DNA of 64,000 bases from Rhodovulum sp. ES.010. Lineage in GTDB: Bacteria; Pseudomonadota; Alphaproteobacteria; Rhodobacterales; Rhodobacteraceae. Of this stretch, positions 1-64,000 are shown one piece after another; position 1 is the stretch's first letter; each line of letters starts with the position of its first letter. The notes below the pieces were generated by a model. The model made no database searches. It saw only the letters and a program-made list of their open reading frames with translations, and had not been told where the DNA came from. The translations under genes were made by a program, and so were the position numbers. The stretch lies in contig NZ_FSRS01000001.1 of the NCBI RefSeq assembly GCF_900142935.1, positions 1,436,001-1,500,000 of the forward strand, read 5' to 3'.

Positions 1-545
1 GCGGCTGGCCCGACGACATGTTCGACCATGACGGACAGATTACCAAGCGCACGGTGCGCGCGCTCACGCTCTCCGCGCTTGCCCCCCGGCCGGGCGAGCA
101 TCTGTGGGATATCGGCGCCGGCTCCGGCTCGGTCTCCATCGAATGGCTGGCCTGTCACCCGTCGCTCGAGGCCACGGCCGTCGAAGCCGATCCCACCCGC
201 GCCGCCCGCATCCGGGCGAACGCCGAGGCGCTGGGAGCCGACCGGCTGCGCGTCGTCGAGGGCCATGCGCCCGAAGCGCTGGACGGTCTCGCCCCACCGC
301 AGGCCGTCTTCATCGGCGGCGGGCTGTCCGAGGCACTGTTGGCGGATATGTGGGAGCGGCTTGCGCACGAAACCCGGATCGTGACGAACGCGGTGACGCT
401 GGAATCCGAAGCGCTGTTGGCCAAGTGGCAGGCTGCGCAGGGCGGCAGCCTGATGCGTATCGACCTGGCCGCGACGCAACCGCTGGGCACAAGGCGCGGC
501 TGGCGTGCGGCCTACCCTGTCGTGCAGTGGAGCACAGCGCGATGA
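1..545 (+). CDS. cobL: Precorrin-6Y C5,15-methyltransferase, C-terminal part (cut by window edge)
   Basis: This is the decarboxylating C15-methyltransferase half (CbiT-like) of CobL, which methylates precorrin-6Y at C5 and C15 and decarboxylates it to precorrin-8 in aerobic cobalamin synthesis. The reading frame is already open at base 3, and the residues before the first in-window ATG (position 18) read GWPDD followed by MFDHDGQITKR, which is the usual CbiT opening inside a longer protein, so the ATG at 18 is internal. A SAM-binding motif (WDIGAGSGSVSIEW) follows about 25 residues later. The N-terminal CbiE half lies upstream of the window. The stop overlaps the cobE start by 4 bases (ATGA), indicating translational coupling. 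Identity is firm; only the length is unknown. Confidence 0.93.
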   Translation, partial: GWPDDMFDHDGQITKRTVRALTLSALAPRPGEHLWDIGAGSGSVSIEWLACHPSLEATAVEADPTRAARIRANAEALGADRLRVVEGHAPEALDGLAPPQAVFIGGGLSEALLADMWERLAHETRIVTNAVTLESEALLAKWQAAQGGSLMRIDLAATQPLGTRRGWRAAYPVVQWSTAR

Positions 546-910
546 GGGTGGCGGGGTTCGGCTTCCGCAAGGGGGCTGACATGGGCAGCCTGTCGGACGC
601 GCTGGCGCAGGCCGGTGGGACGGACGCGCTGACCACGCTTGCCGCGCCGGAAGACAAGGCCGGCGATCCATGCCTCGCCGATCTGGCCGCGCGGCTTGGC
701 CTGCCGATCCACGCGATTTCGCAAGCCGCGCTTGCCACCCCGGCCACCCTCACCGAGGCGCCCCGGGTGCGCGCCGCCCGCGGAACCGGATCGGTCGCCG
801 AAGCCACGGCGCTGGTCGCGGCGGGCCCAGGCGCGCGGTTGACCGGTCCGCGCCAGATTTCCACCGACCGGATGGCCGCTTGCGCCATCGCAACCGGAGA
901 GACGACATGA
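542..910 (+). CDS. cobE: Cobalamin biosynthesis protein CobE (CbiG C-terminal-like)
   Basis: A 122-residue protein of the CobE/CbiG C-terminal family, found in aerobic cobalamin operons; its exact chemical role is not settled. It opens with a short glycine-rich strand ([15 protein letters not shown]) and carries the family-typical [11 protein letters not shown] stretch near residue 90. The ATG at 542 overlaps the cobL stop and its own TGA at 908-910 overlaps the cobM start, so it sits tightly coupled between two methyltransferase genes. Length is normal for stand-alone CobE. Position and sequence agree, so the name is likely right even though the function stays vague. Confidence 0.85.
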
Positions 911-1686
911 CCGTCCATTTCATCGGCGCGGGTCCCGGCGCGCCCGACCTGCTCACGTTGCGCGGGCGCGACCTGATCGCGGCCTGTCCGGTCTGCCTCT
1001 ATGCGGGATCTCTGGTGCCAGAGGCGATCCTCGACCATTGCCCGCCGGACGCGCGGATCGTGAACACCGCGCCGCTCGACCTAGACGCGATCATCGCCGA
1101 ATGCCGGACGGCGCATGGCGCGGGAAAGGACGTTGCGCGGCTGCATTCCGGGGATGTGTCGGTCTGGTCGGCGATGGGCGAGCAGATCCGGCGGCTGAAG
1201 GCCGAGGGCATCCCGGTCAGCGTGACCCCCGGCGTGCCTTCCTTCGCCGCCGCCGCAGCGGCTCTGGGGGCCGAGCTGACCTTGCCGGGCCTCGCCCAGT
1301 CGGTGGTCCTGACGCGCACGCCGGGCCGCGCCTCCTCGATGCCCGAGGAAGAAAGCCTGGCCAGTTTTGCGGCCACCGGCGCGACGCTCGCCATTCACCT
1401 TTCGATCCACAACCTCGCCTGCGTGGTGGCCGAACTGACCCCGCATTACGGCGCCGACTGCCCCGTTGCCGTGGTGTTCCGCGCCAGTTGGCCGGATCAA
1501 AGTATCACGCGGGCGACGCTGGCGACCATCCAGGCCGCCCTGCCCGAGGGCATCGAACGCATGGCGCTGATCCTCGTCGGCCCGGCCTTGCGCGCCGAAG
1601 GTTTCGCCGAAAGTTGTCTTTACGCCCCCGACTACGATCGGCGGTTTCGCCCGCAACGGGCCGAGGGGGCGCGCAATGGCGGCTGA
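907..1686 (+). CDS. cobM: Precorrin-4 C11-methyltransferase
   Basis: CobM transfers a methyl group from SAM to C11 of precorrin-4, giving precorrin-5, in the cytoplasm. The 259-residue protein shows the tetrapyrrole-methylase fold signatures: an N-terminal [16 protein letters not shown] loop (about residues 5-20), a LHSGDVSVW motif near residue 80 and the [15 protein letters not shown] segment near residue 107. The ATG at 907 overlaps the cobE stop by four bases; longer readings upstream run through cobE in another frame and are not credible. The 3' end overlaps cobB by 11 bases. All features fit an ordinary CobM. Confidence 0.95.
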
Positions 1687-2989
1687 TCCCCCGGGCCTTG
1701 TGATCGCGGCGCCGGCCTCGGGGTCCGGCAAGACGACCGTGACGCTGGGCCTCCTGCGCGCGTTGCGCGACGCAGGGCTGGCGGTGCAGCCCTTCAAGAA
1801 CGGTCCCGACTATATCGATCCAGCCTTTCACCGCATCGCGGCGGGGCGCGTATCCTTCAATCTCGACATGTGGGCGATGGATGAGGACCTGCTGGCGACC
1901 ATCGCCGGAAAGGCGCAGGGGGCGGACCTTGCCCTGTCGGAAGGATCGATGGGGCTATACGATGGGACGACGGCTCAGGGCGTTTCCGGACGTGGGTCGA
2001 GCGCCGAGATCGCGCGCGCCTTCGGCTGGCCGGTCGTGCTGGTGCTGGATGTCGGCGGGCAGGCGCAATCGGCGACGGCCACGGCACTGGGGTTCGCGCA
2101 TCACCCCGACGCGCCGCCTTTGGCGGGCGTGATCCTGAACCGGGTGGCGGGTGCGCGCCACGAGGTGATGATCCGCGAAGAGATGGCGCGGCTGGGCATC
2201 GCGGTTTTCGGTGCGTTGCCCCGACGCAGCGATCTGGAATTGCCCGAGCGGCACCTGGGCCTCGTGCAGGCCGAGGAGCACGGCGATATCGACGACTTGA
2301 TCGGCCGGCTGGGCGCCTTCCTGCGCGACCATGCGGACCTTTCCGCGCTGCGCGACGCAGCGCGCGCCGGGGCGCCGCGGCCGCCCCGGTGCTGGCCGGA
2401 CCCGCCCGCCCAGCGGATCGCGCTGGCCCGCGACGCGGCGTTCTCCTTCACCTATCCGCATCTGCTGGAGGGGTGGCGCCGCGCCGGCGCGGAAATCCTG
2501 CCGTTCTCACCGCTGGCCGACGAGCCCCCCCCGGAGGCCGATCTGGTCTGGCTGCCGGGCGGCTATCCCGAATTGCATGCCGGTCGGCTCGCCGCCGCGG
2601 GCACCTTCCTCGACGGGTTGCGGCGCCATGCCGAAACCCGGCCCGTGCATGGCGAATGCGGCGGCTACATGGTGCTGGGCGCGGGGTTGGTCGATGGGGA
2701 CGGAGAGCGGCACGCGATGGCGTGCCTCCTGGGCCTCGTGACCAGCTATGAGCGGCGGCGCCTGCATCTGGGTTATCGCCGCGCGGTGCTGGAGGCCGCG
2801 ATGCCGGGGCATGCCGCGGGCGCGATGCTCTACGGCCACGAGTTCCATTATTCGACGATCCTCGATCAACCTGATGCGCCGTTGGCCCGCGTCACCGATG
2901 CGGGCGGCAATCCCGTGCCCGAGACGGGGTCGGTGAAGGGCCACGTCACCGGCAGCTTCTTTCACCTCATCGCGGAGGGCGCGGCGTGA
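1676..2989 (+). CDS. cobB: Cobyrinate / hydrogenobyrinate a,c-diamide synthase
   Basis: CobB amidates the a and c side chains of hydrogenobyrinate using glutamine and ATP. The 437-residue protein has an N-terminal dethiobiotin-synthetase-like P-loop ([10 protein letters not shown], residues 12-21) with the substrate-loop motif [10 protein letters not shown], and a C-terminal class I glutamine amidotransferase domain whose nucleophile is Cys328 in [11 protein letters not shown]. Both halves are full length. It overlaps cobM by 11 bases and its stop overlaps the GTG start of cobA. In an aerobic pathway, implied here by cobF, the substrate should be hydrogenobyrinate rather than cobyrinate; that is inferred from context. 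Confidence 0.95.
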
Positions 2990-3717
2990 GCGGCTTCGTC
3001 AGTTTCGTCAGTTCCGGCCCCGGCGATCCCGAGCTTCTGACGCTGAAGGCGGTGGACCGGCTCAAGCGCGCCGACGCGGTGCTGTTCGACGACCTGTCCT
3101 CGGGGCCGATCCTGTCGCACGCCCGGGCCGGGGCCGACCTGGTGGGCGTGGGCAAGCGTGCCGGCCGCGCCTCGCCGAAACAGGACCATGTCAGCCGCCT
3201 GCTGGTCGAATACGCGGCCACCGGTGCCCGGGTGGTACGGCTGAAATCCGGCGATGCGGGGCTGTTCGGGCGGCTGGAGGAGGAGATCGCGGCGCTGTGC
3301 GCGGCGGGGGTCGGCCACGAAATCGTGCCCGGCGTGACCTCGGCCTGCGCCGCTGCCGCCGCGGCGGGCATTCCCCTGACACGGCGGCTGACCGCGCGGC
3401 GGGTGCAGTTCGTCACCGGCCATGACGTGACCGGGCATCTGCCCGACGACATCGACCTGGACGCGCTGGCCGATCCCCATGCAACGACTGTCGTCTACAT
3501 GGGTCGGCGGACCTTTCCAGCACTTGCGGCATCACTGATGGCGCGGGGCCTTCCGCAACAAACGCCGGCGCTCCTGGCCGAGGGTGTGACGACCGCGGAC
3601 CAGAGGCTGACGCGCGGAACCGTCGGGGTGCTGGCGGACGCGCTGGCCGAGGCCGCCTCGCCCGCGCCTGCACTGATCCTCTACGGCCCGCTGGCCGAGG
3701 AGGTGGTCGATGCGTGA
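2986..3717 (+). CDS. cobA: Uroporphyrinogen-III C-methyltransferase (SUMT)
   Basis: SUMT methylates uroporphyrinogen III at C2 and C7, giving precorrin-2, the branch point into corrinoids and siroheme. The 243-residue protein has the diagnostic motifs SSGPGDPELLTLKAV (residues 8-22), VRLKSGDAGLFGR and VPGVTSACAAAAAAGIPLT. It has no CysG-type dehydrogenase or ferrochelatase extension, so it is the stand-alone CobA form. The start is GTG at 2986, overlapping the cobB TGA; the 3' end overlaps cobF by 8 bases. Its place in the operon points to corrin rather than siroheme supply. Confidence 0.94.
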   Translation: MSGFVSFVSSGPGDPELLTLKAVDRLKRADAVLFDDLSSGPILSHARAGADLVGVGKRAGRASPKQDHVSRLLVEYAATGARVVRLKSGDAGLFGRLEEEIAALCAAGVGHEIVPGVTSACAAAAAAGIPLTRRLTARRVQFVTGHDVTGHLPDDIDLDALADPHATTVVYMGRRTFPALAASLMARGLPQQTPALLAEGVTTADQRLTRGTVGVLADALAEAASPAPALILYGPLAEEVVDA

Positions 3718-4453
3718 GCTGATCCTGATCGGGATCGGCACCGGCAATCCCGATCACCTGACCCTGCAAGGGGCGACGGCGATCCGCACGGCCGACCTGA
3801 TCCTCGTTCCGCGCAAGGGTGCGGACAAGGCCGACCTCGCCGACCTGCGGCGCGCGATCTGTGCCCGGGTGCTGGGCGGCGACGACGCCCGGATCGTCGA
3901 GTTCGACCTGCCGAAACGCGATTCCGAGAGCGACTACCTTGCCGGAGTGGAGGCGTGGCACGACGCCATCGCGCGCGCCTGGGGCGCGGCGGCGGGACCT
4001 GCGGCAGAGCGGGTGGCCCTGCTGATCTGGGGCGACCCTTCGCTTTATGACAGCTCGCTCCGGATCGCGGCTCGGCTGTCACCGCCGCCGAAGGTCAGCG
4101 TGGTGCCGGGGATCACGGCTCTGCAGGCGCTCTGCGCTGCCCATGGCATTCCGCTCAACGAGATCGGCGCGCCGTTCCTCGTCACCACGGGGCGGCGGCT
4201 GCGGGACGAGGGCTGGCCCGACTGCGCCGGCACGCTGGTAGTAATGCTGGACGGTAGCTGCGCGTTTCAGACGCTCGACCCGACGGGCGTCACGATCTGG
4301 TGGGGCGCCTATCTGGGCATGGCCGAAGAAGTGACGGTCTCCGGCCCGATGGCCGAGGTCGGGCCGAAAATTGTCGAGATGCGCGCCGAGGCGCGGGCGC
4401 GCCATGGCTGGATCATGGACATCTACCTGATGCGCCGCGCGACCGAAGGCTAA
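3710..4453 (+). CDS. cobF: Precorrin-6A synthase (deacetylating)
   Basis: CobF adds the C1 methyl group to precorrin-5 and releases the extruded acetyl fragment, forming precorrin-6A. It belongs to the oxygen-dependent pathway, so it marks this organism as an aerobic B12 maker. The 247-residue protein starts ELILIGIGTGNPDHLTLQG, the methylase loop typical of CobF, and ends with an RARHGWIMDIYLMRR segment. It overlaps cobA by 8 bases and is the last gene of the + strand run, meeting cbiO tail to tail after 21 bases. No other gene family fits. Confidence 0.94.
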   Translation: MRELILIGIGTGNPDHLTLQGATAIRTADLILVPRKGADKADLADLRRAICARVLGGDDARIVEFDLPKRDSESDYLAGVEAWHDAIARAWGAAAGPAAERVALLIWGDPSLYDSSLRIAARLSPPPKVSVVPGITALQALCAAHGIPLNEIGAPFLVTTGRRLRDEGWPDCAGTLVVMLDGSCAFQTLDPTGVTIWWGAYLGMAEEVTVSGPMAEVGPKIVEMRAEARARHGWIMDIYLMRRATEG

Positions 4454-4474
4454 GGGCGGGCGACCGCGGATCGT

Positions 4475-5140
4475 TCACCGCGCCGACTCGGGGACGAGCT
4501 GCCCGTCGATAAGCCGCAGGCTTTCGGGCGCGATCTTCGCGCGGAACCGCGCGTCGTGGCTGACCAGGATCATGGATTGCGGCAGCGCGTGCAGGATGTC
4601 GACCAGCCGCGCCTCGTTCGCCTCGTCGAGCGCGTTCGTCGGCTCGTCCAGCAGCAGCACCTCGGGCTCCATCGCCAGCACGGTCGCCAGCGTCACCAGC
4701 CGTTTCTCCCCGCCGGACAGCTTGTAGGTAATCCGGTCGCGCAGATGCATCAGGTCGAGCTGCGCGAGCGTCCGGTCGACGATTTCGACGGCCTCGGTGC
4801 GGCTCTTGCCGAGGTTCAGCGGGCCGAAGGCGATATCCTCGGCGACGGTCGGGCAGAACAACTGATCGTCGGGGTCCTGGAACACCAGCCCGGCCCGGCA
4901 GCGCACCTCGTGGAAATCGGCCTCCTCCTGCCGTGGCTTGCCGAAGGCCGCGACCCGCCCCGCATCGGGCCGCAACAGCCCGACCAGGATCCGCAGAAGG
5001 GTCGACTTGCCCGCGCCGTTGGGCCCGGTGATCGACAGGCGCTGCCCCTGGTGCAGGCAGAGGCTCGCGCCACGCAGCACCGGCGGCTGGCCGGGATAGC
5101 CGAACTGGATGTCCCCGAGTTCAAACAGCGGCATGGGCAA
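4475..5140 (-). CDS. cbiO: Cobalt ECF transporter ATP-binding protein
   Basis: CbiO is the ATPase of an energy-coupling-factor cobalt importer. The 221-residue protein has a Walker A GPNGAGKST (residues 39-47), a Q-loop FQDPDDQLF typical of ECF ATPases, the ABC signature LSGGEKRLV and Walker B VLLLDEPTNALD. The gene overlaps the end of cbiQ by 20 bases and is last in the riboswitch-controlled run cbiK-M-L-Q-O. At 221 residues it is shorter than many CbiO proteins but contains the complete core. Nickel cannot be excluded from the ATPase alone; the upstream cobalamin riboswitch argues for cobalt. Confidence 0.93.
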   Translation of the reverse strand: MPMPLFELGDIQFGYPGQPPVLRGASLCLHQGQRLSITGPNGAGKSTLLRILVGLLRPDAGRVAAFGKPRQEEADFHEVRCRAGLVFQDPDDQLFCPTVAEDIAFGPLNLGKSRTEAVEIVDRTLAQLDLMHLRDRITYKLSGGEKRLVTLATVLAMEPEVLLLDEPTNALDEANEARLVDILHALPQSMILVSHDARFRAKIAPESLRLIDGQLVPESAR

Positions 5141-5912
5141 GTTCGGCGGCGAAAAGCGTCAGCAAGGCCACGCCCAGTCCCGCCGCGAACAGGGCATCGC
5201 GGCGCGAGTAGGCGAGCGTTTCCAGCAGCGGGATGCGCCCCGCGAAGCCCCGGCATTTCATCGCGCCCAGCACGCGCTCGGATCGTTCGATCGCGCGCAC
5301 CAGCATCATGCCCACAAGGTAGCCAAAGCTGCGATAGTTGTGCCAGTTGGTGGACGGGCGGAAGCCGCGCATCTTCATCGCCTGGCGCAGGCGCAGGTAT
5401 TCGGCCCGCAAGACCTCGATATAGCGGATCGTGAACATCAGCAGATGGACCAGCGTATCCGGGACGCGCAGGCGTGAGAGCGCGTGGCCCAGCGTCACCG
5501 GCTCCATCGTCCCGACGAGCGACAGGACTGCAAGGACGACGGCATTTGCGGTCAACAGGATCTCGACGGCAAGGGCCAGCCCCTGCCAGCTGGCGGCGAG
5601 GCCCCATACTGTGAAGATCGCATCGCCCGGCACGGAAAACGGCAGGAGCGCCAGCAGGAACAGGATGAAACTGTCCATCGCCGCCATCCGGCGGAGCGTC
5701 GGTATGACCGGCACGCGCGACAGCACCATCAGGCCAACGGCCATCAGCAGGGCCGCGACGAGGACCGGCATCCAGCTGCAAGCGACGGTGACCACGGCAA
5801 AGGCGCAGGCGCCGAGGATGCGCGCGCGCGGGTCGAGCCGTGCCAGCGCGCCGCCGTGTCCGGCCCCGGTGTCGCTCAGGGTCTGCCGCTCAGCCGTCAG
5901 GATGTGGCCCAT
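5121..5912 (-). CDS. cbiQ: Cobalt ECF transporter transmembrane coupling protein
   Basis: CbiQ is the T component that links the ATPase to the metal-binding membrane subunit. The 263-residue protein begins MGHILTAERQTLSD at the ATG at 5912 and contains LDPRARI, several hydrophobic segments, and the two cytoplasmic coupling motifs seen as AMKMRGFRP and GAMKCRGFAGR. A longer open frame exists upstream but runs antisense-like through cbiL and lacks family similarity, so 5912 is chosen. It follows cbiL by 4 bases and overlaps cbiO by 20, as expected for one transcript. Confidence 0.92.
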   Translation of the reverse strand: MGHILTAERQTLSDTGAGHGGALARLDPRARILGACAFAVVTVACSWMPVLVAALLMAVGLMVLSRVPVIPTLRRMAAMDSFILFLLALLPFSVPGDAIFTVWGLAASWQGLALAVEILLTANAVVLAVLSLVGTMEPVTLGHALSRLRVPDTLVHLLMFTIRYIEVLRAEYLRLRQAMKMRGFRPSTNWHNYRSFGYLVGMMLVRAIERSERVLGAMKCRGFAGRIPLLETLAYSRRDALFAAGLGVALLTLFAAELAHAAV

Positions 5913-5916
5913 GCGG

Positions 5917-6498
5917 TCAGCCCGCCAGCCTGCGGCGCGCGGCGAAGTAGAAGCCGAGGCCGAACAGACCCGCGATATAGCCGATGCCGCCGAGAACGGT
6001 CTGGATGTCATGATGCTCCTTGTAGGCGGCGACCTCGCGGCGCAGCGGGCGCATCTCGTCGCGCATGATCGCGGCAATGGCGGCCTTGTCGGCATCCGAC
6101 AGGCCAATGGCCGGGTTCGTAGCGGGACCGTCGGGGGCGGCCCCGGATGCGGGTGCAGCGGCTGCCTCGGCGGCACCGAGGATCGCGGCGACGTCCTCTG
6201 CGGCCATCTCGAATTCCGCAACATGGCCCGCGCCCAGATCGGCGCGAAAGACATGCCGCACGGGTTGCGTGGGCACGTAGGTGAAAAAGCCATCCGCATC
6301 GGTCATGGCTTCGCCCAACTTGGTGCCCGCACCGTCGAACACCTCCACCAAAAGGTTCCCCGCCATGTCGCCGCTCGAAAAGCCGACCTCGCCCTCGATC
6401 GCGTCGCCGCTGGGAAAGGCCGAGGCGATCACCTTGTGGGCGGCGGCGGGCAGCGGCACGAGGATGAGGCACAGGACGATGTACAGCACGCGGATCAT
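5917..6498 (-). CDS. cbiL: ECF cobalt/nickel transporter accessory protein CbiL/NikL
   Basis: A 193-residue accessory subunit of the K-M-L-Q-O type transporter. It has an N-terminal signal or anchor (MIRVLYIVLCLILVPLPAAAH), an extracytoplasmic beta-rich domain with DADGFFTYVP, an Ala/Pro-rich linker (about residues 110-135), a short helix near EMRPLRREVAAYKEHHD and a C-terminal membrane segment (GGIGYIAGLFGLGFYFAARR). This two-anchor layout with a periplasmic domain is what the NikL/CbiL group shows. The start at 6498 overlaps the cbiM stop by 4 bases. Exact role is unproven; it probably substitutes for CbiN. Confidence 0.82.
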   Translation of the reverse strand: MIRVLYIVLCLILVPLPAAAHKVIASAFPSGDAIEGEVGFSSGDMAGNLLVEVFDGAGTKLGEAMTDADGFFTYVPTQPVRHVFRADLGAGHVAEFEMAAEDVAAILGAAEAAAAPASGAAPDGPATNPAIGLSDADKAAIAAIMRDEMRPLRREVAAYKEHHDIQTVLGGIGYIAGLFGLGFYFAARRRLAG

Positions 6499-7112
6499 GA
6501 CGGAGCTCCCTTCATGGCCTCGAAAAGGTCCGGTTTGACCTGGGCGGCAAGGTAAATCGCGGCGGCGGACAGAAGCCCCTCGATCACCATCACCGGGATA
6601 TGGGCGAAGAACACCAGCTTGGCCGCCGGAATGAACGCATCGCCCGACAGCATCAGCGACAGGCCCACGACGGCCGTGGTCAGTGCGATGGCCAAGGCCC
6701 CGCCGAAGCCCGCCCAGATCGCCGCGGTGAGCGGCGTTCCGCGCGTCACACCGCGCCGACAGACGTAGTAGACGATGACCGCCGGCAGCGCGATGTTGAC
6801 GGTATTCACCCCCAGCACCGTCAGCCCGCCAAAGCCGAAGAAGACCGCCTGCAGCAAGAGCCCGACGAACAGCGCCGGGAAGGCGGCCCAGCCGAGGATC
6901 AGCCCGGCCAGACCATTCATGATGAGATGCACCGAAGACGGGCCGATCGGCACATGGATCAGCGAGGCCACGAAGAAGCTCGCCGAAAGCACGCCGGCGG
7001 CCGGTATCTTCTCCAGCGGCAGGTGCCTCAGCCCCAGCGCGATGCCGCCCACGGCCAGCACCGCCCCCCCGATCACGACCTCGTTCGCGAGCGCCCCGTC
7101 CACGATGTGCAT
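6495..7112 (-). CDS. cbiM: ECF cobalt transporter substrate-binding membrane protein
   Basis: CbiM is the membrane S component that binds the metal ion. The 205-residue protein begins MHIVDGAL; the N-terminal amine and His2 are known metal ligands in this family, and the second ligand region is seen as SLIHVPIGPSSVHLIMNG near residue 60. Six to seven hydrophobic segments fill the rest. There is no fused CbiN, in keeping with a separate cbiL. It lies 12 bases after cbiK and overlaps cbiL by 4 bases. Metal choice (cobalt rather than nickel) is inferred from the cobalamin riboswitch upstream of cbiK and the surrounding cob genes. Confidence 0.93.
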   Translation of the reverse strand: MHIVDGALANEVVIGGAVLAVGGIALGLRHLPLEKIPAAGVLSASFFVASLIHVPIGPSSVHLIMNGLAGLILGWAAFPALFVGLLLQAVFFGFGGLTVLGVNTVNIALPAVIVYYVCRRGVTRGTPLTAAIWAGFGGALAIALTTAVVGLSLMLSGDAFIPAAKLVFFAHIPVMVIEGLLSAAAIYLAAQVKPDLFEAMKGAPS

Positions 7113-7124
7113 GGGTCCCGCCTC

Positions 7125-7919
7125 CTACTCGACGTCGTAGGCGCGGATCCAGATCACCGCGTCCTGGGACAGCTCCTTGCCGTCGTGTTCGGTGTCCGGC
7201 CCGACGCCGAGCGCGGCGAAGCCCCAATAGCCGGCCTTGGGCACGCCGAAAGTGAAATAGCCGTCCGCGTCCGAGATCGCGACGACCGCGCCGCCCGGCA
7301 TCGGATCGGCGGTGGCTTCACGGGCGCTGCTCGTCGCCATGTCCGGCTCGGCCGCCATGTATTCGATCTCGATCTCAGCGCCCGCGACGGGTTCGCCGTT
7401 CGACATCACCCGTCCGGTAAAGGTCGAACCCGTGAGCACGTTGTAGGGCTTCACCATCGGCACGATCTCGGTCTTCAGACCCTGCGGCTCGGTCCAGTCG
7501 GTAGGCAGCGTGTTGCGGTTGAGATAGGCCTTGGTGATCTGCTGGATGTAGATGTCCTCGGATTCCTCGTAATAGGGCGCCGGGACCGTGACGAGGACGT
7601 AGTCGCCCGAGCGTTTCACCGGCACGCTGCCGTCATAGGCGACGGCCTGGTTGCCGCTGCCCGTGAAGGTGGTTTGCGTCAGCGTGTCCTTGAGGTCGAT
7701 CTTCTCGCCGCGATGGATGGCGTAGAATTCCAGAGGTTCGCCCATGTCCATGACATGGCCGTTCTCGAACGGGTGCCAGAAGATCAGCTTGACCGGCACG
7801 TCGCCGGGCCGGTCGATCATCGTGTCCTCTGTGTAGGACAGCTGGAAATGGGCCGAGGCCAGGCCGGGCACCAGCGTCAGGGCCAGCGCGGCGGTCATCA
7901 GGTTGCCGTGGAAAATCAA
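7125..7919 (-). CDS. cbiK: Periplasmic metal-transport accessory protein CbiK/NikK (DUF4198-like), TTG start
   Basis: First gene of the cobalt ECF operon. The 264-residue product has a signal peptide ending in GLASA followed by HFQLSY, then a beta-rich periplasmic region with FWHPFENGHVMD (His-rich, possibly metal-handling) and a C-terminal Ig-like domain with DADGYFTFGVPKAGYW, matching the NikK/DUF4198 group. I place the start at the TTG at 7919 because AAAGGAG lies 7 bases before it; the next ATG (7898) lacks a ribosome site and would shorten the signal peptide. It lies directly behind the riboswitch and hairpin at 8043-8262. Confidence 0.82.
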   Translation of the reverse strand: MIFHGNLMTAALALTLVPGLASAHFQLSYTEDTMIDRPGDVPVKLIFWHPFENGHVMDMGEPLEFYAIHRGEKIDLKDTLTQTTFTGSGNQAVAYDGSVPVKRSGDYVLVTVPAPYYEESEDIYIQQITKAYLNRNTLPTDWTEPQGLKTEIVPMVKPYNVLTGSTFTGRVMSNGEPVAGAEIEIEYMAAEPDMATSSAREATADPMPGGAVVAISDADGYFTFGVPKAGYWGFAALGVGPDTEHDGKELSQDAVIWIRAYDVE

Positions 7920-8042
7920 GGGTCGTCTCCTTTCAGCGGTGGCGGCGCACAGGGCCGCGATCGGAAAGGACGAACGGGGACAGAAGGCTCGAACGGGCCG
8001 TGACACAGCCAATCCGGGCCAGACGCGCACCCCGGCGTCCGG

Positions 8043-8073
8043 TGGAAACCGCCCCGGCGAACCGGGGGGCGGG
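8043..8073 (-). terminator. Hairpin in the expression platform of the cobalamin riboswitch
   Basis: Read on the - strand, CCGCCCCCCGG, a TTCG tetraloop and CCGGGGCGG form a strong hairpin (two-base bulge) followed by TTT. It lies between the aptamer and cbiK, where a riboswitch terminator would be expected. The T run is short, so it may act through Rho or as a stem exposing the ligand-bound state. The placement supports transcriptional control; the mechanism is inferred. Confidence 0.6.
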
Positions 8074-8074
8074 T

Positions 8075-8262
8075 GAGCGGCAGGTCTCCTGGCTCGCGGG
8101 TCTTCGCTTGGCTGGCCTTCCCGGGTGTCCCCAGTGGCGTTTGTCAGCCTTGCTCGCCGCTTACAGTTGCGGGGGCAGCCGCGGAGTTGCGCCTTTCGGC
8201 ACGCACCGCGTTCCCTTTTCATCCCCGGCCGCCTGGGGCGCCTGGGAAAACCGATCACGGCT
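8075..8262 (-). ncRNA. Cobalamin (B12) riboswitch
   Basis: On the - strand the order of conserved blocks matches the B12 riboswitch: GGAACGCGGTG, then the B12 box GGCTGCCCCCGCAACTGTAA (positions about 8161-8182), GCCACTGG (about 8130-8138), GGGAAGGC, and finally GAGCCAGGAGACCTGCC (about 8079-8095). Spacing between blocks is normal for the class. It precedes cbiK-M-L-Q-O, so high adenosylcobalamin should shut off cobalt import. This is direct motif recognition and is strong evidence that the transporter carries cobalt for B12 synthesis. Confidence 0.95.
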
Positions 8263-8371
8263 CTGTCATGTCAAATGGACGACAGGGGTGTCAATCGGGA
8301 AATACACTGGCCGTTTGACGCGGGGCGTGCGCCGCCTAATCTGGCCGAGAGACGCATCGAAAGGACAGGAC

Positions 8372-8998
8372 ATGGCCGAGACCGACGCCCCCACCGACGA
8401 GACCGCGCGCCATGCCGCCAAGATGACCAAGCGGAAGGAAGCGAAGGACCGCGCACTGGCCGAGAAGACCGCCGAGAAAGGCCTGATCATCGTCCATACC
8501 GGCGCGGGCAAGGGCAAGTCCTCCGCCGGGTTCGGCATGATCCTGCGCTGCATCGCCCACGGGATGCCCTCGGCCGTCGTCCAGTTCGTGAAGGGTGCCT
8601 GGGACACCGGCGAGCGGCGGCTTCTGACCGAGCGGTTTGGGGATCTGTGCCAGTTCCACGCCATGGGCGAGGGCTTTACCTGGGAAACCCAGGACCGCGC
8701 CCGCGACATCGCCGCCGCCGAAAACGGGTGGCAGAAGGCGCAGGAACTGATCCGCGACCCCGAGATCCGGATGGTCCTGCTGGATGAGATCAATATCGCG
8801 CTGCGCTACGGCTATCTGGATGCGGACGAGGTTGTCCCGTTCCTTCAGGCCGAGAAGCCGCCCATGACCCATGTCGTGCTGACCGGGCGCAACGCCCCCG
8901 TAGCGCTGATCGAGGCCGCCGATCTCGTGACCGAGATGACGCTGGTCAAGCATCCGTTCCGTGCCGGCATCAAGGGCCAGGCCGGCGTCGAGTTCTGA
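8372..8998 (+). CDS. cobO: Cob(I)yrinic acid a,c-diamide adenosyltransferase
   Basis: CobO (BtuR/CobA-type) transfers the 5'-deoxyadenosyl group from ATP to the reduced corrinoid. The 208-residue protein has a charged N-terminal tail, a modified P-loop HTGAGKGKSSA (residues 42-52), VVQFVKGAWDTGERR, and the nucleotide-site motif VLLDEINIALRYGYL, all typical. Start ATG at 8372 follows AAAGGACAGG. It is divergent from the riboswitch/cbiK transcript, with 110 bases between the aptamer 5' end and this start. No second riboswitch was found on this strand. Identity is firm. Confidence 0.95.
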   Translation: MAETDAPTDETARHAAKMTKRKEAKDRALAEKTAEKGLIIVHTGAGKGKSSAGFGMILRCIAHGMPSAVVQFVKGAWDTGERRLLTERFGDLCQFHAMGEGFTWETQDRARDIAAAENGWQKAQELIRDPEIRMVLLDEINIALRYGYLDADEVVPFLQAEKPPMTHVVLTGRNAPVALIEAADLVTEMTLVKHPFRAGIKGQAGVEF

Positions 8999-9391
8999 GC
9001 CGCGGCTTGATACCGGACAGCGCACACGGCCGGGCGCTCGGGATCGTTGGCGGGCATGCCGCCGCTCCAGCACGTCGTTAGTATTGCGGCAGGCGCGAAC
9101 TCGTGCCGCCGCGTGGGCCCATGTCACCAAGAGCATCGGGGAAACAACCACTGTCTCGAGCAATCGACCGGCCGTGACATGCGCGCCGTGCCGGGCGCGC
9201 GCAACCGCGCAGCCGGGGCGATATTCCGTGCGCGCGGGTCCACGTCCCAGGCGACGGAACCGGCCCGCCGCAACGTCTGCCGTGTTGAGGCTCACGTCGG
9301 CCGGGGCGACCGCACCCGGCGGATCCGTGGGCCGTTGCATAGCCCCGTCGGGAATGTCATTCCATCGGCCGTTCGTCACGCCGGAACCCTC
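8999..9391 (+). other. 393-base gap with no recognised gene
   Basis: Between cobO and the GHMP kinase gene both strands stay open in places, but the translations are Arg/Pro/Ala-rich shadows typical of GC-rich DNA and show no family motif. There is no B12-box sequence on either strand, no tRNA-like cloverleaf and no clear terminator with a T run. A promoter for the kinase-cobD-cobC run may lie here; I cannot point to it. Confidence 0.5.
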
Positions 9392-10243
9392 ATGCGCCAT
9401 TCACCCGTACTTCCGCCGCCCGATGCCCTGCGCCGTGCCCGCGTCACGGGCCATTTCGGCGAATTGCTGCAGGGCCGGCTCGGGCCGACCGGGACGGTCG
9501 CGCTGGTCACCTTGCCCTGCCCCGCGCTGGCGGTGAGCGCGCACTGGGCGCCGGCAAACGGCTTCGGTCTCTGGCAAGGCGCCCGGCCGGTGTTGACGCG
9601 CGGTCAGGTGCGGGCAGTTTTCGACGCCCTCGGCGCCGGCCCGCCGCGCGGGCGGCTGCGTCTGCGCGCGGAGATGCCGCCGGGTGGCGGGGCCGGCGCC
9701 TCCACCGCGGCATTGCTGGCCACGATGCGATGCCTTGCGGGCGGTGCGTTGCCCGCAGATGCCGAGGCCGCGTTGTGCCTTTCGCAGGAAGGCGCGACCG
9801 ATCCGCTGATGCTCGCCCAACCCGGGTGCGCGCTTTGGGCGCCCCGCATGGCCCGCATCCTTGGGCACCTGCCCCCGCTGCCCGCCCTCGAGGTCGTGGG
9901 CGGCTTCGCCGGGCCGGGGCGTCGCACCGATCCGGCAGATACGCGCTTTGCCGACATTTCCGACCTTGTCGAGGCCTGGGGCCGGGCCGGCGCGCGCGAA
10001 ACTCTGGCAGCACTCGCCACCGAAAGCGCGCGGCGCAACCACGCCCTGCGCGGCGGACCGGACCTCGCGCCACTGATGGAGGCCGCCCGCCAGCTTGGCG
10101 CGCTTGGCGTCGCGGTCGCGCATACCGGCACCGCGCAGGCGCTTTTGTTTACGCCCGGGGCCGTGCCGGCCGACGCCGCCGGCACGCTGCGCGCGCTTGG
10201 CCTGTCCGCAATCGCGAGGTTTCGCACCGGGGGCATGGGATGA
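9392..10243 (+). CDS. GHMP kinase, probable L-threonine kinase of cobamide synthesis (PduX-like)
   Basis: A 283-residue GHMP-family kinase. The second strand carries the start VTGHFGELLQG, common in PduX-type enzymes, and the nucleotide loop reads PPGGGAGASTAAL (residues 96-108). PduX makes L-threonine O-3-phosphate, the substrate of CobC. Here the gene overlaps cobD by 4 bases and cobC follows, so kinase, decarboxylase and the enzyme that attaches aminopropanol phosphate are together. The start ATG at 9392 is the first in this frame matching the family; a longer open frame upstream is non-homologous. Function is inferred from family plus context; another GHMP substrate is possible. Confidence 0.75.
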   Translation: MRHSPVLPPPDALRRARVTGHFGELLQGRLGPTGTVALVTLPCPALAVSAHWAPANGFGLWQGARPVLTRGQVRAVFDALGAGPPRGRLRLRAEMPPGGGAGASTAALLATMRCLAGGALPADAEAALCLSQEGATDPLMLAQPGCALWAPRMARILGHLPPLPALEVVGGFAGPGRRTDPADTRFADISDLVEAWGRAGARETLAALATESARRNHALRGGPDLAPLMEAARQLGALGVAVAHTGTAQALLFTPGAVPADAAGTLRALGLSAIARFRTGGMG

Positions 10244-11181
10244 GCGCGGCGGCGATGCTGGTGGCGCTGGCGCTAGAAGGCGCCATGGGCTGGCCCGACC
10301 GTCTGCATGCCCGGATCGGTCACCCAATGGTCTGGATCGGCGCGCTGATCGCGGGGCTGGAGCGGCGGTGGAACCGGCCGGAACTGACCGACCGCGCGCG
10401 GCTGATCCGCGGAGGGGCGACGGTGGCAGTCACCCTGTCCGCGGCGATCCTGCCCGCGTTGGCACTTGCGACAATAATCCCCGGCGGGTGGCTCGGGGTG
10501 CTCGTGACCGGCCTATTTGCCGCACCTCTCGTGGCGGGGCGCAGCCTGCACGACCATGTCGCTGCCGTCGCCCGGCCCCTGGCCGCCGGCGATCGGGAGG
10601 GCGCGCGGTCCGCCGTCGCGATGATCGTCGGGCGCGATCCTAGGCACCTCGACCGGGCCGGAGTGGCGCGCGCCGCACTGGAAAGCCTTGCCGAGAACGC
10701 CTCGGACGGTGTGGTGGCGCCGGTGTTCTGGGGCGTGCTTCTCGGGCTGCCGGGCATCGCGGGGTACAAGGCGATCAACACGCTCGACAGCATGATCGGA
10801 CACCGGAACGACCGGTATCGGCACTTCGGGCGGGTCGCCGCGCGGCTGGACGATCTGGTGAACCTGATCCCGGCGCGACTGACCGGGCTTCTGGTCTGCG
10901 CTACCTCGGAGCGACCGCGCGCGGCGTGGCGCGTGATGCTGCGGGATGCCCGCGCCCACCGCTCGCCCAATGCCGGCTGGCCAGAGGCGGCGATGGCGGG
11001 TGCCCTCGGCATACGGCTTTCGGGGCCGCGCGCCTATGGCGACGGGATGAGCCTTGAGCCATGGCTGAACGACGGCGCGCCCGATCCCGACGCGCGGGCT
11101 CTGGCGCGAGGCCTGACTTTGTACGTGCGGGCGATGACGGCGCTGGCCCTGGCACTTGCGGGTCTGGCCCTATTGGCGTGA
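10240..11181 (+). CDS. cobD: Adenosylcobinamide-phosphate synthase
   Basis: CobD (CbiB family) is a membrane enzyme that condenses adenosylcobyric acid with aminopropanol or its phosphate. The 313-residue protein shows multiple hydrophobic segments and the family stretches HPMVWIGALI, ESLAENASDGVVAPVFW and YKAINTLDSMIGHRN. Its ATG overlaps the stop of the kinase gene (ATGA), and cobC begins 13 bases after its end. Note that CobD in this nomenclature is CbiB, not the Salmonella threonine-phosphate decarboxylase. Length and motifs are normal. Confidence 0.94.
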   Translation: MSAAAMLVALALEGAMGWPDRLHARIGHPMVWIGALIAGLERRWNRPELTDRARLIRGGATVAVTLSAAILPALALATIIPGGWLGVLVTGLFAAPLVAGRSLHDHVAAVARPLAAGDREGARSAVAMIVGRDPRHLDRAGVARAALESLAENASDGVVAPVFWGVLLGLPGIAGYKAINTLDSMIGHRNDRYRHFGRVAARLDDLVNLIPARLTGLLVCATSERPRAAWRVMLRDARAHRSPNAGWPEAAMAGALGIRLSGPRAYGDGMSLEPWLNDGAPDPDARALARGLTLYVRAMTALALALAGLALLA

Positions 11182-11194
11182 GAGAGGTGTAAGG

Positions 11195-12160
11195 ATGGCA
11201 CGCGATCACGGGGGCGATCTCGCCCAGGCGGTGCAGAGCTTCGGCGGCCGGATCGAAGACTGGATCGACCTCTCCACCGGGATAAACAGGGCACCTTTTC
11301 CGGTTTCCCCGGTTTCGGCAAGCGCCTGGAACGATCTGCCCGGAAGCGCCCCGCAGGATCGGCTGATCGCGGCGGCCCGGCGGGCCTACCGGACGGACTG
11401 GCCGATCCTGCCGCTGGCCGGGGCGCAGGCCGCGATCCAGCTTCTGCCCGCGCTGGCGCCCGACGGCCCGGTGCGAATCCTTTCGCCGACCTACAACGAA
11501 TACGCCGGCGTGCTGCCCCTATCGGGCCGGGATGTCGAGGCGGTTGACCGGCCCGAGGCGCTGGACGGCGCCGGGCTGGCGGTTCTGGTCAATCCCAACA
11601 ACCCCGACGGGCGCCGCCTCGCCCCGCGGACGCTGCGCCGGCTCGCCGGCGGGGTCGGACTTCTCGTTGTTGACGAGAGCTTTGCAGATCCCCACCCGGA
11701 ACTGTCGCTGCTGACCGGTCCCTGCCCGGAAAACGCGATCGTCCTGCGCTCTTTCGGCAAGTTCTACGGGCTCGCCGGGCTGCGCCTCGGCTTTGCCCTC
11801 GGCGCGCAGGCCCACCTTGATCGCATGCGCGAGCGGGCCGGGCCGTGGACGGTGTCGGGACCGGCGCTGGAGATCGGCGCGCACGCGCTGGGCGACGCGG
11901 CGTGGCGGAACACCAGCATCGCGCGCCTTGCCGCCGAGGTCGAACGCGCCGACGCGCTGGCGCGCGCCGCGGGCTGGCACCTTGTCGGCGGAACGGCACT
12001 CTTCCGCCTTTACGACACCCCCGATGCCGGGGCGGCGCAGGCCCATCTGGCACGCGCCCGCATCTGGTCGCGCATCTTTCCATGGTCGTCCCGCTGGCTG
12101 CGACTCGGACTTCCGGGTTCGCCCGACGAATGGCAGCGGCTCGAAACCGCGCTAGCCTGA
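11195..12160 (+). CDS. cobC: L-threonine-O-3-phosphate decarboxylase
   Basis: CobC is a PLP fold-type I enzyme that decarboxylates L-threonine phosphate to (R)-1-amino-2-propanol phosphate. The 321-residue protein contains WIDLSTGINRAPFP near the N terminus, VNPNNPDGR, LLVVDESF, and the PLP lysine Lys189 in RSFGKFYGLAGLRLGF. The chosen ATG at 11195 has GAGAGG and AAGG upstream; the longer frame from 11156 lies within cobD. It completes the aminopropanol arm with the adjacent kinase and cobD. After it, 244 bases contain no recognised gene. Confidence 0.93.
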   Translation: MARDHGGDLAQAVQSFGGRIEDWIDLSTGINRAPFPVSPVSASAWNDLPGSAPQDRLIAAARRAYRTDWPILPLAGAQAAIQLLPALAPDGPVRILSPTYNEYAGVLPLSGRDVEAVDRPEALDGAGLAVLVNPNNPDGRRLAPRTLRRLAGGVGLLVVDESFADPHPELSLLTGPCPENAIVLRSFGKFYGLAGLRLGFALGAQAHLDRMRERAGPWTVSGPALEIGAHALGDAAWRNTSIARLAAEVERADALARAAGWHLVGGTALFRLYDTPDAGAAQAHLARARIWSRIFPWSSRWLRLGLPGSPDEWQRLETALA

Positions 12161-12404
12161 ACGGCAGCCGCCCCCTGCGCCCGGACGGCGCGGCGCGCTG
12201 CATGGCTAGACGAAACGGACCTTGCCCGTTCGGAAGCGGCGTCGCATAGTCGCCGCTGAGCCGCCCATGCCGGCGACACCTTCATGTTTCCGGGCCGTGG
12301 GGCCCTTGCCCGCGATGGAAGAAACAACCGTGCAAAGTGGAGCGACCGGGCCCCGAGACGCAACGCGCCGGGGCTGCACACAGGCCCCGAGGCCGAAAGC
12401 CTGC

Positions 12405-12647
12405 ATGGCGCGATGCATCACGCTGGCGCTGGCCACGGCGCTGGCCGGCTGCACCCAGTTTCCCGAACTCGATGCGACCGGGCCCGCGCGGGGCCGGATC
12501 GCGGAGTCTCCACGTCTCGTGCCCGTCGCGCCGCTGCTGAGCCGCGCGTCAGAGACCCGCGCCACCGAAGACACCACCAAAAGCCTCGAGACGCGCGCCG
12601 AGGCGCTGCGCCGCAGGGCGGCCGCCCTGCGGGCGCGCCGCTTCTGA
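12405..12647 (+). CDS. Small predicted lipoprotein
   Basis: An 80-residue protein with a lipoprotein signal: MARCITLALATALAGC, with lipobox LAGC and the lipidated Cys at residue 16. The remainder is polar, with ETRAEALRRRAAALRARRF at the end, probably one short helix. I do not recognise a family. It stands alone 79 bases before hom. The start at ATG 12405 is preferred over the longer frame from 12222 because only this start gives a clean signal sequence. Possibly a conserved envelope lipoprotein of Rhodobacterales; function unknown. Confidence 0.65.
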   Translation: MARCITLALATALAGCTQFPELDATGPARGRIAESPRLVPVAPLLSRASETRATEDTTKSLETRAEALRRRAAALRARRF

Positions 12648-12726
12648 GCCCGAGGGGCGCGTTGCACCGCCGCCCGCTTCGCGCTAACAACCCGCCAACA
12701 CAGAAGTCCGGCGGCGGAGCATACCC

Positions 12727-14013
12727 ATGACAACCCCCTTGCGCATCGGCATCGCCGGGCTCGGCACCGTCGGTGCCGGCGTCGTGAAGATCGTCCAGTC
12801 GCGCGCGAATCTCATCGCGCAGCGCGGCGGCCGGCCGATCTCCATTTCGGCGGTCTCGGCACGCACCCGCGACAAGGACCGGGGCGTCGACCTGTCCGCC
12901 TATGAGTGGGAGGACGATCCCGTGGCGCTGGCCCGGCGCGAGGATGTGGACCTGTTCGTAGAACTGATGGGCGGTTCGGACGGGCCGGCAAAGGCCGCGA
13001 CCGAGGCCGCCATCGCCGCGGGCAAGGACGTGGTGACCGCCAACAAGGCGATGCTCGCCATGCATGGCCATCCGCTGGCCGAGGCCGCGGAAGCCGCCGG
13101 CCGGGTGATCCGGTTCGAGGCCGCCGTCGCGGGCGGCATCCCTGTGGTCAAGGCGCTGACCGAGGGGCTGGCCGGCAACCAGATCACCCGCGTCATGGGC
13201 GTGATGAACGGCACCTGCAACTACATCTTGACCCGGATGGAAAGCGGCGGCCTGCCCTACCAGGAGGTGTTCGACGAGGCGCATGCCCTAGGCTATCTGG
13301 AGGCCGACCCAGCGCTGGACGTGGGCGGCATCGACGCTGGCCACAAGCTGGCGCTGCTCTCGGCCATCGCCTTCGGCACGCGGGTCGATTTCGGCGCGAT
13401 GGAACTGGAGGGGATCGAGCGCCTCTCGATCGACGACATCCGCCACGCCGCCGACATGGGCTTTCGTATCAAGCTGCTGGGCGTGTCGCAGATGACCGGC
13501 CGCGGGCTGGAACAGCGCATGTCGCCCTGCCTGGTGCCCGCCGCCTCGCCGCTGGGACAGTTGGAGGGGGCGACCAACATGGTGGTGCTGGAGGGCGACG
13601 CGGTCGGCCAGATCGTGCTGCGCGGCGCGGGGGCCGGCGAGGGGCCGACGGCCAGTGCGGTGATGTCGGACGTGATCGACATCGCCCGCGGCATCCGCGT
13701 CTCGACTTTCGGCCAGCCGGCCGAGGCGCTTGAACAGGCGCGCGCGGCGCGGGCGTCCGCGGCGGCGCCCTACTATCTGCGGATGGAACTGGAGGACAAG
13801 CCGGGCGCGCTGGCCAAGGTGGCGACCGTCCTGGGCGAGTCCGGCATCTCGATCAACCGGATGCGCCAGTATCGCCATGCGGCGACGACCGCGCCGGTGC
13901 TGATCGTCACCCACAAGACGACCCGCGATGCGCTGGACCACGCCCGCCAGAGCTTCGCCGAGATCGGCGTGGTGGTGGGCGAACCGGTGGCGATTCGCAT
14001 CGAGGAAGTCTGA
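12727..14013 (+). CDS. hom: Homoserine dehydrogenase
   Basis: Reduces aspartate semialdehyde to homoserine, the common precursor of threonine, methionine and (via threonine) the aminopropanol of cobalamin. The 428-residue monofunctional enzyme has an N-terminal Rossmann loop GLGTVGAG (residues 11-18), VVTANKAMLA, the catalytic-domain stretch GVMNGTCNYILTRM and GYLEADPALDVGGIDAGHKLALL, and a C-terminal ACT domain from about residue 345 (YYLRMELEDKPGALAKVATV), so threonine feedback is likely. There is no aspartokinase fusion. Normal full length. Confidence 0.96.
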   Translation: MTTPLRIGIAGLGTVGAGVVKIVQSRANLIAQRGGRPISISAVSARTRDKDRGVDLSAYEWEDDPVALARREDVDLFVELMGGSDGPAKAATEAAIAAGKDVVTANKAMLAMHGHPLAEAAEAAGRVIRFEAAVAGGIPVVKALTEGLAGNQITRVMGVMNGTCNYILTRMESGGLPYQEVFDEAHALGYLEADPALDVGGIDAGHKLALLSAIAFGTRVDFGAMELEGIERLSIDDIRHAADMGFRIKLLGVSQMTGRGLEQRMSPCLVPAASPLGQLEGATNMVVLEGDAVGQIVLRGAGAGEGPTASAVMSDVIDIARGIRVSTFGQPAEALEQARAARASAAAPYYLRMELEDKPGALAKVATVLGESGISINRMRQYRHAATTAPVLIVTHKTTRDALDHARQSFAEIGVVVGEPVAIRIEEV

Positions 14014-14041
14014 GCGGGTCGAGCGCCGGCCAGCGGCGCGG

Positions 14042-14085
14042 CCCGCTTTACCATTAATTGACCCTAACGCGGCATTAAAAGCGGG
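14042..14085. repeat. Inverted repeat flanking an AT-rich core between hom and the glycosyltransferase gene
   Basis: CCCGCTTT (14042-14049) and AAAGCGGG (14078-14085) are perfect 8-base arms around a 28-base AT-richer core. It could be a weak hom terminator or frame a regulatory site for the next gene, which starts 23 bases later. The loop is long, and no T run follows. Confidence 0.35.
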
Positions 14086-14108
14086 TCTTAGCCGAAAGGC
14101 CCGCGCCC

Positions 14109-16163
14109 ATGCCGCCGGTGATCTCCCTGGCGGCGGCCCGGCAAATCCACGCCGGGTCCGCCGAATCCCTTCCGCAGCTGCAGCGCAGCGCCCTGCGCCT
14201 TGGCGAACATCTCCTGACCGCGGGCGCGGTGTCGCCCCAGGCACTCGAACGCGCATTGGCCGATCATGCCAGGATGGACGTCCGGCTGGGCGATCTGCTG
14301 GTCGCCCAAGGCGAGACGACACCCGAGGCGGTGGCCGAGGCCCTTTGCACCCAGCACGGCACCGGCCGCGCGGATTTCGCCAGCTATCCGCCCGACCCCG
14401 GGCTCATCGACCTGATCGGCGCCCGGCGCTGCCTGCGCGATGGCATCCTACCCTGGCGGCGCTTCGCCGGCGCCACCCTGATCGCGACCTCGCGGCCCGA
14501 CCGCTTCGAACAACTGGCCGCCACCTTGCCCGCCGACCTCAACCCCGCGATCATGGTGATCTGCCGCGAGGACGAGTTGCAGGCGGCACTGTCGGATCGC
14601 CGGGCCGAGGTGCTGGGCGCCGCCGCCGAGACCCGCGTCAACCTGGCCGAGAGCTGCCGCATCTGGCTGCGCCCGGGCCCGCGCGCGACGCTGGTCGCGG
14701 TTCTCGGCCTGCTGCTGCTGTGCGCGATCCTGGCGCCCCTTGCCACGTTCGCGATCCTAACGGTTTGGACGGTCGGCTGGATGGTCGTCGGCAGCGTGAT
14801 GAAAGCCGCCGCGGCCGTCGCGCAAGCCCTCGCGACCCGGCGTGCCCGCAAGGCGCCGTCGCCGCCGTCGGCGCCCACCATCGCGCGGCTACCGAAGATT
14901 TCCGTTCTCGTGCCGCTCTTCCGGGAATCCGAGCTTGCCGCGCGGCTGATCGCCCGGCTCTCGCGGCTGGATTATCCGCGCGCGCTGCTCGACATCTGCC
15001 TGGTAACCGAGGCAAGTGACGACGAGACCCATGCCATGCTCGACGCGACCGCCCTGCCGCCCTGGATGCGGCGGGTGACGGTCCCCGAAGGCGCGCTCAA
15101 GACCAAGCCACGGGCGCTGAACTACGCGCTCGATTTCTGTCGCGGCTCCATCGTCGGGATCTACGACGCCGAGGACGCGCCTGCCCCGGACCAGCTGCGC
15201 CGGGTTGTCGATCATTTCCATAGCTGCGGCCCGAAGGTCGCCTGCGTGCAGGGGGTTCTCGACTTCTACAACGCGCGAGCCAACTGGCTCGCGCGTTGTT
15301 TCGCCATCGAATACGCCGCCTGGTTCCGCGTGGTCCTGCCCGGGCTCGCGCGGATGGGCGTGCCGGTCCCGCTGGGCGGCACGACGCTGTTCTTCCGCCG
15401 CCGCGTGCTGGAGGATCTGGGCGGCTGGGACGCCCATAACGTGACCGAGGATGCCGATCTGGGCCTGCGCCTCGCGCGGCACGGCTACCGGACCGAGTTC
15501 CTCGACAGCGTCACCGAGGAGGAAGCGAACTGCCGGGCCTGGCCCTGGGTGCGGCAGCGTTCGCGCTGGCTCAAGGGCTATGCGCTGACATGGGCGACCC
15601 ATATGCGCCGCCCGGACCGACTGCTGCGCCAGCTCGGCCCCTGGGGCTTTTTCGGGGTGCAGGTGCTGTTTCTAGGCACGCTGACGCAATTCGTCTTCAT
15701 GCCGCTGATCTGGTCGTTCTGGGCGCTGCCGCTGGGCCTGTGGCACCCGCTGGGGGAAACGATCCCGGCGGGCGGCGTCGCCGCACTCTTCGCGGTCTTC
15801 ATCGGCTCCGAAATGGTCACGCTGTCGGTGGGGGCGATGGGCCTTGGCCGGGCGGACAAGCGGCGCCTGATCCCCTGGCTGCCCACGCTGCATCTCTATT
15901 TCCCTCTGGCCGCGCTGGCCTCCTACAAGGCGCTGTGGGAAATGGCGGCGCGGCCCTTCTTCTGGGACAAGACCACGCATGGCCTGGACGAGCCCGACGA
16001 CGGCATGACGGCGGCCCGCATCGCGGCGATCCGCGCGCGCCTCCGGCAAGCGGTCGCGCGCGCGAACGACCTGCCCGATGCCGACGCCCCGGCCGCTCAG
16101 CCCTCGGCGAGCGCGGAATCCGCGTCGTGCTTGAGACGGGTCTCGAACGCGGTCGAGATGTGA
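14109..16163 (+). CDS. Family 2 glycosyltransferase with N-terminal MshEN (c-di-GMP-binding) domain
   Basis: A 684-residue membrane glycosyltransferase. Residues 30-82 form an MshEN domain: two 24-residue motifs beginning RLGEHLLTAG and RLGDLLVAQG, separated by exactly five residues, the known c-di-GMP-binding pattern. A GspE-N-like remainder leads to membrane segments (about 198-240), then a processive-type GT2 domain with YDAEDAP (Asp353-Asp356), TEDADLG (Glu447-Asp448) and QRSRWLKG (Gln483 onward), and further membrane helices to about 600. The set resembles NfrB-like and cellulose-synthase-like exopolysaccharide synthases. Product sugar unknown. Its last 67 bases overlap the convergent GntR gene. 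Confidence 0.88.
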   Translation: MPPVISLAAARQIHAGSAESLPQLQRSALRLGEHLLTAGAVSPQALERALADHARMDVRLGDLLVAQGETTPEAVAEALCTQHGTGRADFASYPPDPGLIDLIGARRCLRDGILPWRRFAGATLIATSRPDRFEQLAATLPADLNPAIMVICREDELQAALSDRRAEVLGAAAETRVNLAESCRIWLRPGPRATLVAVLGLLLLCAILAPLATFAILTVWTVGWMVVGSVMKAAAAVAQALATRRARKAPSPPSAPTIARLPKISVLVPLFRESELAARLIARLSRLDYPRALLDICLVTEASDDETHAMLDATALPPWMRRVTVPEGALKTKPRALNYALDFCRGSIVGIYDAEDAPAPDQLRRVVDHFHSCGPKVACVQGVLDFYNARANWLARCFAIEYAAWFRVVLPGLARMGVPVPLGGTTLFFRRRVLEDLGGWDAHNVTEDADLGLRLARHGYRTEFLDSVTEEEANCRAWPWVRQRSRWLKGYALTWATHMRRPDRLLRQLGPWGFFGVQVLFLGTLTQFVFMPLIWSFWALPLGLWHPLGETIPAGGVAALFAVFIGSEMVTLSVGAMGLGRADKRRLIPWLPTLHLYFPLAALASYKALWEMAARPFFWDKTTHGLDEPDDGMTAARIAAIRARLRQAVARANDLPDADAPAAQPSASAESASCLRRVSNAVEM
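15268..15299. repeat. Perfect 32-base inverted repeat inside the glycosyltransferase gene
   Basis: Left arm ACAACGCGCGAGCCA (15268-15282) and right arm TGGCTCGCGCGTTGT (15285-15299) are exact reverse complements around a two-base centre. It lies in the coding sequence for residues near 387-397 (YNARANWLAR). No duplicated gene or transposon end is visible around it. It may form an mRNA stem or be a protein-binding site. Confidence 0.85.
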
Positions 16164-16750
16164 GCCTTGAGCGCATCGTAGGCGGCGTCACCGTCGCCCG
16201 CCTCGATCGCGGCGACGATGGCGGCATGCTCGGCCAGCGCGTCTTCCCCGCGCCCGTCGATCGCAAGCGAGGTCGTCGCCATCAGCGCCATCGTCCGGTG
16301 CACGAGGTCGAGTTGCTGCACAAGGTAGCGGTTGTGCGAGGCAAGATGGATCTGCTTGTGGAAGCGCCGGTTTGCCCGCGCCATCGCCGCAGGATCATTC
16401 AGGAGATTGTGGTCCTCCGCGACCATCGCGCGCAGCACCCGCACCTCTTCGGCCGTGGCATGACGCGCGGCAAGCCGCGCCGCCAGCCCCTCCAGTTCGG
16501 CGCGCACGACATACAGCTCGGACATCTGGTCGTGGGTCAGCGACGCGACGATCAGGCTGCGTCCGTCGCGCGACAGCAGCGACTGCGTCTCCAGTCGTTG
16601 CAAGGCTTCGCGGATCGGTGTACGCGAGACGCCGAAGCGCTCGGCCAGTTCGCTTTCCACCAGGCGGTCGCCCGGGGCGTAGACTCCCACGTCGATCGCC
16701 TCGAGAATCATCTCATACGCATCCTTGTGCGCGGGGCGGGCGTCTTTCAT
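16097..16750 (-). CDS. GntR-family transcriptional regulator, FCD subfamily
   Basis: A 217-residue regulator. The N-terminal winged helix shows GDRLVESELAERFGVSRTPIREALQRLE, split here by GDRLVESELAERFGV and SRTPIREALQRLE, the GntR signature; the C-terminal all-alpha FCD ligand domain includes NRRFHKQIHLASHN and the acidic/His residues EDH and EHAAIVAAI that usually bind a metal plus a small carboxylate. ATG 16750 is chosen because AGGAG lies 9 bases upstream; ATGs at 16768 and the 16801 frame start lack such a site. It is divergent from the HAD gene and overlaps the glycosyltransferase tail by 67 bases. Target unknown. Confidence 0.88.
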   Translation of the reverse strand: MKDARPAHKDAYEMILEAIDVGVYAPGDRLVESELAERFGVSRTPIREALQRLETQSLLSRDGRSLIVASLTHDQMSELYVVRAELEGLAARLAARHATAEEVRVLRAMVAEDHNLLNDPAAMARANRRFHKQIHLASHNRYLVQQLDLVHRTMALMATTSLAIDGRGEDALAEHAAIVAAIEAGDGDAAYDALKAHISTAFETRLKHDADSALAEG

Positions 16751-16847
16751 GTTCGGGAGCTCCTGCATGCGATGGTAGACAATAGGCGTCAGCCGCGGCA
16801 CAAATCAAGGGGGCGCGGCGGTTGCGATTGCCGCAGGTCGCCCGGAA

Positions 16848-17504
16848 ATGCCAATGGTTGCTGAAAATTTCATCGATCTGCGGGGCTGGGTGTTCGATCT
16901 CGACAATACCCTGTATCCCCCGGAAGCGCGGCTGTTCGACCAGATCGAGCGGCGGATGACCGCGTTCGTGATGGAGGCGCTGGGCGTCGCCGCGCCCGAG
17001 GCGAACCGCCTGCGCAAACGCTACCGGGCGGAGTATGGCACCACGCTGGCCGGGTTGATGGAGGTTCACGGGGTCGAGCCGGGCCCCTACCTGGCCGAGG
17101 TGCATGAGATCTCGCTCGACCATCTCGACCCCGCGCCCGAGTTGCGAAACCGGATCGCCGCCCTGCCCGGACGGAAGATCGTGCATACGAATGGCAGCGC
17201 CCCCTATGCCGAGCGGGTGCTGGCCGCACGCGGCCTCGCCGGAATCTTCGACGCGGTCTACGGGGTCGAGCATGCAGGCTATCAGCCCAAGCCCCGGCGG
17301 GAGGCCTTCGAAACGGTCTTGGCACTGGGCGACATTGCGCCGCTTCGGGCGGCCATCTTCGAGGACGACCCGCGCAACCTGGCCGAACCGCACGCGATGG
17401 GCATGCGCACAGTGCATGTGGCCCCCGCGCCGGAACCGGCGGACCACATTCACCACCACACCGACGATCTGACCGCGTTCTTGGCCGCGCTCGACCGGGA
17501 ATGA
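16848..17504 (+). CDS. HAD-family hydrolase, pyrimidine 5'-nucleotidase type
   Basis: A 218-residue haloacid-dehalogenase-fold phosphatase. Motif I is VFDLDNTLYPP with nucleophile Asp17 and acid Asp19; motif II is IVHTNGSAPYAERVL; motif III includes Lys in GYQPKPRREAF; motif IV is FEDDPRNLAEPHAMGM. The small helical cap with RYRAEYGTTLAGLM matches the pyrimidine 5'-nucleotidase (SDT1-like) group that dephosphorylates UMP/CMP-like substrates. Substrate is inferred from family. It is divergent from the GntR gene, with 97 bases between starts. Confidence 0.86.
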   Translation: MPMVAENFIDLRGWVFDLDNTLYPPEARLFDQIERRMTAFVMEALGVAAPEANRLRKRYRAEYGTTLAGLMEVHGVEPGPYLAEVHEISLDHLDPAPELRNRIAALPGRKIVHTNGSAPYAERVLAARGLAGIFDAVYGVEHAGYQPKPRREAFETVLALGDIAPLRAAIFEDDPRNLAEPHAMGMRTVHVAPAPEPADHIHHHTDDLTAFLAALDRE

Positions 17505-17625
17505 GGCCACCGATCCGAAGGTCGCTCTGGCCCGGGATATTTCTGCATGCACAAGTATGCAGGATGTTGCATCGCACCTTTGGCGGCCCTATGGTCCGCT
17601 CAGGGAGACGTTCGCGGGGACGAAT

Positions 17626-17811
17626 ATGACTGACGGCCACGAAGAAAAGACAGGCTTCTGGACCGAGGCGGGAATCTGGATCGCAGTTCTGGCGTTGTTG
17701 GCGGGCTGGGGCTTTCTGATCTGGCAATGGGGGGTTTTCGGGCTCTACCTGCCGGCGGCGATTTTGGTGCCGATCATCATGGTCGTTCTGGTCTGGATCA
17801 GCCGCGGCTAG
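17626..17811 (+). CDS. Small two-helix membrane protein
   Basis: A 61-residue protein with a charged start (MTDGHEEKTGFWTEAG) and two hydrophobic stretches, about residues 17-33 and 37-57, separated by a short turn containing GVFGLYLP. No enzymatic motif is present. ATG 17626 gives a compact soluble lead; the frame is open upstream to 17557 but that part looks non-coding. It lies between the HAD gene and the UbiH-type gene in the same direction. I do not know the family; the small size and clean topology suggest a real gene. Confidence 0.62.
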   Translation: MTDGHEEKTGFWTEAGIWIAVLALLAGWGFLIWQWGVFGLYLPAAILVPIIMVVLVWISRG

Positions 17812-17872
17812 AAGACCGCCGCCCCTTGGCCCCCACGCCCCGCCGGGCTATCTGGGGCGCAGGAGGCACGCC

Positions 17873-20201
<2,329 letters not shown>

Positions 20202-20223
20202 GCGCGTCAGCGCTTGGTCGCGG

Positions 20224-20250
20224 AAAGGGCGCTCCGCGGGGCGCCCTTTT
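20224..20250 (+). terminator. Rho-independent terminator after ilvC
   Basis: AAAGGGCGC, a short loop, and GCGCCCTTTT form a GC stem ending in TTTT directly 22 bases after the ilvC stop. The A/T-flanked stem could also serve the convergent small gene at 20269 on the other strand. Confidence 0.85.
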
Positions 20251-20268
20251 CCGTTCCGTCAGGCCGGA

Positions 20269-20445
20269 TCAGGGTTGACCCCGACCATCGGGCGTTTTGC
20301 TTGGCGCATCGGCCGCGAGCGTGCTCTTGGGCGCGTCCGGGTCGTTCTTGCGCTCCTCGGTCTTCCATTTCTCGCGCAGCGCGTAGATGGAACCGCCGGC
20401 GAGCGTGCCGAGGGCCAGAATGACGATCAGGTTCGTAGCAGTCAT
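20269..20445 (-). CDS. Small single-pass membrane protein
   Basis: A 58-residue protein: MTATNLIVILALGTLAGGSIYAL forms one membrane helix, followed by a positively charged boundary (REKWKTEERK) and a polar tail rich in Asp, Pro and Ser. The start at 20445 is well supported by AAGGAGG 7 bases upstream, much better than the longer frame from 20475. No known domain. It is convergent with ilvC and sits downstream of nothing on its own strand for 150 bases, so it likely has its own promoter. Confidence 0.68.
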   Translation of the reverse strand: MTATNLIVILALGTLAGGSIYALREKWKTEERKNDPDAPKSTLAADAPSKTPDGRGQP

Positions 20446-20594
20446 TTCGATCCTCCTTTCTTGCGTCTCTCCCAATACATAGTCCGTGAAGGAGGGATGT
20501 TAACCCATTGAAAAGAAATGCGGTGAACGACAGCGCATCACAAAGTTATCAGCCCCGGAAACTGATCCGGAGAGACCTAAACACGTAAGGTCCG

Positions 20595-21962
20595 TCAGCT
20601 TGCGGGGGGTTGCGTGCCGGATGCGGCATCGGTAACAGCCGCAACGACCGCCTCCACGACGTCGGCCAAGAGCCCGTCATCCTCGCATTCGGCCATCACG
20701 CGGATCAGTGGCTCGGTGCCCGACTTGCGGATCAAGAGCCGCCCGTGCGAGGCCAGCCGCGCCTCGGCATCGGCGATCGCGGCCCGCACCGGGGCGAGGG
20801 TCAGGGGATCGGTGCCATCGGCATAGCGGACATTCCTGAGAAGCTGCGGGACGCGCTCGAACCGGTGGGCGAGGCGCGAGGCCGGCTGACCGGTTTCGAC
20901 CATGGCGGCGAGGAACTGCAGCCCCGCCAACAACCCGTCGCCGGTGGTGCAAAAATCGCTCATCACGATATGGCCCGACTGCTCGCCCCCGAGGTTCCAG
21001 CCACCCCGGCGCATCGCCTCCACCACGTAGCGGTCTCCGACAGCCGTCCTCTCGAGGCGAAGGCCATGCCCCTCGAGATGCCGCTCGAGTCCGAGATTCG
21101 ACATCACGGTGGCGACGAGCGTGCCATCCTTCAGCCGCCCTGCCTCGGCCCAGCGTTCGGCGAACAGCGCCATGATCTGGTCACCGTCGGCCACGGTTCC
21201 GCTCTCGTCGAGGATCATCACCCGGTCGGCATCGCCATCGAGACAGATACCGAGGTCGGCACCGTGGACCTTCACCGCGGCGGCGGCCGCGGCGGTGTCG
21301 GTCGACCCGCATCCCTCGTTGATGTTGAGGCCGTTCGGCTCGACCCCAAGCGACACCACCTCCGCGCCCAGTTCCCACAGCACCTCCGGTGCCACCCGAT
21401 AGGCCGCGCCATGGGCGCAGTCGACAACCACTTTCAGCCCGTCGAGGCGCCGCCCGGCCGGGAAGGTCGTCTTGGCGAACTCGGCATACCGCCACAGCCC
21501 GTCATCGATCCGCTTGGCCTTGCCGATGTTTCCGGGTTGGGCGGGGTCGATCTCGCACGCCAGGATCGCCTCGATCTCTTCCTCGGCCTCGTCGGACAGC
21601 TTGAACCCCTCGGGGCCGAAGAACTTGATACCGTTATCATGGTGCGGATTGTGGCTGGCCGAGATCATGATCCCGAGATCGGCGCGCATCGACCGGGTGA
21701 GGAATCCCACCGCGGGCGTCGGCACCGGCCCGAGGAGCAGCACGTTCATGCCTGTCGAGGTCAGCCCGGCGGTAAGCGCATTTTCCAGCATGTAGCCCGA
21801 ACGCCGCGTGTCCTTGCCGATCACGACGCGGTGCTTCTGGCTGCGGTCGCGCCGGAAATAGCGCCCGGCCGCCGCGCCCAGCTTCAGCGCCATCTCGGCG
21901 GTCATCGGATAGCTGTTGGCCCGGCCGCGAACGCCGTCGGTTCCGAATATCTTCCGGCTCAT
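20595..21962 (-). CDS. glmM: Phosphoglucosamine mutase
   Basis: Interconverts glucosamine-6-phosphate and glucosamine-1-phosphate for UDP-GlcNAc, feeding peptidoglycan and LPS. The 455-residue protein has the N-terminal [12 protein letters not shown], the phosphoserine loop ISASHNP (Ser103), the metal loop DGDADR (residues 242-247), sugar-recognition GGEQSGHIV and the phosphate-binding [12 protein letters not shown]. All four domains are complete. The start overlaps the folP stop by four bases, continuing the folB-folP-glmM run. Confidence 0.97.
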
Positions 21963-22975
21963 GTCACCTCTCCAATGCCTTTCAGCGCCATGTCCAGCCG
22001 CACGGCCTGCCGCGTCTCGGCCACGTCGTGCACGCGGACGACCTGCACCCCCTGCGCGATAGCCGCCAACGCCACCGCGATCGAGCCCGGCACCCGCGCA
22101 TCCGCCCGCTCGGCCCCGCCGATGGCACCTACAAACCGCTTGCGCGAGGCGCCCAGAAGCACCGGACAGCCGAGACCGTGAAACAGGCTCAGTCCCCGCA
22201 AGAGCGCCACGTTATGCGCCACCGCCTTGCCGAAACCGATGCCCGGATCGACCACGATCTCGCCCCGTGAAATCCCCGCCGCCTCGGCTGCCGCGACGCG
22301 CCCGGCGAGGAAATCGTAAACGTCGAGCAAGACGTTGTCGTAGCGCGGATCGTTCTGCATGGTCGCCGGGTCGCCCTGGGCGTGCATCAGGCACGCCGGC
22401 ACCCCGGCCCGCGCCGTCACGCCGGCCAGCGCGGGGTCGTAAGTAAAGGCCGCCACGTCGTTGATCATGCCCGCGCCCGCCGCCAGGGCGGCCTCGGCCA
22501 CCTGCGCCTTGCGCGTATCGATGGAAATTGGCGCAGTCACACGGGCTACGCGCAGCGCCTCGATCACCGGCACGGTGCGGGCGACCTCGTCTTCGACCGG
22601 GACATCGGCCGCGCCTGGGCGCGTGGATTCCCCGCCGATATCGATAAGGTCCGCGGCGTCGGCCATTGCCCGGCCATGCTCCAGCGCCGCCTCCAGCCGG
22701 TCGAAGCGGCCGCCATCGGAAAAGCTGTCGGGGGTGACGTTCAGAATGCCCATGATCCGCGGCCGGTCCACCGTCAGCCCGGCGATGGCCGGGCGCGGGC
22801 CGGTCAGCGCGGCCAGAACGTCGGAGGGCAGCGCGCGGGCCGGGATCAGCCGGGGAGGCACGTCGCGGCTCAACTCCTCGGCGAGGGAGAACCAGGCCCA
22901 GCCACCGGCGAGCGGCAGCGCGTCGGCGGGCCGGGCCGCGTCGGTCTGAACAATCGGTCGGTAGTAGCGCTGCAT
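21959..22975 (-). CDS. folP: Dihydropteroate synthase
   Basis: Joins p-aminobenzoate to the pterin pyrophosphate in folate synthesis; the sulfonamide target. The 338-residue protein has a roughly 70-residue N-terminal stretch before the TIM-barrel signatures [67 protein letters not shown] and [12 protein letters not shown] 22975 (MQRYYRP) is the first start matching the family; the longer frame extends into folB. It follows folB by 38 bases and overlaps glmM by four. Confidence 0.95.
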
Positions 22976-23013
22976 GCGCGCTGCATGGGCCAAGCGGCCC
23001 CTCTTGGCAAGGG

Positions 23014-23964
23014 CTAGAGCACGGACTCCGCCGCGTCGGGCGCGACGCGGGTAACCTCGGCAGCCCCCGCCCCGGCCGCGCGCTCGGCGTCGATCACGAC
23101 GATGCGCGACGCCTCGAGCTTGCCGGCGAACCACAGGACCAGCGACAGCGCGTCGCGCGGGCTGGCCGAGGGGCCGTCGACCGCGTCGAGCACGATCTTG
23201 GACGGCGCCCAGACGCTGATCTGGCGGTGCTTCATCGCCCAGTCGATCTCGGTCCGGCTGCCGCGCACCACGCATCGCGGGTCGCGCCCCGCCAGCACCC
23301 AGGCGTTCTGCTCGATGGCCAGCAGGTCGATGCGCCGTTGCGCCGGCGCAATGACCGATTGCGGGGCCGCCATGTCGGCGGGCCCCACGCAGAGAACCAC
23401 CGGGTGCGGCCCGGCTTCCATCCGGTCGAGCCAACGCGGCAGCGCGGGGTCGCTGATGGCGGCGTTCGACAGGAACACCAACAGCGGATGATGCAGCCCG
23501 TCCTCTTCCGCGTCGACAGGCTCCACCAGGCGCGGCGCGTCGGGGCGGCGGTCGCGCACGATCTCGACGCCCAGCGCGCCTGGGCCGCGGTCGAGCTTTT
23601 CGACCCGCACATAGGCACGCATCGCCTGAGGCTCGATCAGGATGCGCTCGGCGATGCGCTCGGCCAGGGTTTCCAACAGGTTCAGGCGCTCGGCCGACAG
23701 TTCGGCCTCGATCGCCTCGGTGATCGCGTCGTAGGACAGCACGCGGTCGACATCGTCGTCGAGCGGCGCGGGATGCGGGCGGACTTCGACCACCACGTTG
23801 AATCGCACCCGCTGCGTTGTGCCCCGTTCCGGCTGAAAGGCGCCGATCTCGACCTCGACGACGTGGTCGCGCAGCGAAATGCGGTCGCGCAGCGGGCGCG
23901 CCGGGTCTAGCGCCGCCGCCCGCTCGGAGGGGTGCGCAAATGCAAGGCGGATATCGTCGCTCAT
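23014..23964 (-). CDS. folB: Dihydroneopterin aldolase with large C-terminal extension
   Basis: The first 140 residues are a FolB domain: RISLRDHVVEVEIGAFQPERG, NVVVEVRP, a LSYDAITEAIEAE helix and LLETLAERIAERIL, forming the tunnel-fold aldolase that cleaves dihydroneopterin. After VEIVRDRRPD the protein continues for about 175 residues with an unrelated region (LLVFLSNAAISDPALPRWLD to the C terminus) that I do not recognise. ATG 23964 has GGAGG upstream. Stand-alone FolB is about 120 residues, so the extension more than doubles it. It leads the folB-folP-glmM run. Confidence 0.9.
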   Translation of the reverse strand: MSDDIRLAFAHPSERAAALDPARPLRDRISLRDHVVEVEIGAFQPERGTTQRVRFNVVVEVRPHPAPLDDDVDRVLSYDAITEAIEAELSAERLNLLETLAERIAERILIEPQAMRAYVRVEKLDRGPGALGVEIVRDRRPDAPRLVEPVDAEEDGLHHPLLVFLSNAAISDPALPRWLDRMEAGPHPVVLCVGPADMAAPQSVIAPAQRRIDLLAIEQNAWVLAGRDPRCVVRGSRTEIDWAMKHRQISVWAPSKIVLDAVDGPSASPRDALSLVLWFAGKLEASRIVVIDAERAAGAGAAEVTRVAPDAAESVL

Positions 23965-24064
23965 CGATCGCCCTCCGGACGTCGGTCGCGCCGTCATACG
24001 CGGGAATGGGCGCGGCGAACAGCCCATGCGCGGCGGGCCGCGGGTCTCATACGACAGCCCCGGA

Positions 24065-24754
24065 TCAGTTCTGCGCGATCCGCGCGTCCGGGTGACGGTA
24101 GAAATGGTGCACCCCGATCGTGGCGGTGCGCGGAAAACGGCGCGCCCAGCGCGGGTTGACGGCGCTCGTGTGATAATGGGTCGCTCCTGCGGTCAGCCCG
24201 CGCGGCGCCCCATCGAGCATGATCCGCGCGATCTTGCCCAGCCGGTCGTAGGTGCGCGGCTCAAGGATCACCTCCTTGCGGCCGTCGCAGGTATAGGTGA
24301 ACTGGCACTGGTAGCGCTTGCCGGTGCCCTGGTTGATCACGCCGCACACCGTGTCGGGATAGAGCGGCGACGCCACGCGGTTCAGGATCACCTCGGCCAC
24401 GGCAAACTGCCCGCGCACCGTCTCGCCCCGCGCCTCGAAATACAGCGCTTCGGTCAGGCACTGCCAGTCCTTTCCGCCGCGCGCAGCAGGTTGAGCTGCA
24501 AGCCAATCGGCATCGTAGCGGGGCTGCGGGGCTCCGGCCCGGCCGGTTTCGACCCGCGCCGACAGGCGTTCCAACCGCCGCTGATTCACCTCACGCAAGG
24601 CAGCCCGCTCGGCCACGAGCAGCCGGGTCACGTTGTCGCCCAGCATCGCGCCGGGATCATTTGACTGGGAACCCGTAATCTCGGCTTGGGCCAGGCCAAT
24701 GGAGCACGCAAGCGCGGCTGCAAGGCCCGCTGCCCGAACGAAAACGATACTCAT
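24065..24754 (-). CDS. Secreted cell wall hydrolase, SleB type
   Basis: A 229-residue exported protein. Signal peptide [24 protein letters not shown] is followed by a helical linker, then a Hydrolase_2 (SleB) domain starting [13 protein letters not shown], with the catalytic Glu in this motif, followed by [24 protein letters not shown] and [15 protein letters not shown]. SleB proteins are peptidoglycan lytic enzymes; outside spore formers they are used in wall turnover. ATG 24754 is chosen for the signal peptide. It lies 100 bases upstream of folB on the same strand, probably separately transcribed. Confidence 0.9.
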
Positions 24755-24901
24755 GAATCCCCCAACGGTGGTAGGGCCCTTCGCTGCCCCGGCGGCAACC
24801 GTTAATGCAGGGCGTCTGCCAAGTCCACCCCGGCGGCAGACACGCAACATGTGGCTGCGGGCGCAATATCAGCCAGTTAGTCGCCGCCTTTCATCCAGAT
24901 T

Positions 24902-24927
24902 TTGAAGCAAGAGCGGCAACCTGCCGC
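24902..24927 (-). terminator. Possible terminator after ppdK
   Basis: On the - strand GCGGCA, loop GGT, TGCCGC is followed by TCTTGCTTCAA, 15 bases after the ppdK stop. The stem is six pairs and the T run is broken, so strength is uncertain. Confidence 0.4.
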
Positions 24928-24941
24928 CGAAATGTCGCGAC

Positions 24942-27491
<2,550 letters not shown>

Positions 27492-27561
27492 TGCGGCGTC
27501 CTTTCGCACAGTGCAGCATACGCCGATGGGCGCGTCTGGCAAGAGCGGCGGCCCCGTCGCC

Positions 27562-29781
27562 CTAGCCCTCGATCCGGGTCAGGTCGGCGACCGACAGGCA
27601 GGTCTCGGAGATGCGGTGCAACAGGTTCAGCCGGTTGCGGCGGACGATCTCGTTGTCGGTGTTGATCTGCACCGTGTCGAAGAAGGCGTCGATCGGCCCG
27701 CGCAGCGCAGCCATCGCCTCCATCGCCGTGGTGAAATCCTCGGCCTCAAGCGCCGGCCCGATCGCGGCTCCCGCGGTGTCGAGCGCGGCAAAGAGCGCGA
27801 TCTCGGTCGGGTCCTCGGCGAATTTTGGATCGGGACCGAAGCGGTATTCGACACCGTCCTTTTCCTCGGCCTGCACCAGGATGTTGTGGGCCCGGCGGAA
27901 ACCCAAAACGAGGTTCTCGCCCTCCTCGGTCGCCAGCATCGCATTCAGCGCCTCGGCCCGCTTGACCAGCAGGGTCAGGTCGTCGGCGTTCGGCATGGCA
28001 AGGCAGGCGTCGATCACGTCGTGGCGGACGCCCGCGGCGCGCAGGTGGACCTTGAGCCGGTCGTGCAGAAAGGCAAGCAGGTCGTCGCTTGCATCGGGCC
28101 GGCGATCCACGATCCTGGCAATCCAGGTCGGGCCGTCGCCCCCTACCCGGTCCAGCGCCGTGCGCACGGCGGCCCCGAACACACCGTGCCGAGCGATCTG
28201 GGCCAGTAGCTCGTCGCGCAACGCGGCCTGCTCCTCGCCATGGACCTCAATCTCGTGGCGCAGCAGCCCGGCATCGATGATCCGATCCAGGTGCAGCCTG
28301 AGCCCGTTCGCCAGCACAAGCCGGATCACCCCCAGCGCCGCGCGGCGCAATGCGAACGGGTCCTTGGACCCGGTCGGTTTCTCGTCGATCGACCAGAAGC
28401 CGGTCAGCATGTCGAGCTTGTCGGCCAGCGCCACGGCCACCGACACGGGCGCACTCGGCACCGCGTCGGAGGGGCCGAGCGGCGCGTAATGCTCCGGGCA
28501 GGCGGCAGCGACCTCGGCGGGCAGGCCCGCAGCCTCGGCGTAATAGCGGCCCATGACGCCCTGCAACTCGGGGAATTCGTAGACCATCTCGGAGGCCAGA
28601 TCGCGCTTGGCGACCTGCGCCGCCTGCTTGGCGAGTTTCGGGTCCGCGCCCAGTTGCGGCGCGATCTCGCGCGCGATCACGGCGATGCGCGCGATGCGGT
28701 CCGCCTGGCTGCCCAATTCGCTGTGGAAGGTGACGTGCTCCAGCGCCGCGCGCCATTTCTCCATGCCATCCCGCGCCACGGCAAGGTCGTTCTCCCAGAA
28801 GAAGACCGCGTCCGAAAGCCGTGCGGAGAGCACTTTCGCGTTCCCCTTCAGGATCGTGTCACCATGATTGGCCGTTTCGCGGTTGGCGACCGTCACGAAG
28901 CGCACGATCCGGCCCGTCTTAGGGTCGCACACCGAAAAGAACTTCTGGTGCTCCTTCATCGAGGTCTGCAGCACCTCGGGCGGCAGGTCGAGAAAATCCT
29001 CGCGGATCTCGCCCATCAGCACGATAGGCCATTCCACCAGCCCCGCGACCTCGGTCAGCAGGCCCCGGTCCTCGACCACCTCCAGCCCGCTGGCGAAGGC
29101 GGCATTGGTCGCGTCGTGCCAGATATGTTCGGCCCGTTCCTCGTGGTCGAGCATGACCTTGGCCCGCTTGAGCTTCGCCTGGTAATCCTCCACCCCGGTT
29201 ACGGAAAACGGATCGGGCGCCATGAAGCGGTGGCCGCGGACGGTGTCGCCGGCGCGCAGGCCGTCGATCTCCAGCGGCACGACCTCGGCCCCCGACTCTT
29301 CGCTGAGAATGCAGAGGATGGAATGCAGCGGGCGCACCCAGCGCAAGCTGCCCGCGCCCCATCGCATGGATTTCGGCCAAGGGAAGTCGCGGATCAGCCC
29401 ATCCAGCACCTCGGCCACGATCTCGGCCGCCGGGCGGCCCGGCTTCTCGATCGTGGCGAACCAGACCTGGCCCTTCTTGTCGTCGCGCGCCTGAAGCTGG
29501 TCGCGGGTGAGACCCGTGGACCGCAGGAAGCCATCCAGCGCCTTCTCGGGCGCGTCAACCCGGGGCCCCTTCCGGTCCTCGCGCACATCCGGGCTGCGTG
29601 CGGACAGCCCCTCGACGGCCAGCACCAGGCGCCGGGGCGTGGACCAGGCGCGGGCATGGGCATAGGTCAGCCCCGCCTCGACCAGCCCGTCGGTCATGTG
29701 TTTCTTCAACGCCTCGCGGGCGCCGGCCTGCATCCGCGCGGGGATTTCCTCGGAGAAGAGCTCGATCAGGAGGTCGGGCAT
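27562..29781 (-). CDS. glyS: Glycyl-tRNA synthetase beta subunit
   Basis: The beta subunit of the bacterial heterotetrameric enzyme, needed for tRNA recognition. The 739-residue protein opens LLIELFSEEIPARMQ, the family's N-terminal hallmark, and has the HD-like region with ERAEHIW and SMKEHQKFFSV, and a C-terminal anticodon-binding part with FRRAHNIL. Slightly longer than the E. coli protein (689), within the range of alphaproteobacteria. It starts 9 bases after glyQ stops, so the two subunits are co-translated. Confidence 0.96.
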   Translation of the reverse strand: MPDLLIELFSEEIPARMQAGAREALKKHMTDGLVEAGLTYAHARAWSTPRRLVLAVEGLSARSPDVREDRKGPRVDAPEKALDGFLRSTGLTRDQLQARDDKKGQVWFATIEKPGRPAAEIVAEVLDGLIRDFPWPKSMRWGAGSLRWVRPLHSILCILSEESGAEVVPLEIDGLRAGDTVRGHRFMAPDPFSVTGVEDYQAKLKRAKVMLDHEERAEHIWHDATNAAFASGLEVVEDRGLLTEVAGLVEWPIVLMGEIREDFLDLPPEVLQTSMKEHQKFFSVCDPKTGRIVRFVTVANRETANHGDTILKGNAKVLSARLSDAVFFWENDLAVARDGMEKWRAALEHVTFHSELGSQADRIARIAVIAREIAPQLGADPKLAKQAAQVAKRDLASEMVYEFPELQGVMGRYYAEAAGLPAEVAAACPEHYAPLGPSDAVPSAPVSVAVALADKLDMLTGFWSIDEKPTGSKDPFALRRAALGVIRLVLANGLRLHLDRIIDAGLLRHEIEVHGEEQAALRDELLAQIARHGVFGAAVRTALDRVGGDGPTWIARIVDRRPDASDDLLAFLHDRLKVHLRAAGVRHDVIDACLAMPNADDLTLLVKRAEALNAMLATEEGENLVLGFRRAHNILVQAEEKDGVEYRFGPDPKFAEDPTEIALFAALDTAGAAIGPALEAEDFTTAMEAMAALRGPIDAFFDTVQINTDNEIVRRNRLNLLHRISETCLSVADLTRIEG

Positions 29782-29790
29782 GCGGTGTCC

Positions 29791-30732
29791 CTATTGCGCG
29801 GCCGCGGCATTGGCCGTCCAGCCGCCTGCATTGGTTTCGACGAAGGCGTCCGCGCAGGCCTTGGCCAGCGCCCGCACCCGTCCGATATAGGCCTGCCGCT
29901 CGGTCGGCGAGATCACGCCGCGCGCGTCGAGCAGGTTGAAGAAATGGCTGGCCTTGATGCACTGGTCGTAAGCGGGATGTACCATGATGATCCGCTTTCC
30001 CGAGCGCGGGTCCTCCTGCGGGTGGTCGAGGATGCGCAGGCATTCCGCCTCGGCCGCCTCGAAGAACTCCAGCAGTTTCGCGGTGTCGGCCACGTCGAAG
30101 TTGAACCGCGAGTATTCTTCTTCCGTCTGCCGGAAAACATCCCCGTATTTCAGCGGGACCGGCGCGTCGGGGGCATTGTAGGGCATCTCCATCACGTGAT
30201 CGATACCGAGCACGTACATCGCCAGCCGTTCCAGCCCATAGGTCAGCTCGCCCGAGACCGGATGGCAGTCATGCCCGCCGACCTGCTGGAAATAGGTGAA
30301 CTGGCTGACCTCCATCCCGTCGCACCAGACTTCCCAACCAAGGCCCCAGGCGCCGAGCGTCGGGCTTTCCCAGTCGTCCTCGACGAACCGGATGTCGTGG
30401 TAATCGAAATCGATGCCGATGGCGGCGAGCGATCCGAGATAGAGCTCCTGGAGATCAGGGGGGCTGGGTTTGATCAGCACCTGGAACTGGTAGTAGTGCT
30501 GAAGCCGGTTCGGGTTCTCGCCATAGCGCCCGTCGGTCGGTCGCCGCGAGGGCTGGACATAGGCCGCCGCCCAGGGCCGCGAGCCCAGCGCGCGCAGCGT
30601 CGTGGCGGGGTGGAAGGTGCCCGCACCCACCTCCATGTCATAGGGCTGCAGAACGGCGCAGCCCTGCCCGGCCCAGTATGTCTGGAGCCGCAGGATCACC
30701 TCCTGGAAACAGCGGGGTCTGCCCTCGGTCAT
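29791..30732 (-). CDS. glyQ: Glycyl-tRNA synthetase alpha subunit
   Basis: Catalytic class II subunit that activates glycine. The 313-residue protein has [18 protein letters not shown], the [15 protein letters not shown] motif, [34 protein letters not shown] and [14 protein letters not shown]. The ATG at 30732 is used, since upstream extension to 30798 is non-conserved. It forms an operon with glyS (9-base gap) and probably ppdK, and is divergent from the secreted trypsin-fold gene. Confidence 0.97.
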
Positions 30733-30913
30733 GGCGCGCCTGCCCTTCTTGCGGGTGGGAAACGCAGTCTCAATAGGCAAGCCATGCAACAGGGTCAATC
30801 AACGTCATCCGCTCGCGGAGGTTTGGCGTGCATTGACGGGCGGCTTTGCTAGGGTCGTCAAGGCGATTCGGCCCGCTGGCCGGACTCGAGGATTGATGGA
30901 GTTTCCGGGACTT

Positions 30914-32638
30914 ATGAAGATATTCGCGACTGTTCTCTTGCTGATGCTGGCCGCGCTTGTGCCCGCGCGGGCGCAGGACCGGGCCTGGGTCCAGATCGAG
31001 GCGCACCCGACGCTGGCCGAAGCCGAGGCGCGCGCCCGCGCCTATGCCGGGGTGTTTCCCAACGTGGGCGCCTACCGGATCGCGTCGGGCTGGTATTCCA
31101 TCGCGATCGGGCCTTATGGCGACGACGAGGCGCAGGCGGCGCTCCGGCGGATGCGGGGCGAGCGATTGATCCCGGGCGACAGCTTCGTCTCGGACGGCGC
31201 CGATTTCCGCGAGCGGGTCTGGCCGGCCGGTGCCGCGGCGATGACGCCCGCGCCCGAGGTCCCGGAGCCTGGCGCGGAGGAGACGGCCGCCGCGCCGCCC
31301 GCACCGGTCGAGGAAACAGCCGCCGAAGCGCGCCGTTCGGAGCGCGCCCTCGACCGCAAGGCACGCGCGCTGTTGCAGACCGCGCTGCAGTGGGAGGGCC
31401 ATTACACGCAAGCGATCGACGCCGCCTTCGGGCCCGGCACGCGGCGGGCGATGGCCGAGTGGCAGGCCGCACAGGGCTACGAGCCGACCGGCATCCTGAC
31501 CACCCGCCAGCGCGCCGAGCTTCTCGCCGCGTACCGGGCCGAGATCGGGCGGTTGGGCATGCAGGCGATCGAGGAGCGCAAGGCCGGCATCCGCATCAAG
31601 ATGCCGCTCGGACTCGTGGCATTCGACCGGTATGAACCGCCCTTCGTCCATTACGAGGCGCGGGGCGACAGCGGCGTGCGCACTCTTCTGATCAGCCAGC
31701 GGGGCGATCAGGCGACATTGTACGGCCTCTACGACATCATGCAGACGCTGGAGATCGTGCCGCTCAACGGCACGCGCGAGCGTGATGCGCGGTCCTTCAC
31801 GCTGGCGGGGCGGAACGCCCGGATCCAGTCCTACACCCATGCCCGCCTGGTCGCGGGCGCGATCAAGGGCTTCACTTTGGTCTGGCCGGCGGATGAGGAC
31901 GAAAAGCTGATGATGCGCGCGGCGATGATGATGCGCGACAGCCTGGAGTCGGTGCCCAACGCCGCGCTGGACGAGACGCTGGGCGAGGCCACCGACGAAC
32001 AGCGCGCCAACATGCTGTCGGGGTTGGAAATCCGCCAGCCGGAAACCACCCATTCGGGCTTCTTCGTCGACGCGGCGGGGGCAGTGCTGACGACCGAGAC
32101 CGGCCTGACCGATTGCCAGCGCATCACCATCGGCCACGATGTCGAGGTGACGCTGGCCGCGCGGGACCCGGCGCTGGGCCTGGCCGTCCTGACCCCGGCG
32201 ATCACGCTCGCGCCGATCGAGTTCGCCCGCTTCCAGTCGCGGGTGCCGCGGCTGCGCTCCGACGTCGCGGTGGCGGGCTTCTCCTATGGCGAGGTGCTGG
32301 ACCTCCCGGTGCTGACCCATGGCACGCTCGCCGACCTCAAGGGGCTCGACGGCGAGCAGAATGTCGCGCGGCTCGAGATCGAGGCGCTCCCGGGCGACAC
32401 CGGAGGCCCGGTGATGGATGGTGCAGGCGGGGTGCTCGGCGTGCTGCTGGCCCCCGACGAGGGCCCGCGGCAATTGCCCCACAGCGTGCGCTACGCCGCC
32501 GACGTGACGGCCGTCGGCGCGTTCCTGTCCGGGGCCGGGATCGACATGCGCACCGCCGAGACCGAGGGCGCCATGCCCCCGGCACAGCTGACCCGGCGCG
32601 CCGCGGACATGACCGTGCCGGTCTCCTGCTGGAACTGA
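30914..32638 (+). CDS. Secreted SPOR-like / peptidoglycan-binding / trypsin-fold protein lacking the catalytic triad
   Basis: A 574-residue exported protein. Signal peptide MKIFATVLLLMLAALVPARA; then a SPOR-like repeat (WVQIEAHPTLAEAEARARAY to YSIAIGPYG); an Ala/Pro/Glu linker; a PG_binding_1-like domain (LLQTALQWEGHYTQAIDAAF, GILTTRQRAELLAAY); and a C-terminal trypsin/HtrA-like fold. In the last, the LTxAH position reads VLTTET (Thr396), DxxxDLA reads DPALGLAVL (Gly422) and GNSGGP reads GDTGGP (Thr496), so His, Asp and Ser are all replaced. It is probably a wall-associated pseudoprotease. Start 30896 (MEFPGL) is an alternative. Confidence 0.8.
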   Translation: MKIFATVLLLMLAALVPARAQDRAWVQIEAHPTLAEAEARARAYAGVFPNVGAYRIASGWYSIAIGPYGDDEAQAALRRMRGERLIPGDSFVSDGADFRERVWPAGAAAMTPAPEVPEPGAEETAAAPPAPVEETAAEARRSERALDRKARALLQTALQWEGHYTQAIDAAFGPGTRRAMAEWQAAQGYEPTGILTTRQRAELLAAYRAEIGRLGMQAIEERKAGIRIKMPLGLVAFDRYEPPFVHYEARGDSGVRTLLISQRGDQATLYGLYDIMQTLEIVPLNGTRERDARSFTLAGRNARIQSYTHARLVAGAIKGFTLVWPADEDEKLMMRAAMMMRDSLESVPNAALDETLGEATDEQRANMLSGLEIRQPETTHSGFFVDAAGAVLTTETGLTDCQRITIGHDVEVTLAARDPALGLAVLTPAITLAPIEFARFQSRVPRLRSDVAVAGFSYGEVLDLPVLTHGTLADLKGLDGEQNVARLEIEALPGDTGGPVMDGAGGVLGVLLAPDEGPRQLPHSVRYAADVTAVGAFLSGAGIDMRTAETEGAMPPAQLTRRAADMTVPVSCWN

Positions 32639-32645
32639 GCCGCCG

Positions 32646-34094
32646 TCAGACCCGCCAGAACCGGACGGTGAAGATCGCGAAGACGACCAGAAGCTCCAGC
32701 CGGCCGATCAGCATGGCCACGCAGAGGATCCATTTCGCCGGATCGCTCAACCCGGCGAAGTTGCCGGCCGGCCCGATCTGGTCGCCGAGGCCCGGCCCGA
32801 TATTCCCCAGCGCCGTGGCCGCCCCCGACAGCGCCGTGGTGGCGTCGAGTCCGGTCGCGCTCAACAGCACCGACGTCACCCCCAGCGTGACCACGAAGAA
32901 CACGAAGAAGGACATCACGGAGGACAGAACGTCCTCGTCGACCGGCCGGCCATTGAAGCGCGGCTGGAACATGCCGTGGGGTGCATAGATCGACCGGATC
33001 CGCACCAGGATCGCCGAGAACAGGATCTGGTAGCGGAAGACCTTGATCGAACAGGTCGTGGAGCCCGAGCACCCGCCGATCAGACCGATGAAGAAGAACA
33101 GGGCGACGGGGAATGCCCCCCAGAGTTGATAATCGGCGCTCGCATAGCCCGTCCCCGACATGATCGAGGTGACGTTGAACACGCTCTCGCGCAACGCGGC
33201 TTCGGAAAGGGCGTCATTGACCAGCACCCGGTAGACCGACATCCCCGTAACGAGCAGCGCGAGCATGGCCAGAAAGGTCCATATCTGGGTGTCGACGAAA
33301 AGCGGCCGCGCGCTCCCGGCGACGAGTTGGACGTAGCGGACGAAGGGCAGGCTCGCGAGGACCATGTAGATCGCGGCGGCGTATTCCGGTGCCCCTTTGA
33401 ACGCGGCGAACGAAGCGTCATGGGTCGAGAAGCCGCCCGTGGCGACCGTGGTGAGCGCATGGTTCAGGGCATCGAAGGGCGTCATCCCGACCGCGCTGTA
33501 GGTGAGCGCGCAGGCCAGCGTCAGCCCCACGTAGATCACCGATATCTGCGAGGCGATCTGCGCGGCGCGCGGCAGCACCTTGCCCGAGGTCTCGAACGCC
33601 TCGGAGCGGAAGATCTGCATCCCCCCGACCCGCAGTTCCGGCAGGAAGGCCATAGCGACGACGATGATGCCGATCCCGCCGAACCATTGCATCATCGACC
33701 GCCAGAGCAGCGCGCCGTTGGGCATGGCATCGAGGCCGGAAAACACCGTCGACCCGGTTGTGGTCAGGCCCGACATTGCCTCGAAGAAAGCATCGACGGG
33801 GCGGGCCTCGGGGCTGCCGAGCACGAAGGGCAAGGCCCCGAAGACTGGCAGCACCAGCCATACCCCGGATGTCAGCAGGAAGGTCTGTTGCAATGAAAGA
33901 CGCTCGTCCACGCCATTGGCGCAGGCCAAGGCGACCAGCCCGCCGACGAGCCCGGTGAGAACGGACGATTCCAGGAAGGCCGACCAGTTCGGGTTCCCCG
34001 CCGCGAGATCGAAGATCATCGGCAGGAGCATCGTCGCGCCTAGGATCGCGACCAGCAGGCCGATCACGTATCCGATGGGGCGCAGGTCAAACAT
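32646..34094 (-). CDS. trkH: Trk-type potassium uptake protein TrkH
   Basis: Membrane pore subunit of the Trk K+ importer. The 482-residue length equals the normal TrkH. It has the repeated pore regions: AMSGLTTTGSTVFSGLD, TTVATGGFSTHDASF, MSGTGYASADYQLWG and the last filter-like GNIGPGLGD, with helices between and a cytoplasmic loop GGCSGSTTCSIKVFR. The regulatory partner TrkA is not in this window. It is convergent with the trypsin-fold gene (7 bases apart) and lies downstream of folE2. Confidence 0.94.
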   Translation of the reverse strand: MFDLRPIGYVIGLLVAILGATMLLPMIFDLAAGNPNWSAFLESSVLTGLVGGLVALACANGVDERLSLQQTFLLTSGVWLVLPVFGALPFVLGSPEARPVDAFFEAMSGLTTTGSTVFSGLDAMPNGALLWRSMMQWFGGIGIIVVAMAFLPELRVGGMQIFRSEAFETSGKVLPRAAQIASQISVIYVGLTLACALTYSAVGMTPFDALNHALTTVATGGFSTHDASFAAFKGAPEYAAAIYMVLASLPFVRYVQLVAGSARPLFVDTQIWTFLAMLALLVTGMSVYRVLVNDALSEAALRESVFNVTSIMSGTGYASADYQLWGAFPVALFFFIGLIGGCSGSTTCSIKVFRYQILFSAILVRIRSIYAPHGMFQPRFNGRPVDEDVLSSVMSFFVFFVVTLGVTSVLLSATGLDATTALSGAATALGNIGPGLGDQIGPAGNFAGLSDPAKWILCVAMLIGRLELLVVFAIFTVRFWRV

Positions 34095-34155
34095 GGCGCG
34101 CAGGCTTGTCCCGGCCGCGTGCGGCTGTCAAGCGGGCGCTCAGCCCCGGTGGATG

Positions 34156-35259
<1,104 letters not shown>

Positions 35260-35359
35260 CCCAGGCACCTCCCCTTCGCTCGTCTTGCCGTGGCTAAAGA
35301 TGGGCGGTGGGCGCAGAATGTCCACTTGAAATGACAGATTTTCCGGGCCCCGGACCCGA

Positions 35360-36529
35360 TCACACCGAATCGAGCGCCGATCTGAGATCGGAGATCAGGT
35401 CGTCGGGGTCCTCCAGCCCGACGCTGAGCCGCACCAGTCCGGGGGTGATACCCAAGGTCGCGCGGCGCTCTTCGGAAAGCCGTTGATGGGTGGTCGTCGC
35501 CGGGTGCGTCGCGATGCTCTTGGCGTCGCCAAGGTTGTTCGAGATCTTCCAGATTTCCAGCCCGTCGAGCAGGCGGAACGCCCCCGCCTGCCCCTCCGGT
35601 ACGAGGACGGACAGAACCGTGCCGCCGGCGGGGAAAAGCGCGTGCTGCGGATGGGTTGCGAGACCCGGATAGATCACATGGTCCAGCCGGCCATCCGCCA
35701 CCAGCGCCCCGGCGATGGTGCGCGCGCTTTCGGCCTGCGCGCGCACCCGCAGGTCGAGCGTTTCCAGCCCCTTGAGCATCACCCACGCGTTGAACGGGCT
35801 GATCGCACCGCCGGTATGCTTCATGTAGGTTTCGACCGGCCCCCGCACCGTTGCGCGGGGGCCGAGGATCGCACCGCCGAGGCATCGCCCCTGGCCGTCC
35901 ACATGCTTGGTCGTCGAGTAGACAACGAGATCGGCGCCCTTGGCCACGGCGTCCGAGAACACCGGCGTCGCGAACACGTTGTCGACGATCACCGCGGCGC
36001 CGGCCGCATGCGCGATCGCAGCCACGGCGGCGGTGTCGATCACCTCCAGCGTGGGATTCGAAACCGTCTCGAAGAAGACCGCGCGCGTGCCCGGTGTGAC
36101 GGCGGCGCGCCACTGGTCCAGATCGGTTCCGTCGACGAAGGCGACCTCGACGCCCATGCGCGGCATCAGTTCCTCGAGGATCCACAGGCACGACCCGAAC
36201 AGCGCCCGCGCGGCCACCACCCGGTCGCCGGCCCGGACCGTCGCCATCAACGCGCCGTTGACCGCGGCCATGCCAGAAGCGGTGGCGAAACACGCCTCTG
36301 CCCCTTCGATCGTCGCCATCCGGTCCTCAAAGATCGCCACCGTCGGATTGCCATAGCGGGCATAGATGAACTCGTCCTCGCCCGCCTCGATGAAGCGGGC
36401 CTCAGCCGCCTCGGCCGAGGGGTAGTCGAAGCCCTGGGTAAGAAACATCGCCTCGGACATCTCGCCGTACTGACTGCGCCGCGCGCCCCCATGCACCGCT
36501 TGCGTCCGCTTGCTCCACGTTCCCGTCAT
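35360..36529 (-). CDS. metZ: O-succinylhomoserine sulfhydrylase
   Basis: A PLP enzyme of the cystathionine gamma-synthase family making homocysteine from an activated homoserine and sulfide. The 389-residue protein has FDYPSAEAAEARF, YARYGNPT, GMAAVNGALMATV, the VIVDNVFATPVF segment and the PLP lysine in VYSTTKHVDGQGRCLGG. These residues fit MetZ better than MetB or MetY, though acyl preference (succinyl or acetyl) is inferred. ATG 36529 has GGGAGG upstream. It is preceded by a SAM-II riboswitch and a terminator hairpin, so SAM should repress it. Confidence 0.92.
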   Translation of the reverse strand: MTGTWSKRTQAVHGGARRSQYGEMSEAMFLTQGFDYPSAEAAEARFIEAGEDEFIYARYGNPTVAIFEDRMATIEGAEACFATASGMAAVNGALMATVRAGDRVVAARALFGSCLWILEELMPRMGVEVAFVDGTDLDQWRAAVTPGTRAVFFETVSNPTLEVIDTAAVAAIAHAAGAAVIVDNVFATPVFSDAVAKGADLVVYSTTKHVDGQGRCLGGAILGPRATVRGPVETYMKHTGGAISPFNAWVMLKGLETLDLRVRAQAESARTIAGALVADGRLDHVIYPGLATHPQHALFPAGGTVLSVLVPEGQAGAFRLLDGLEIWKISNNLGDAKSIATHPATTTHQRLSEERRATLGITPGLVRLSVGLEDPDDLISDLRSALDSV

Positions 36530-36546
36530 CCGCGCCTCCCGCGCAC

Positions 36547-36581
36547 AAGAAAGCCCCCACCGTCCAAGACGCCGGGGGCTT
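36547..36581 (-). terminator. Attenuator-type terminator between the SAM-II riboswitch and metZ
   Basis: On the - strand AAGCCCCC (36581-36574) pairs with GGGGGCTT (36558-36551) around a 15-base loop and is followed by TCTT. It lies between the aptamer and the metZ start, so SAM binding could be coupled to premature termination. Confidence 0.75.
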
Positions 36582-36589
36582 ACCCAGAC

Positions 36590-36648
36590 CTCTTTAGCGG
36601 CATGTTTAACGTGGCCCGCAATCCGGTGAACAAATCGCCACGGCTCTT
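36590..36648 (-). ncRNA. SAM-II riboswitch (metA motif)
   Basis: On the - strand the sequence reads CCGTGGCGATTTG, then CCGGATTGCGG, GCCACGTTAAAC and GCCGCTAAAGAGG. This order and spacing match the alphaproteobacterial SAM-II consensus (GTGGTGATTTG, CCACGTTAAA, GCTAAA) including the pseudoknot-forming segments. It lies about 60 bases upstream of metZ and predicts SAM-dependent repression of homocysteine synthesis. Confidence 0.93.
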
Positions 36649-36771
36649 GGGAACGAACTAAGCGCAACGGCTGTTGCCGTCAAGTCGCGTCACGCAGGTG
36701 TAACAGGGCCTTCATGCCTGTGTCGTATGTCTACCCTATTGCGCACCACAAGATGTAGTGGGAGCTCCCGG

Positions 36772-37719
36772 ATGCCCCTCGTCCGTGTCAACGCCGTTGC
36801 CGATTGTCCGTGTCCCGTGGGCGGGAGTGCGCCACTGGACGCACAGCTTGACGCGGGCCTAGCCAGCCTGCCCAGCCGGGCGCCGATCGCGGTGCTGCTT
36901 CACGGCTTCCGCTTCAGCCCGCGACGCGACCGAAAAAGCCCGCATCGCCACATCCTCTCGCTCTCGCCCGAGGCGGAAAGCTGGAAGGCGGTGTCTTGGC
37001 CGCGCGCTCTCGGCTTCACCGGGCAGTCGCCCGCCGAGGGCCTGTGCGTCGCCTTTGGCTGGGAGGCGGGCGGCTCGATCTGGCGGGCCTATGACGAGGC
37101 CGCACAGGCAAGCGCGGCCCTGGCTCGGCTGGTAGAGGAGATCCGCGCCCGCGCCCCGAACCGCACGGTCGATCTTGTCGGCCATTCGCTGGGCGCGCGG
37201 GTGGCGCTGGCGGCGATCGCCGATCTGCCTGCGGGCGCAGTGGGACACGCTGTGCTGATGGCCCCGGCCGAGTTCGCGCCGCGCGCGCACGCGGTTCTGG
37301 ACACCCCCGCCGGGCGCCGTGCGCGCATCCTGAACGTGACCAGCCGCGAGAACGATCCCTACGATCTCGCGCTCGAAATGCTGGTCGGCCCGGTGCGCGG
37401 TGGCGGACGGGCTCTCGGCCACGGGCTGGAGGACGCTCCGACCGGCTGGGTCGATCTTCAGATCGATCATGCCGAGACGCTGGCCGCGCTTGCCCAGATG
37501 GGCCACGCGATCGCGCCGCCCGACCGCCGCATCTGCCACTGGAGCCCGTATATCCGCCCCGGCATGCTGGAGCTTTACCGGGCGTTGATCCGGGGCGACC
37601 TGCCCTTCGAGCTGCTGCGCGCCGGGCTGCCGCAGGCCCGCTCGGCCCGCTGGTCGCGGCTTCTGGCCCTGCCGAAACGTCCACTGCCCTTGCCGTTTGC
37701 CGGAAACGCTCCATCCTGA
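36772..37719 (+). CDS. Alpha/beta hydrolase
   Basis: A 315-residue alpha/beta-hydrolase. It has the oxyanion-strand motif IAVLLHGFRFSP near residue 40, and the nucleophile elbow GHSLGAR (VDLVGHSLGARVALAA), with a late conserved His possibly in QIDHAETL. Substrate cannot be told; esterase or lipase-like activity is likely. ATG 36772 follows GGGAG; the upstream frame start at 36727 gives an unconserved tail. No signal peptide, so cytoplasmic. It shares orientation with the GST gene, 25 bases downstream. Confidence 0.78.
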   Translation: MPLVRVNAVADCPCPVGGSAPLDAQLDAGLASLPSRAPIAVLLHGFRFSPRRDRKSPHRHILSLSPEAESWKAVSWPRALGFTGQSPAEGLCVAFGWEAGGSIWRAYDEAAQASAALARLVEEIRARAPNRTVDLVGHSLGARVALAAIADLPAGAVGHAVLMAPAEFAPRAHAVLDTPAGRRARILNVTSRENDPYDLALEMLVGPVRGGGRALGHGLEDAPTGWVDLQIDHAETLAALAQMGHAIAPPDRRICHWSPYIRPGMLELYRALIRGDLPFELLRAGLPQARSARWSRLLALPKRPLPLPFAGNAPS

Positions 37720-37744
37720 AGCGCATGCCTGAAGGGAGCGCGTC

Positions 37745-38449
37745 CTGGAACCGGAGATTGAGCTTTACTATTGGCCCACGCCGAACGGTTGGAAGATTTC
37801 CATCGCGCTCGAGGAGATGGGCCTACCCTACCGGGTGCGCCTCATCGACATCGGCGCCGGCGACCAGTTCGCGCCCGAGTTCCTGAAGATTTCGCCGAAC
37901 AATCGGATGCCGGCCATTGTCGACCCGGACGGACCGGACGGCGCGCCGGTTTCGGTCTTCGAGTCCGGCGCGATCCTGACCTACCTCGCGCGGAAGACCG
38001 GGCAGTTCCACGGCGAGACCGAGCGCGACAGGATCGCGGTGGCGGAATGGCTGTTCTGGCAGGTCGGCGGCGTCGGCCCGATGGCCGGCCAAGCGCATCA
38101 CTTCCTGAAATATGCGCCGTCCCTCGAGCCGCCGCAGGACCTGCCCTACGCCAAGGACCGCTACCGCAACGAGGTTGCGCGGCTTTACGGCGTGCTCGAT
38201 CGCCGACTGGCCGAGACCCGCTTCGTCGCCGGCGATTTCTATTCCATCGCCGACATGGCGATCTGGCCCTGGGCCTCGCTCTGGGAAGGGCAGCAGCAGA
38301 CGCTCGACGACAAGCCGCACATGGCGCGCTGGCTGGGCGAGGTGGGCGCACGCCCGGCGGTGCAGCGCGGGCGCACACTGGCCGAGGACAGGCGCGGCGA
38401 CCTTACGACCGACCGCAAGGCGCAGGCGACGCTGTTCGGCCGGCGGTGA
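37745..38449 (+). CDS. Glutathione S-transferase, YfcG/YghU-like; apparent CTG start
   Basis: A nu-class type GST. The thioredoxin-fold N terminus ELYYWPTPNGWKISIALEE, with the TPNG active-site motif, and NNRMPAIVDPDG and FESGAILTYLA motifs are present, followed by an alpha-helical C domain with DFYSIADMAIWPW. The first strand and active-site loop lie upstream of the first ATG (37817). In frame, a stop at 37730 leaves only one plausible start: CTG at 37745, with AGGGAG ending 6 bases upstream. I therefore call 234 residues from CTG. Likely a glutathione-dependent disulfide reductase; substrate unknown. Confidence 0.8.
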   Translation: MEPEIELYYWPTPNGWKISIALEEMGLPYRVRLIDIGAGDQFAPEFLKISPNNRMPAIVDPDGPDGAPVSVFESGAILTYLARKTGQFHGETERDRIAVAEWLFWQVGGVGPMAGQAHHFLKYAPSLEPPQDLPYAKDRYRNEVARLYGVLDRRLAETRFVAGDFYSIADMAIWPWASLWEGQQQTLDDKPHMARWLGEVGARPAVQRGRTLAEDRRGDLTTDRKAQATLFGRR

Positions 38450-38458
38450 GAGGCGCGC

Positions 38459-39073
38459 TCAGGCGGCGCCGTCCTCGTCCTTCTCGATCCCGTGCTTCTC
38501 GAACAGCTTGCCTTGCGCCATGAAGAAAGCGAAGATCGCCAGCGTCAGGCCGAAGGTCTTGAAATTCACCCACATGTCGGTGGACATCGTCCGCCAGATC
38601 ACCTCGTTGAGCACCGCAAGCCCCACGAAAAAGGCGGTCAGGCGTCGGGTCAGGATCATCCAGCCCTCGCGCGTCAGCGGCATCACCTCTTCCATGACGA
38701 ATTGCAGGTAAGACCGGCCGCGGAGCAGCCCCGCACCCAGGACGCCGGCAAAGAGCGCGTAGATGATCGTGGGCTTCATCTTGAAGAAGCGATCATCGTT
38801 CAGCCAGACGGTGAGCCCGCCAAAGATCACCACGAGCACAGCGGTCGTCACCTGCATCTTGGAGACATGCCCCGTGAGCCGCCACAAAAGCGCCGTCGTC
38901 ATCAGGATCAGCGGGATGAACCCGGCGGTGACCAGGATGAAGCCGTCATACTCAGTGCCTCCGATGGTGAACACGCGGTCGCGCAACATAAGATAGGCCA
39001 CGAAGAATGCCGCGACAGGGCCCAGTTCAAGGCCGAGCTTCAGCCCGGGATGGATGTCTGTCTTCTCTGCCAT
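38459..39073 (-). CDS. yciB: Inner membrane-spanning protein YciB (septation protein A family)
   Basis: A 204-residue integral membrane protein of the YciB/IspZ family, linked to envelope integrity and cell division. It begins KLGLELGPVAAFFVAYL, has WLNDDRFFKMKPTIIYALFA, and LNEVIWRTMSTDMWVNFKTFG, all family hallmarks, with about five membrane segments. It is convergent with the GST gene (9 bases) and downstream of the DMT transporter gene, 3 bases away. The yciB-DMT-(mgtC)-ftsY neighbourhood is common in this bacterial group, by general knowledge. Confidence 0.93.
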   Translation of the reverse strand: MAEKTDIHPGLKLGLELGPVAAFFVAYLMLRDRVFTIGGTEYDGFILVTAGFIPLILMTTALLWRLTGHVSKMQVTTAVLVVIFGGLTVWLNDDRFFKMKPTIIYALFAGVLGAGLLRGRSYLQFVMEEVMPLTREGWMILTRRLTAFFVGLAVLNEVIWRTMSTDMWVNFKTFGLTLAIFAFFMAQGKLFEKHGIEKDEDGAA

Positions 39074-39076
39074 GCC

Positions 39077-39988
39077 TCAGCCTCCGAATTCCACGATCAC
39101 GGCTCCCGCGGCGATCAGCGCCATCAGCGCCATGCGCCGCGGCCCCACCGTCTCACCCAGCACCAACCAGCCGATCAGCGCCGCGAAAACGGTCGAGGTC
39201 TCGCGCAGCACCGCCGCTTCGCCCACCTTGTCCAGCCGCGTGGCCATCATCACTGCACCGAAACTCATGTAGGCGACCAAGCCGCCGACGAAACCCCTGG
39301 CCATCAGCGGGCCGACCGCTGGGCGCACCGGCATCCGCGCCCAGCGCATCAGCGCGATCCAGGGCATCGTGGTCAAGCCGTCGATGAAGAAGAACCAGGC
39401 CAGAAAGGTGAACGGATTGGCCGTCGCCCGAATGCCGTAGGCGTCGTAAGTGGTGTAAAGCGCGACAAACCCGCCCGTCAGCACCGCAAGCGCCAGAGCA
39501 GGTTTCAGCGTGTCGCGGTCCAGTTGCCAGTGCACGAGGTTGTAGGCCGCCAGGCCGAATATGCCCGACAGCAGCACGGCGATGCCAAGCCACTGGGTGA
39601 GCGTGAAGACCTCACCGAACAGGAACCACGCCCCGATCACGGTAAAAAGCGGCCCGGTGCCGCGGACCACCGGGTAGACCACGGTATAGGCGCCCATCGA
39701 ATAGGTGTAGCCCTGCGCGATCTTGTAGCCGAGGTGGATCAGGAACACCCAGCCGAAGATCGGCCACATATGCGGCTCGGGCCAGGGCACCACGAAGAGC
39801 GCGACCGGCGCGGCCATGATGCCGTAGGAGAAGTCGATGGCCCCGCGCGACAGCCAGGGATCGTGCCGGCCCTTCTGCAGCGCGCCGAAGACCGCGTGCA
39901 GGAACGCCGCCGACAACGCCAGGATCAGCGCCAGCCGGTGGCCTGCCTCGATGCCCTCGATGGAGGTGATCCAGTCCGTCACGCGCAA
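39077..39988 (-). CDS. DMT-superfamily (EamA) transporter
   Basis: A 303-residue protein with about ten hydrophobic segments arranged as two EamA halves. The first half includes LSAAFLHAVFGALQKGRHDPW and the second FFFIDGLTTMPWIALM with a final LGETVGPRRMALMALIAAGAVIV. EamA proteins export or import metabolites such as amino acids, but the substrate is unknown here. Start 39988 reads MRVTDWITSIEG. It precedes yciB by 3 bases and is likely co-transcribed; divergent from mgtC. Confidence 0.85.
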   Translation of the reverse strand: MRVTDWITSIEGIEAGHRLALILALSAAFLHAVFGALQKGRHDPWLSRGAIDFSYGIMAAPVALFVVPWPEPHMWPIFGWVFLIHLGYKIAQGYTYSMGAYTVVYPVVRGTGPLFTVIGAWFLFGEVFTLTQWLGIAVLLSGIFGLAAYNLVHWQLDRDTLKPALALAVLTGGFVALYTTYDAYGIRATANPFTFLAWFFFIDGLTTMPWIALMRWARMPVRPAVGPLMARGFVGGLVAYMSFGAVMMATRLDKVGEAAVLRETSTVFAALIGWLVLGETVGPRRMALMALIAAGAVIVEFGG

Positions 39989-40024
39989 ACCTGGTTTTGA
40001 CAGCGACGCCCCGCGGGGTTAGCG

Positions 40025-40516
40025 ATGGGGCCTTCGGACGTGGGGGAGGCCATGCTCGAGACTCTGCTTTCGGAATTCGACGACCCGTTCGGCGATCTGC
40101 CCGCCGCCATCGCGGTTCTGCGGCTGACGGCGGCGACGGTGCTGGGCGGCCTCATCGGGCTGGAGCGCGAGGTGCGTGACAAGCCCGCCGGCCTGCGCAC
40201 CCACATGCTGATCGCCCTGGCCGCCTGCCTCTTCACCCTGATCGCCTTTCAGTTGATGGAGGGGCTCGACCATGAAACGCCGGCCCTGCGCGTGGACCCG
40301 CTGCGCCTGATCGAGGCGGTGACCGCGGGCGTCGCCTTCTTGGCCGCGGGCGCGATCATCGTCAACCGGGGCTCTGTCAGGGGGCTCACGACGGGGGCGG
40401 GCATGTGGCTGGCCGGCGCCATAGGGCTGGCCTGCGGGGCCGGAAATCTGCCGCTCGCCGCGCTGGCGACGGCCGTGGCGCTGGTGGTGCTGGGTCTGTT
40501 GCGGTTTCTGGAATAA
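40025..40516 (+). CDS. MgtC/SapB family membrane protein
   Basis: A 163-residue membrane protein. MgtC hallmarks are LRLTAATVLGGLIGLEREVRDKPAGLRTHML and AGVAFLAAGAIIVNRGSVRGLTTGAGMWLAGAIGLACGAG, seen in parts as GGLIGLEREV and RGLTTGAGMW. MgtC proteins affect Mg2+ homeostasis and membrane ATP synthase in pathogens; in free-living bacteria the role is unclear. Start may instead be the ATG at 40052 (MLETLLSEF), which has a GGGGAGG upstream but very close. Convergent with ftsY by 27 bases. Confidence 0.88.
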   Translation: MGPSDVGEAMLETLLSEFDDPFGDLPAAIAVLRLTAATVLGGLIGLEREVRDKPAGLRTHMLIALAACLFTLIAFQLMEGLDHETPALRVDPLRLIEAVTAGVAFLAAGAIIVNRGSVRGLTTGAGMWLAGAIGLACGAGNLPLAALATAVALVVLGLLRFLE

Positions 40517-40543
40517 GCGGGTTTCGGGGCGACCCGACCCGGC

Positions 40544-42904
40544 TCACGCATCGATCCCCGCCAGCGCGTTGGCGAAATCGCGCGGCTCGAACGGGGCGAG
40601 GTCGTCGATCTGTTCTCCAACACCGATGGCATGAATCGGCAGGCCGAACTTGTCGGCCAGCGCCACCAGCACGCCCCCCTTGGCGGTGCCGTCGAGCTTG
40701 GTCATCACCAGCCCCGACACATCCGCAAGCTTCTGGAAAATCTCGACTTGGGAAAGTGCGTTCTGCCCCGTGGTCGCATCCAGCACCAGCAGCGTATTGT
40801 GCGGCGCGGTCTCGTCGCGCTTGCGGATCACCCTGACGATCTTTTCCAGTTCGGCCATCAGGTCCTGCCGATTCTGCAACCGCCCCGCGGTGTCGATCAT
40901 CAGAAGGTCCGCGCTCTCGGCCTCGGCCCGCGCCATCGCGTCATAGGCCAAGCTTGCCGGGTCGGCGCCCTGTGCCGCGGTCATCACCGGCACGCCCGCA
41001 CGATCGCCCCAGACCTGCAGTTGCTCGACGGCGGCCGCGCGGAACGTGTCCCCCGCGGCGATGATCACCGACTTGCCGGCATCGTTAAACTGGCTGGCGA
41101 GCTTGCCGATGGTGGTGGTCTTGCCGGACCCGTTCACGCCCACCACCAACACAACCTGCGGCTTCTTCGGGTAAAGCGGCATCGGGCGGGCGGCCGGCTC
41201 CATGATCTCGGTGATCTCGTGGGCCAGCAGTTCCTTGATCTCGTCGACCGACAGACGCTTGCCGAAGCGACCCTCGGCCATGTTGGCCGTGACCCGTATC
41301 GCCGTCTCGACCCCCATGTCCGCAGTGATCAGCAGTTCTTCGAGGCTTTCCAGCATGTCGTCGTCAAGTTCGCGCCGGATCACGCTCTTTCGCGCGACCG
41401 TGCGGCCGAGCACCCGTCCGAAGAACCCCCGACGCGGCTGCTCGTCCTCGGCGTCCTCGACTCCGCCTTGCTCCAGAGCCTGGAGCGGCGACGCCCCGCG
41501 GTCATAGGGCATCTCCGGCGGCGCCGAGGGGGGCGGCATCTCGGCCGGCGCGGATGGCGGCGTTTCGACCGGGGGCTCGGGCGTTTCCGGCGGACGGTCC
41601 GGCGGCACCTCCGACGGGCCCGGCGGCACGTTCACCGGCTCCGGCGCCGGCTCGGGGTCCCGCTCGGGCGTCGGCGTCGGCTCTGGCCGGGGGATCGGTT
41701 CCGGCTCCGGCTCTGGCTCCGGTACCGGTCGAGGTTCCGGTTCGGGTTCCGGCTCGGACTCAGGTTCCGGTTCCTGCGCCAGCGGCTTCGCGTCGATCCG
41801 GGCCGGTTCCCTCACCGGCCCAGCTGGGCGCAAGCCTGCGGCGTCGACACCCTCGGTCTCGTCGCCCGCCACCGCAGGCGCGTCGGGCGCCGTGTCGTCT
41901 GGCGCGCGGGTGAAATCGGGCACGCCGTCGGCCGTGTAGGCCGCTTCTTCGTCATCCGCGGGCGGCCCCTCGAGCCGCGCCTCTTCGACCGCACCGCCGG
42001 TTTCAGGCGCCTCGCCCGCCACGAGTCCGGAGACGTCCGGGGACTCCGCCCACGGTTCCGGCGGGATATCGATCGCCGTCCCGCCGTCCCCCCGCCTGTC
42101 TGGCGGAACGTCTGCCGATTCCAAGAGCGGCTCGGTTGCCGCAGGGGCGGCCTCTGCGCCAACCGGGGTGTCCGTTCCTTCAGCGCCAGGTTCCGCATCG
42201 GTCCGCCACGCAGGGGCGGTTTCGGGCCGGTCATCCGGTGTCTGATCTGCGGGCGCGGTCTCGGGGCTCTCTGCCTCGCCGGACGCTGCCTCGGGCGCAC
42301 CGCTCACCGCCCCGGTCAGGCGTATCCCCCCGGTTGCGATGCCCTCGGTCTCGTCGCCCGCCACCGCGGGCGCGTCGGGCGCCGTGTCGTCTGGCGCGCG
42401 GGTGAAATCGGGCACGCCGTTATCCGTGTAGGCCGCCTCCTCGTCATCCGGCGGTGGGCCCTCCATCGGCGTCTCAGCAACCGGACGCCCTGCCTCGCCG
42501 ATGTCTTCGGCGTCGGGCCAGGCGGGTGCGGGCACATCCGTCGGCGGCTCGGGATAGGTGATATCCTCGGGCGCGACGGCACCCGAACGGACCTCCGCCT
42601 CCACGGGGCTTTCGGGCTCGGCAGGCAGGCCGGCGTCCGAGCTGACCGGCCCACCCGCTTCGGCGTCGTCGCCGGGCAGCGGCCGCGGCGGCGCGGGCAT
42701 CGGGTCGGGCGTGCGCGTGACTTCCTGGTCGGCGCCAAGGACCAGCGGCGCGGTCGTCGCCTCAACGGCTGTCTCGCCCGCGGCCGGTTCGGTGGTCTCC
42801 ACCTCGTCGGCCTCGCCGCCTTCCCGGACGATCGCCTCGAGCCCGTCCTCGATCTTCGAGGACGAGCGCCGAAGCTTGTCCCTGAGTTTCCTGAAGAACG
42901 CCAT
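40544..42904 (-). CDS. ftsY: Signal recognition particle receptor FtsY with very long acidic A domain
   Basis: The SRP receptor GTPase that docks ribosomes at the membrane. At 786 residues it is far longer than the usual 300-500. The last ~310 residues are the standard NG domains: GVNGSGKTTTIGKLA (G1), GDTFRAAAVEQL, DTAGRLQNR (G3), TKLDGTAKGG (G4) and IGVGEQIDDLAPFEP. The first ~475 residues are acidic and Pro/Glu/Ala rich, with two near-identical blocks (EEAAYT.GVPDFTRAPDDTAPD) and a Glu-Pro-rich stretch, most likely disordered. ATG 42904 has AGGAGG 5 bases upstream and starts MAFFRKLRDKLRRSSSK, a membrane-targeting helix. Confidence 0.93.
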   Translation of the reverse strand: MAFFRKLRDKLRRSSSKIEDGLEAIVREGGEADEVETTEPAAGETAVEATTAPLVLGADQEVTRTPDPMPAPPRPLPGDDAEAGGPVSSDAGLPAEPESPVEAEVRSGAVAPEDITYPEPPTDVPAPAWPDAEDIGEAGRPVAETPMEGPPPDDEEAAYTDNGVPDFTRAPDDTAPDAPAVAGDETEGIATGGIRLTGAVSGAPEAASGEAESPETAPADQTPDDRPETAPAWRTDAEPGAEGTDTPVGAEAAPAATEPLLESADVPPDRRGDGGTAIDIPPEPWAESPDVSGLVAGEAPETGGAVEEARLEGPPADDEEAAYTADGVPDFTRAPDDTAPDAPAVAGDETEGVDAAGLRPAGPVREPARIDAKPLAQEPEPESEPEPEPEPRPVPEPEPEPEPIPRPEPTPTPERDPEPAPEPVNVPPGPSEVPPDRPPETPEPPVETPPSAPAEMPPPSAPPEMPYDRGASPLQALEQGGVEDAEDEQPRRGFFGRVLGRTVARKSVIRRELDDDMLESLEELLITADMGVETAIRVTANMAEGRFGKRLSVDEIKELLAHEITEIMEPAARPMPLYPKKPQVVLVVGVNGSGKTTTIGKLASQFNDAGKSVIIAAGDTFRAAAVEQLQVWGDRAGVPVMTAAQGADPASLAYDAMARAEAESADLLMIDTAGRLQNRQDLMAELEKIVRVIRKRDETAPHNTLLVLDATTGQNALSQVEIFQKLADVSGLVMTKLDGTAKGGVLVALADKFGLPIHAIGVGEQIDDLAPFEPRDFANALAGIDA
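41850..41971. repeat. Direct repeat copy 1 inside ftsY A domain
   Basis: About 120 bases nearly identical to 42342-42463, offset by 492 bases, an exact multiple of three. On the - strand it encodes the DDEEAAYT..GVPDFTRAPDD block ending ADEDTEGVD. Only scattered substitutions separate the copies. Confidence 0.88.
42342..42463. repeat. Direct repeat copy 2 inside ftsY A domain
   Basis: Partner of the copy at 41850-41971. The match is close at the base level, not just the protein level, so the duplication is recent or kept alike by gene conversion. Confidence 0.88.
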
Positions 42905-43106
42905 GTCGCCTCCTGCCGGGGATCCGCCCGAACCCCGCCTTGACCTATGCGCAAACGGCGCGATTTGAAAGGGGGCGGCCCGCCTCCGATCCTGTCCGCG
43001 ACGCGGACGCCCCGCCATGCCGCGCGCCGCCGCACCCCGCGATCACTGGTCAAGTCGCGCGCGCTCTGGCAAGATCTGGTAAACACCCCGACGCGAAGGC
43101 TCCTCC

Positions 43107-43517
43107 ATGCATCCGCTGCTGACCGCCCTCCCCGTCCTCGCGCTTCTTGCCGCGCCCGTCCAGGGGGCCGAGCCGCAACCGATGAGCGCGGAGGAATTCG
43201 AACGCTATGCCACGGGCAAGACGCTGTATTACGCCACGGGCGGGCAGCCTTACGGGGCCGAGCAATATCTCGGCGGCCGGCGGGTGATCTGGACGTTCCT
43301 CGACGGGGAATGCACCGAAGGGGTCTGGTACGAGGCCGAGGGCCAGATCTGCTTTCGGTACGAGCATGAACCCGAGAACCCGCAATGCTGGAGTTTCTAT
43401 CGCTCGGCCGCAGGGCTGATGGCCCGTTTCGAGAATGACCCGGCGGCGACGGAACTTGTCGAGGTCAGCCAGAGCCGCGAGCCCCTCCTTTGCACCGGAC
43501 CCGAAGTCGGCGTCTGA
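43107..43517 (+). CDS. Secreted protein of unknown function (DUF995-like)
   Basis: A 136-residue protein with signal peptide MHPLLTALPVLALLAAPVQGA. The mature part has a pattern of spaced aromatics and cysteines: GKTLYYATGGQPYGAEQYL, WTFLDGECTEGVWYEAEGQICFRYE and PQCWSFYRS, with four Cys that could form two disulfides. This resembles the DUF995-type periplasmic proteins of alphaproteobacteria; function is not known. It stands alone between ftsY and xseA. Start 43107 gives the signal peptide directly. Confidence 0.75.
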   Translation: MHPLLTALPVLALLAAPVQGAEPQPMSAEEFERYATGKTLYYATGGQPYGAEQYLGGRRVIWTFLDGECTEGVWYEAEGQICFRYEHEPENPQCWSFYRSAAGLMARFENDPAATELVEVSQSREPLLCTGPEVGV

Positions 43518-43582
43518 CGCGTCGCCTTGCCCGCAGCGATTGCCCGCGACCCGGCATCCCGTGAGAAGACCTTGCGACACCT

Positions 43583-45139
43583 TCAGAAGAGCGAGCCCTG
43601 ATCCGGCGGCGCGCCGGCCTTGCGCGGACGCTTCGACGGGCGCCCGCCGCTCCCGCCAACCACGAGGCGTCCGTCCTTGAACTCGATTTCCAGCCCCCCC
43701 GCCGCGTCGGCGGCGGACTTGGTCGTGACGACCTGCCCGTCGCCCCGCACGACCGCGAATCCGCGCCGCAGCGTCTCCTGGTAACTCAGCCCCTGCCGGA
43801 CCCGTTCCAGCGCGTCGAGCCGAGCATGGCGACGCTCGAAATCGGTCCGGAGCGCGGAACGCAGGCGCCGGTCGAGCGCTTCAAGGCCATCCTTCTGTGC
43901 CTCGATCTGGCGCTGCACGGCCTCGGGTCTGAGCCGGCCGGCGAGCCCTTCGACCCGCTGGCGCCGCCTGTCTATCAGCCGTCCGAGCGCCGGCCGCACC
44001 CGCCTGTCGCGCTCCGCCAGGCGGCGCCTCTCCTCGGCGATCCGGCGGCGCAGCGCCACGGGACGCAACGCGGCGCCCGCCTCGGACAGGCGCAGCCGTT
44101 CCCGGCTGACCCGTGCCCGGACCGCCGCCGGCAGCCGCTCGGCCGCGCGGTCGAGCCGCTGGGTGGCGAACTGCACGAGGCTTTCCGGCCGCGGCAGCGC
44201 GCGGCCGAGGTCGGCAAGGCGCTGGCGCCGCTGGTCGAGCGCCCGCGCGACCGCGCGCGAACGCCGCGCCTCCTGCCCGTCGACCCAGGCCAGCAGGTCC
44301 AGCCGCACGGGAACGGCCATCTCGGCCGCCGCCGTGGGCGTCGGCGCCCTGCGGTCGGCGGCGAAATCGATCAGCGTGGTATCGGTCTCGTGACCCACCG
44401 CCGAGATCAGCGGGATCTCGGACCGGGCCGCCGCGCGCACGACTTGCTCTTCGTTGAAGCCCCAGAGATCCTCGAGGCTGCCGCCTCCCCTTGCGACGAT
44501 CAGCAGATCGGGCCGTGGGATCGCGCCGCCGGCTGTCAGAGCGTTGAAGCCGCGGATCGCGCGCGCCACCTCGGGCGCGCAGGCCGCGCCCTGAACGGCG
44601 ACCGGCCAGATCAGCACGCGGCGCGGGAACCGGTCGCGCAACCGGTGCAGGATGTCGCGGATCACCGCGCCCGAGGGCGAGGTCACCACCCCGATCACCT
44701 CCGGCAGATAGGGCAGCGGGTGCTTGCGTTCGGCCGCGAACAGCCCCTCGGCTTCCAGCGCCTTCTTGCGTTTCTCCAACATCGCCATCAGTGCGCCGAG
44801 GCCCGCCGGCTGGATGTCCTCGATCACGATCTGATAGCGAGATTGGCCGCCGAAGGTCGTCAGCCGGCCGGTGGCCACGACCTCCACCCCCTCTTCGGGC
44901 TGATGGGCCAGCCGCGCCGCCACGCCCTTCCAGATGACGCCGGACAGCACGTTCCGCTCGTCCTTGAGGTCGAGATAGACATGCCCCGAGCGCGGCCGGC
45001 TTACGCGCCCCACCTCGCCCCGTACCCGAACGTGGGAGAACGCGCCCTCGATGGTGCGCTTCACGGCGCCGGAAATTTCCGAAACGGTGAATTCCGGCGC
45101 ATTTCCGGGCGAGGTCTCGTCGTCGATCAGGTCGGACAT
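43583..45139 (-). CDS. xseA: Exodeoxyribonuclease VII large subunit
   Basis: Catalytic large subunit of the ssDNA exonuclease ExoVII. The 518-residue protein has an N-terminal OB fold (VRVRGEVGRVSRPRSGHVYLDLKDE), the catalytic region with GVVTSPSGAVIRDILH, LIVARGGGSLEDLWGFNEE and SAVGHETDTTLIDFAADRRAPTPTAAAE in parts, and a long Arg-rich coiled coil before a C-terminal segment (LRRGFAVVRGDGQVV). ATG 45139 (MSDLIDD) fits the family; the frame is open further up but overlaps purD's leader. Divergent from purD by 85 bases. The small subunit xseB is not here. Confidence 0.96.
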   Translation of the reverse strand: MSDLIDDETSPGNAPEFTVSEISGAVKRTIEGAFSHVRVRGEVGRVSRPRSGHVYLDLKDERNVLSGVIWKGVAARLAHQPEEGVEVVATGRLTTFGGQSRYQIVIEDIQPAGLGALMAMLEKRKKALEAEGLFAAERKHPLPYLPEVIGVVTSPSGAVIRDILHRLRDRFPRRVLIWPVAVQGAACAPEVARAIRGFNALTAGGAIPRPDLLIVARGGGSLEDLWGFNEEQVVRAAARSEIPLISAVGHETDTTLIDFAADRRAPTPTAAAEMAVPVRLDLLAWVDGQEARRSRAVARALDQRRQRLADLGRALPRPESLVQFATQRLDRAAERLPAAVRARVSRERLRLSEAGAALRPVALRRRIAEERRRLAERDRRVRPALGRLIDRRRQRVEGLAGRLRPEAVQRQIEAQKDGLEALDRRLRSALRTDFERRHARLDALERVRQGLSYQETLRRGFAVVRGDGQVVTTKSAADAAGGLEIEFKDGRLVVGGSGGRPSKRPRKAGAPPDQGSLF

Positions 45140-45224
45140 GGGGCCATGGTTCCGCTCTCGCTTGTCATGCTGCGCCCCACAGCCTAGAACGCGCCGCACC
45201 GAAGGCCAAGCAAGAGGCGGCGGC

Positions 45225-46487
45225 ATGAACATCCTGATCCTGGGCGGCGGCGGGCGCGAGCACGCGCTGGCCTGGGCGATCCTGCAGAACCCCAAATGCG
45301 ACCGGCTGATCGTGGCGCCGGGCAATGCCGGGATCGCCGAGATCGCGGAATGCGCGACACTTGACATCGAGGATGGCGGCGCGGTCGCCACCTTCGCCGA
45401 GGAAAATGCGGTCGATTTCGTGGTGATCGGTCCCGAGGCGCCGCTGGCCAACGGCGTGGCCGACCGGCTGAAGGCGGCGGGCATGCTGTGCTTCGGCCCG
45501 TCGGAAGAGGCGGCGCGGCTGGAGAGTTCCAAGGCGTTCACCAAGGCGGTCTGCGATGCCTGCGGCGCGCCGACCGCCGCCTACGCGCATTTCACCGAGG
45601 CCGGCGCGGCAAAGGACTATGTCCGCGGCAAGGGCGCCCCTATCGTGGTCAAGGCCGACGGGCTGGCCGCCGGCAAGGGCGTGATCGTGGCCGAAACGGT
45701 GGATGCGGCAGAGGCGGCCATCGACGAGATGTTCGGCGGCAGTTTCGGCGGCGCGGGCGCCGAGGTCGTGATCGAGGAATTCATGGCGGGCGAGGAGGCG
45801 TCGTTCTTCGTGCTGTGCGACGGCGAAACGGTGCTTTTCCTCGGCACCGCGCAGGACCACAAGCGCATCGGCGAGGGCGACACGGGCCCAAATACCGGCG
45901 GCATGGGCGCCTATTCCCCGGCGCCGGTAATGACCGACGCGGTCTGCGCCCGCGTGCTGACCGAGATCGTGAAACCCACCGTCGCAGAAATGGCCCGCCG
46001 CGGCACCCCCTACCGAGGGGTGCTCTATGCCGGTCTGATGATCGAGGGCGGCGCGCCCCGGCTGGTGGAATACAATGTCCGCTTCGGCGACCCCGAGGCC
46101 CAAGTGCTGATGATGCGGCTTGGGGGGCAGGTGCTGGACCTGCTCCTGGCCTGCGCCGAGGGACGGCTGTCGGAGGCACGGGTGAACTGGGCGGACGACC
46201 ACGCGATGACGGTGGTTATGGCGGCCAAGGGCTATCCGGGCGCCTACGAGAAGGGCGCGGTCATCGGTGGGCTCGATGCCCTGCCGGAGGACAGCGCGCA
46301 CATGGTGTTCCATGCCGGGACGGCCGAGCGCGATGGCAAGGTGGTGGCAGCCGGCGGACGGGTGCTGAACGTGACCGCACGGGGGGCAAGCCTGGACGAT
46401 GCGCAGGGGCGGGCCTATGGCATGATCGAGCGGATCGACTGGGCGGACGCGGTCTATCGCCGCGACATCGGCTGGCGCGCGCTTTGA
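45225..46487 (+). CDS. purD: Phosphoribosylamine-glycine ligase
   Basis: Joins phosphoribosylamine and glycine in purine synthesis. The 420-residue protein starts MNILILGGGGREHALAWAI, and has the ATP-grasp pieces KADGLAAGKGVIVAET, EEFMAGEEASFFVL, and the signature RFGDPEAQVLM, plus FLGTAQDHKRIGEGDTGPNTGG in part. Complete and of normal length. The upstream open frame from 45051 runs antisense to xseA and is not used. Followed by a strong terminator. Confidence 0.97.
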   Translation: MNILILGGGGREHALAWAILQNPKCDRLIVAPGNAGIAEIAECATLDIEDGGAVATFAEENAVDFVVIGPEAPLANGVADRLKAAGMLCFGPSEEAARLESSKAFTKAVCDACGAPTAAYAHFTEAGAAKDYVRGKGAPIVVKADGLAAGKGVIVAETVDAAEAAIDEMFGGSFGGAGAEVVIEEFMAGEEASFFVLCDGETVLFLGTAQDHKRIGEGDTGPNTGGMGAYSPAPVMTDAVCARVLTEIVKPTVAEMARRGTPYRGVLYAGLMIEGGAPRLVEYNVRFGDPEAQVLMMRLGGQVLDLLLACAEGRLSEARVNWADDHAMTVVMAAKGYPGAYEKGAVIGGLDALPEDSAHMVFHAGTAERDGKVVAAGGRVLNVTARGASLDDAQGRAYGMIERIDWADAVYRRDIGWRAL

Positions 46488-46498
46488 ACCGCGCGGGG

Positions 46499-46526
46499 AA
46501 AAGGGGGCTGTCTGCCCCCTTCTTGG
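46499..46526 (+). terminator. Rho-independent terminator after purD
   Basis: AAAAGGGGGC, loop TGTCT, GCCCCCTTCTT forms an 8-pair stem with a T-rich end, 12 bases after the purD stop. It is oriented for purD; the A run on the other side may let it also end the convergent FG-GAP/ferredoxin transcript. Confidence 0.85.
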
Positions 46527-46589
46527 CCTCTCGGCCAATTCAACCCCCGAGGATGCTTTCGGCCAGAAGAAGGGCCGCCGGCCGGGCCT

Positions 46590-47284
46590 TCAGGATCGGC
46601 AGGCAAGCGCCTTTCGGAATCCCGCGCGCGTAGCAGGCAGCGTCGTGGCCAGGGTCTCGATGCGGTCCTCGACGAGGCGTGCGAGAAGAATCCGGGACCA
46701 ATCCGGGGCGGCGAGCACCATTTCGGCGCCCGTGCCGCAGTCGCGCAGCCCGCCGGAGATGACCTCGTCGCCGACGCGGTGGTTTGTCAGGCCCTCAGCG
46801 ATGGCGATTTCGCGGAGGCGCCCGTCCTGTAACCGCCAGACCCGGAGGATGCGCGCGAGGTGGGGCCGGTCGATCCAGGCGATTTCGGTGCGGCCATCGC
46901 CGTCGAGGTCGGCCGCGCCGACAGGCGCCAGCCAGCGGTGGCGGGTACCGATGAATGGGGTCGCGGCAATGAGGCCATCTGCGCCGTAGACCGACAACCG
47001 CGCTCCGAGGTCGATATGGCTTTCAACCACGATCACCTCCGGCGCGCCGTCGCCGTCGAGGTCGACGAGGCGGGGCGCGGTGTCCTCGAAGACCCGGGTC
47101 CGGGGCAGGACGATGCGCCAGGCAGTGCCGTCGGCGAGGCGTAACTCGAGCGCGCCCCACTCGACCGCGTCGCCAAGGACGCCGTGGTCGTAGCGTGTCG
47201 TGGGCTCGGCGTAGCGCGCCGAGACGATGTCGGCCGAGGCGGGCGCGGCCAGAAGGGCGGCCAGCAGGAGGGCCGCCCCCCGCA

Positions 47285-47285
<1 letters not shown>
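46590..47285 (-). CDS. Secreted FG-GAP/VCBS repeat protein
   Basis: A 231-residue exported protein with signal peptide MRGAALLLAALLAAPASA. Two calcium-loop repeats are clear: LVDLDGDGAPEVIVVES and GAADLDGDGRTEIAWID, each DxDGDG followed by a strand, as in beta-propeller FG-GAP domains. A Cys pair (RDCGTG and ALACRS) could form a disulfide. The ATG at 47285 overlaps the ferredoxin stop (TGATG), so the two are translationally coupled. Function unknown. Confidence 0.82.
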
Positions 47286-48163
<878 letters not shown>

Positions 48164-48173
48164 TCAACAGGGC

Positions 48174-49055
48174 TCATGGCCGGCCGGGCCGCGCCACGTC
48201 TAGCAGATACGCCCGGAGCCGCGCCGCCACGGCCGGGCGGCCGGTTTCGGGCGTGGCGACGTAATAAGACCAGGGGCTGCGGAGCCGCTGGCCGAACGGC
48301 TCGACCAGCAGGCCGCGCGCGAGGTGAGTCGCGCTCAGAGACCCCAACGCGACCGTCGCCCCCAACCCCGCCGCGGCCAGTTCCAGCGCCACGTTCCAAC
48401 CGTTGGCGCGCAGCGGCGATGGCCCCGTCCCTTCGGGCAGGTCAAGCGCCCGCTCCATGAGCGTCCAGAACTCCTGCCGCCCGGAAATCACGATCCGCGG
48501 CGCCCCGCCGAGATCGCCCGGCCCGGTCAGCCCCGCGGCCATGCCCGGCGCGCAGAGCAGGACCAGTTCCTCGGGCCAGAGCCGCTCGGCGCCATGCGGG
48601 GCCGCGTCGTCGCGGCGAAGCGTGATGACGACATCGGCGAGCCCGTCGCCGCCGGGTTCCCATAGCGTACCCTGCACCAGCACCTCGACCTCGGGGTTCT
48701 CCGCCCGGAAGCCCGCCAGGGCCGCGGGCAGCCAGTTCTCGGCCAGGCTCATCGGGCAGGCGAGCACCACGCTCCCGGCCCGCGAGCTCGTCACCACCGC
48801 CTCGGTCGCGCGGTCGATCTCGTCCAGCGCCTGGCCCAGGCTCGGCAGGAAGGCCCGACCGATCTCGGTCAGCTCCAGACTGCGCGGGTGGCGGATGAAG
48901 AGGGCGCGGCCGACATGATCTTCGAGCGCGCGGATATGGGTGCTGATCGCGGCCTGGGTGTAACCCAGTTCCCGAGCCGCGCGGGTGAAGCTGAGATGCC
49001 GTGCGGCGCATTCGAAGGAGCGGATGAAGTTGAGCGGTGGCGGCTGGCGTTTCAT
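48174..49055 (-). CDS. LysR-family transcriptional regulator (GcvA-like)
   Basis: A 293-residue LysR regulator. The N-terminal helix-turn-helix is FIRSFECAARHLSFTRAARELGYTQAAISTHIRALEDHVGRALF, read in parts as LSFTRAARELGYTQAAISTHI; the C-terminal ligand domain includes LPAALAGFRAENPEVEVLV. The opening (PLNFIRSFECAARHLS) is of the GcvA type. It is divergent from the MttB-like gene with 153 bases between starts, so it is the likely activator of that three-gene operon. Confidence 0.88.
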   Translation of the reverse strand: MKRQPPPLNFIRSFECAARHLSFTRAARELGYTQAAISTHIRALEDHVGRALFIRHPRSLELTEIGRAFLPSLGQALDEIDRATEAVVTSSRAGSVVLACPMSLAENWLPAALAGFRAENPEVEVLVQGTLWEPGGDGLADVVITLRRDDAAPHGAERLWPEELVLLCAPGMAAGLTGPGDLGGAPRIVISGRQEFWTLMERALDLPEGTGPSPLRANGWNVALELAAAGLGATVALGSLSATHLARGLLVEPFGQRLRSPWSYYVATPETGRPAVAARLRAYLLDVARPGRP

Positions 49056-49208
49056 GGGGCCTCGATGCGCCCATGATGCGCTTCGGAACCATCATGACAA
49101 CGGTTTTCTTATGCCATGGCGCCATTTTTATCGCGTGCGCAGGGCCATGCAAAAATTATCCTGATACCGCGACGCGCGGCGGCCTGATCGCCCCAGGGAG
49201 AAGACATC
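49056..49208. promoter_or_regulatory. Divergent control region between the LysR gene and the MttB-like operon
   Basis: 153 bases, locally AT-richer than the flanks (TTATGCCATGGCGCCATTTTTAT around 49110-49131). A 10-base palindrome ATGGCGCCAT lies at 49116-49125 and could be part of a LysR-type T-N11-A site. The MttB-like ATG follows GGGAGAAGACATC. The operator assignment is a guess from position and symmetry. Confidence 0.4.
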
Positions 49209-50744
49209 ATGAAACAGGAGCGCCGACGGGGACGACGGACCAGGGCGGACCGCGGCGGCGCGGGCATTCCGCAGTTGCCCTGGACTCAGGTCGAGAACCC
49301 CTACGCGTTCACGGAGCTGGCCAACGCGGAGCAGGTCAAGGCGATCCACCGGACCTCGCTGCGCATCCTCTCCGAACTCGGGATCCGGGTGATGGGCGAG
49401 CGGGTGCTGGCGCTTTTCGAGGCGGCCGGGGCCCTGGTCGACCGCGAGACGCGCCTTGTGCGGCTGGACGGCGAGTTGGTGGAACAGGCGCTCGCGACCG
49501 CGCCTGGGCGGTTCCCGCTGACCCCGCGCAACCTGGACCGGCGGCTGGAGATCGGCGGCCGCGCGCTGGCCTTCGGGCTGGTGGCCGGGCCGCCCAACGT
49601 GCATGACTGCGTGAACGGGCGGCGCACCGGCAACCTGAGCGATTATCGCGACTTCATCCGGCTCGCGCAGCATTTCAACGCGATCCACGTGATCGGGAAT
49701 CAGGTGACGGCACCGCAGGAGTTGCCCGTCAACAGCCGCCACCTCGACACCTATCTCGCCAATCTCACGCTGAGCGACCGGGCGTTCCACTGCACCGCGA
49801 TCGGGCGCGGCCGGGCGTTGGACGGCATCCGGATGACCGCGATCGCGCGGGGGACGACGCTGGACCAGATGGCCAGGGACCCGGGCGTGATCACCATCAT
49901 CTCGGTCAACTCCCCCCGGCTCTTCGATGCCGAGATGGGCGAGGGGCTGATCGCGATGGCCGAGCACGGCCAGCCGGTGGCGATCACGCCCTTCACGCTG
50001 ATGGGGGCGATGACGCCGGTGACGCTGGCCGCCGCACTCGCGCAGCAGAACGCCGAGGCGCTGTTCGGGGTGGTGCTGACGCAACTGGTGCGGCCCGGGG
50101 CGCCGGTGATGTATGGCGCCTTCACCTCGAACGTGGACATGCGCTCGGGCGCGCCGGCCTTCGGCACACCGGAGAACACCAGGGCCAACATGATCGCGGG
50201 ACAGCTGGCGCGGCGTTACGGGCTGCCCTACCGGACCTCGAACGCCAATGCGTCGAACGTGGTGGATTTGCAGGCCGCCTACGAGACCACGATGGCGACC
50301 TGGGGCGCGGTGATGGGGGGCGGGAACCTGGTCTATCACGCGGCGGGCTGGCTGGAGGGCGGGCTGACGGCGTCTTTCGAGAAGCTGATCCTCGACGTCG
50401 AGATCCTGCAGAACATGATCGAGATGCTGCGCCCGCTGGACGTGTCGGAGGCGGCGCTGGGCTTCGACGCGGTGGCCGAGGTCGGCGCGGGCGGGCACTT
50501 CTTCGGCGCGGCCCACACGATGGACCGCTACGAGACCGCGTTCTACCGCCCGATGCTGTCGGACTGGACGAATTACGGCGCCTGGGAAGCCGCGGGGGCG
50601 AAAGACGCGCTGCCCCGCGCCACGGCGTTGTGGCAACTGGCGCTGAAGGAGTACGAGGAACCGGCGATGGACGAGGGCATCCGAGAGGAACTGGAGGCCT
50701 ATGTGGCAGCCCGCAAGAAGGAGATCGGCGATGGCGAACCCTGA
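49209..50744 (+). CDS. MttB-family (trimethylamine methyltransferase-like) protein, non-pyrrolysine
   Basis: A 511-residue member of the MttB superfamily, which moves methyl groups from quaternary or tertiary amines to a corrinoid. Family features include the start with LHRTSLRIL-like region (AIHRTSLRILSELGIRV), AGPPNVHD, GAFTSNVDMRSGAPAFGTPE and TSNANASNVVDLQAAYE. There is no in-frame TAG for pyrrolysine, so it belongs with the glycine-betaine-type group. No cognate corrinoid protein gene is in the window. It overlaps the next gene by 14 bases. Substrate unknown; a methylated amine is likely given the partner. Confidence 0.85.
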   Translation: MKQERRRGRRTRADRGGAGIPQLPWTQVENPYAFTELANAEQVKAIHRTSLRILSELGIRVMGERVLALFEAAGALVDRETRLVRLDGELVEQALATAPGRFPLTPRNLDRRLEIGGRALAFGLVAGPPNVHDCVNGRRTGNLSDYRDFIRLAQHFNAIHVIGNQVTAPQELPVNSRHLDTYLANLTLSDRAFHCTAIGRGRALDGIRMTAIARGTTLDQMARDPGVITIISVNSPRLFDAEMGEGLIAMAEHGQPVAITPFTLMGAMTPVTLAAALAQQNAEALFGVVLTQLVRPGAPVMYGAFTSNVDMRSGAPAFGTPENTRANMIAGQLARRYGLPYRTSNANASNVVDLQAAYETTMATWGAVMGGGNLVYHAAGWLEGGLTASFEKLILDVEILQNMIEMLRPLDVSEAALGFDAVAEVGAGGHFFGAAHTMDRYETAFYRPMLSDWTNYGAWEAAGAKDALPRATALWQLALKEYEEPAMDEGIREELEAYVAARKKEIGDGEP

Positions 50745-53187
50745 GCGCCCCCTGCCCGCCCATGCCCCCGCCGTGGTGATCGGCGGCGGCGTGGTCGGCT
50801 GCTCGATCCTCTATCACCTGGCGAAGATGGGCTGGACCGACGCGGTGCTGCTTGAACGCTCGGAACTGACCAGCGGCTCCACATGGCACGCGGCGGCGAA
50901 CATCCACGGGCTGCACGACAGCACCAACATCTCGCGGTTGCAGCATTACACGATGGCACTCTACCGCGAGCTGGAGGCGGAAACCGGACAGGGCTGCGGG
51001 GTGTTCCAGCCCGGATCGCTCTACCTCGCGCAGACCGAGGACCGGGCGCACCAGTTGCGGCTGATGGCGGCGAAGGCGCGGCGCTACGGCATGGCGTTCC
51101 ACGAGGTGACGCGCGACGAGGCCGAGCGGCTGCACCCGCTGGTCGATTTCGAGCGCGTCCGGCTGATCATGTTCGAGCCCGATGGCGGCAATGTTGACCC
51201 GTCGGGCGTGACCAATGCCTATGCCGTGGGCGCGCGTCAGCGGGGCGCGCAGATTCACCGGTTCACGGCCGTGACGGCCACCGAGCCGCAGCCGGACGGC
51301 TCGTGGATCGTCCGCACGCAGCGCGGCGACATCCGCACCGATTGGGTGGTGAACGCCGCGGGGCTCTGGGCCCGCGAGGTGGCCGCGATGGCGGGGATCG
51401 ACCTGCCGCTGATCCCAACCGAGCACCAGTATTTCGTGACCGAAACGATCCCCGAGATCGCCGCCATGGACCGCCGCCTGCCCTCCGTCGCCGACCGGGA
51501 CGGCGAGTACTACCTGCGGCAGGAGGGCCAGGGGCTGCTGGTCGGCGCCTATGAGAGGGACGTTCGGTTCTGGGCCGAGGACGGGACGCCGCCCGATTTC
51601 GGCCACGAACTCTTCCACGACGACCTCGGCCGGATCGAGGAAAACGTGCTGCGCGCCATCGACCGGGTTCCGGCGGTGGGCCGGGCGGGCATCAAGCGGG
51701 TGATCAACGGCCCGATGATCTGGTCGCCCGACAGCGCCGCGCTGATGGGGCCGGTGCCCGAACGGCCCGGCTATTTCTGCTGTTGCGGGATCATCCCCGG
51801 CTTTTCGCAATCGGGGGGCCTTGGCCGTCTGGCGGCGGAATGGATGGTCGAGGGCGAACCCTCGATGGACATGTTCGGCTGGGACCTCGCGCGGTTCGGA
51901 CCCTGGGCGGACCGCGCCTTTACAAGGGCGCGGGTGGCCGACCAGTACGCGCACCGGTTCAAGATCCACTTCCCGGGAGAGGAACGCGCGGCGGGCCGGC
52001 CGGCGCGGAGGCGGCCGGCCTATGACATGCAGCGCGACATGGGCGCGGTCTTCGGGCTGAACGCGGGCTGGGAGCATCCGCTCTATTTCGATGCCGATGT
52101 GCCCGACAGCGCGGGTTTCGCCCGCCAGCCCTGGTTCGAAAGCGTGGGCCGCGAGGCGCGGATGCTGCGGGGCCGGGCGGGGATCATCGACATCTCGAAT
52201 TTCGCCAAGCTCCGGGTCGCGGGGCCGGGGGCGGAGGACTGGCTGAACCGCGTCTTCGCGGGCCGGATACCGCGGGCGGTGGGCCGGTCGTGCCTGACGC
52301 CGCTCATCGGCCGGCGCGGCGGCGTGACGGGGGATTTCACCGTGACGCGGCTGGGACCTGAAGAGTTCTGGGTGATCGGCTCTGGGATCGCCGAGCGGTT
52401 TCATCGCCGCCTCTTCGCGGAGATTCCCCTGCCCGCGGGCACGACTTGCGAAAGCCTGACCGACACGGTCGCGGGCTTCAACGTCGCCGGGCCGCGGGCG
52501 CGCGACTTGCTGGCCGGGCTAGCGGAGGCGAATCTGTCGGATGCGGGTTTTCCCTTCTTCCGCTCGGCCCGCATCCGCGTCGCGGGTGTGGAGTGCCTGG
52601 CGCTTCGTGTCTCCTTCACCGGCGATCTCGGCTGGGAGCTGCATTGCGCGGCCGAAGACCAGCCCGCGCTTTACGCAGCGCTGATCGAGGCCGGGCGGGC
52701 GCTGGGCGCGGGACCGGTGGGCAGCCGGGCGCTGATGTCGCTGCGCCTGGAAAAGGGCTACGGCTCCTGGGGGCGGGATTACTCGCCCGAATACTGGCCG
52801 CAGGAATCGGGGCTGGCCGGGCTGATCCGGCCCGAGGGCGCGTTTCTCAACCGCGCGGCATGGGAGGCGATCGCCGACAGGCCGCCGCGCGAGGTGATGA
52901 CGATGCTGGAAGTCGAGGCGGAGGGCGCCGATGCGGCCGGGGGCGAGCCGGTGTTCCTGCCCGACGGCACGCCCGCGGGGCAGGTCAGTTCGGGCGGCTA
53001 CGGATTCGCGGTGGAGGCCTCGCTCGCCATCGCGTATCTGAAGCCCGGATTGGCCGGGCCGGGCGACCGCGTGGATGTCGCGATTCTCGGCCGGCCGCAC
53101 AGCGCCCGCGTCCTTGCCCGGCCGCCCTTCGACCCCGAGGGGCTGCGACTGAGGGGGCCGGCCCCACAGGAGGAACCCGCCGAGTGA
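50731..53187 (+). CDS. Dimethylglycine/sarcosine dehydrogenase-like flavoprotein with folate domain
   Basis: An 818-residue protein with an N-terminal FAD domain (VVIGGGVVGCSILYHLAKMG, then LTSGSTWHAAA, where the His is the position used for covalent FAD in dimethylglycine dehydrogenase), a middle FAO_M region, and a C-terminal GcvT-like tetrahydrofolate domain (RAGIIDISNFAKLRVAG, FTGDLGWELH, MSLRLEKGYGSWGRD). It oxidatively demethylates an N-methyl amine, passing formaldehyde to folate. ATG 50731 has AAGGAG 7 bases upstream. Exact amine unknown. Confidence 0.9.
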   Translation: MANPERPLPAHAPAVVIGGGVVGCSILYHLAKMGWTDAVLLERSELTSGSTWHAAANIHGLHDSTNISRLQHYTMALYRELEAETGQGCGVFQPGSLYLAQTEDRAHQLRLMAAKARRYGMAFHEVTRDEAERLHPLVDFERVRLIMFEPDGGNVDPSGVTNAYAVGARQRGAQIHRFTAVTATEPQPDGSWIVRTQRGDIRTDWVVNAAGLWAREVAAMAGIDLPLIPTEHQYFVTETIPEIAAMDRRLPSVADRDGEYYLRQEGQGLLVGAYERDVRFWAEDGTPPDFGHELFHDDLGRIEENVLRAIDRVPAVGRAGIKRVINGPMIWSPDSAALMGPVPERPGYFCCCGIIPGFSQSGGLGRLAAEWMVEGEPSMDMFGWDLARFGPWADRAFTRARVADQYAHRFKIHFPGEERAAGRPARRRPAYDMQRDMGAVFGLNAGWEHPLYFDADVPDSAGFARQPWFESVGREARMLRGRAGIIDISNFAKLRVAGPGAEDWLNRVFAGRIPRAVGRSCLTPLIGRRGGVTGDFTVTRLGPEEFWVIGSGIAERFHRRLFAEIPLPAGTTCESLTDTVAGFNVAGPRARDLLAGLAEANLSDAGFPFFRSARIRVAGVECLALRVSFTGDLGWELHCAAEDQPALYAALIEAGRALGAGPVGSRALMSLRLEKGYGSWGRDYSPEYWPQESGLAGLIRPEGAFLNRAAWEAIADRPPREVMTMLEVEAEGADAAGGEPVFLPDGTPAGQVSSGGYGFAVEASLAIAYLKPGLAGPGDRVDVAILGRPHSARVLARPPFDPEGLRLRGPAPQEEPAE

Positions 53188-54437
53188 TCGCCGAAACCCC
53201 CGGGCTGATGGAGGAGGTCCGCGACCGCTTCGCCCATGTCGACGCCTGCCCGTTCGAGGGCCCCCGCATCTTCTTCGAGAACGCGGGCGGCGCGCTGCAC
53301 CTGAAATCCGTGGTCGAGACGTCGGCCTTCCATGCCGCGATCCCGGACAATCCCGGTCGGGCCAACGCAGCGGGGCGGCGGCTGCAGCAGATCATAGAGG
53401 CCGGCAAGGCGGACATGCGGCTCTTCTTCAACGCGCCGGGCGGGCAGGTCATGGTGGGCGAGAGCGGCACGGAGCTTCTGTTCCGGCTGGTCCGCACCGC
53501 GGCGCTTGGCGCGGCGGAGGGCGGCGCGATGATCGGCTCGACGCTGGAACATCCCGCGACGGCCAGCGCCATGGCGCGCTGGGCGGGCGTGACCGGGCGC
53601 GAGCTGATCCGCGTGCCCCATGACGACGCCACGGGCAGCGTGACCGCCGACGTCTATCGCGCCTACCTGACCCCCGATATCCGGGTCGCGACCATTTTGC
53701 ACACCTCGCCCGTCACCGGCATGGCCTCGGACGTGGCCGCCATCGCCGGGGCGATCCGCGCGGTCGCGCCCGAGGCCTTCATCGTGGTGGACGGCATCCA
53801 GCACGCAAGCCACGGGGCGGTGGATGTCGCGGGGCTCGGAGTCGACGGCTACGCGGTCTCGCCCTACAAGATGTTCTCGCGCCACGGCTATGGCGTCGGC
53901 TGGGCGTCCGACCGGCTGACCGCCTGCGCCAAGGACCAGTTGGCCGGCGGACCGGAGGACAATTGGGAACTCGGCACGCGGGACGCGGGCGCCTATGCGA
54001 CCTTTTCCGACGTGGTGGCCTATCTCGACTGGCTGGGCGGGCGGTGCGGCGGCGGCGCCAACCGGCGCCAGCGGCTGGAGGAGGCGGGGCGCGCCATCGC
54101 GGCGCAGGAACACGCGCTAATGCGCGCGGCGATCGGGGGCACGGGCAACCTGCCGGGGCTGGGCGCGATGGCGGGCGTGACGCTGATCGGCGGGGACCGG
54201 ATCGAGGGGCGCGAGGGCGTGGTTTCGTTCCGGCTGGCGGGCTGGGACTCGGCCGACCTCGTGGAGCATCTGCGGCAGAACGGGATCCGCGTCCATACCC
54301 GCAAGGCCGACCACTATTCGGGCAACGTGCTGCGGCCCCTGGGGATGGCGGATTGCGTGCGCCTGTCACCCTCGCATTACAACAACGAAAACGAGATCGC
54401 GCGGTTCCTGTCGGTGATGCAGGCGCTGGCGGCCTGA
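53184..54437 (+). CDS. Class V PLP-dependent aminotransferase/desulfurase-like enzyme
   Basis: A 417-residue fold-type I PLP enzyme. Visible are IFFENAGGALH, ESGTELLFRLVR, TILHTSPVTGMASDV, VDGIQHASHGAVDVAGLGVDGYAVSPYKMFS with the PLP lysine in SPYKMF, and a C-terminal RPLGMADCVRLSPSHYN. It belongs to the NifS/CsdA-like class V group but lacks an obvious cysteine-desulfurase active Cys loop. The GTG start at 53184 overlaps the previous stop by four bases and has AGGAGG upstream. Probably acts on an amino compound released by the two preceding enzymes. Confidence 0.82.
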   Translation: MIAETPGLMEEVRDRFAHVDACPFEGPRIFFENAGGALHLKSVVETSAFHAAIPDNPGRANAAGRRLQQIIEAGKADMRLFFNAPGGQVMVGESGTELLFRLVRTAALGAAEGGAMIGSTLEHPATASAMARWAGVTGRELIRVPHDDATGSVTADVYRAYLTPDIRVATILHTSPVTGMASDVAAIAGAIRAVAPEAFIVVDGIQHASHGAVDVAGLGVDGYAVSPYKMFSRHGYGVGWASDRLTACAKDQLAGGPEDNWELGTRDAGAYATFSDVVAYLDWLGGRCGGGANRRQRLEEAGRAIAAQEHALMRAAIGGTGNLPGLGAMAGVTLIGGDRIEGREGVVSFRLAGWDSADLVEHLRQNGIRVHTRKADHYSGNVLRPLGMADCVRLSPSHYNNENEIARFLSVMQALAA

Positions 54438-54450
54438 TCAGGCCAGCGCC
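54422..54450. terminator. Hairpin spanning the facing stop codons
   Basis: GGCCTGATCAGGCC (54431-54444) is a perfect palindrome containing the TGA of the + gene and the TCA (stop) of the - gene. Outer arms GGCGCT (54422-54427) and AGCGCC (54445-54450) extend it with a 3-base bulge. It has no T run, so it may be a bidirectional, Rho-assisted end. Confidence 0.6.
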
Positions 54451-55898
54451 TCGTCCATCAGGCGGCGGAACCGGGCGCGGCGGGGGGCGAGGATTTCGGC
54501 GAGGGCCGGGTCCGGTTCGACCAACCGGGGGAAGTCCGGCATCCGGGCGGCGAGGCTTTCGGCGCTGTCTTGCCCGGCGGCCACTCGGGCCAGCCGTGCG
54601 GCGCCGAGGCAGGCGGCCACGGGCGCGCGGTCCGACAACCCCGCGGGCTGGCCGAGAAGCGTCGCGATCATCCGCATCCAGAGCGCGCTGCGGGTGCCGC
54701 CGCCCACCAGCGCCAGCCGGTCGAAGGGCACGCCCGCGTCGCGCTGCGCCGCGACGCACTCGGCGATCAGGAAGGCCACGCCCTCCAGCACCGCCCAGCC
54801 CAGCGACGCCGCGTCCGCCCCGAGCCGGAGCCCCGCGATCCGGCCAGTCGCGTCGGGCCGGCCGTGCGGCGTGCGGATGCCGGTCAGCGCGGGCAGGAAG
54901 ACCGGCGCGTCGGGGGCGCGGCCCTCGGCCAGCAGGGTCTCGGCCGCGGCGGCGAGATCGGCGGCACAGGTCCCGGTCAGCCGCGCCGCCCAGTCGAGCG
55001 AGGCGGTCGCGGCCATCACCACCCCCATCGACAGTAAGGCGCCCGGCGCGGCATGGGCGCTGGTCAGGACGGCGCAGTGCGGCGCGGGGTGGAACGCCCC
55101 GTCTACGATGCAGGCCACGCCCGAGGTGCCGACGGTCACCACCGCGTCGCCCGGCGCGCCAGCGCCGACGCCCAGCGTCGCGGCCATGTTGTCGCCCGCC
55201 CCGGCGGCGACCGGGACGGCGGGGGGAAGGCCCCAGCGGCGGGCGAGTTCGGTGCGTACCTGCCCCGCCGGGCCCCAAGTCTGAACGATGGGCGGCAGCC
55301 AGTCGATGCGCCAGCCGACCGCCTCGCAGAGCCCTTCGTCCCAGCGGTTGGTGGGTATGTCGAAAAGCTGGGTGCCGCCGGCATCGGTGGGCTCGGAGGC
55401 GAGTTCCCCGGTCAGGGCAAGGCGGACGTAATCCTTGGTCAGCATCAGCATCCGGGCGCGGTCCAGCGCCTCTGGCTCGTGCTTGCGCATCCAGAGCAGT
55501 TTCGCGGCGTTGATCCCCGGATCGGGGGCGCAGTTGGTGCGGTGGCCGATATCGGGCACCAGCGCGGCGAGGTCCGCGCATTCCGCCAGCGCGCGCTGGT
55601 CGTTCCAGAGGATCGCGGGGCGCACCGGGCGCAGCGCCTCGTCCAGCAGCACCAGCCCCAGCATCTGCGCCGAAAGGCCGATCCCGGCCACGCCCGAGAG
55701 GTCGTGCGCAGCGGCCAGTTCGTCGAGGCAGGCAAGGACCGCGTCCACCCAGAGGTCGGGATGCTGCTCGCTCCAGCCCGGATGGGGGACCGAGACGGGG
55801 ATCGGACGGTTGGCCTCGGCGAGAACGTCCAGCCGCTCGCCGACCAGCGCCGCCTTGACACTCGAGGTGCCGATGTCGATGCCGATCACCCGGCTCAT
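54438..55898 (-). CDS. FGGY-family carbohydrate kinase (xylulokinase-like)
   Basis: A 486-residue sugar kinase. N-terminal nucleotide motif VIGIDIGTSSVKAALV, substrate-side PHPGWSEQHPDLW and ILWNDQRA, FGGY signature region AGAGDNMAATLGVGA, and C-terminal VGGGTRSALWMRMIA. Similar to xylulokinase, but FGGY kinases act on many polyols and sugars, so substrate is open. ATG 55898 overlaps the SorC stop by four bases. It ends the - strand ABC operon and abuts the PLP-enzyme gene with no gap. Confidence 0.88.
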   Translation of the reverse strand: MSRVIGIDIGTSSVKAALVGERLDVLAEANRPIPVSVPHPGWSEQHPDLWVDAVLACLDELAAAHDLSGVAGIGLSAQMLGLVLLDEALRPVRPAILWNDQRALAECADLAALVPDIGHRTNCAPDPGINAAKLLWMRKHEPEALDRARMLMLTKDYVRLALTGELASEPTDAGGTQLFDIPTNRWDEGLCEAVGWRIDWLPPIVQTWGPAGQVRTELARRWGLPPAVPVAAGAGDNMAATLGVGAGAPGDAVVTVGTSGVACIVDGAFHPAPHCAVLTSAHAAPGALLSMGVVMAATASLDWAARLTGTCAADLAAAAETLLAEGRAPDAPVFLPALTGIRTPHGRPDATGRIAGLRLGADAASLGWAVLEGVAFLIAECVAAQRDAGVPFDRLALVGGGTRSALWMRMIATLLGQPAGLSDRAPVAACLGAARLARVAAGQDSAESLAARMPDFPRLVEPDPALAEILAPRRARFRRLMDEALA

Positions 55899-56863
55899 GG
55901 CGCCTCCAGGATGGCTCGCGCGGTGGCCTCGTCGGTCACGAAACTGTCGATATGGCCAAGGCGCAGAACGGCGCGCAGCACCGGTACCTTGTGGGCGCCG
56001 CCCGAGGCGAGGATGACGTTGGGGACGCGGGCCAGGCCGGCCAGCCCCACGCCGATCACGCGCTCGTTGACGGGATGATCCAGCGGGTGACCGTCGGCGT
56101 CGATCACCACGCCGAGGATATCGCCCACGGCGCCCAGCGCCCGCAATTCCGCCTGCGTCACATCCGCGGGCAGCGCGTCGCGCATCAGAAGCGAGCGGTC
56201 CGAGATGTCGCCCGCGGCGATCGCCAGCGCGTCGGCCGAGCGGATCTTTTCGAGGATCTCGACGAAGACGTCGAGCTGCATGATCGTGTCTCGGCTGGAC
56301 CGGCTGCCGGCATAGAGCGGCGCGGTGAAATAGCTGTGGCGCGCGTTGCACAGGTCCGCCAGCCGGGTGGTGATCTCGAAACTGTTGAGGTCCGAGCCGC
56401 GGGTCAGCCCGCCCATCACGGAAACGATTTCGAGGTCGGGGCGGTTCAGCGGCGCCATGAAGCGCGTGGCGAGGTTGAGCGTGTTGCCCCAGGACATGCC
56501 GAAAAGCCGCACCGCGGGGTCGGCCAGCGCCTCGGTCAAGAGGTTGCCCAGCGCCGCGCCCACGATGGTTTGCGTGTCGCCGGGGTCCGAGGCGGACGGC
56601 ACCACATAGGCCTTGGTCAGGTCGAAGCGGTCTATCAGGGCGGCCTCGACCTCGGCGCAGGCGGCATAGGCGGTGTTGAACGAGACGCGGACAAGGCCGG
56701 TGCGGCGGGCCTCGGCCAGGGCCCTGTTCACGCGCAGGCGGGTGACGCCCAGTTTCTCGGCTACCTCGCCCTGGGTCATCCCCTCGACGTGATAGGCCCA
56801 GGCGACGCGGGTGAGGAAGCGTTCCTCTTCGTTCACGCGGGGGGTCTTGGGCTCGGGGCGCAC
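55895..56863 (-). CDS. SorC/DeoR-type sugar-binding transcriptional regulator
   Basis: A 322-residue regulator of the SorC family. The N-terminal helix-turn-helix shows AWAYHVEGMTQGEVAEKLGVTRLRVNRAL; the C-terminal sugar-phosphate-binding domain (NagB-like fold) includes LFGMSWGNTL, SVMGGLTRGSDLN and ERVIGVGLAGLARVPNVILASGG. Such regulators respond to a phosphorylated sugar, often the kinase product. The start is GTG at 56863, overlapping the permease stop by one base; another GTG at 56836 is possible. It probably controls the palindrome at 60033-60058. Confidence 0.87.
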   Translation of the reverse strand: MRPEPKTPRVNEEERFLTRVAWAYHVEGMTQGEVAEKLGVTRLRVNRALAEARRTGLVRVSFNTAYAACAEVEAALIDRFDLTKAYVVPSASDPGDTQTIVGAALGNLLTEALADPAVRLFGMSWGNTLNLATRFMAPLNRPDLEIVSVMGGLTRGSDLNSFEITTRLADLCNARHSYFTAPLYAGSRSSRDTIMQLDVFVEILEKIRSADALAIAAGDISDRSLLMRDALPADVTQAELRALGAVGDILGVVIDADGHPLDHPVNERVIGVGLAGLARVPNVILASGGAHKVPVLRAVLRLGHIDSFVTDEATARAILEAP

Positions 56864-57696
56864 TATTTCACGGCGCCCATGGTCAACCCGCGAACCAGTT
56901 GTTTCGACGCGATCAGCGCGAAAATCAGCACCGGGATCACGATCAGCGTCGAGGTGGCCATGATCTTGCCGTAGGGCAGGTTGTAGCCCTCCATGAAGCT
57001 GACGGCCATGGCAGGCGCGGTCTTGGCGGTGTTTCGCGTGAGAACAATGGCATACATCAGCTCGTTCCACGAGAAGATAAACGAGAAGATGGCGCTGACG
57101 GCGACGCCGGGCATCGCCAGCGGCAGGCAGATCGAGCGGAAGATGCGCCAGTGGGACGCGCCTTCGAGGATGGCGGCCTCGTCGAGGTCATAGGGGATGG
57201 CGCGGAATTGGTCGGTGCAGATCCAGATCACGATGGGCAGGTTGAAGGTGAGGTAGATCAGGATCAGCACCAGGTGGGTGTCGAGAAGCCCGAGGTGGCG
57301 GACGATCAGGAAGAACGGCAGGGCGAGGACGATCGGCGAGACCATGCGGTTGGTGATGAACCAGAACCAGAGGTCCTTCTTGCCGCGGAACTCGAACCGG
57401 GCCAGCGCATAGGCGGCGGGCGCGCCCAGGCCCACGGCGAGGATGGTGGTCGAGACGGCGACGATCAGCGAGTTGATCAGCGTGCGCCCCACCCCGTCCT
57501 CGAACAGCACCTCGGTGTAGTTGCCGAACGTGGGGGAAAAAACCCAGGCGGGCGGTTCCTGCAGCGCAATGAGCTGGGTCTTCAGGCTTGTGGTGACCAT
57601 CCAGTAGAACGGAAAGACACAGAAGATCAGGATGAGGCCGAGAAGCGCCGCCTGAACGGCGAGCCCCCGCCCCTGCCCCGGCGCGCTCGCCGACAT
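56863..57696 (-). CDS. Carbohydrate ABC transporter permease, MalG type
   Basis: A 277-residue CUT1-type permease. It has six hydrophobic segments and the ATPase-contact EAA loop DLDEAAILEGASHWRIFRSICLPLAMPG (in part DEAAILEGASHWRIF). It starts MSASAPGQGRGLA directly after the stop of the other permease gene and overlaps the regulator by one base. The CUT1 class carries di- and oligosaccharides, glycerol phosphate and polyols. Confidence 0.93.
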   Translation of the reverse strand: MSASAPGQGRGLAVQAALLGLILIFCVFPFYWMVTTSLKTQLIALQEPPAWVFSPTFGNYTEVLFEDGVGRTLINSLIVAVSTTILAVGLGAPAAYALARFEFRGKKDLWFWFITNRMVSPIVLALPFFLIVRHLGLLDTHLVLILIYLTFNLPIVIWICTDQFRAIPYDLDEAAILEGASHWRIFRSICLPLAMPGVAVSAIFSFIFSWNELMYAIVLTRNTAKTAPAMAVSFMEGYNLPYGKIMATSTLIVIPVLIFALIASKQLVRGLTMGAVK

Positions 57697-58575
57697 CTAG
57701 CGCACCTCCTTGTAGAAGACGCGGATGTAGAGCTGGCTGAGGACGATGGTGATGACGAGCAGGATCACCGCCTGCGCGGAGGCCAGCCCCTGGTCGAAGG
57801 CGCGGAAGCCGACGCGCTGGATCAGGATCGAGATGAACTCGGTCGCGTTGCCGGGCCCGCCCCGGGTCATGGTGAAGACCATGTCGAAGAGCTTCAGCGT
57901 GTCGGCGGTGCGCAGGATCAGGACCGCGACGAGGCCGGGGATCAGGAAGGGAAGCTGGACGTAGCGCAGCACCTTCCACCAGCTCTTGGTTTCCAGCCGC
58001 GCGGCCTCCTCGATCTCACCGGGGACAGTGGTCAGGCCCGCCAGCAGGACCAGCGCCACGAAGGGGGTCCATTGCCAGACATCCCAGAACACGACCGCGA
58101 TGAAGGCATTGGTGGGATCGCCGATCCAGTTGATCGGCTCGACACCGAGAAAGCCCATGAGCTGGTTCACCACGCCGTACTTGATGTTGAACATGACCTG
58201 ACCGAGCAGGCCCACCACGGCATAGGTGGTCGCCATGGGCAGGACGAGGGCCAGCCGCGTCAGCGTCTTCAGGAACCCGATGCCGGGCTGGTGGAGAAGC
58301 AGTGCGATGCCCAGGCCGAAAGCGATCTGCAGGGGCAGCGCGATGCCCAACAGCAGGAAGGTCCGCCCCATCGCGTCCCAGAAGATCGGGTCGGTCAGCA
58401 CATGGGCGTAGTTTTCCAGCCCGATGAATTCGACCTGCCGGAGCTTGGTGAGGTTGAAGAAATGCAGCGAGGTCCAGACCGCGTAGATCAGGGGCCCGAT
58501 GCCGACCAGCGCGAGCGCCAGGATCGACGGGCCGATGAAGGAGAACAGCGTGCGTTTCGGGACGCGTGACGACAT
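57697..58575 (-). CDS. Carbohydrate ABC transporter permease, MalF/UgpA type
   Basis: A 292-residue permease with a cytoplasmic start, six membrane segments (for example FIGPSILALALVGIGPLIYAVW and VAVILILRTADTLKLFDMVFTM) and the EAA loop GEIEEAARLETKSWWKVLRYVQLPFLIPG (in part EEAARLETKSWWKV). Its stop at 57697-57699 directly abuts the second permease start. Pairs with the solute-binding protein 72 bases upstream in the same transcript. Confidence 0.93.
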   Translation of the reverse strand: MSSRVPKRTLFSFIGPSILALALVGIGPLIYAVWTSLHFFNLTKLRQVEFIGLENYAHVLTDPIFWDAMGRTFLLLGIALPLQIAFGLGIALLLHQPGIGFLKTLTRLALVLPMATTYAVVGLLGQVMFNIKYGVVNQLMGFLGVEPINWIGDPTNAFIAVVFWDVWQWTPFVALVLLAGLTTVPGEIEEAARLETKSWWKVLRYVQLPFLIPGLVAVLILRTADTLKLFDMVFTMTRGGPGNATEFISILIQRVGFRAFDQGLASAQAVILLVITIVLSQLYIRVFYKEVR

Positions 58576-58647
58576 GCGCGTGACCTCCCTGCCCCCGAGG
58601 ATGCGAAGGCCGGGGCACGGATCGCGCCCCGGCCCGGTGCCGGCCCG

Positions 58648-59985
58648 TTACTGGGCCAGCGGTTTGTCGCCGTCGTAATAGCCGGCCTGATCGAGCACAT
58701 CCTCCATGCGGGTGCCGATCTCCCGGGCGCCTTCCTCGGTGGTGACCTCGCCCAGCATCATCTTGGTGCCCCATTCCTGCACGATCTCGGTGATCTCGGG
58801 CCACTCGGCGAAGCGCGGGCGGAATTCCGGCACGCCGTCCTGCCAGCTTTCCACCAGCGCGGGCACGAAGTCGTACTCCTCGGCGATGCCGTCGATCTCG
58901 TAGACCGACTGGCGCGCGGGCACGCCGCCCTTGCGCAGGTATTCCTCGGCATTGGCCTTGGACGTGATCCACTGGATGAAGAGCCAGGCGGCGGCCTGTT
59001 CGTCCGCGTCGGCCTGGCTGGCCACGGCGAGGCTGAAGCCGCCGAGCGCGGGCTTGCGGCCCGCCGGCCCCATCGGTTCCGGCGCGATGCCGAGGCAATC
59101 GACGATCTGGCTGGTCTCGGGGTTCGTGAGGGTGGCGTAGAAGGCCGACCACTCGGTGATGAAGGCGACGTCGCCCTGGGCCAGCGCGTTCACGGTTTCG
59201 GCGTGGTCGTAGGAGACGATGCCCTCGGGCATGAACTGCATCAGGTCCTGGCGGAATTTCAGCCCGGTCTGGCTTTCCTCGCTCATCAGGTTCGACCGGA
59301 AATTCTCGTCGAGGAACGATCCGCCGAAGGGCCAGAGGAAGCGGGCGAAGCTGTCGGCCGACTGGGTCTCGTTGCGCTTGGACTGGAGCGCGTAGGCATA
59401 TTGGCCGTCGCCGGTCAGCGCCGGGCCGTACTCGTCCATCACCGCCTGCCAGGTCTCGGGCGGGCCGTCGAAGCCGGCCTCTTCCAGCATGCAGCTGTTG
59501 TAGAAGAGAAGGCCCGAATAGTTGTCGAAGGGCAGCCCGTAGACGGTGCCGTTCCAGCCGCCGAAGGCGTTCAGCACCAGCGGGAAGAAATCGTCGATAT
59601 CGAGATCGGGGTCGGCCAGTTCGGGATTCGAGGTGAATTCCTCGATCGGCACGATCCACTCGTTCTCGGCGAAATTGCCGATCCAGACGAGGTCGATCAG
59701 CGCGATGTCGAGGTCACCGCCGGCCACGAAATCGCGCACCTGTTCGCCCAGCGCGTTCTCGTAGGGGAGTTTCGTGATGTTGATCTCGATGCCGGTCCGC
59801 TCGGTGAATTCCGGGATCATCTGCTCGGCCGCCTCGTAGCCGGGGCGCAGCAGGAACACGACATCGACGGTGGTGCCCGCATAGGGCTCGGCGGCCTCCT
59901 CCAGCGTCCACGCATCGGCCGCGTGTCCGCCTGCCGCCAGCGCAGCCGCGATGGCACCGGCGCTTGCCAGGGGTCTCGTTCTCAT
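58648..59985 (-). CDS. Carbohydrate ABC transporter solute-binding protein
   Basis: A 445-residue CUT1-type binding protein. Signal peptide MRTRPLASAGAIAAALAAGGHA; then PEFTERTGIEINITKLPYE, DIALIDLVWIGNFAENEW, YGLPFDNYSGLLFYN, GDVAFITEWSAFY and WLFIQWITSKANAEEYLRKGG, the usual two-lobe pattern. No lipobox, so a free periplasmic protein. First gene of the - strand arm, with GGAGGA just upstream of the start. Aromatic-rich ligand residues suit a polyol or sugar. Confidence 0.93.
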   Translation of the reverse strand: MRTRPLASAGAIAAALAAGGHAADAWTLEEAAEPYAGTTVDVVFLLRPGYEAAEQMIPEFTERTGIEINITKLPYENALGEQVRDFVAGGDLDIALIDLVWIGNFAENEWIVPIEEFTSNPELADPDLDIDDFFPLVLNAFGGWNGTVYGLPFDNYSGLLFYNSCMLEEAGFDGPPETWQAVMDEYGPALTGDGQYAYALQSKRNETQSADSFARFLWPFGGSFLDENFRSNLMSEESQTGLKFRQDLMQFMPEGIVSYDHAETVNALAQGDVAFITEWSAFYATLTNPETSQIVDCLGIAPEPMGPAGRKPALGGFSLAVASQADADEQAAAWLFIQWITSKANAEEYLRKGGVPARQSVYEIDGIAEEYDFVPALVESWQDGVPEFRPRFAEWPEITEIVQEWGTKMMLGEVTTEEGAREIGTRMEDVLDQAGYYDGDKPLAQ

Positions 59986-60024
59986 GGGTCCTCCTCCCGT
60001 TGTTCAGCCCTCTCGGTTGCGGGC

Positions 60025-60058
60025 TTGACAATCATTTGTATCAAGCCTCATACAAATG
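60025..60058. promoter_or_regulatory. Palindromic operator overlapping a sigma-70-like promoter
   Basis: CATTTGTAT (60033-60041) and ATACAAATG (60050-60058) are perfect 9-base arms around an 8-base centre, in a 117-base divergent gap. A TTGACA -35-like box at 60025-60030 precedes it, with a -10 region falling inside the right arm, so a bound repressor would block the + strand promoter. Likely site for the SorC regulator; that link is inferred. Confidence 0.75.
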
Positions 60059-60102
60059 TAAAGACGCTCGTGACGGGCGCGGGAGGACCGCGGAGGACGA
60101 AC

Positions 60103-61155
60103 TTGGCTCAGGTCACCCTGGAGGGGGTCAACAAGCATTACGGCGCCGATCAGGCGCTGTTCGACATCTCGCTCGACATCCCCGACGGGGCGTTCGCGGT
60201 GTTCGTGGGGCCCTCGGGCTGCGGGAAGTCGACGCTTCTGCGGTCCATCGCCGGGCTCGAAGGCATCAGCTCGGGACGCATCGGGATCGGCGGCGAGGAC
60301 GTCACCGCGGTGGCGCCCTCCGAGCGGGACGTCGCGATGGTGTTCCAGTCCTATGCGCTGTACCCGCACATGTCGGTCCGCGAGAACATGGATTTCGGCA
60401 TGAAGGTCAACGGGTTCAACGATGGCACCCGGAAGGAGCGCATCGCCGAGGCCGCGCGCATCCTGCAACTGACCAACTATCTCGACCGCAAGCCCGGACA
60501 GCTGTCGGGCGGCCAGCGGCAGCGGGTCGCCATCGGCCGGGCGATCGTGAAGCAGCCCAAAGTGTTCCTGTTCGACGAGCCGCTGTCGAATCTCGATGCC
60601 AAGCTAAGGATCCAGATGCGGGTGGAACTGGAAACCCTGCACCGCGAGCTCGAGGCGACGATGATCTACGTCACCCACGACCAGGTCGAGGCGATGACCA
60701 TGGCCGACGTGATCGTGGTGCTGAACGGCGGCCGGATCGAACAGGTGGGCGCGCCGATGGAGCTTTACCACAAGCCCGCGACCGAGTTCGTGGCCGGGTT
60801 CATCGGCGCGCCGAGCATGAACTTCCTGGACGTGTCGCCCGCCGCAGACGGGGTCGCCTATGGCGATGCGACGCTGAGCGCCCGGCCCATGTCGGCGCCG
60901 CCGGCCCGCGCCGGCATCCGGCCCGAACATGTCGGGCTGGCCGAACCCGGCGATGGGCAGATCGACGTCGCGGTGCGGGTCAAGGAGGCGCTGGGCGGCG
61001 AGAGCTATCTCTACACCACCACCGCGTCGGGCGACGAGATCGTGGTGCGCGCCGATGGCGAGACGCCGATCGCGCCGGGCGACCGGGCTGGCCTGACCTT
61101 GCCCGAGGCGCGGTTGCATTTCTTCGCGCGCGACGGCGCCCGGGTCGAGGCCTGA
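60103..61155 (+). CDS. Carbohydrate ABC transporter ATP-binding protein, MalK/UgpC type; TTG start
   Basis: A 350-residue ATPase with GPSGCGKSTLL (Walker A), FQSYALYPHMSV (Q-loop), LSGGQRQRVAIGRAI (signature), VFLFDEPLSNLDAKLR (Walker B) and a C-terminal regulatory OB domain (ARAGIRPEHVGLAEPGDG). It completes the importer but sits in the opposite arm from its permeases. The start is TTG at 60103, with GGAGGA 6 bases upstream; no ATG fits in frame. It precedes the dehydrogenase gene by one base. Confidence 0.93.
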   Translation: MAQVTLEGVNKHYGADQALFDISLDIPDGAFAVFVGPSGCGKSTLLRSIAGLEGISSGRIGIGGEDVTAVAPSERDVAMVFQSYALYPHMSVRENMDFGMKVNGFNDGTRKERIAEAARILQLTNYLDRKPGQLSGGQRQRVAIGRAIVKQPKVFLFDEPLSNLDAKLRIQMRVELETLHRELEATMIYVTHDQVEAMTMADVIVVLNGGRIEQVGAPMELYHKPATEFVAGFIGAPSMNFLDVSPAADGVAYGDATLSARPMSAPPARAGIRPEHVGLAEPGDGQIDVAVRVKEALGGESYLYTTTASGDEIVVRADGETPIAPGDRAGLTLPEARLHFFARDGARVEA

Positions 61156-61156
61156 C

Positions 61157-62503
61157 ATGGCAGACGGACGGCCCGCGCTCGACAGCCTTCTGGCCGATGC
61201 GGTCGCGCGCTCGCAGGCGGTCGCGGCGCTGGAGATCGGGCGCGGCGCGGTCGCCGCGACGGGGCGCATCTGGCGCGAGACTCTGGGCGAGCGGCCAGCG
61301 CTGATCCTGGCGGACGACAACACCTGGGGTGCGGCCGGGGCGCCGGTCGAGGCGGCGCTGACCGGGGCGGGCATCGCCCACCGGCGGCTGATCCTGCCCG
61401 GGCAGCCGCGGGTCAAGCCCACGCGCGAGATCGGCGACGATATCGCCGGGCGGATCGCGGAGGCGGAAACCCTGCTCGCGCTCGGTTCGGGCGTGCTGAA
61501 CGACCTGGCGAAATACGCCGCCTTCACCCGCGAGCGACCCTATCTCTGCGTCGCGACCGCGGCTTCGATGGACGGCTATACCAGCGGCGGCGCGCCGCTC
61601 TCGGACAACGGCTTCAAGATCACCATCCCCTGCCGCCCGCCGGTCGCGGTGATCGGCGATCTCGACGTGGTCGCGGCGGCACCGGCCGAGATGGCGGGCT
61701 GGGGCTATGGCGACCTGGCGGGCAAGGTGCCGGCAGGGGCCGACTGGATCCTGGCCGATGCGCTGGGGATCGAGCCGGTGGACGCGGTGGCCTGGCCGAT
61801 GGTGCAGGATCGGCTGCGCGACTGGCTGGCCGATCCGCAGGCCATCGCGGGCGGCGATTTCGACGCGATCTGGGGGCTGTTTGCGGGACTCGCGCTGGTG
61901 GGCCTTGCGATGGAGGCGCACGGGTCTTCGCGCCCCGCCTCGGGCGCCGACCACCAGATCGCCCATCTGTGGGAGATGGAGAACCTGACGCTGGCGGGAG
62001 AGCGGGTCAGCCACGGGGCCTGCGTGGCGCTGGGCTGCGTGGCGACGCTCAGTCTGTACGACTGGCTCATCGCGCGGGACCTGTCGACCCTCGATATCGA
62101 CGCCGCTCTGGCACGGGCACCCGAGGCAGAGGCAACCCGCGCGGCGATCGCCCGCGCCTTTCCCGACCGGGGGGTGGCCGAGCGGGCCGAGGCCGAGACG
62201 GCCGCCAAGGCGCTCGATCCCGCGGCCCACCGCGCGCGGCTGGAGCGGGTGCAAGAGGTCTGGCCCGCGCTGCGCACGCGGCTTTCGGCGCAGGTGATCC
62301 CCGCCGGCGAAATGGCGGCGATGCTGCGCCGGGCGGGCGCGCCCGCGGCCCCGGAGGAGATCGGGGTCACGCGCGCGAAACTGCGCGCCACGGTCGCCGC
62401 GGCGCGGTTCCTGCGGCGGCGCTACACGGTTCTCGACCTGCTGCACGAGACCGGGCTATTGTCGACGGCGCTGGACGACTGCTTCGGGAAGGAGCGCCGA
62501 TGA
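61157..62503 (+). CDS. sn-Glycerol-1-phosphate dehydrogenase (AraM/EgsA) family protein
   Basis: A 448-residue member of the iron-type alcohol dehydrogenase superfamily, AraM branch. It has [18 protein letters not shown] (NAD loop), [22 protein letters not shown]-like strand ([26 protein letters not shown]), and the metal site with [12 protein letters not shown]. AraM enzymes reduce DHAP to glycerol-1-phosphate or oxidise related polyol phosphates. Here, in an import and kinase cluster, oxidation of a phosphorylated polyol is more likely. It overlaps the SIS gene by four bases. Confidence 0.87.
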
Positions 62504-63063
62504 TCGACTACGCCGCCCTTGCGGCGCGCGCCGCCGGCGAGATCGAAGCCGCGGCCCGGCACGTCGATCCGGACGGGCTTGCCGCGCTGATCGACGAGAT
62601 CGCGGGGGCGCGGCGCATAGCACTGTACGGCGTGGGGCGCGAAGGACTGATGATGAAGGCGCTGGGGATGCGGCTTTATCATCTCGGGCTCGACGCGCAT
62701 ATCGTCGCCGACATGACGACACCGCCGCTGGGCGCGGGCGATCTGCTCCTGATCAGCGCCGGACCGGGCGACTTTTCCACTGTCCGGGCGCTGGTCGGCG
62801 TGGCGCAGGGCGCGGGCGCCCGGACGGCCTGTGTGACGGCGCAGCCGGACGGGCCGGTGCCCGCGCTCTGCGACACGGTTCTGACGATCCCCGCCCAGAC
62901 CATGGCCGACGACCGGGCCCCCGCGCCCGCCTCGGTGCTGCCGATGGGCTCGCTCTACGAGGGCGCACAATACGTGGCGTTCGAATGCCTCGTGCTGATG
63001 TTGCGCGACCGGCTGGGCGTGGGCACGGAGGCGATGCGGGCCAATCATACCAACCTGGAGTAG
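62500..63063 (+). CDS. SIS-domain protein, 6-phospho-3-hexuloisomerase-like
   Basis: A 187-residue single SIS domain: [57 protein letters not shown], read in parts as [17 protein letters not shown] and [12 protein letters not shown]. Size and layout match PHI (HxlB) enzymes, which isomerise a keto-hexulose phosphate. The late motif [15 protein letters not shown] is also PHI-like. No partner HxlA is seen in the window. ATG 62500 overlaps the previous stop. Confidence 0.82.
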
Positions 63064-63067
63064 GCCC

Positions 63068-63838
63068 ATGGCCGGCTGGTGCGACCGCTTTTCCATCTCG
63101 GAGCAGACCGCCCTTGTCACCGGCGCCTCCAAGGGCATCGGGGCAGAGGTCTGCGCCGTCTTCGCCGAGGCCGGCGCCGATATCGTGGCGGTGGCCCGTG
63201 ACCGGGACGGCCTTGCCGAGACCGCAGCGCGGGTCGCCGCCCCGGGCCGCGAGTGTCTGACCGTCACGGCGGACCTCGCCACGGTCGAGGGCTGCCGGAC
63301 GGCCGCGCGCGAGGCGCTGGAGGCGAAAGGCACCATCGACATCCTGGTGAACGCGGCGGGCATCGCCCGGACGGCCCCGGCGCTCGACCTCACGCCCGAG
63401 GACTGGGACGCCACCATGGCGATCAACCTGCGCGCGCCGTTCCTGATGGCGCAGGCGCTGGCCCCCCGCATGATCGCCCAGCGCCGGGGCAAGATCATCA
63501 TGATCTCGTCGCAGACCGGGGTCATCGCTCTGGACGACCACGCTGCCTATGCCAGTTCCAAGGGCGGCCTGAATTCTCTGACGAAATCGCTCTGCGCCGA
63601 ATGGGCGCGGTTCAACGTCCAGGTCAACGCGATCTGCCCGACAGTGGTTATGACGCCGATGGGCCGCGAGATCTGGGGGCCAGAGGAAAAGTCCGGCCCG
63701 TTCATTGCCGCCACGCCGCTGCGCCGGTTCGGCGAGCCGGTCGAGATCGCCGATGCCGCGCTCTACCTCGCCTCGCCGGCCTCGGACTTGGTGAACGGGC
63801 ACCTCCTGATGGCCGAGGGCGGGTTCACCAGTGTCTGA
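63068..63838 (+). CDS. Short-chain dehydrogenase/reductase
   Basis: A 256-residue classical SDR: cofactor loop TGASKGIGAEV (residues 19-29), NAAGIA, catalytic Ser in MISSQTGV, YxxxK in YASSKGGLNSL, and PTVVMTPM after the active site. It is close to gluconate-5-dehydrogenase and related sugar/polyol SDRs. It follows the SIS gene by 4 bases and overlaps the next gene by 8. Cofactor and substrate unknown. Confidence 0.9.
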   Translation: MAGWCDRFSISEQTALVTGASKGIGAEVCAVFAEAGADIVAVARDRDGLAETAARVAAPGRECLTVTADLATVEGCRTAAREALEAKGTIDILVNAAGIARTAPALDLTPEDWDATMAINLRAPFLMAQALAPRMIAQRRGKIIMISSQTGVIALDDHAAYASSKGGLNSLTKSLCAEWARFNVQVNAICPTVVMTPMGREIWGPEEKSGPFIAATPLRRFGEPVEIADAALYLASPASDLVNGHLLMAEGGFTSV

Positions 63839-64000
63839 CGCGCTCTGCCTCGACGTCGAGACGACCTTCGCCCGCTACGAGGCGCTGCGCAACCGGCTGC
63901 CCGCTGCTGGGTTCGACCTGGTGCCGCAGCAGGCGGCCACGCTGGAGGACGTGGCGGAGCGCTTTGAGGGCTTCGTGCTGGACGCCTTCGGCGTGCTGAA
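63831..64000 (+). CDS. HAD-family phosphatase, N-terminal part (cut by window edge)
   Basis: From GTG at 63831 the frame reads VSDALCLDVETTFARYEALR and then ERFEGFVLDAFGVL, where VLDAFGVL is HAD motif I (Asp nucleophile) of the NagD/PGP-like IIA type. Only 56 codons are visible. The start overlaps the SDR stop by 8 bases, so it belongs to the same transcript. It may dephosphorylate a sugar phosphate at the end of the pathway. Confidence 0.7.
   Translation, partial: MSDALCLDVETTFARYEALRNRLPAAGFDLVPQQAATLEDVAERFEGFVLDAFGVL

Follow-up and report, generated by a model that had tools for sequence, protein, structure and literature searches.

The locus comprises two divergent arms around one common 117-base region and is larger than the 64-kb window (the whole stretch of 64,000 nucleotides that was analysed) showed. 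The left arm, on the minus strand, encodes the solute-binding protein of an ABC importer (58648..59985; matches to SBP_bac_8 and SBP_bac_1), two permeases that match NCBIfam models below their cut-offs and are 72–97% (permease 1, MalF/UgpA type, 57697..58575) and 76–97% (permease 2, MalG/UgpE type, 56863..57696) identical to counterparts in syntenic loci, a SorC-family regulator whose start codon is uncertain (55895..56890), and an FGGY kinase of the xylulokinase type (KIN1, 54438..55898). The right arm, on the plus strand, encodes the ABC ATPase (UgpC/MalK type, 60103..61155, with an uncertain TTG start; 64–87% identity in syntenic loci, the L115 counterpart being annotated ugpC), an AraM-type dehydrogenase (61157..62503), a PHI-like SIS protein (62500..63063), an SDR (63068..63838), a HAD-IIA protein and a second kinase, KIN2. 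All of the families named in the preliminary description (importer, SorC, FGGY kinase, AraM, PHI-like SIS protein, SDR and HAD) are present where it placed them, and the importer is indeed divided between the arms, with the ATPase on the right and the binding protein and permeases on the left. The HAD gene it reported likewise exists, but starts at 63831 and is cut by the window (63831..64000) because it extends to 64733, and its phosphatase assignment was not borne out (see below). Continuing past base 64000, as that description had suggested, completed the HAD gene and, after a 9-base gap, brought in the FGGY kinase KIN2 (64743–66200 in extended window coordinates, L009:11743–13200), which was absent from the earlier reading because it sits beyond the window end; the genes downstream of KIN2, judged by eye, appeared unrelated to the locus.

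Between the arms, a TTGACA hexamer (60025–60030) and an operator-like perfect inverted repeat, CATTTGTAT-N8-ATACAAATG (60033–60058), together span 60025..60058, and the common operator region proposed earlier corresponds to one divergent control region with a palindrome. The exact 9-base repeat has no further exact copy in the genome; allowing 4–10 bases between the halves of its 16-base core gave one location in 3.83 Mb, against zero for a backward-read control. Of 21 intergenic regions extracted, 20 were tested with a search pattern taken from the window itself, L117 being left out because its 1244 bases contain an MDR gene; the palindrome was found with at most two mismatches in 13 of the 20 (our own included) versus 0 of 2000 shuffles. 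The remaining seven regions (L011–L014, L115, L116 and L118) showed 3–5 mismatches, a range that shuffles also reach (four or fewer in 53 of 2000), so we claim conservation for the 13 AraM-type regions only. No palindrome was found between AraM and KIN1 in L104, a locus without SorC and importer. Scans for a promoter consensus (0 calls, 0.7 expected in shuffles) and for terminators (two terminator-like calls versus 4.0 expected) were uninformative because shuffles expect as many calls or more. The regulator contains the PF04198 sugar-binding domain (175 bits, cut-off 27), and its N-terminus gives only HTH matches, all weak and below their cut-offs; SorC is the protein most likely to recognise the palindrome, and the locus is probably a regulon under its control.

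Conservation of the locus and exchange of its dehydrogenase

Most of the gene order was found again within Rhodovulum and other genera of its family as well as in Pelagibius, with the layout conserved in Rhodovulum marinum and other Rhodobacteraceae genera. Among 394 family genomes, AraM (at least 49% identity) occurred in 13, the binding protein (E ≤ 1e-120) in 16 and both in 12, which exceeds chance because only 0.5 would be expected if the two were independent; a search of other Rhodobacterales, proposed in the preliminary description, thus found the genes co-occurring in other genomes, and the open-licence literature searched yielded no paper assigning a substrate to such a cluster. The 17 loci with AraM and the binding protein contain SorC in 16, KIN1 in 13, the SIS protein in 13, the SDR in 15, HAD in 9 and KIN2 in 2, and in all 17 AraM immediately follows the gene for the importer ATPase. 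HAD was not seen in eight of these 17, two of them cut at that place; two Pelagibius genomes lack both KIN1 and the SIS protein, with no close copy elsewhere, yet keep AraM and the SDR; and KIN1 is absent at L105, where the rest of the genome offers only a 43% match. The binding protein was present (at least 55%) on 14 plasmid records, of which seven were examined. Because the AraM tree includes L123 and L138 as duplicate rows, and truncated loci carry the label of PHI absence in it, its label-change count was set aside.

All 12 fetched loci that have the same importer and lack AraM carry an MDR alcohol dehydrogenase at AraM's place. MDR occurred in none of the 17 loci with AraM and the binding protein, AraM in none of the eight MDR loci with the importer, and the four genomes of the 394 with the binding protein and no AraM match all contained MDR; judged by sequence, an MDR alcohol dehydrogenase is the replacement of AraM in these sister loci. 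The MDR-type loci of Ruegeria THAF33, Paracoccus seriniphilus and Skermanella rosea share the importer family, SorC and the SIS protein with the present locus, those of Ruegeria and Paracoccus the SDR too, and they differ in having the MDR enzyme for AraM and other kinases or none, with no substrate given in the annotation. The MDR gene is often accompanied by xylulo-, ribulo- or pentulose kinase genes: L115 has one xylulokinase and one pentulose kinase, each above its cut-off, and L119 and L128 have ribulokinases that exceed the cut-off of NF003154. No FGGY kinase was seen in three of the 12 loci (L116, L118 and L169). These three loci, the losses in Pelagibius and at L105, and the occurrence of HAD in nine of 17 loci count against the explanation favoured below.

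Enzymes of the two arms

SIS domains are known for binding phosphosugars. The SIS protein of the locus scores 143.9 bits against the 6-phospho-3-hexuloisomerase model TIGR03127, below the cut-off of 160, and many members of its subfamily are named 6-phospho-3-hexuloisomerase by one sequence source (JGI). In common with HxlB/PHI it has the SIS domain and the catalytic Glu and C-terminal His of PHI, residues kept in 164 of 164 sequences. It differs from HxlB/PHI in the Ser of GRSG and the Ser, Ser and Thr of the SGSGxT loop, the phosphate-binding residues of PHI, which are replaced in 164, 162, 164 and 164 of the 164 sequences and kept in the controls (one HxlB and four solved relatives); the isomerisation of a keto phosphate envisaged earlier is therefore not upheld. 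A further difference is that the host genome has no 3-hexulose-6-phosphate synthase (HxlA) above the cut-off (best 21.7 bits, cut-off 200), for which reason a role in the ribulose monophosphate pathway was rejected.

SIS loci were fetched from 20 of the 44 family genomes with the SIS protein; 28 of the 44 have neither locus-type AraM nor the binding protein, and 8 of the 16 loci fetched from such genomes combine the SIS gene with one for an FGGY kinase. In L180 and L184 the SIS gene lies within the operon of an RbsB-type importer that also has a D-psicose-3-epimerase-like gene, and in L173 in a sugar-acid context; since the protein occurs outside the locus and in that context, it may act on something other than a pentulose. 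The replaced phosphate contacts, the kept Glu and His, the setting in L180 and L184 and the lack of HxlA lead us to lean towards a free sugar as the predicted substrate. It is possible, although we hold this more loosely, that a large SIS subfamily has dropped phosphate binding and isomerises free ketoses behind importers, being coupled here to AraM as polyol or polyol-phosphate dehydrogenase; no SIS/AraM pathway of that kind is described in the literature searched.

KIN1 passes the cut-off of the xylulokinase model TIGR01312 (403.9 bits, cut-off 380.25). Its motif QML, found in all 13 distinct KIN1 sequences (its own included), has Leu where the solved xylulokinases 5vm1 and 2itm have His, and the His of QMH is a substrate contact in xylulokinases. 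KIN2 is a clear xylulokinase, with 526.7 bits against the same cut-off and a QMHG motif. The HAD protein passes the subfamily IIA model TIGR01460 (100.5 bits, cut-off 100.15) and does not reach that of HAD-type hydrolase TIGR01459 (100.1 bits, cut-off 103.75). HAD phosphatases have two Asp in motif I (DxD), and the motif here, DAFGV, lacks the second, as do all 17 distinct sequences (D-[ASG]-[FY]-G-V); the earlier phosphatase call is thus not supported, and a dephosphorylation step is left without a good candidate. The nearest NCBIfam model of the SDR is the GolD/DthD dehydrogenase NF005309 (244.1 bits, below the cut-off of 286), and its best solved relative is 4egf, named L-xylulose reductase.

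The AraM-type dehydrogenase matches PF13685 (Fe-ADH_2, glycerol-1-phosphate dehydrogenase superfamily) and scores 144.6 bits against the sn-glycerol-1-phosphate dehydrogenase model NF002022, short of the cut-off of 413. It keeps the metal-ligand Asp and His motifs of the family in alignment with 9h4x and 5fb3 and across the clade. Outside the syntenic set, a class II aldolase gene accompanies AraM in L017, L081, L083, L090 and L097; it was identified by eye in L081, L083 and L097 and is nearest to the L-fuculose-phosphate aldolase model, below its cut-off, in L017 and L090. Class II aldolases of the L-fuculose-phosphate type split ketose 1-phosphates. Rubrobacter AraM loci also contain rpiB and dihydroxyacetone kinase genes. 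In the arabinose operon of B. subtilis, AraB is an FGGY kinase. According to the available portion of the source, that operon, araABDLMNPQ-abfA, combines AraM with the HAD protein AraL, as here, and differs in serving arabinose catabolism, in that AraL is a working phosphatase and in that the operon name includes no SIS protein (PMC3207120).

Substrate and proposed route

Functionally, the importer, kinase, dehydrogenase, SIS protein and single divergent control region agree with the polyol-type catabolic locus proposed earlier, and a polyol locus is what these sequences very probably represent. A pentitol (ribitol, arabitol or xylitol) appears to be the likeliest substrate because of the pentulose-type kinases in MDR loci and the ribitol in the nearest solved binding protein, 5iai, a distant relative (E 1.6e-43) known here by the ribitol content given in the available part of its source (PMC8468352). 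We tentatively posit a SorC-type regulon that would import and degrade a pentitol by a kinase-first route with free-ketose isomerisation. The importer would take up the polyol and KIN1 would phosphorylate a terminal hydroxyl. AraM, using NAD(P) like its relatives that act on glycerol 1-phosphate, would then oxidise the adjacent carbon to give a 2-ketose 1-phosphate. After loss of the phosphate, for which the HAD protein may be responsible, the SIS protein would isomerise the free ketose, and the SDR would interconvert ketose and polyol. A pentulose kinase, a role taken by KIN2 here and by different kinases in other loci, would yield a 5-phosphate for the pentose phosphate pathway. Such a route would most likely feed a five-carbon sugar alcohol into central metabolism. 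Whether the kinase acts before AraM seems evenly balanced, an order supported by the class II aldolase gene in the five further AraM loci. KIN1 passes the cut-off of a ketose-kinase family, which counts against the kinase-first order.

The best-placed alternative, which we consider somewhat unlikely, puts the dehydrogenase first: AraM would oxidise the free polyol, the job of MDR, the SIS protein would isomerise the ketose and KIN1 would phosphorylate it, with HAD as a side enzyme. It would make a phosphatase unnecessary and accords with the exchange of AraM and MDR between loci, the xylulokinase-level score of KIN1 and its joint loss with the SIS protein in two genomes, whereas the glycerol-1-phosphate dehydrogenase family motifs retained by AraM, and its occurrence in other loci alongside both an FGGY kinase and a ketose 1-phosphate-splitting type of class II aldolase, argue against it. 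In the available portion of its source, the polyol locus smo (SmoEFGK, SmoS, MtlK) from Sinorhizobium meliloti resembles the present locus in its ABC importer and polyol dehydrogenases, with putative phosphatase and putative carbohydrate kinase genes adjoining, and differs in its DeoR-type regulator, in a dehydrogenase-first route that genetics and assays back and in that neither AraM nor an SIS protein is named (PMC10433430).

The model of the preliminary description, in which phosphorylation and oxidation give a keto phosphate that PHI isomerises before reduction or dephosphorylation by HAD, has every enzyme family in place, the SIS Glu and His retained and eight other loci with the SIS gene beside that of an FGGY kinase, but the replacement of the SIS phosphate contacts in nearly all 164 sequences and the absent second Asp of HAD (17 of 17) render it improbable. 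Known erythritol and threitol routes shift a carbonyl, turning erythrulose 1-phosphate into erythrulose 4-phosphate. A tetritol route, with KIN1 forming a tetritol phosphate, AraM erythrulose 1-phosphate and the PHI-like enzyme erythrulose 4-phosphate, fits PHI chemistry, the nearest model of the SDR and the gene content of the Rubrobacter loci; it is very doubtful given an SIS protein without phosphate contacts, pentulose-type kinases in sister loci and the ribitol reported for 5iai. That AraM makes sn-glycerol 1-phosphate for archaeal-type ether lipids, with no tie to catabolism, is hardly credible and was rejected on gene context: the AraM of B. subtilis acts as a glycerol-1-phosphate dehydrogenase according to the available part of PMC13400652, but AraM here adjoins the importer ATPase gene in every syntenic locus, scores far under the cut-off of that enzyme and has its place taken elsewhere by an MDR dehydrogenase.

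The locus amounts to a natural exchange experiment, with two unrelated dehydrogenase families behind one importer, and it suggests a role in polyol catabolism, open to testing, for AraM proteins of organisms other than Bacillus. If the free-ketose reading of the SIS subfamily is true, its kept catalytic residues and replaced phosphate contacts would add a new activity to those of a very common fold.

Two divergent arms around a shared region

All genes named in the preliminary description were present at the locus, as judged from open reading frames and family scans, and the genome past base 64000 supplied the rest of the HAD-IIA gene (HAD), followed by a second FGGY kinase. The left arm runs on the minus strand from the binding protein, nearest the centre (58648–59985), through two permeases and SorC to the outermost gene, FGGY kinase KIN1 (54438–55898). 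The right arm, on the plus strand, starts with the ABC ATPase (60103–61155) and continues with the Fe-ADH_2 dehydrogenase AraM (61157–62503), a SIS protein resembling 6-phospho-3-hexuloisomerase (PHI-like; 62500–63063), an SDR (63068–63838), HAD (63831–64733, its end read from the genome past the window) and the second kinase, KIN2 (64743–66200 in extended coordinates, likewise read past the window). Since adjacent genes are spaced by −28 to 72 bases inside each arm, the layout fits two operons, one per arm. Upstream, trimethylamine-methyltransferase-like, dimethylglycine-dehydrogenase-like and class V aminotransferase genes, identified by eye, occupy 49209–54437 on the plus strand; the end of the aminotransferase gene abuts that of KIN1 at adjacent bases, and this neighbor is also kept in Rhodovulum marinum.

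The 117-base region between the arms contains TTGACA (60025–60030) and a perfect inverted repeat, CATTTGTAT-N8-ATACAAATG (60033–60058). In the 3.83 Mb of genome searched, the pattern ATTTGTAT-N4-10-ATACAAAT had a single location, and its backward-read control had no match. Sites with at most two mismatches occurred in 13 of 20 intergenic regions tested (the window's own counted), all from AraM loci and all with an 8-base spacer, and in none of 2000 letter shuffles; the other seven regions had three to five mismatches, a level also reached by shuffles. From its position, the repeat is a candidate site for SorC binding.

Conservation of the locus and exchange of its dehydrogenase

When the gene set was sought in 394 Rhodobacteraceae genomes, 13 carried AraM (at least 49% identity) and 16 carried the binding protein (E ≤ 1e-120), with 12 carrying the two together. 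Of the 394, 44 encoded the SIS protein (E ≤ 1e-30), including 12 of the 13 with AraM and 15 of the 16 with the binding protein, the exception being a genome (G500) whose contig stops at AraM; the link is loose in reverse, with 28 of the 44 lacking both AraM and the binding protein. The locus is rare outside the family, since the nearest other AraM proteins among 385 alphaproteobacterial genomes (G186, 49%; G066, 47%) were not located with this importer.

AraM reached at least 47% identity in 23 fetched loci, 17 of which also encode the binding protein. Among these 17, in which AraM is present by construction as the query, we found SorC in 16, SDR in 15, KIN1 and SIS in 13 each, HAD in 9 and KIN2 in 2, with contig ends truncating L109 and L112 within the cluster and L016 within KIN1. 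Among the loci examined, the complete 11-gene set was found only in the window and in Rhodovulum marinum (L010). KIN1 and SIS were absent from two Pelagibius loci (L011, L013); elsewhere in these genomes, whose completeness is unstated, KIN1 matches did not exceed 37% and those to SIS were weak and partial. Another locus (L104), without this importer, SorC or SDR, carries AraM, SIS and HAD, then a ribokinase-like gene (below cut-off), with KIN1 divergently oriented. In the AraM tree, whose root was set for drawing purposes only, the syntenic-locus proteins, L015 and L104 formed one group (21 rows, two of them duplicates; support 99/90), with L017 beside it. At L015:7630–9972, the AraM (56% identity) comes after a long open reading frame that resembles a GH31 glycosidase by eye and is adjacent to an ABC importer.

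Sister loci of the same importer family were retrieved through binding-protein or SIS-protein searches. An alcohol dehydrogenase, MDR, was present and AraM absent in all eight first examined (L115–L119, L128, L132, L133), and MDR was present in all four of the 394 genomes with the binding protein and no AraM match (L167–L170); it occurred in none of the 17 AraM loci. No NCBIfam model matched the four MDR proteins scanned above any cut-off; for the Skermanella protein, a sorbitol dehydrogenase and a ketose reductase were the best solved relatives. Beside the importer, Ruegeria L115 encodes two kinases scoring above their cut-offs, one a xylulokinase (521.7 bits) and the other a pentulose kinase (654.4 bits), and L119 and L128 each encode a ribulokinase above the NF003154 cut-off; the remaining FGGY kinases of MDR loci were below cut-offs or recognized by similarity only, and none was seen in L116, L118 or L169.

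Substrate class and order of reactions

Among solved relatives of the binding protein, the best match was 5iai (E 1.6e-43), which appears among ribitol-containing structures in PMC8468352. Because of this ribitol and the pentulose-type kinases adjoining sister importers, a pentitol is the likeliest substrate, but the evidence does not distinguish between ribitol, the arabitols and xylitol. As single polyol transporters serve several polyols in Sinorhizobium meliloti (PMC10433430), this importer could possibly take up more than one.

KIN2, with a score above the xylulokinase cut-off and its QMHG motif retained, is an ordinary xylulokinase. KIN1 also scored above the xylulokinase cut-off; because its motif is QML in all 13 distinct sequences, its substrate is probably different.

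AraM retains the Asp and His motifs of its family and scored far below the glycerol-1-phosphate dehydrogenase cut-off. A class II aldolase lies near AraM in five loci, seen by family scan in L017 and L090 (nearest model L-fuculose-phosphate aldolase, below cut-off) and by eye in L081, L083 and L097, which suggests that AraM there yields a ketose 1-phosphate. On this basis KIN1 would act before AraM, an order we consider about evenly balanced against its alternatives.

The phosphatase role proposed for HAD is doubtful, because its motif I, DAFGV, lacks the second Asp, as do all 17 distinct sequences of at least 45% identity (the window's counted). The canonical motif is intact in HAD proteins encoded next to AraM in Rubrobacter (L022, L023), S. 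meliloti (L024) and one Shinella (L026). The unusual HAD recurs in six low-similarity AraM loci (L090, L095, L096, L098, L099, L121), and so seems functionally tied to AraM. On the Rubrobacter plasmids, AraM (two genes in L022, one in L023) is accompanied by HAD-IIA, rpiB, several FGGY kinases and a member of the dihydroxyacetone kinase family, possibly a separate polyol locus.

Altered phosphate contacts in the SIS protein

In SIS enzymes, the Ser of GRSG and the two Ser and the Thr of the SGSGxT loop bind phosphate, and both motifs were present in the HxlB-type controls (four solved proteins, as five chain sequences, and one HxlB encoded beside HxlA). Across 164 aligned SIS sequences, which include the window's own, one outlier at 34% identity and possibly a few trimmed duplicates, and are skewed to near relatives (119 come from the best 120 of 6426 matches of one search), the GRSG Ser is replaced by Glu (163) or Met (1), the first loop Ser is retained in only two, the second is Pro (163) or Val (1), and the loop Thr is replaced in every sequence by Phe, Leu, Ile or Val; the catalytic Glu and C-terminal His are retained in all.

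Gene context agrees in part with this loss of phosphate contacts. The SIS gene is present in six of the eight MDR loci, lying between the binding-protein and permease genes in L128, L132 and L133, and in L180 and L184 it sits within an RbsB-type importer operon with an epimerase-like gene that shares 70–72% identity with a protein matched best, below cut-off, by the model of D-psicose 3-epimerase, an enzyme of a class that acts on free ketoses. A link to phosphorylation remains, since the SIS gene is paired with an FGGY kinase in 8 of 16 SIS loci without this importer.

Several further arrangements were seen. Eight loci have a SIS relative adjoining an FGGY kinase and, within that stretch, a ribokinase-like gene: L171, L176 (additionally with a BtpA family protein), L177, L178 (additionally with an RbsD/FucU protein), L181, L182, L183 and L185. 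L175, L180 and L184 have RbsB-SIS-RbsA-RbsC operons with a divergent LacI; the 3-epimerase-like gene is in the latter two (the L175 stretch is too short to tell), and L180 also has a PRK/uridine-kinase-type protein. At L173:9122–12081 the context of the SIS relative is that of sugar acids, with a gluconolactonase-like gene, a KDPG-type aldolase and a 2-keto-3-deoxygalactonokinase.

The locus is a real, conserved catabolic regulon, probably directed at a pentitol, and the SIS protein is its most interesting component.
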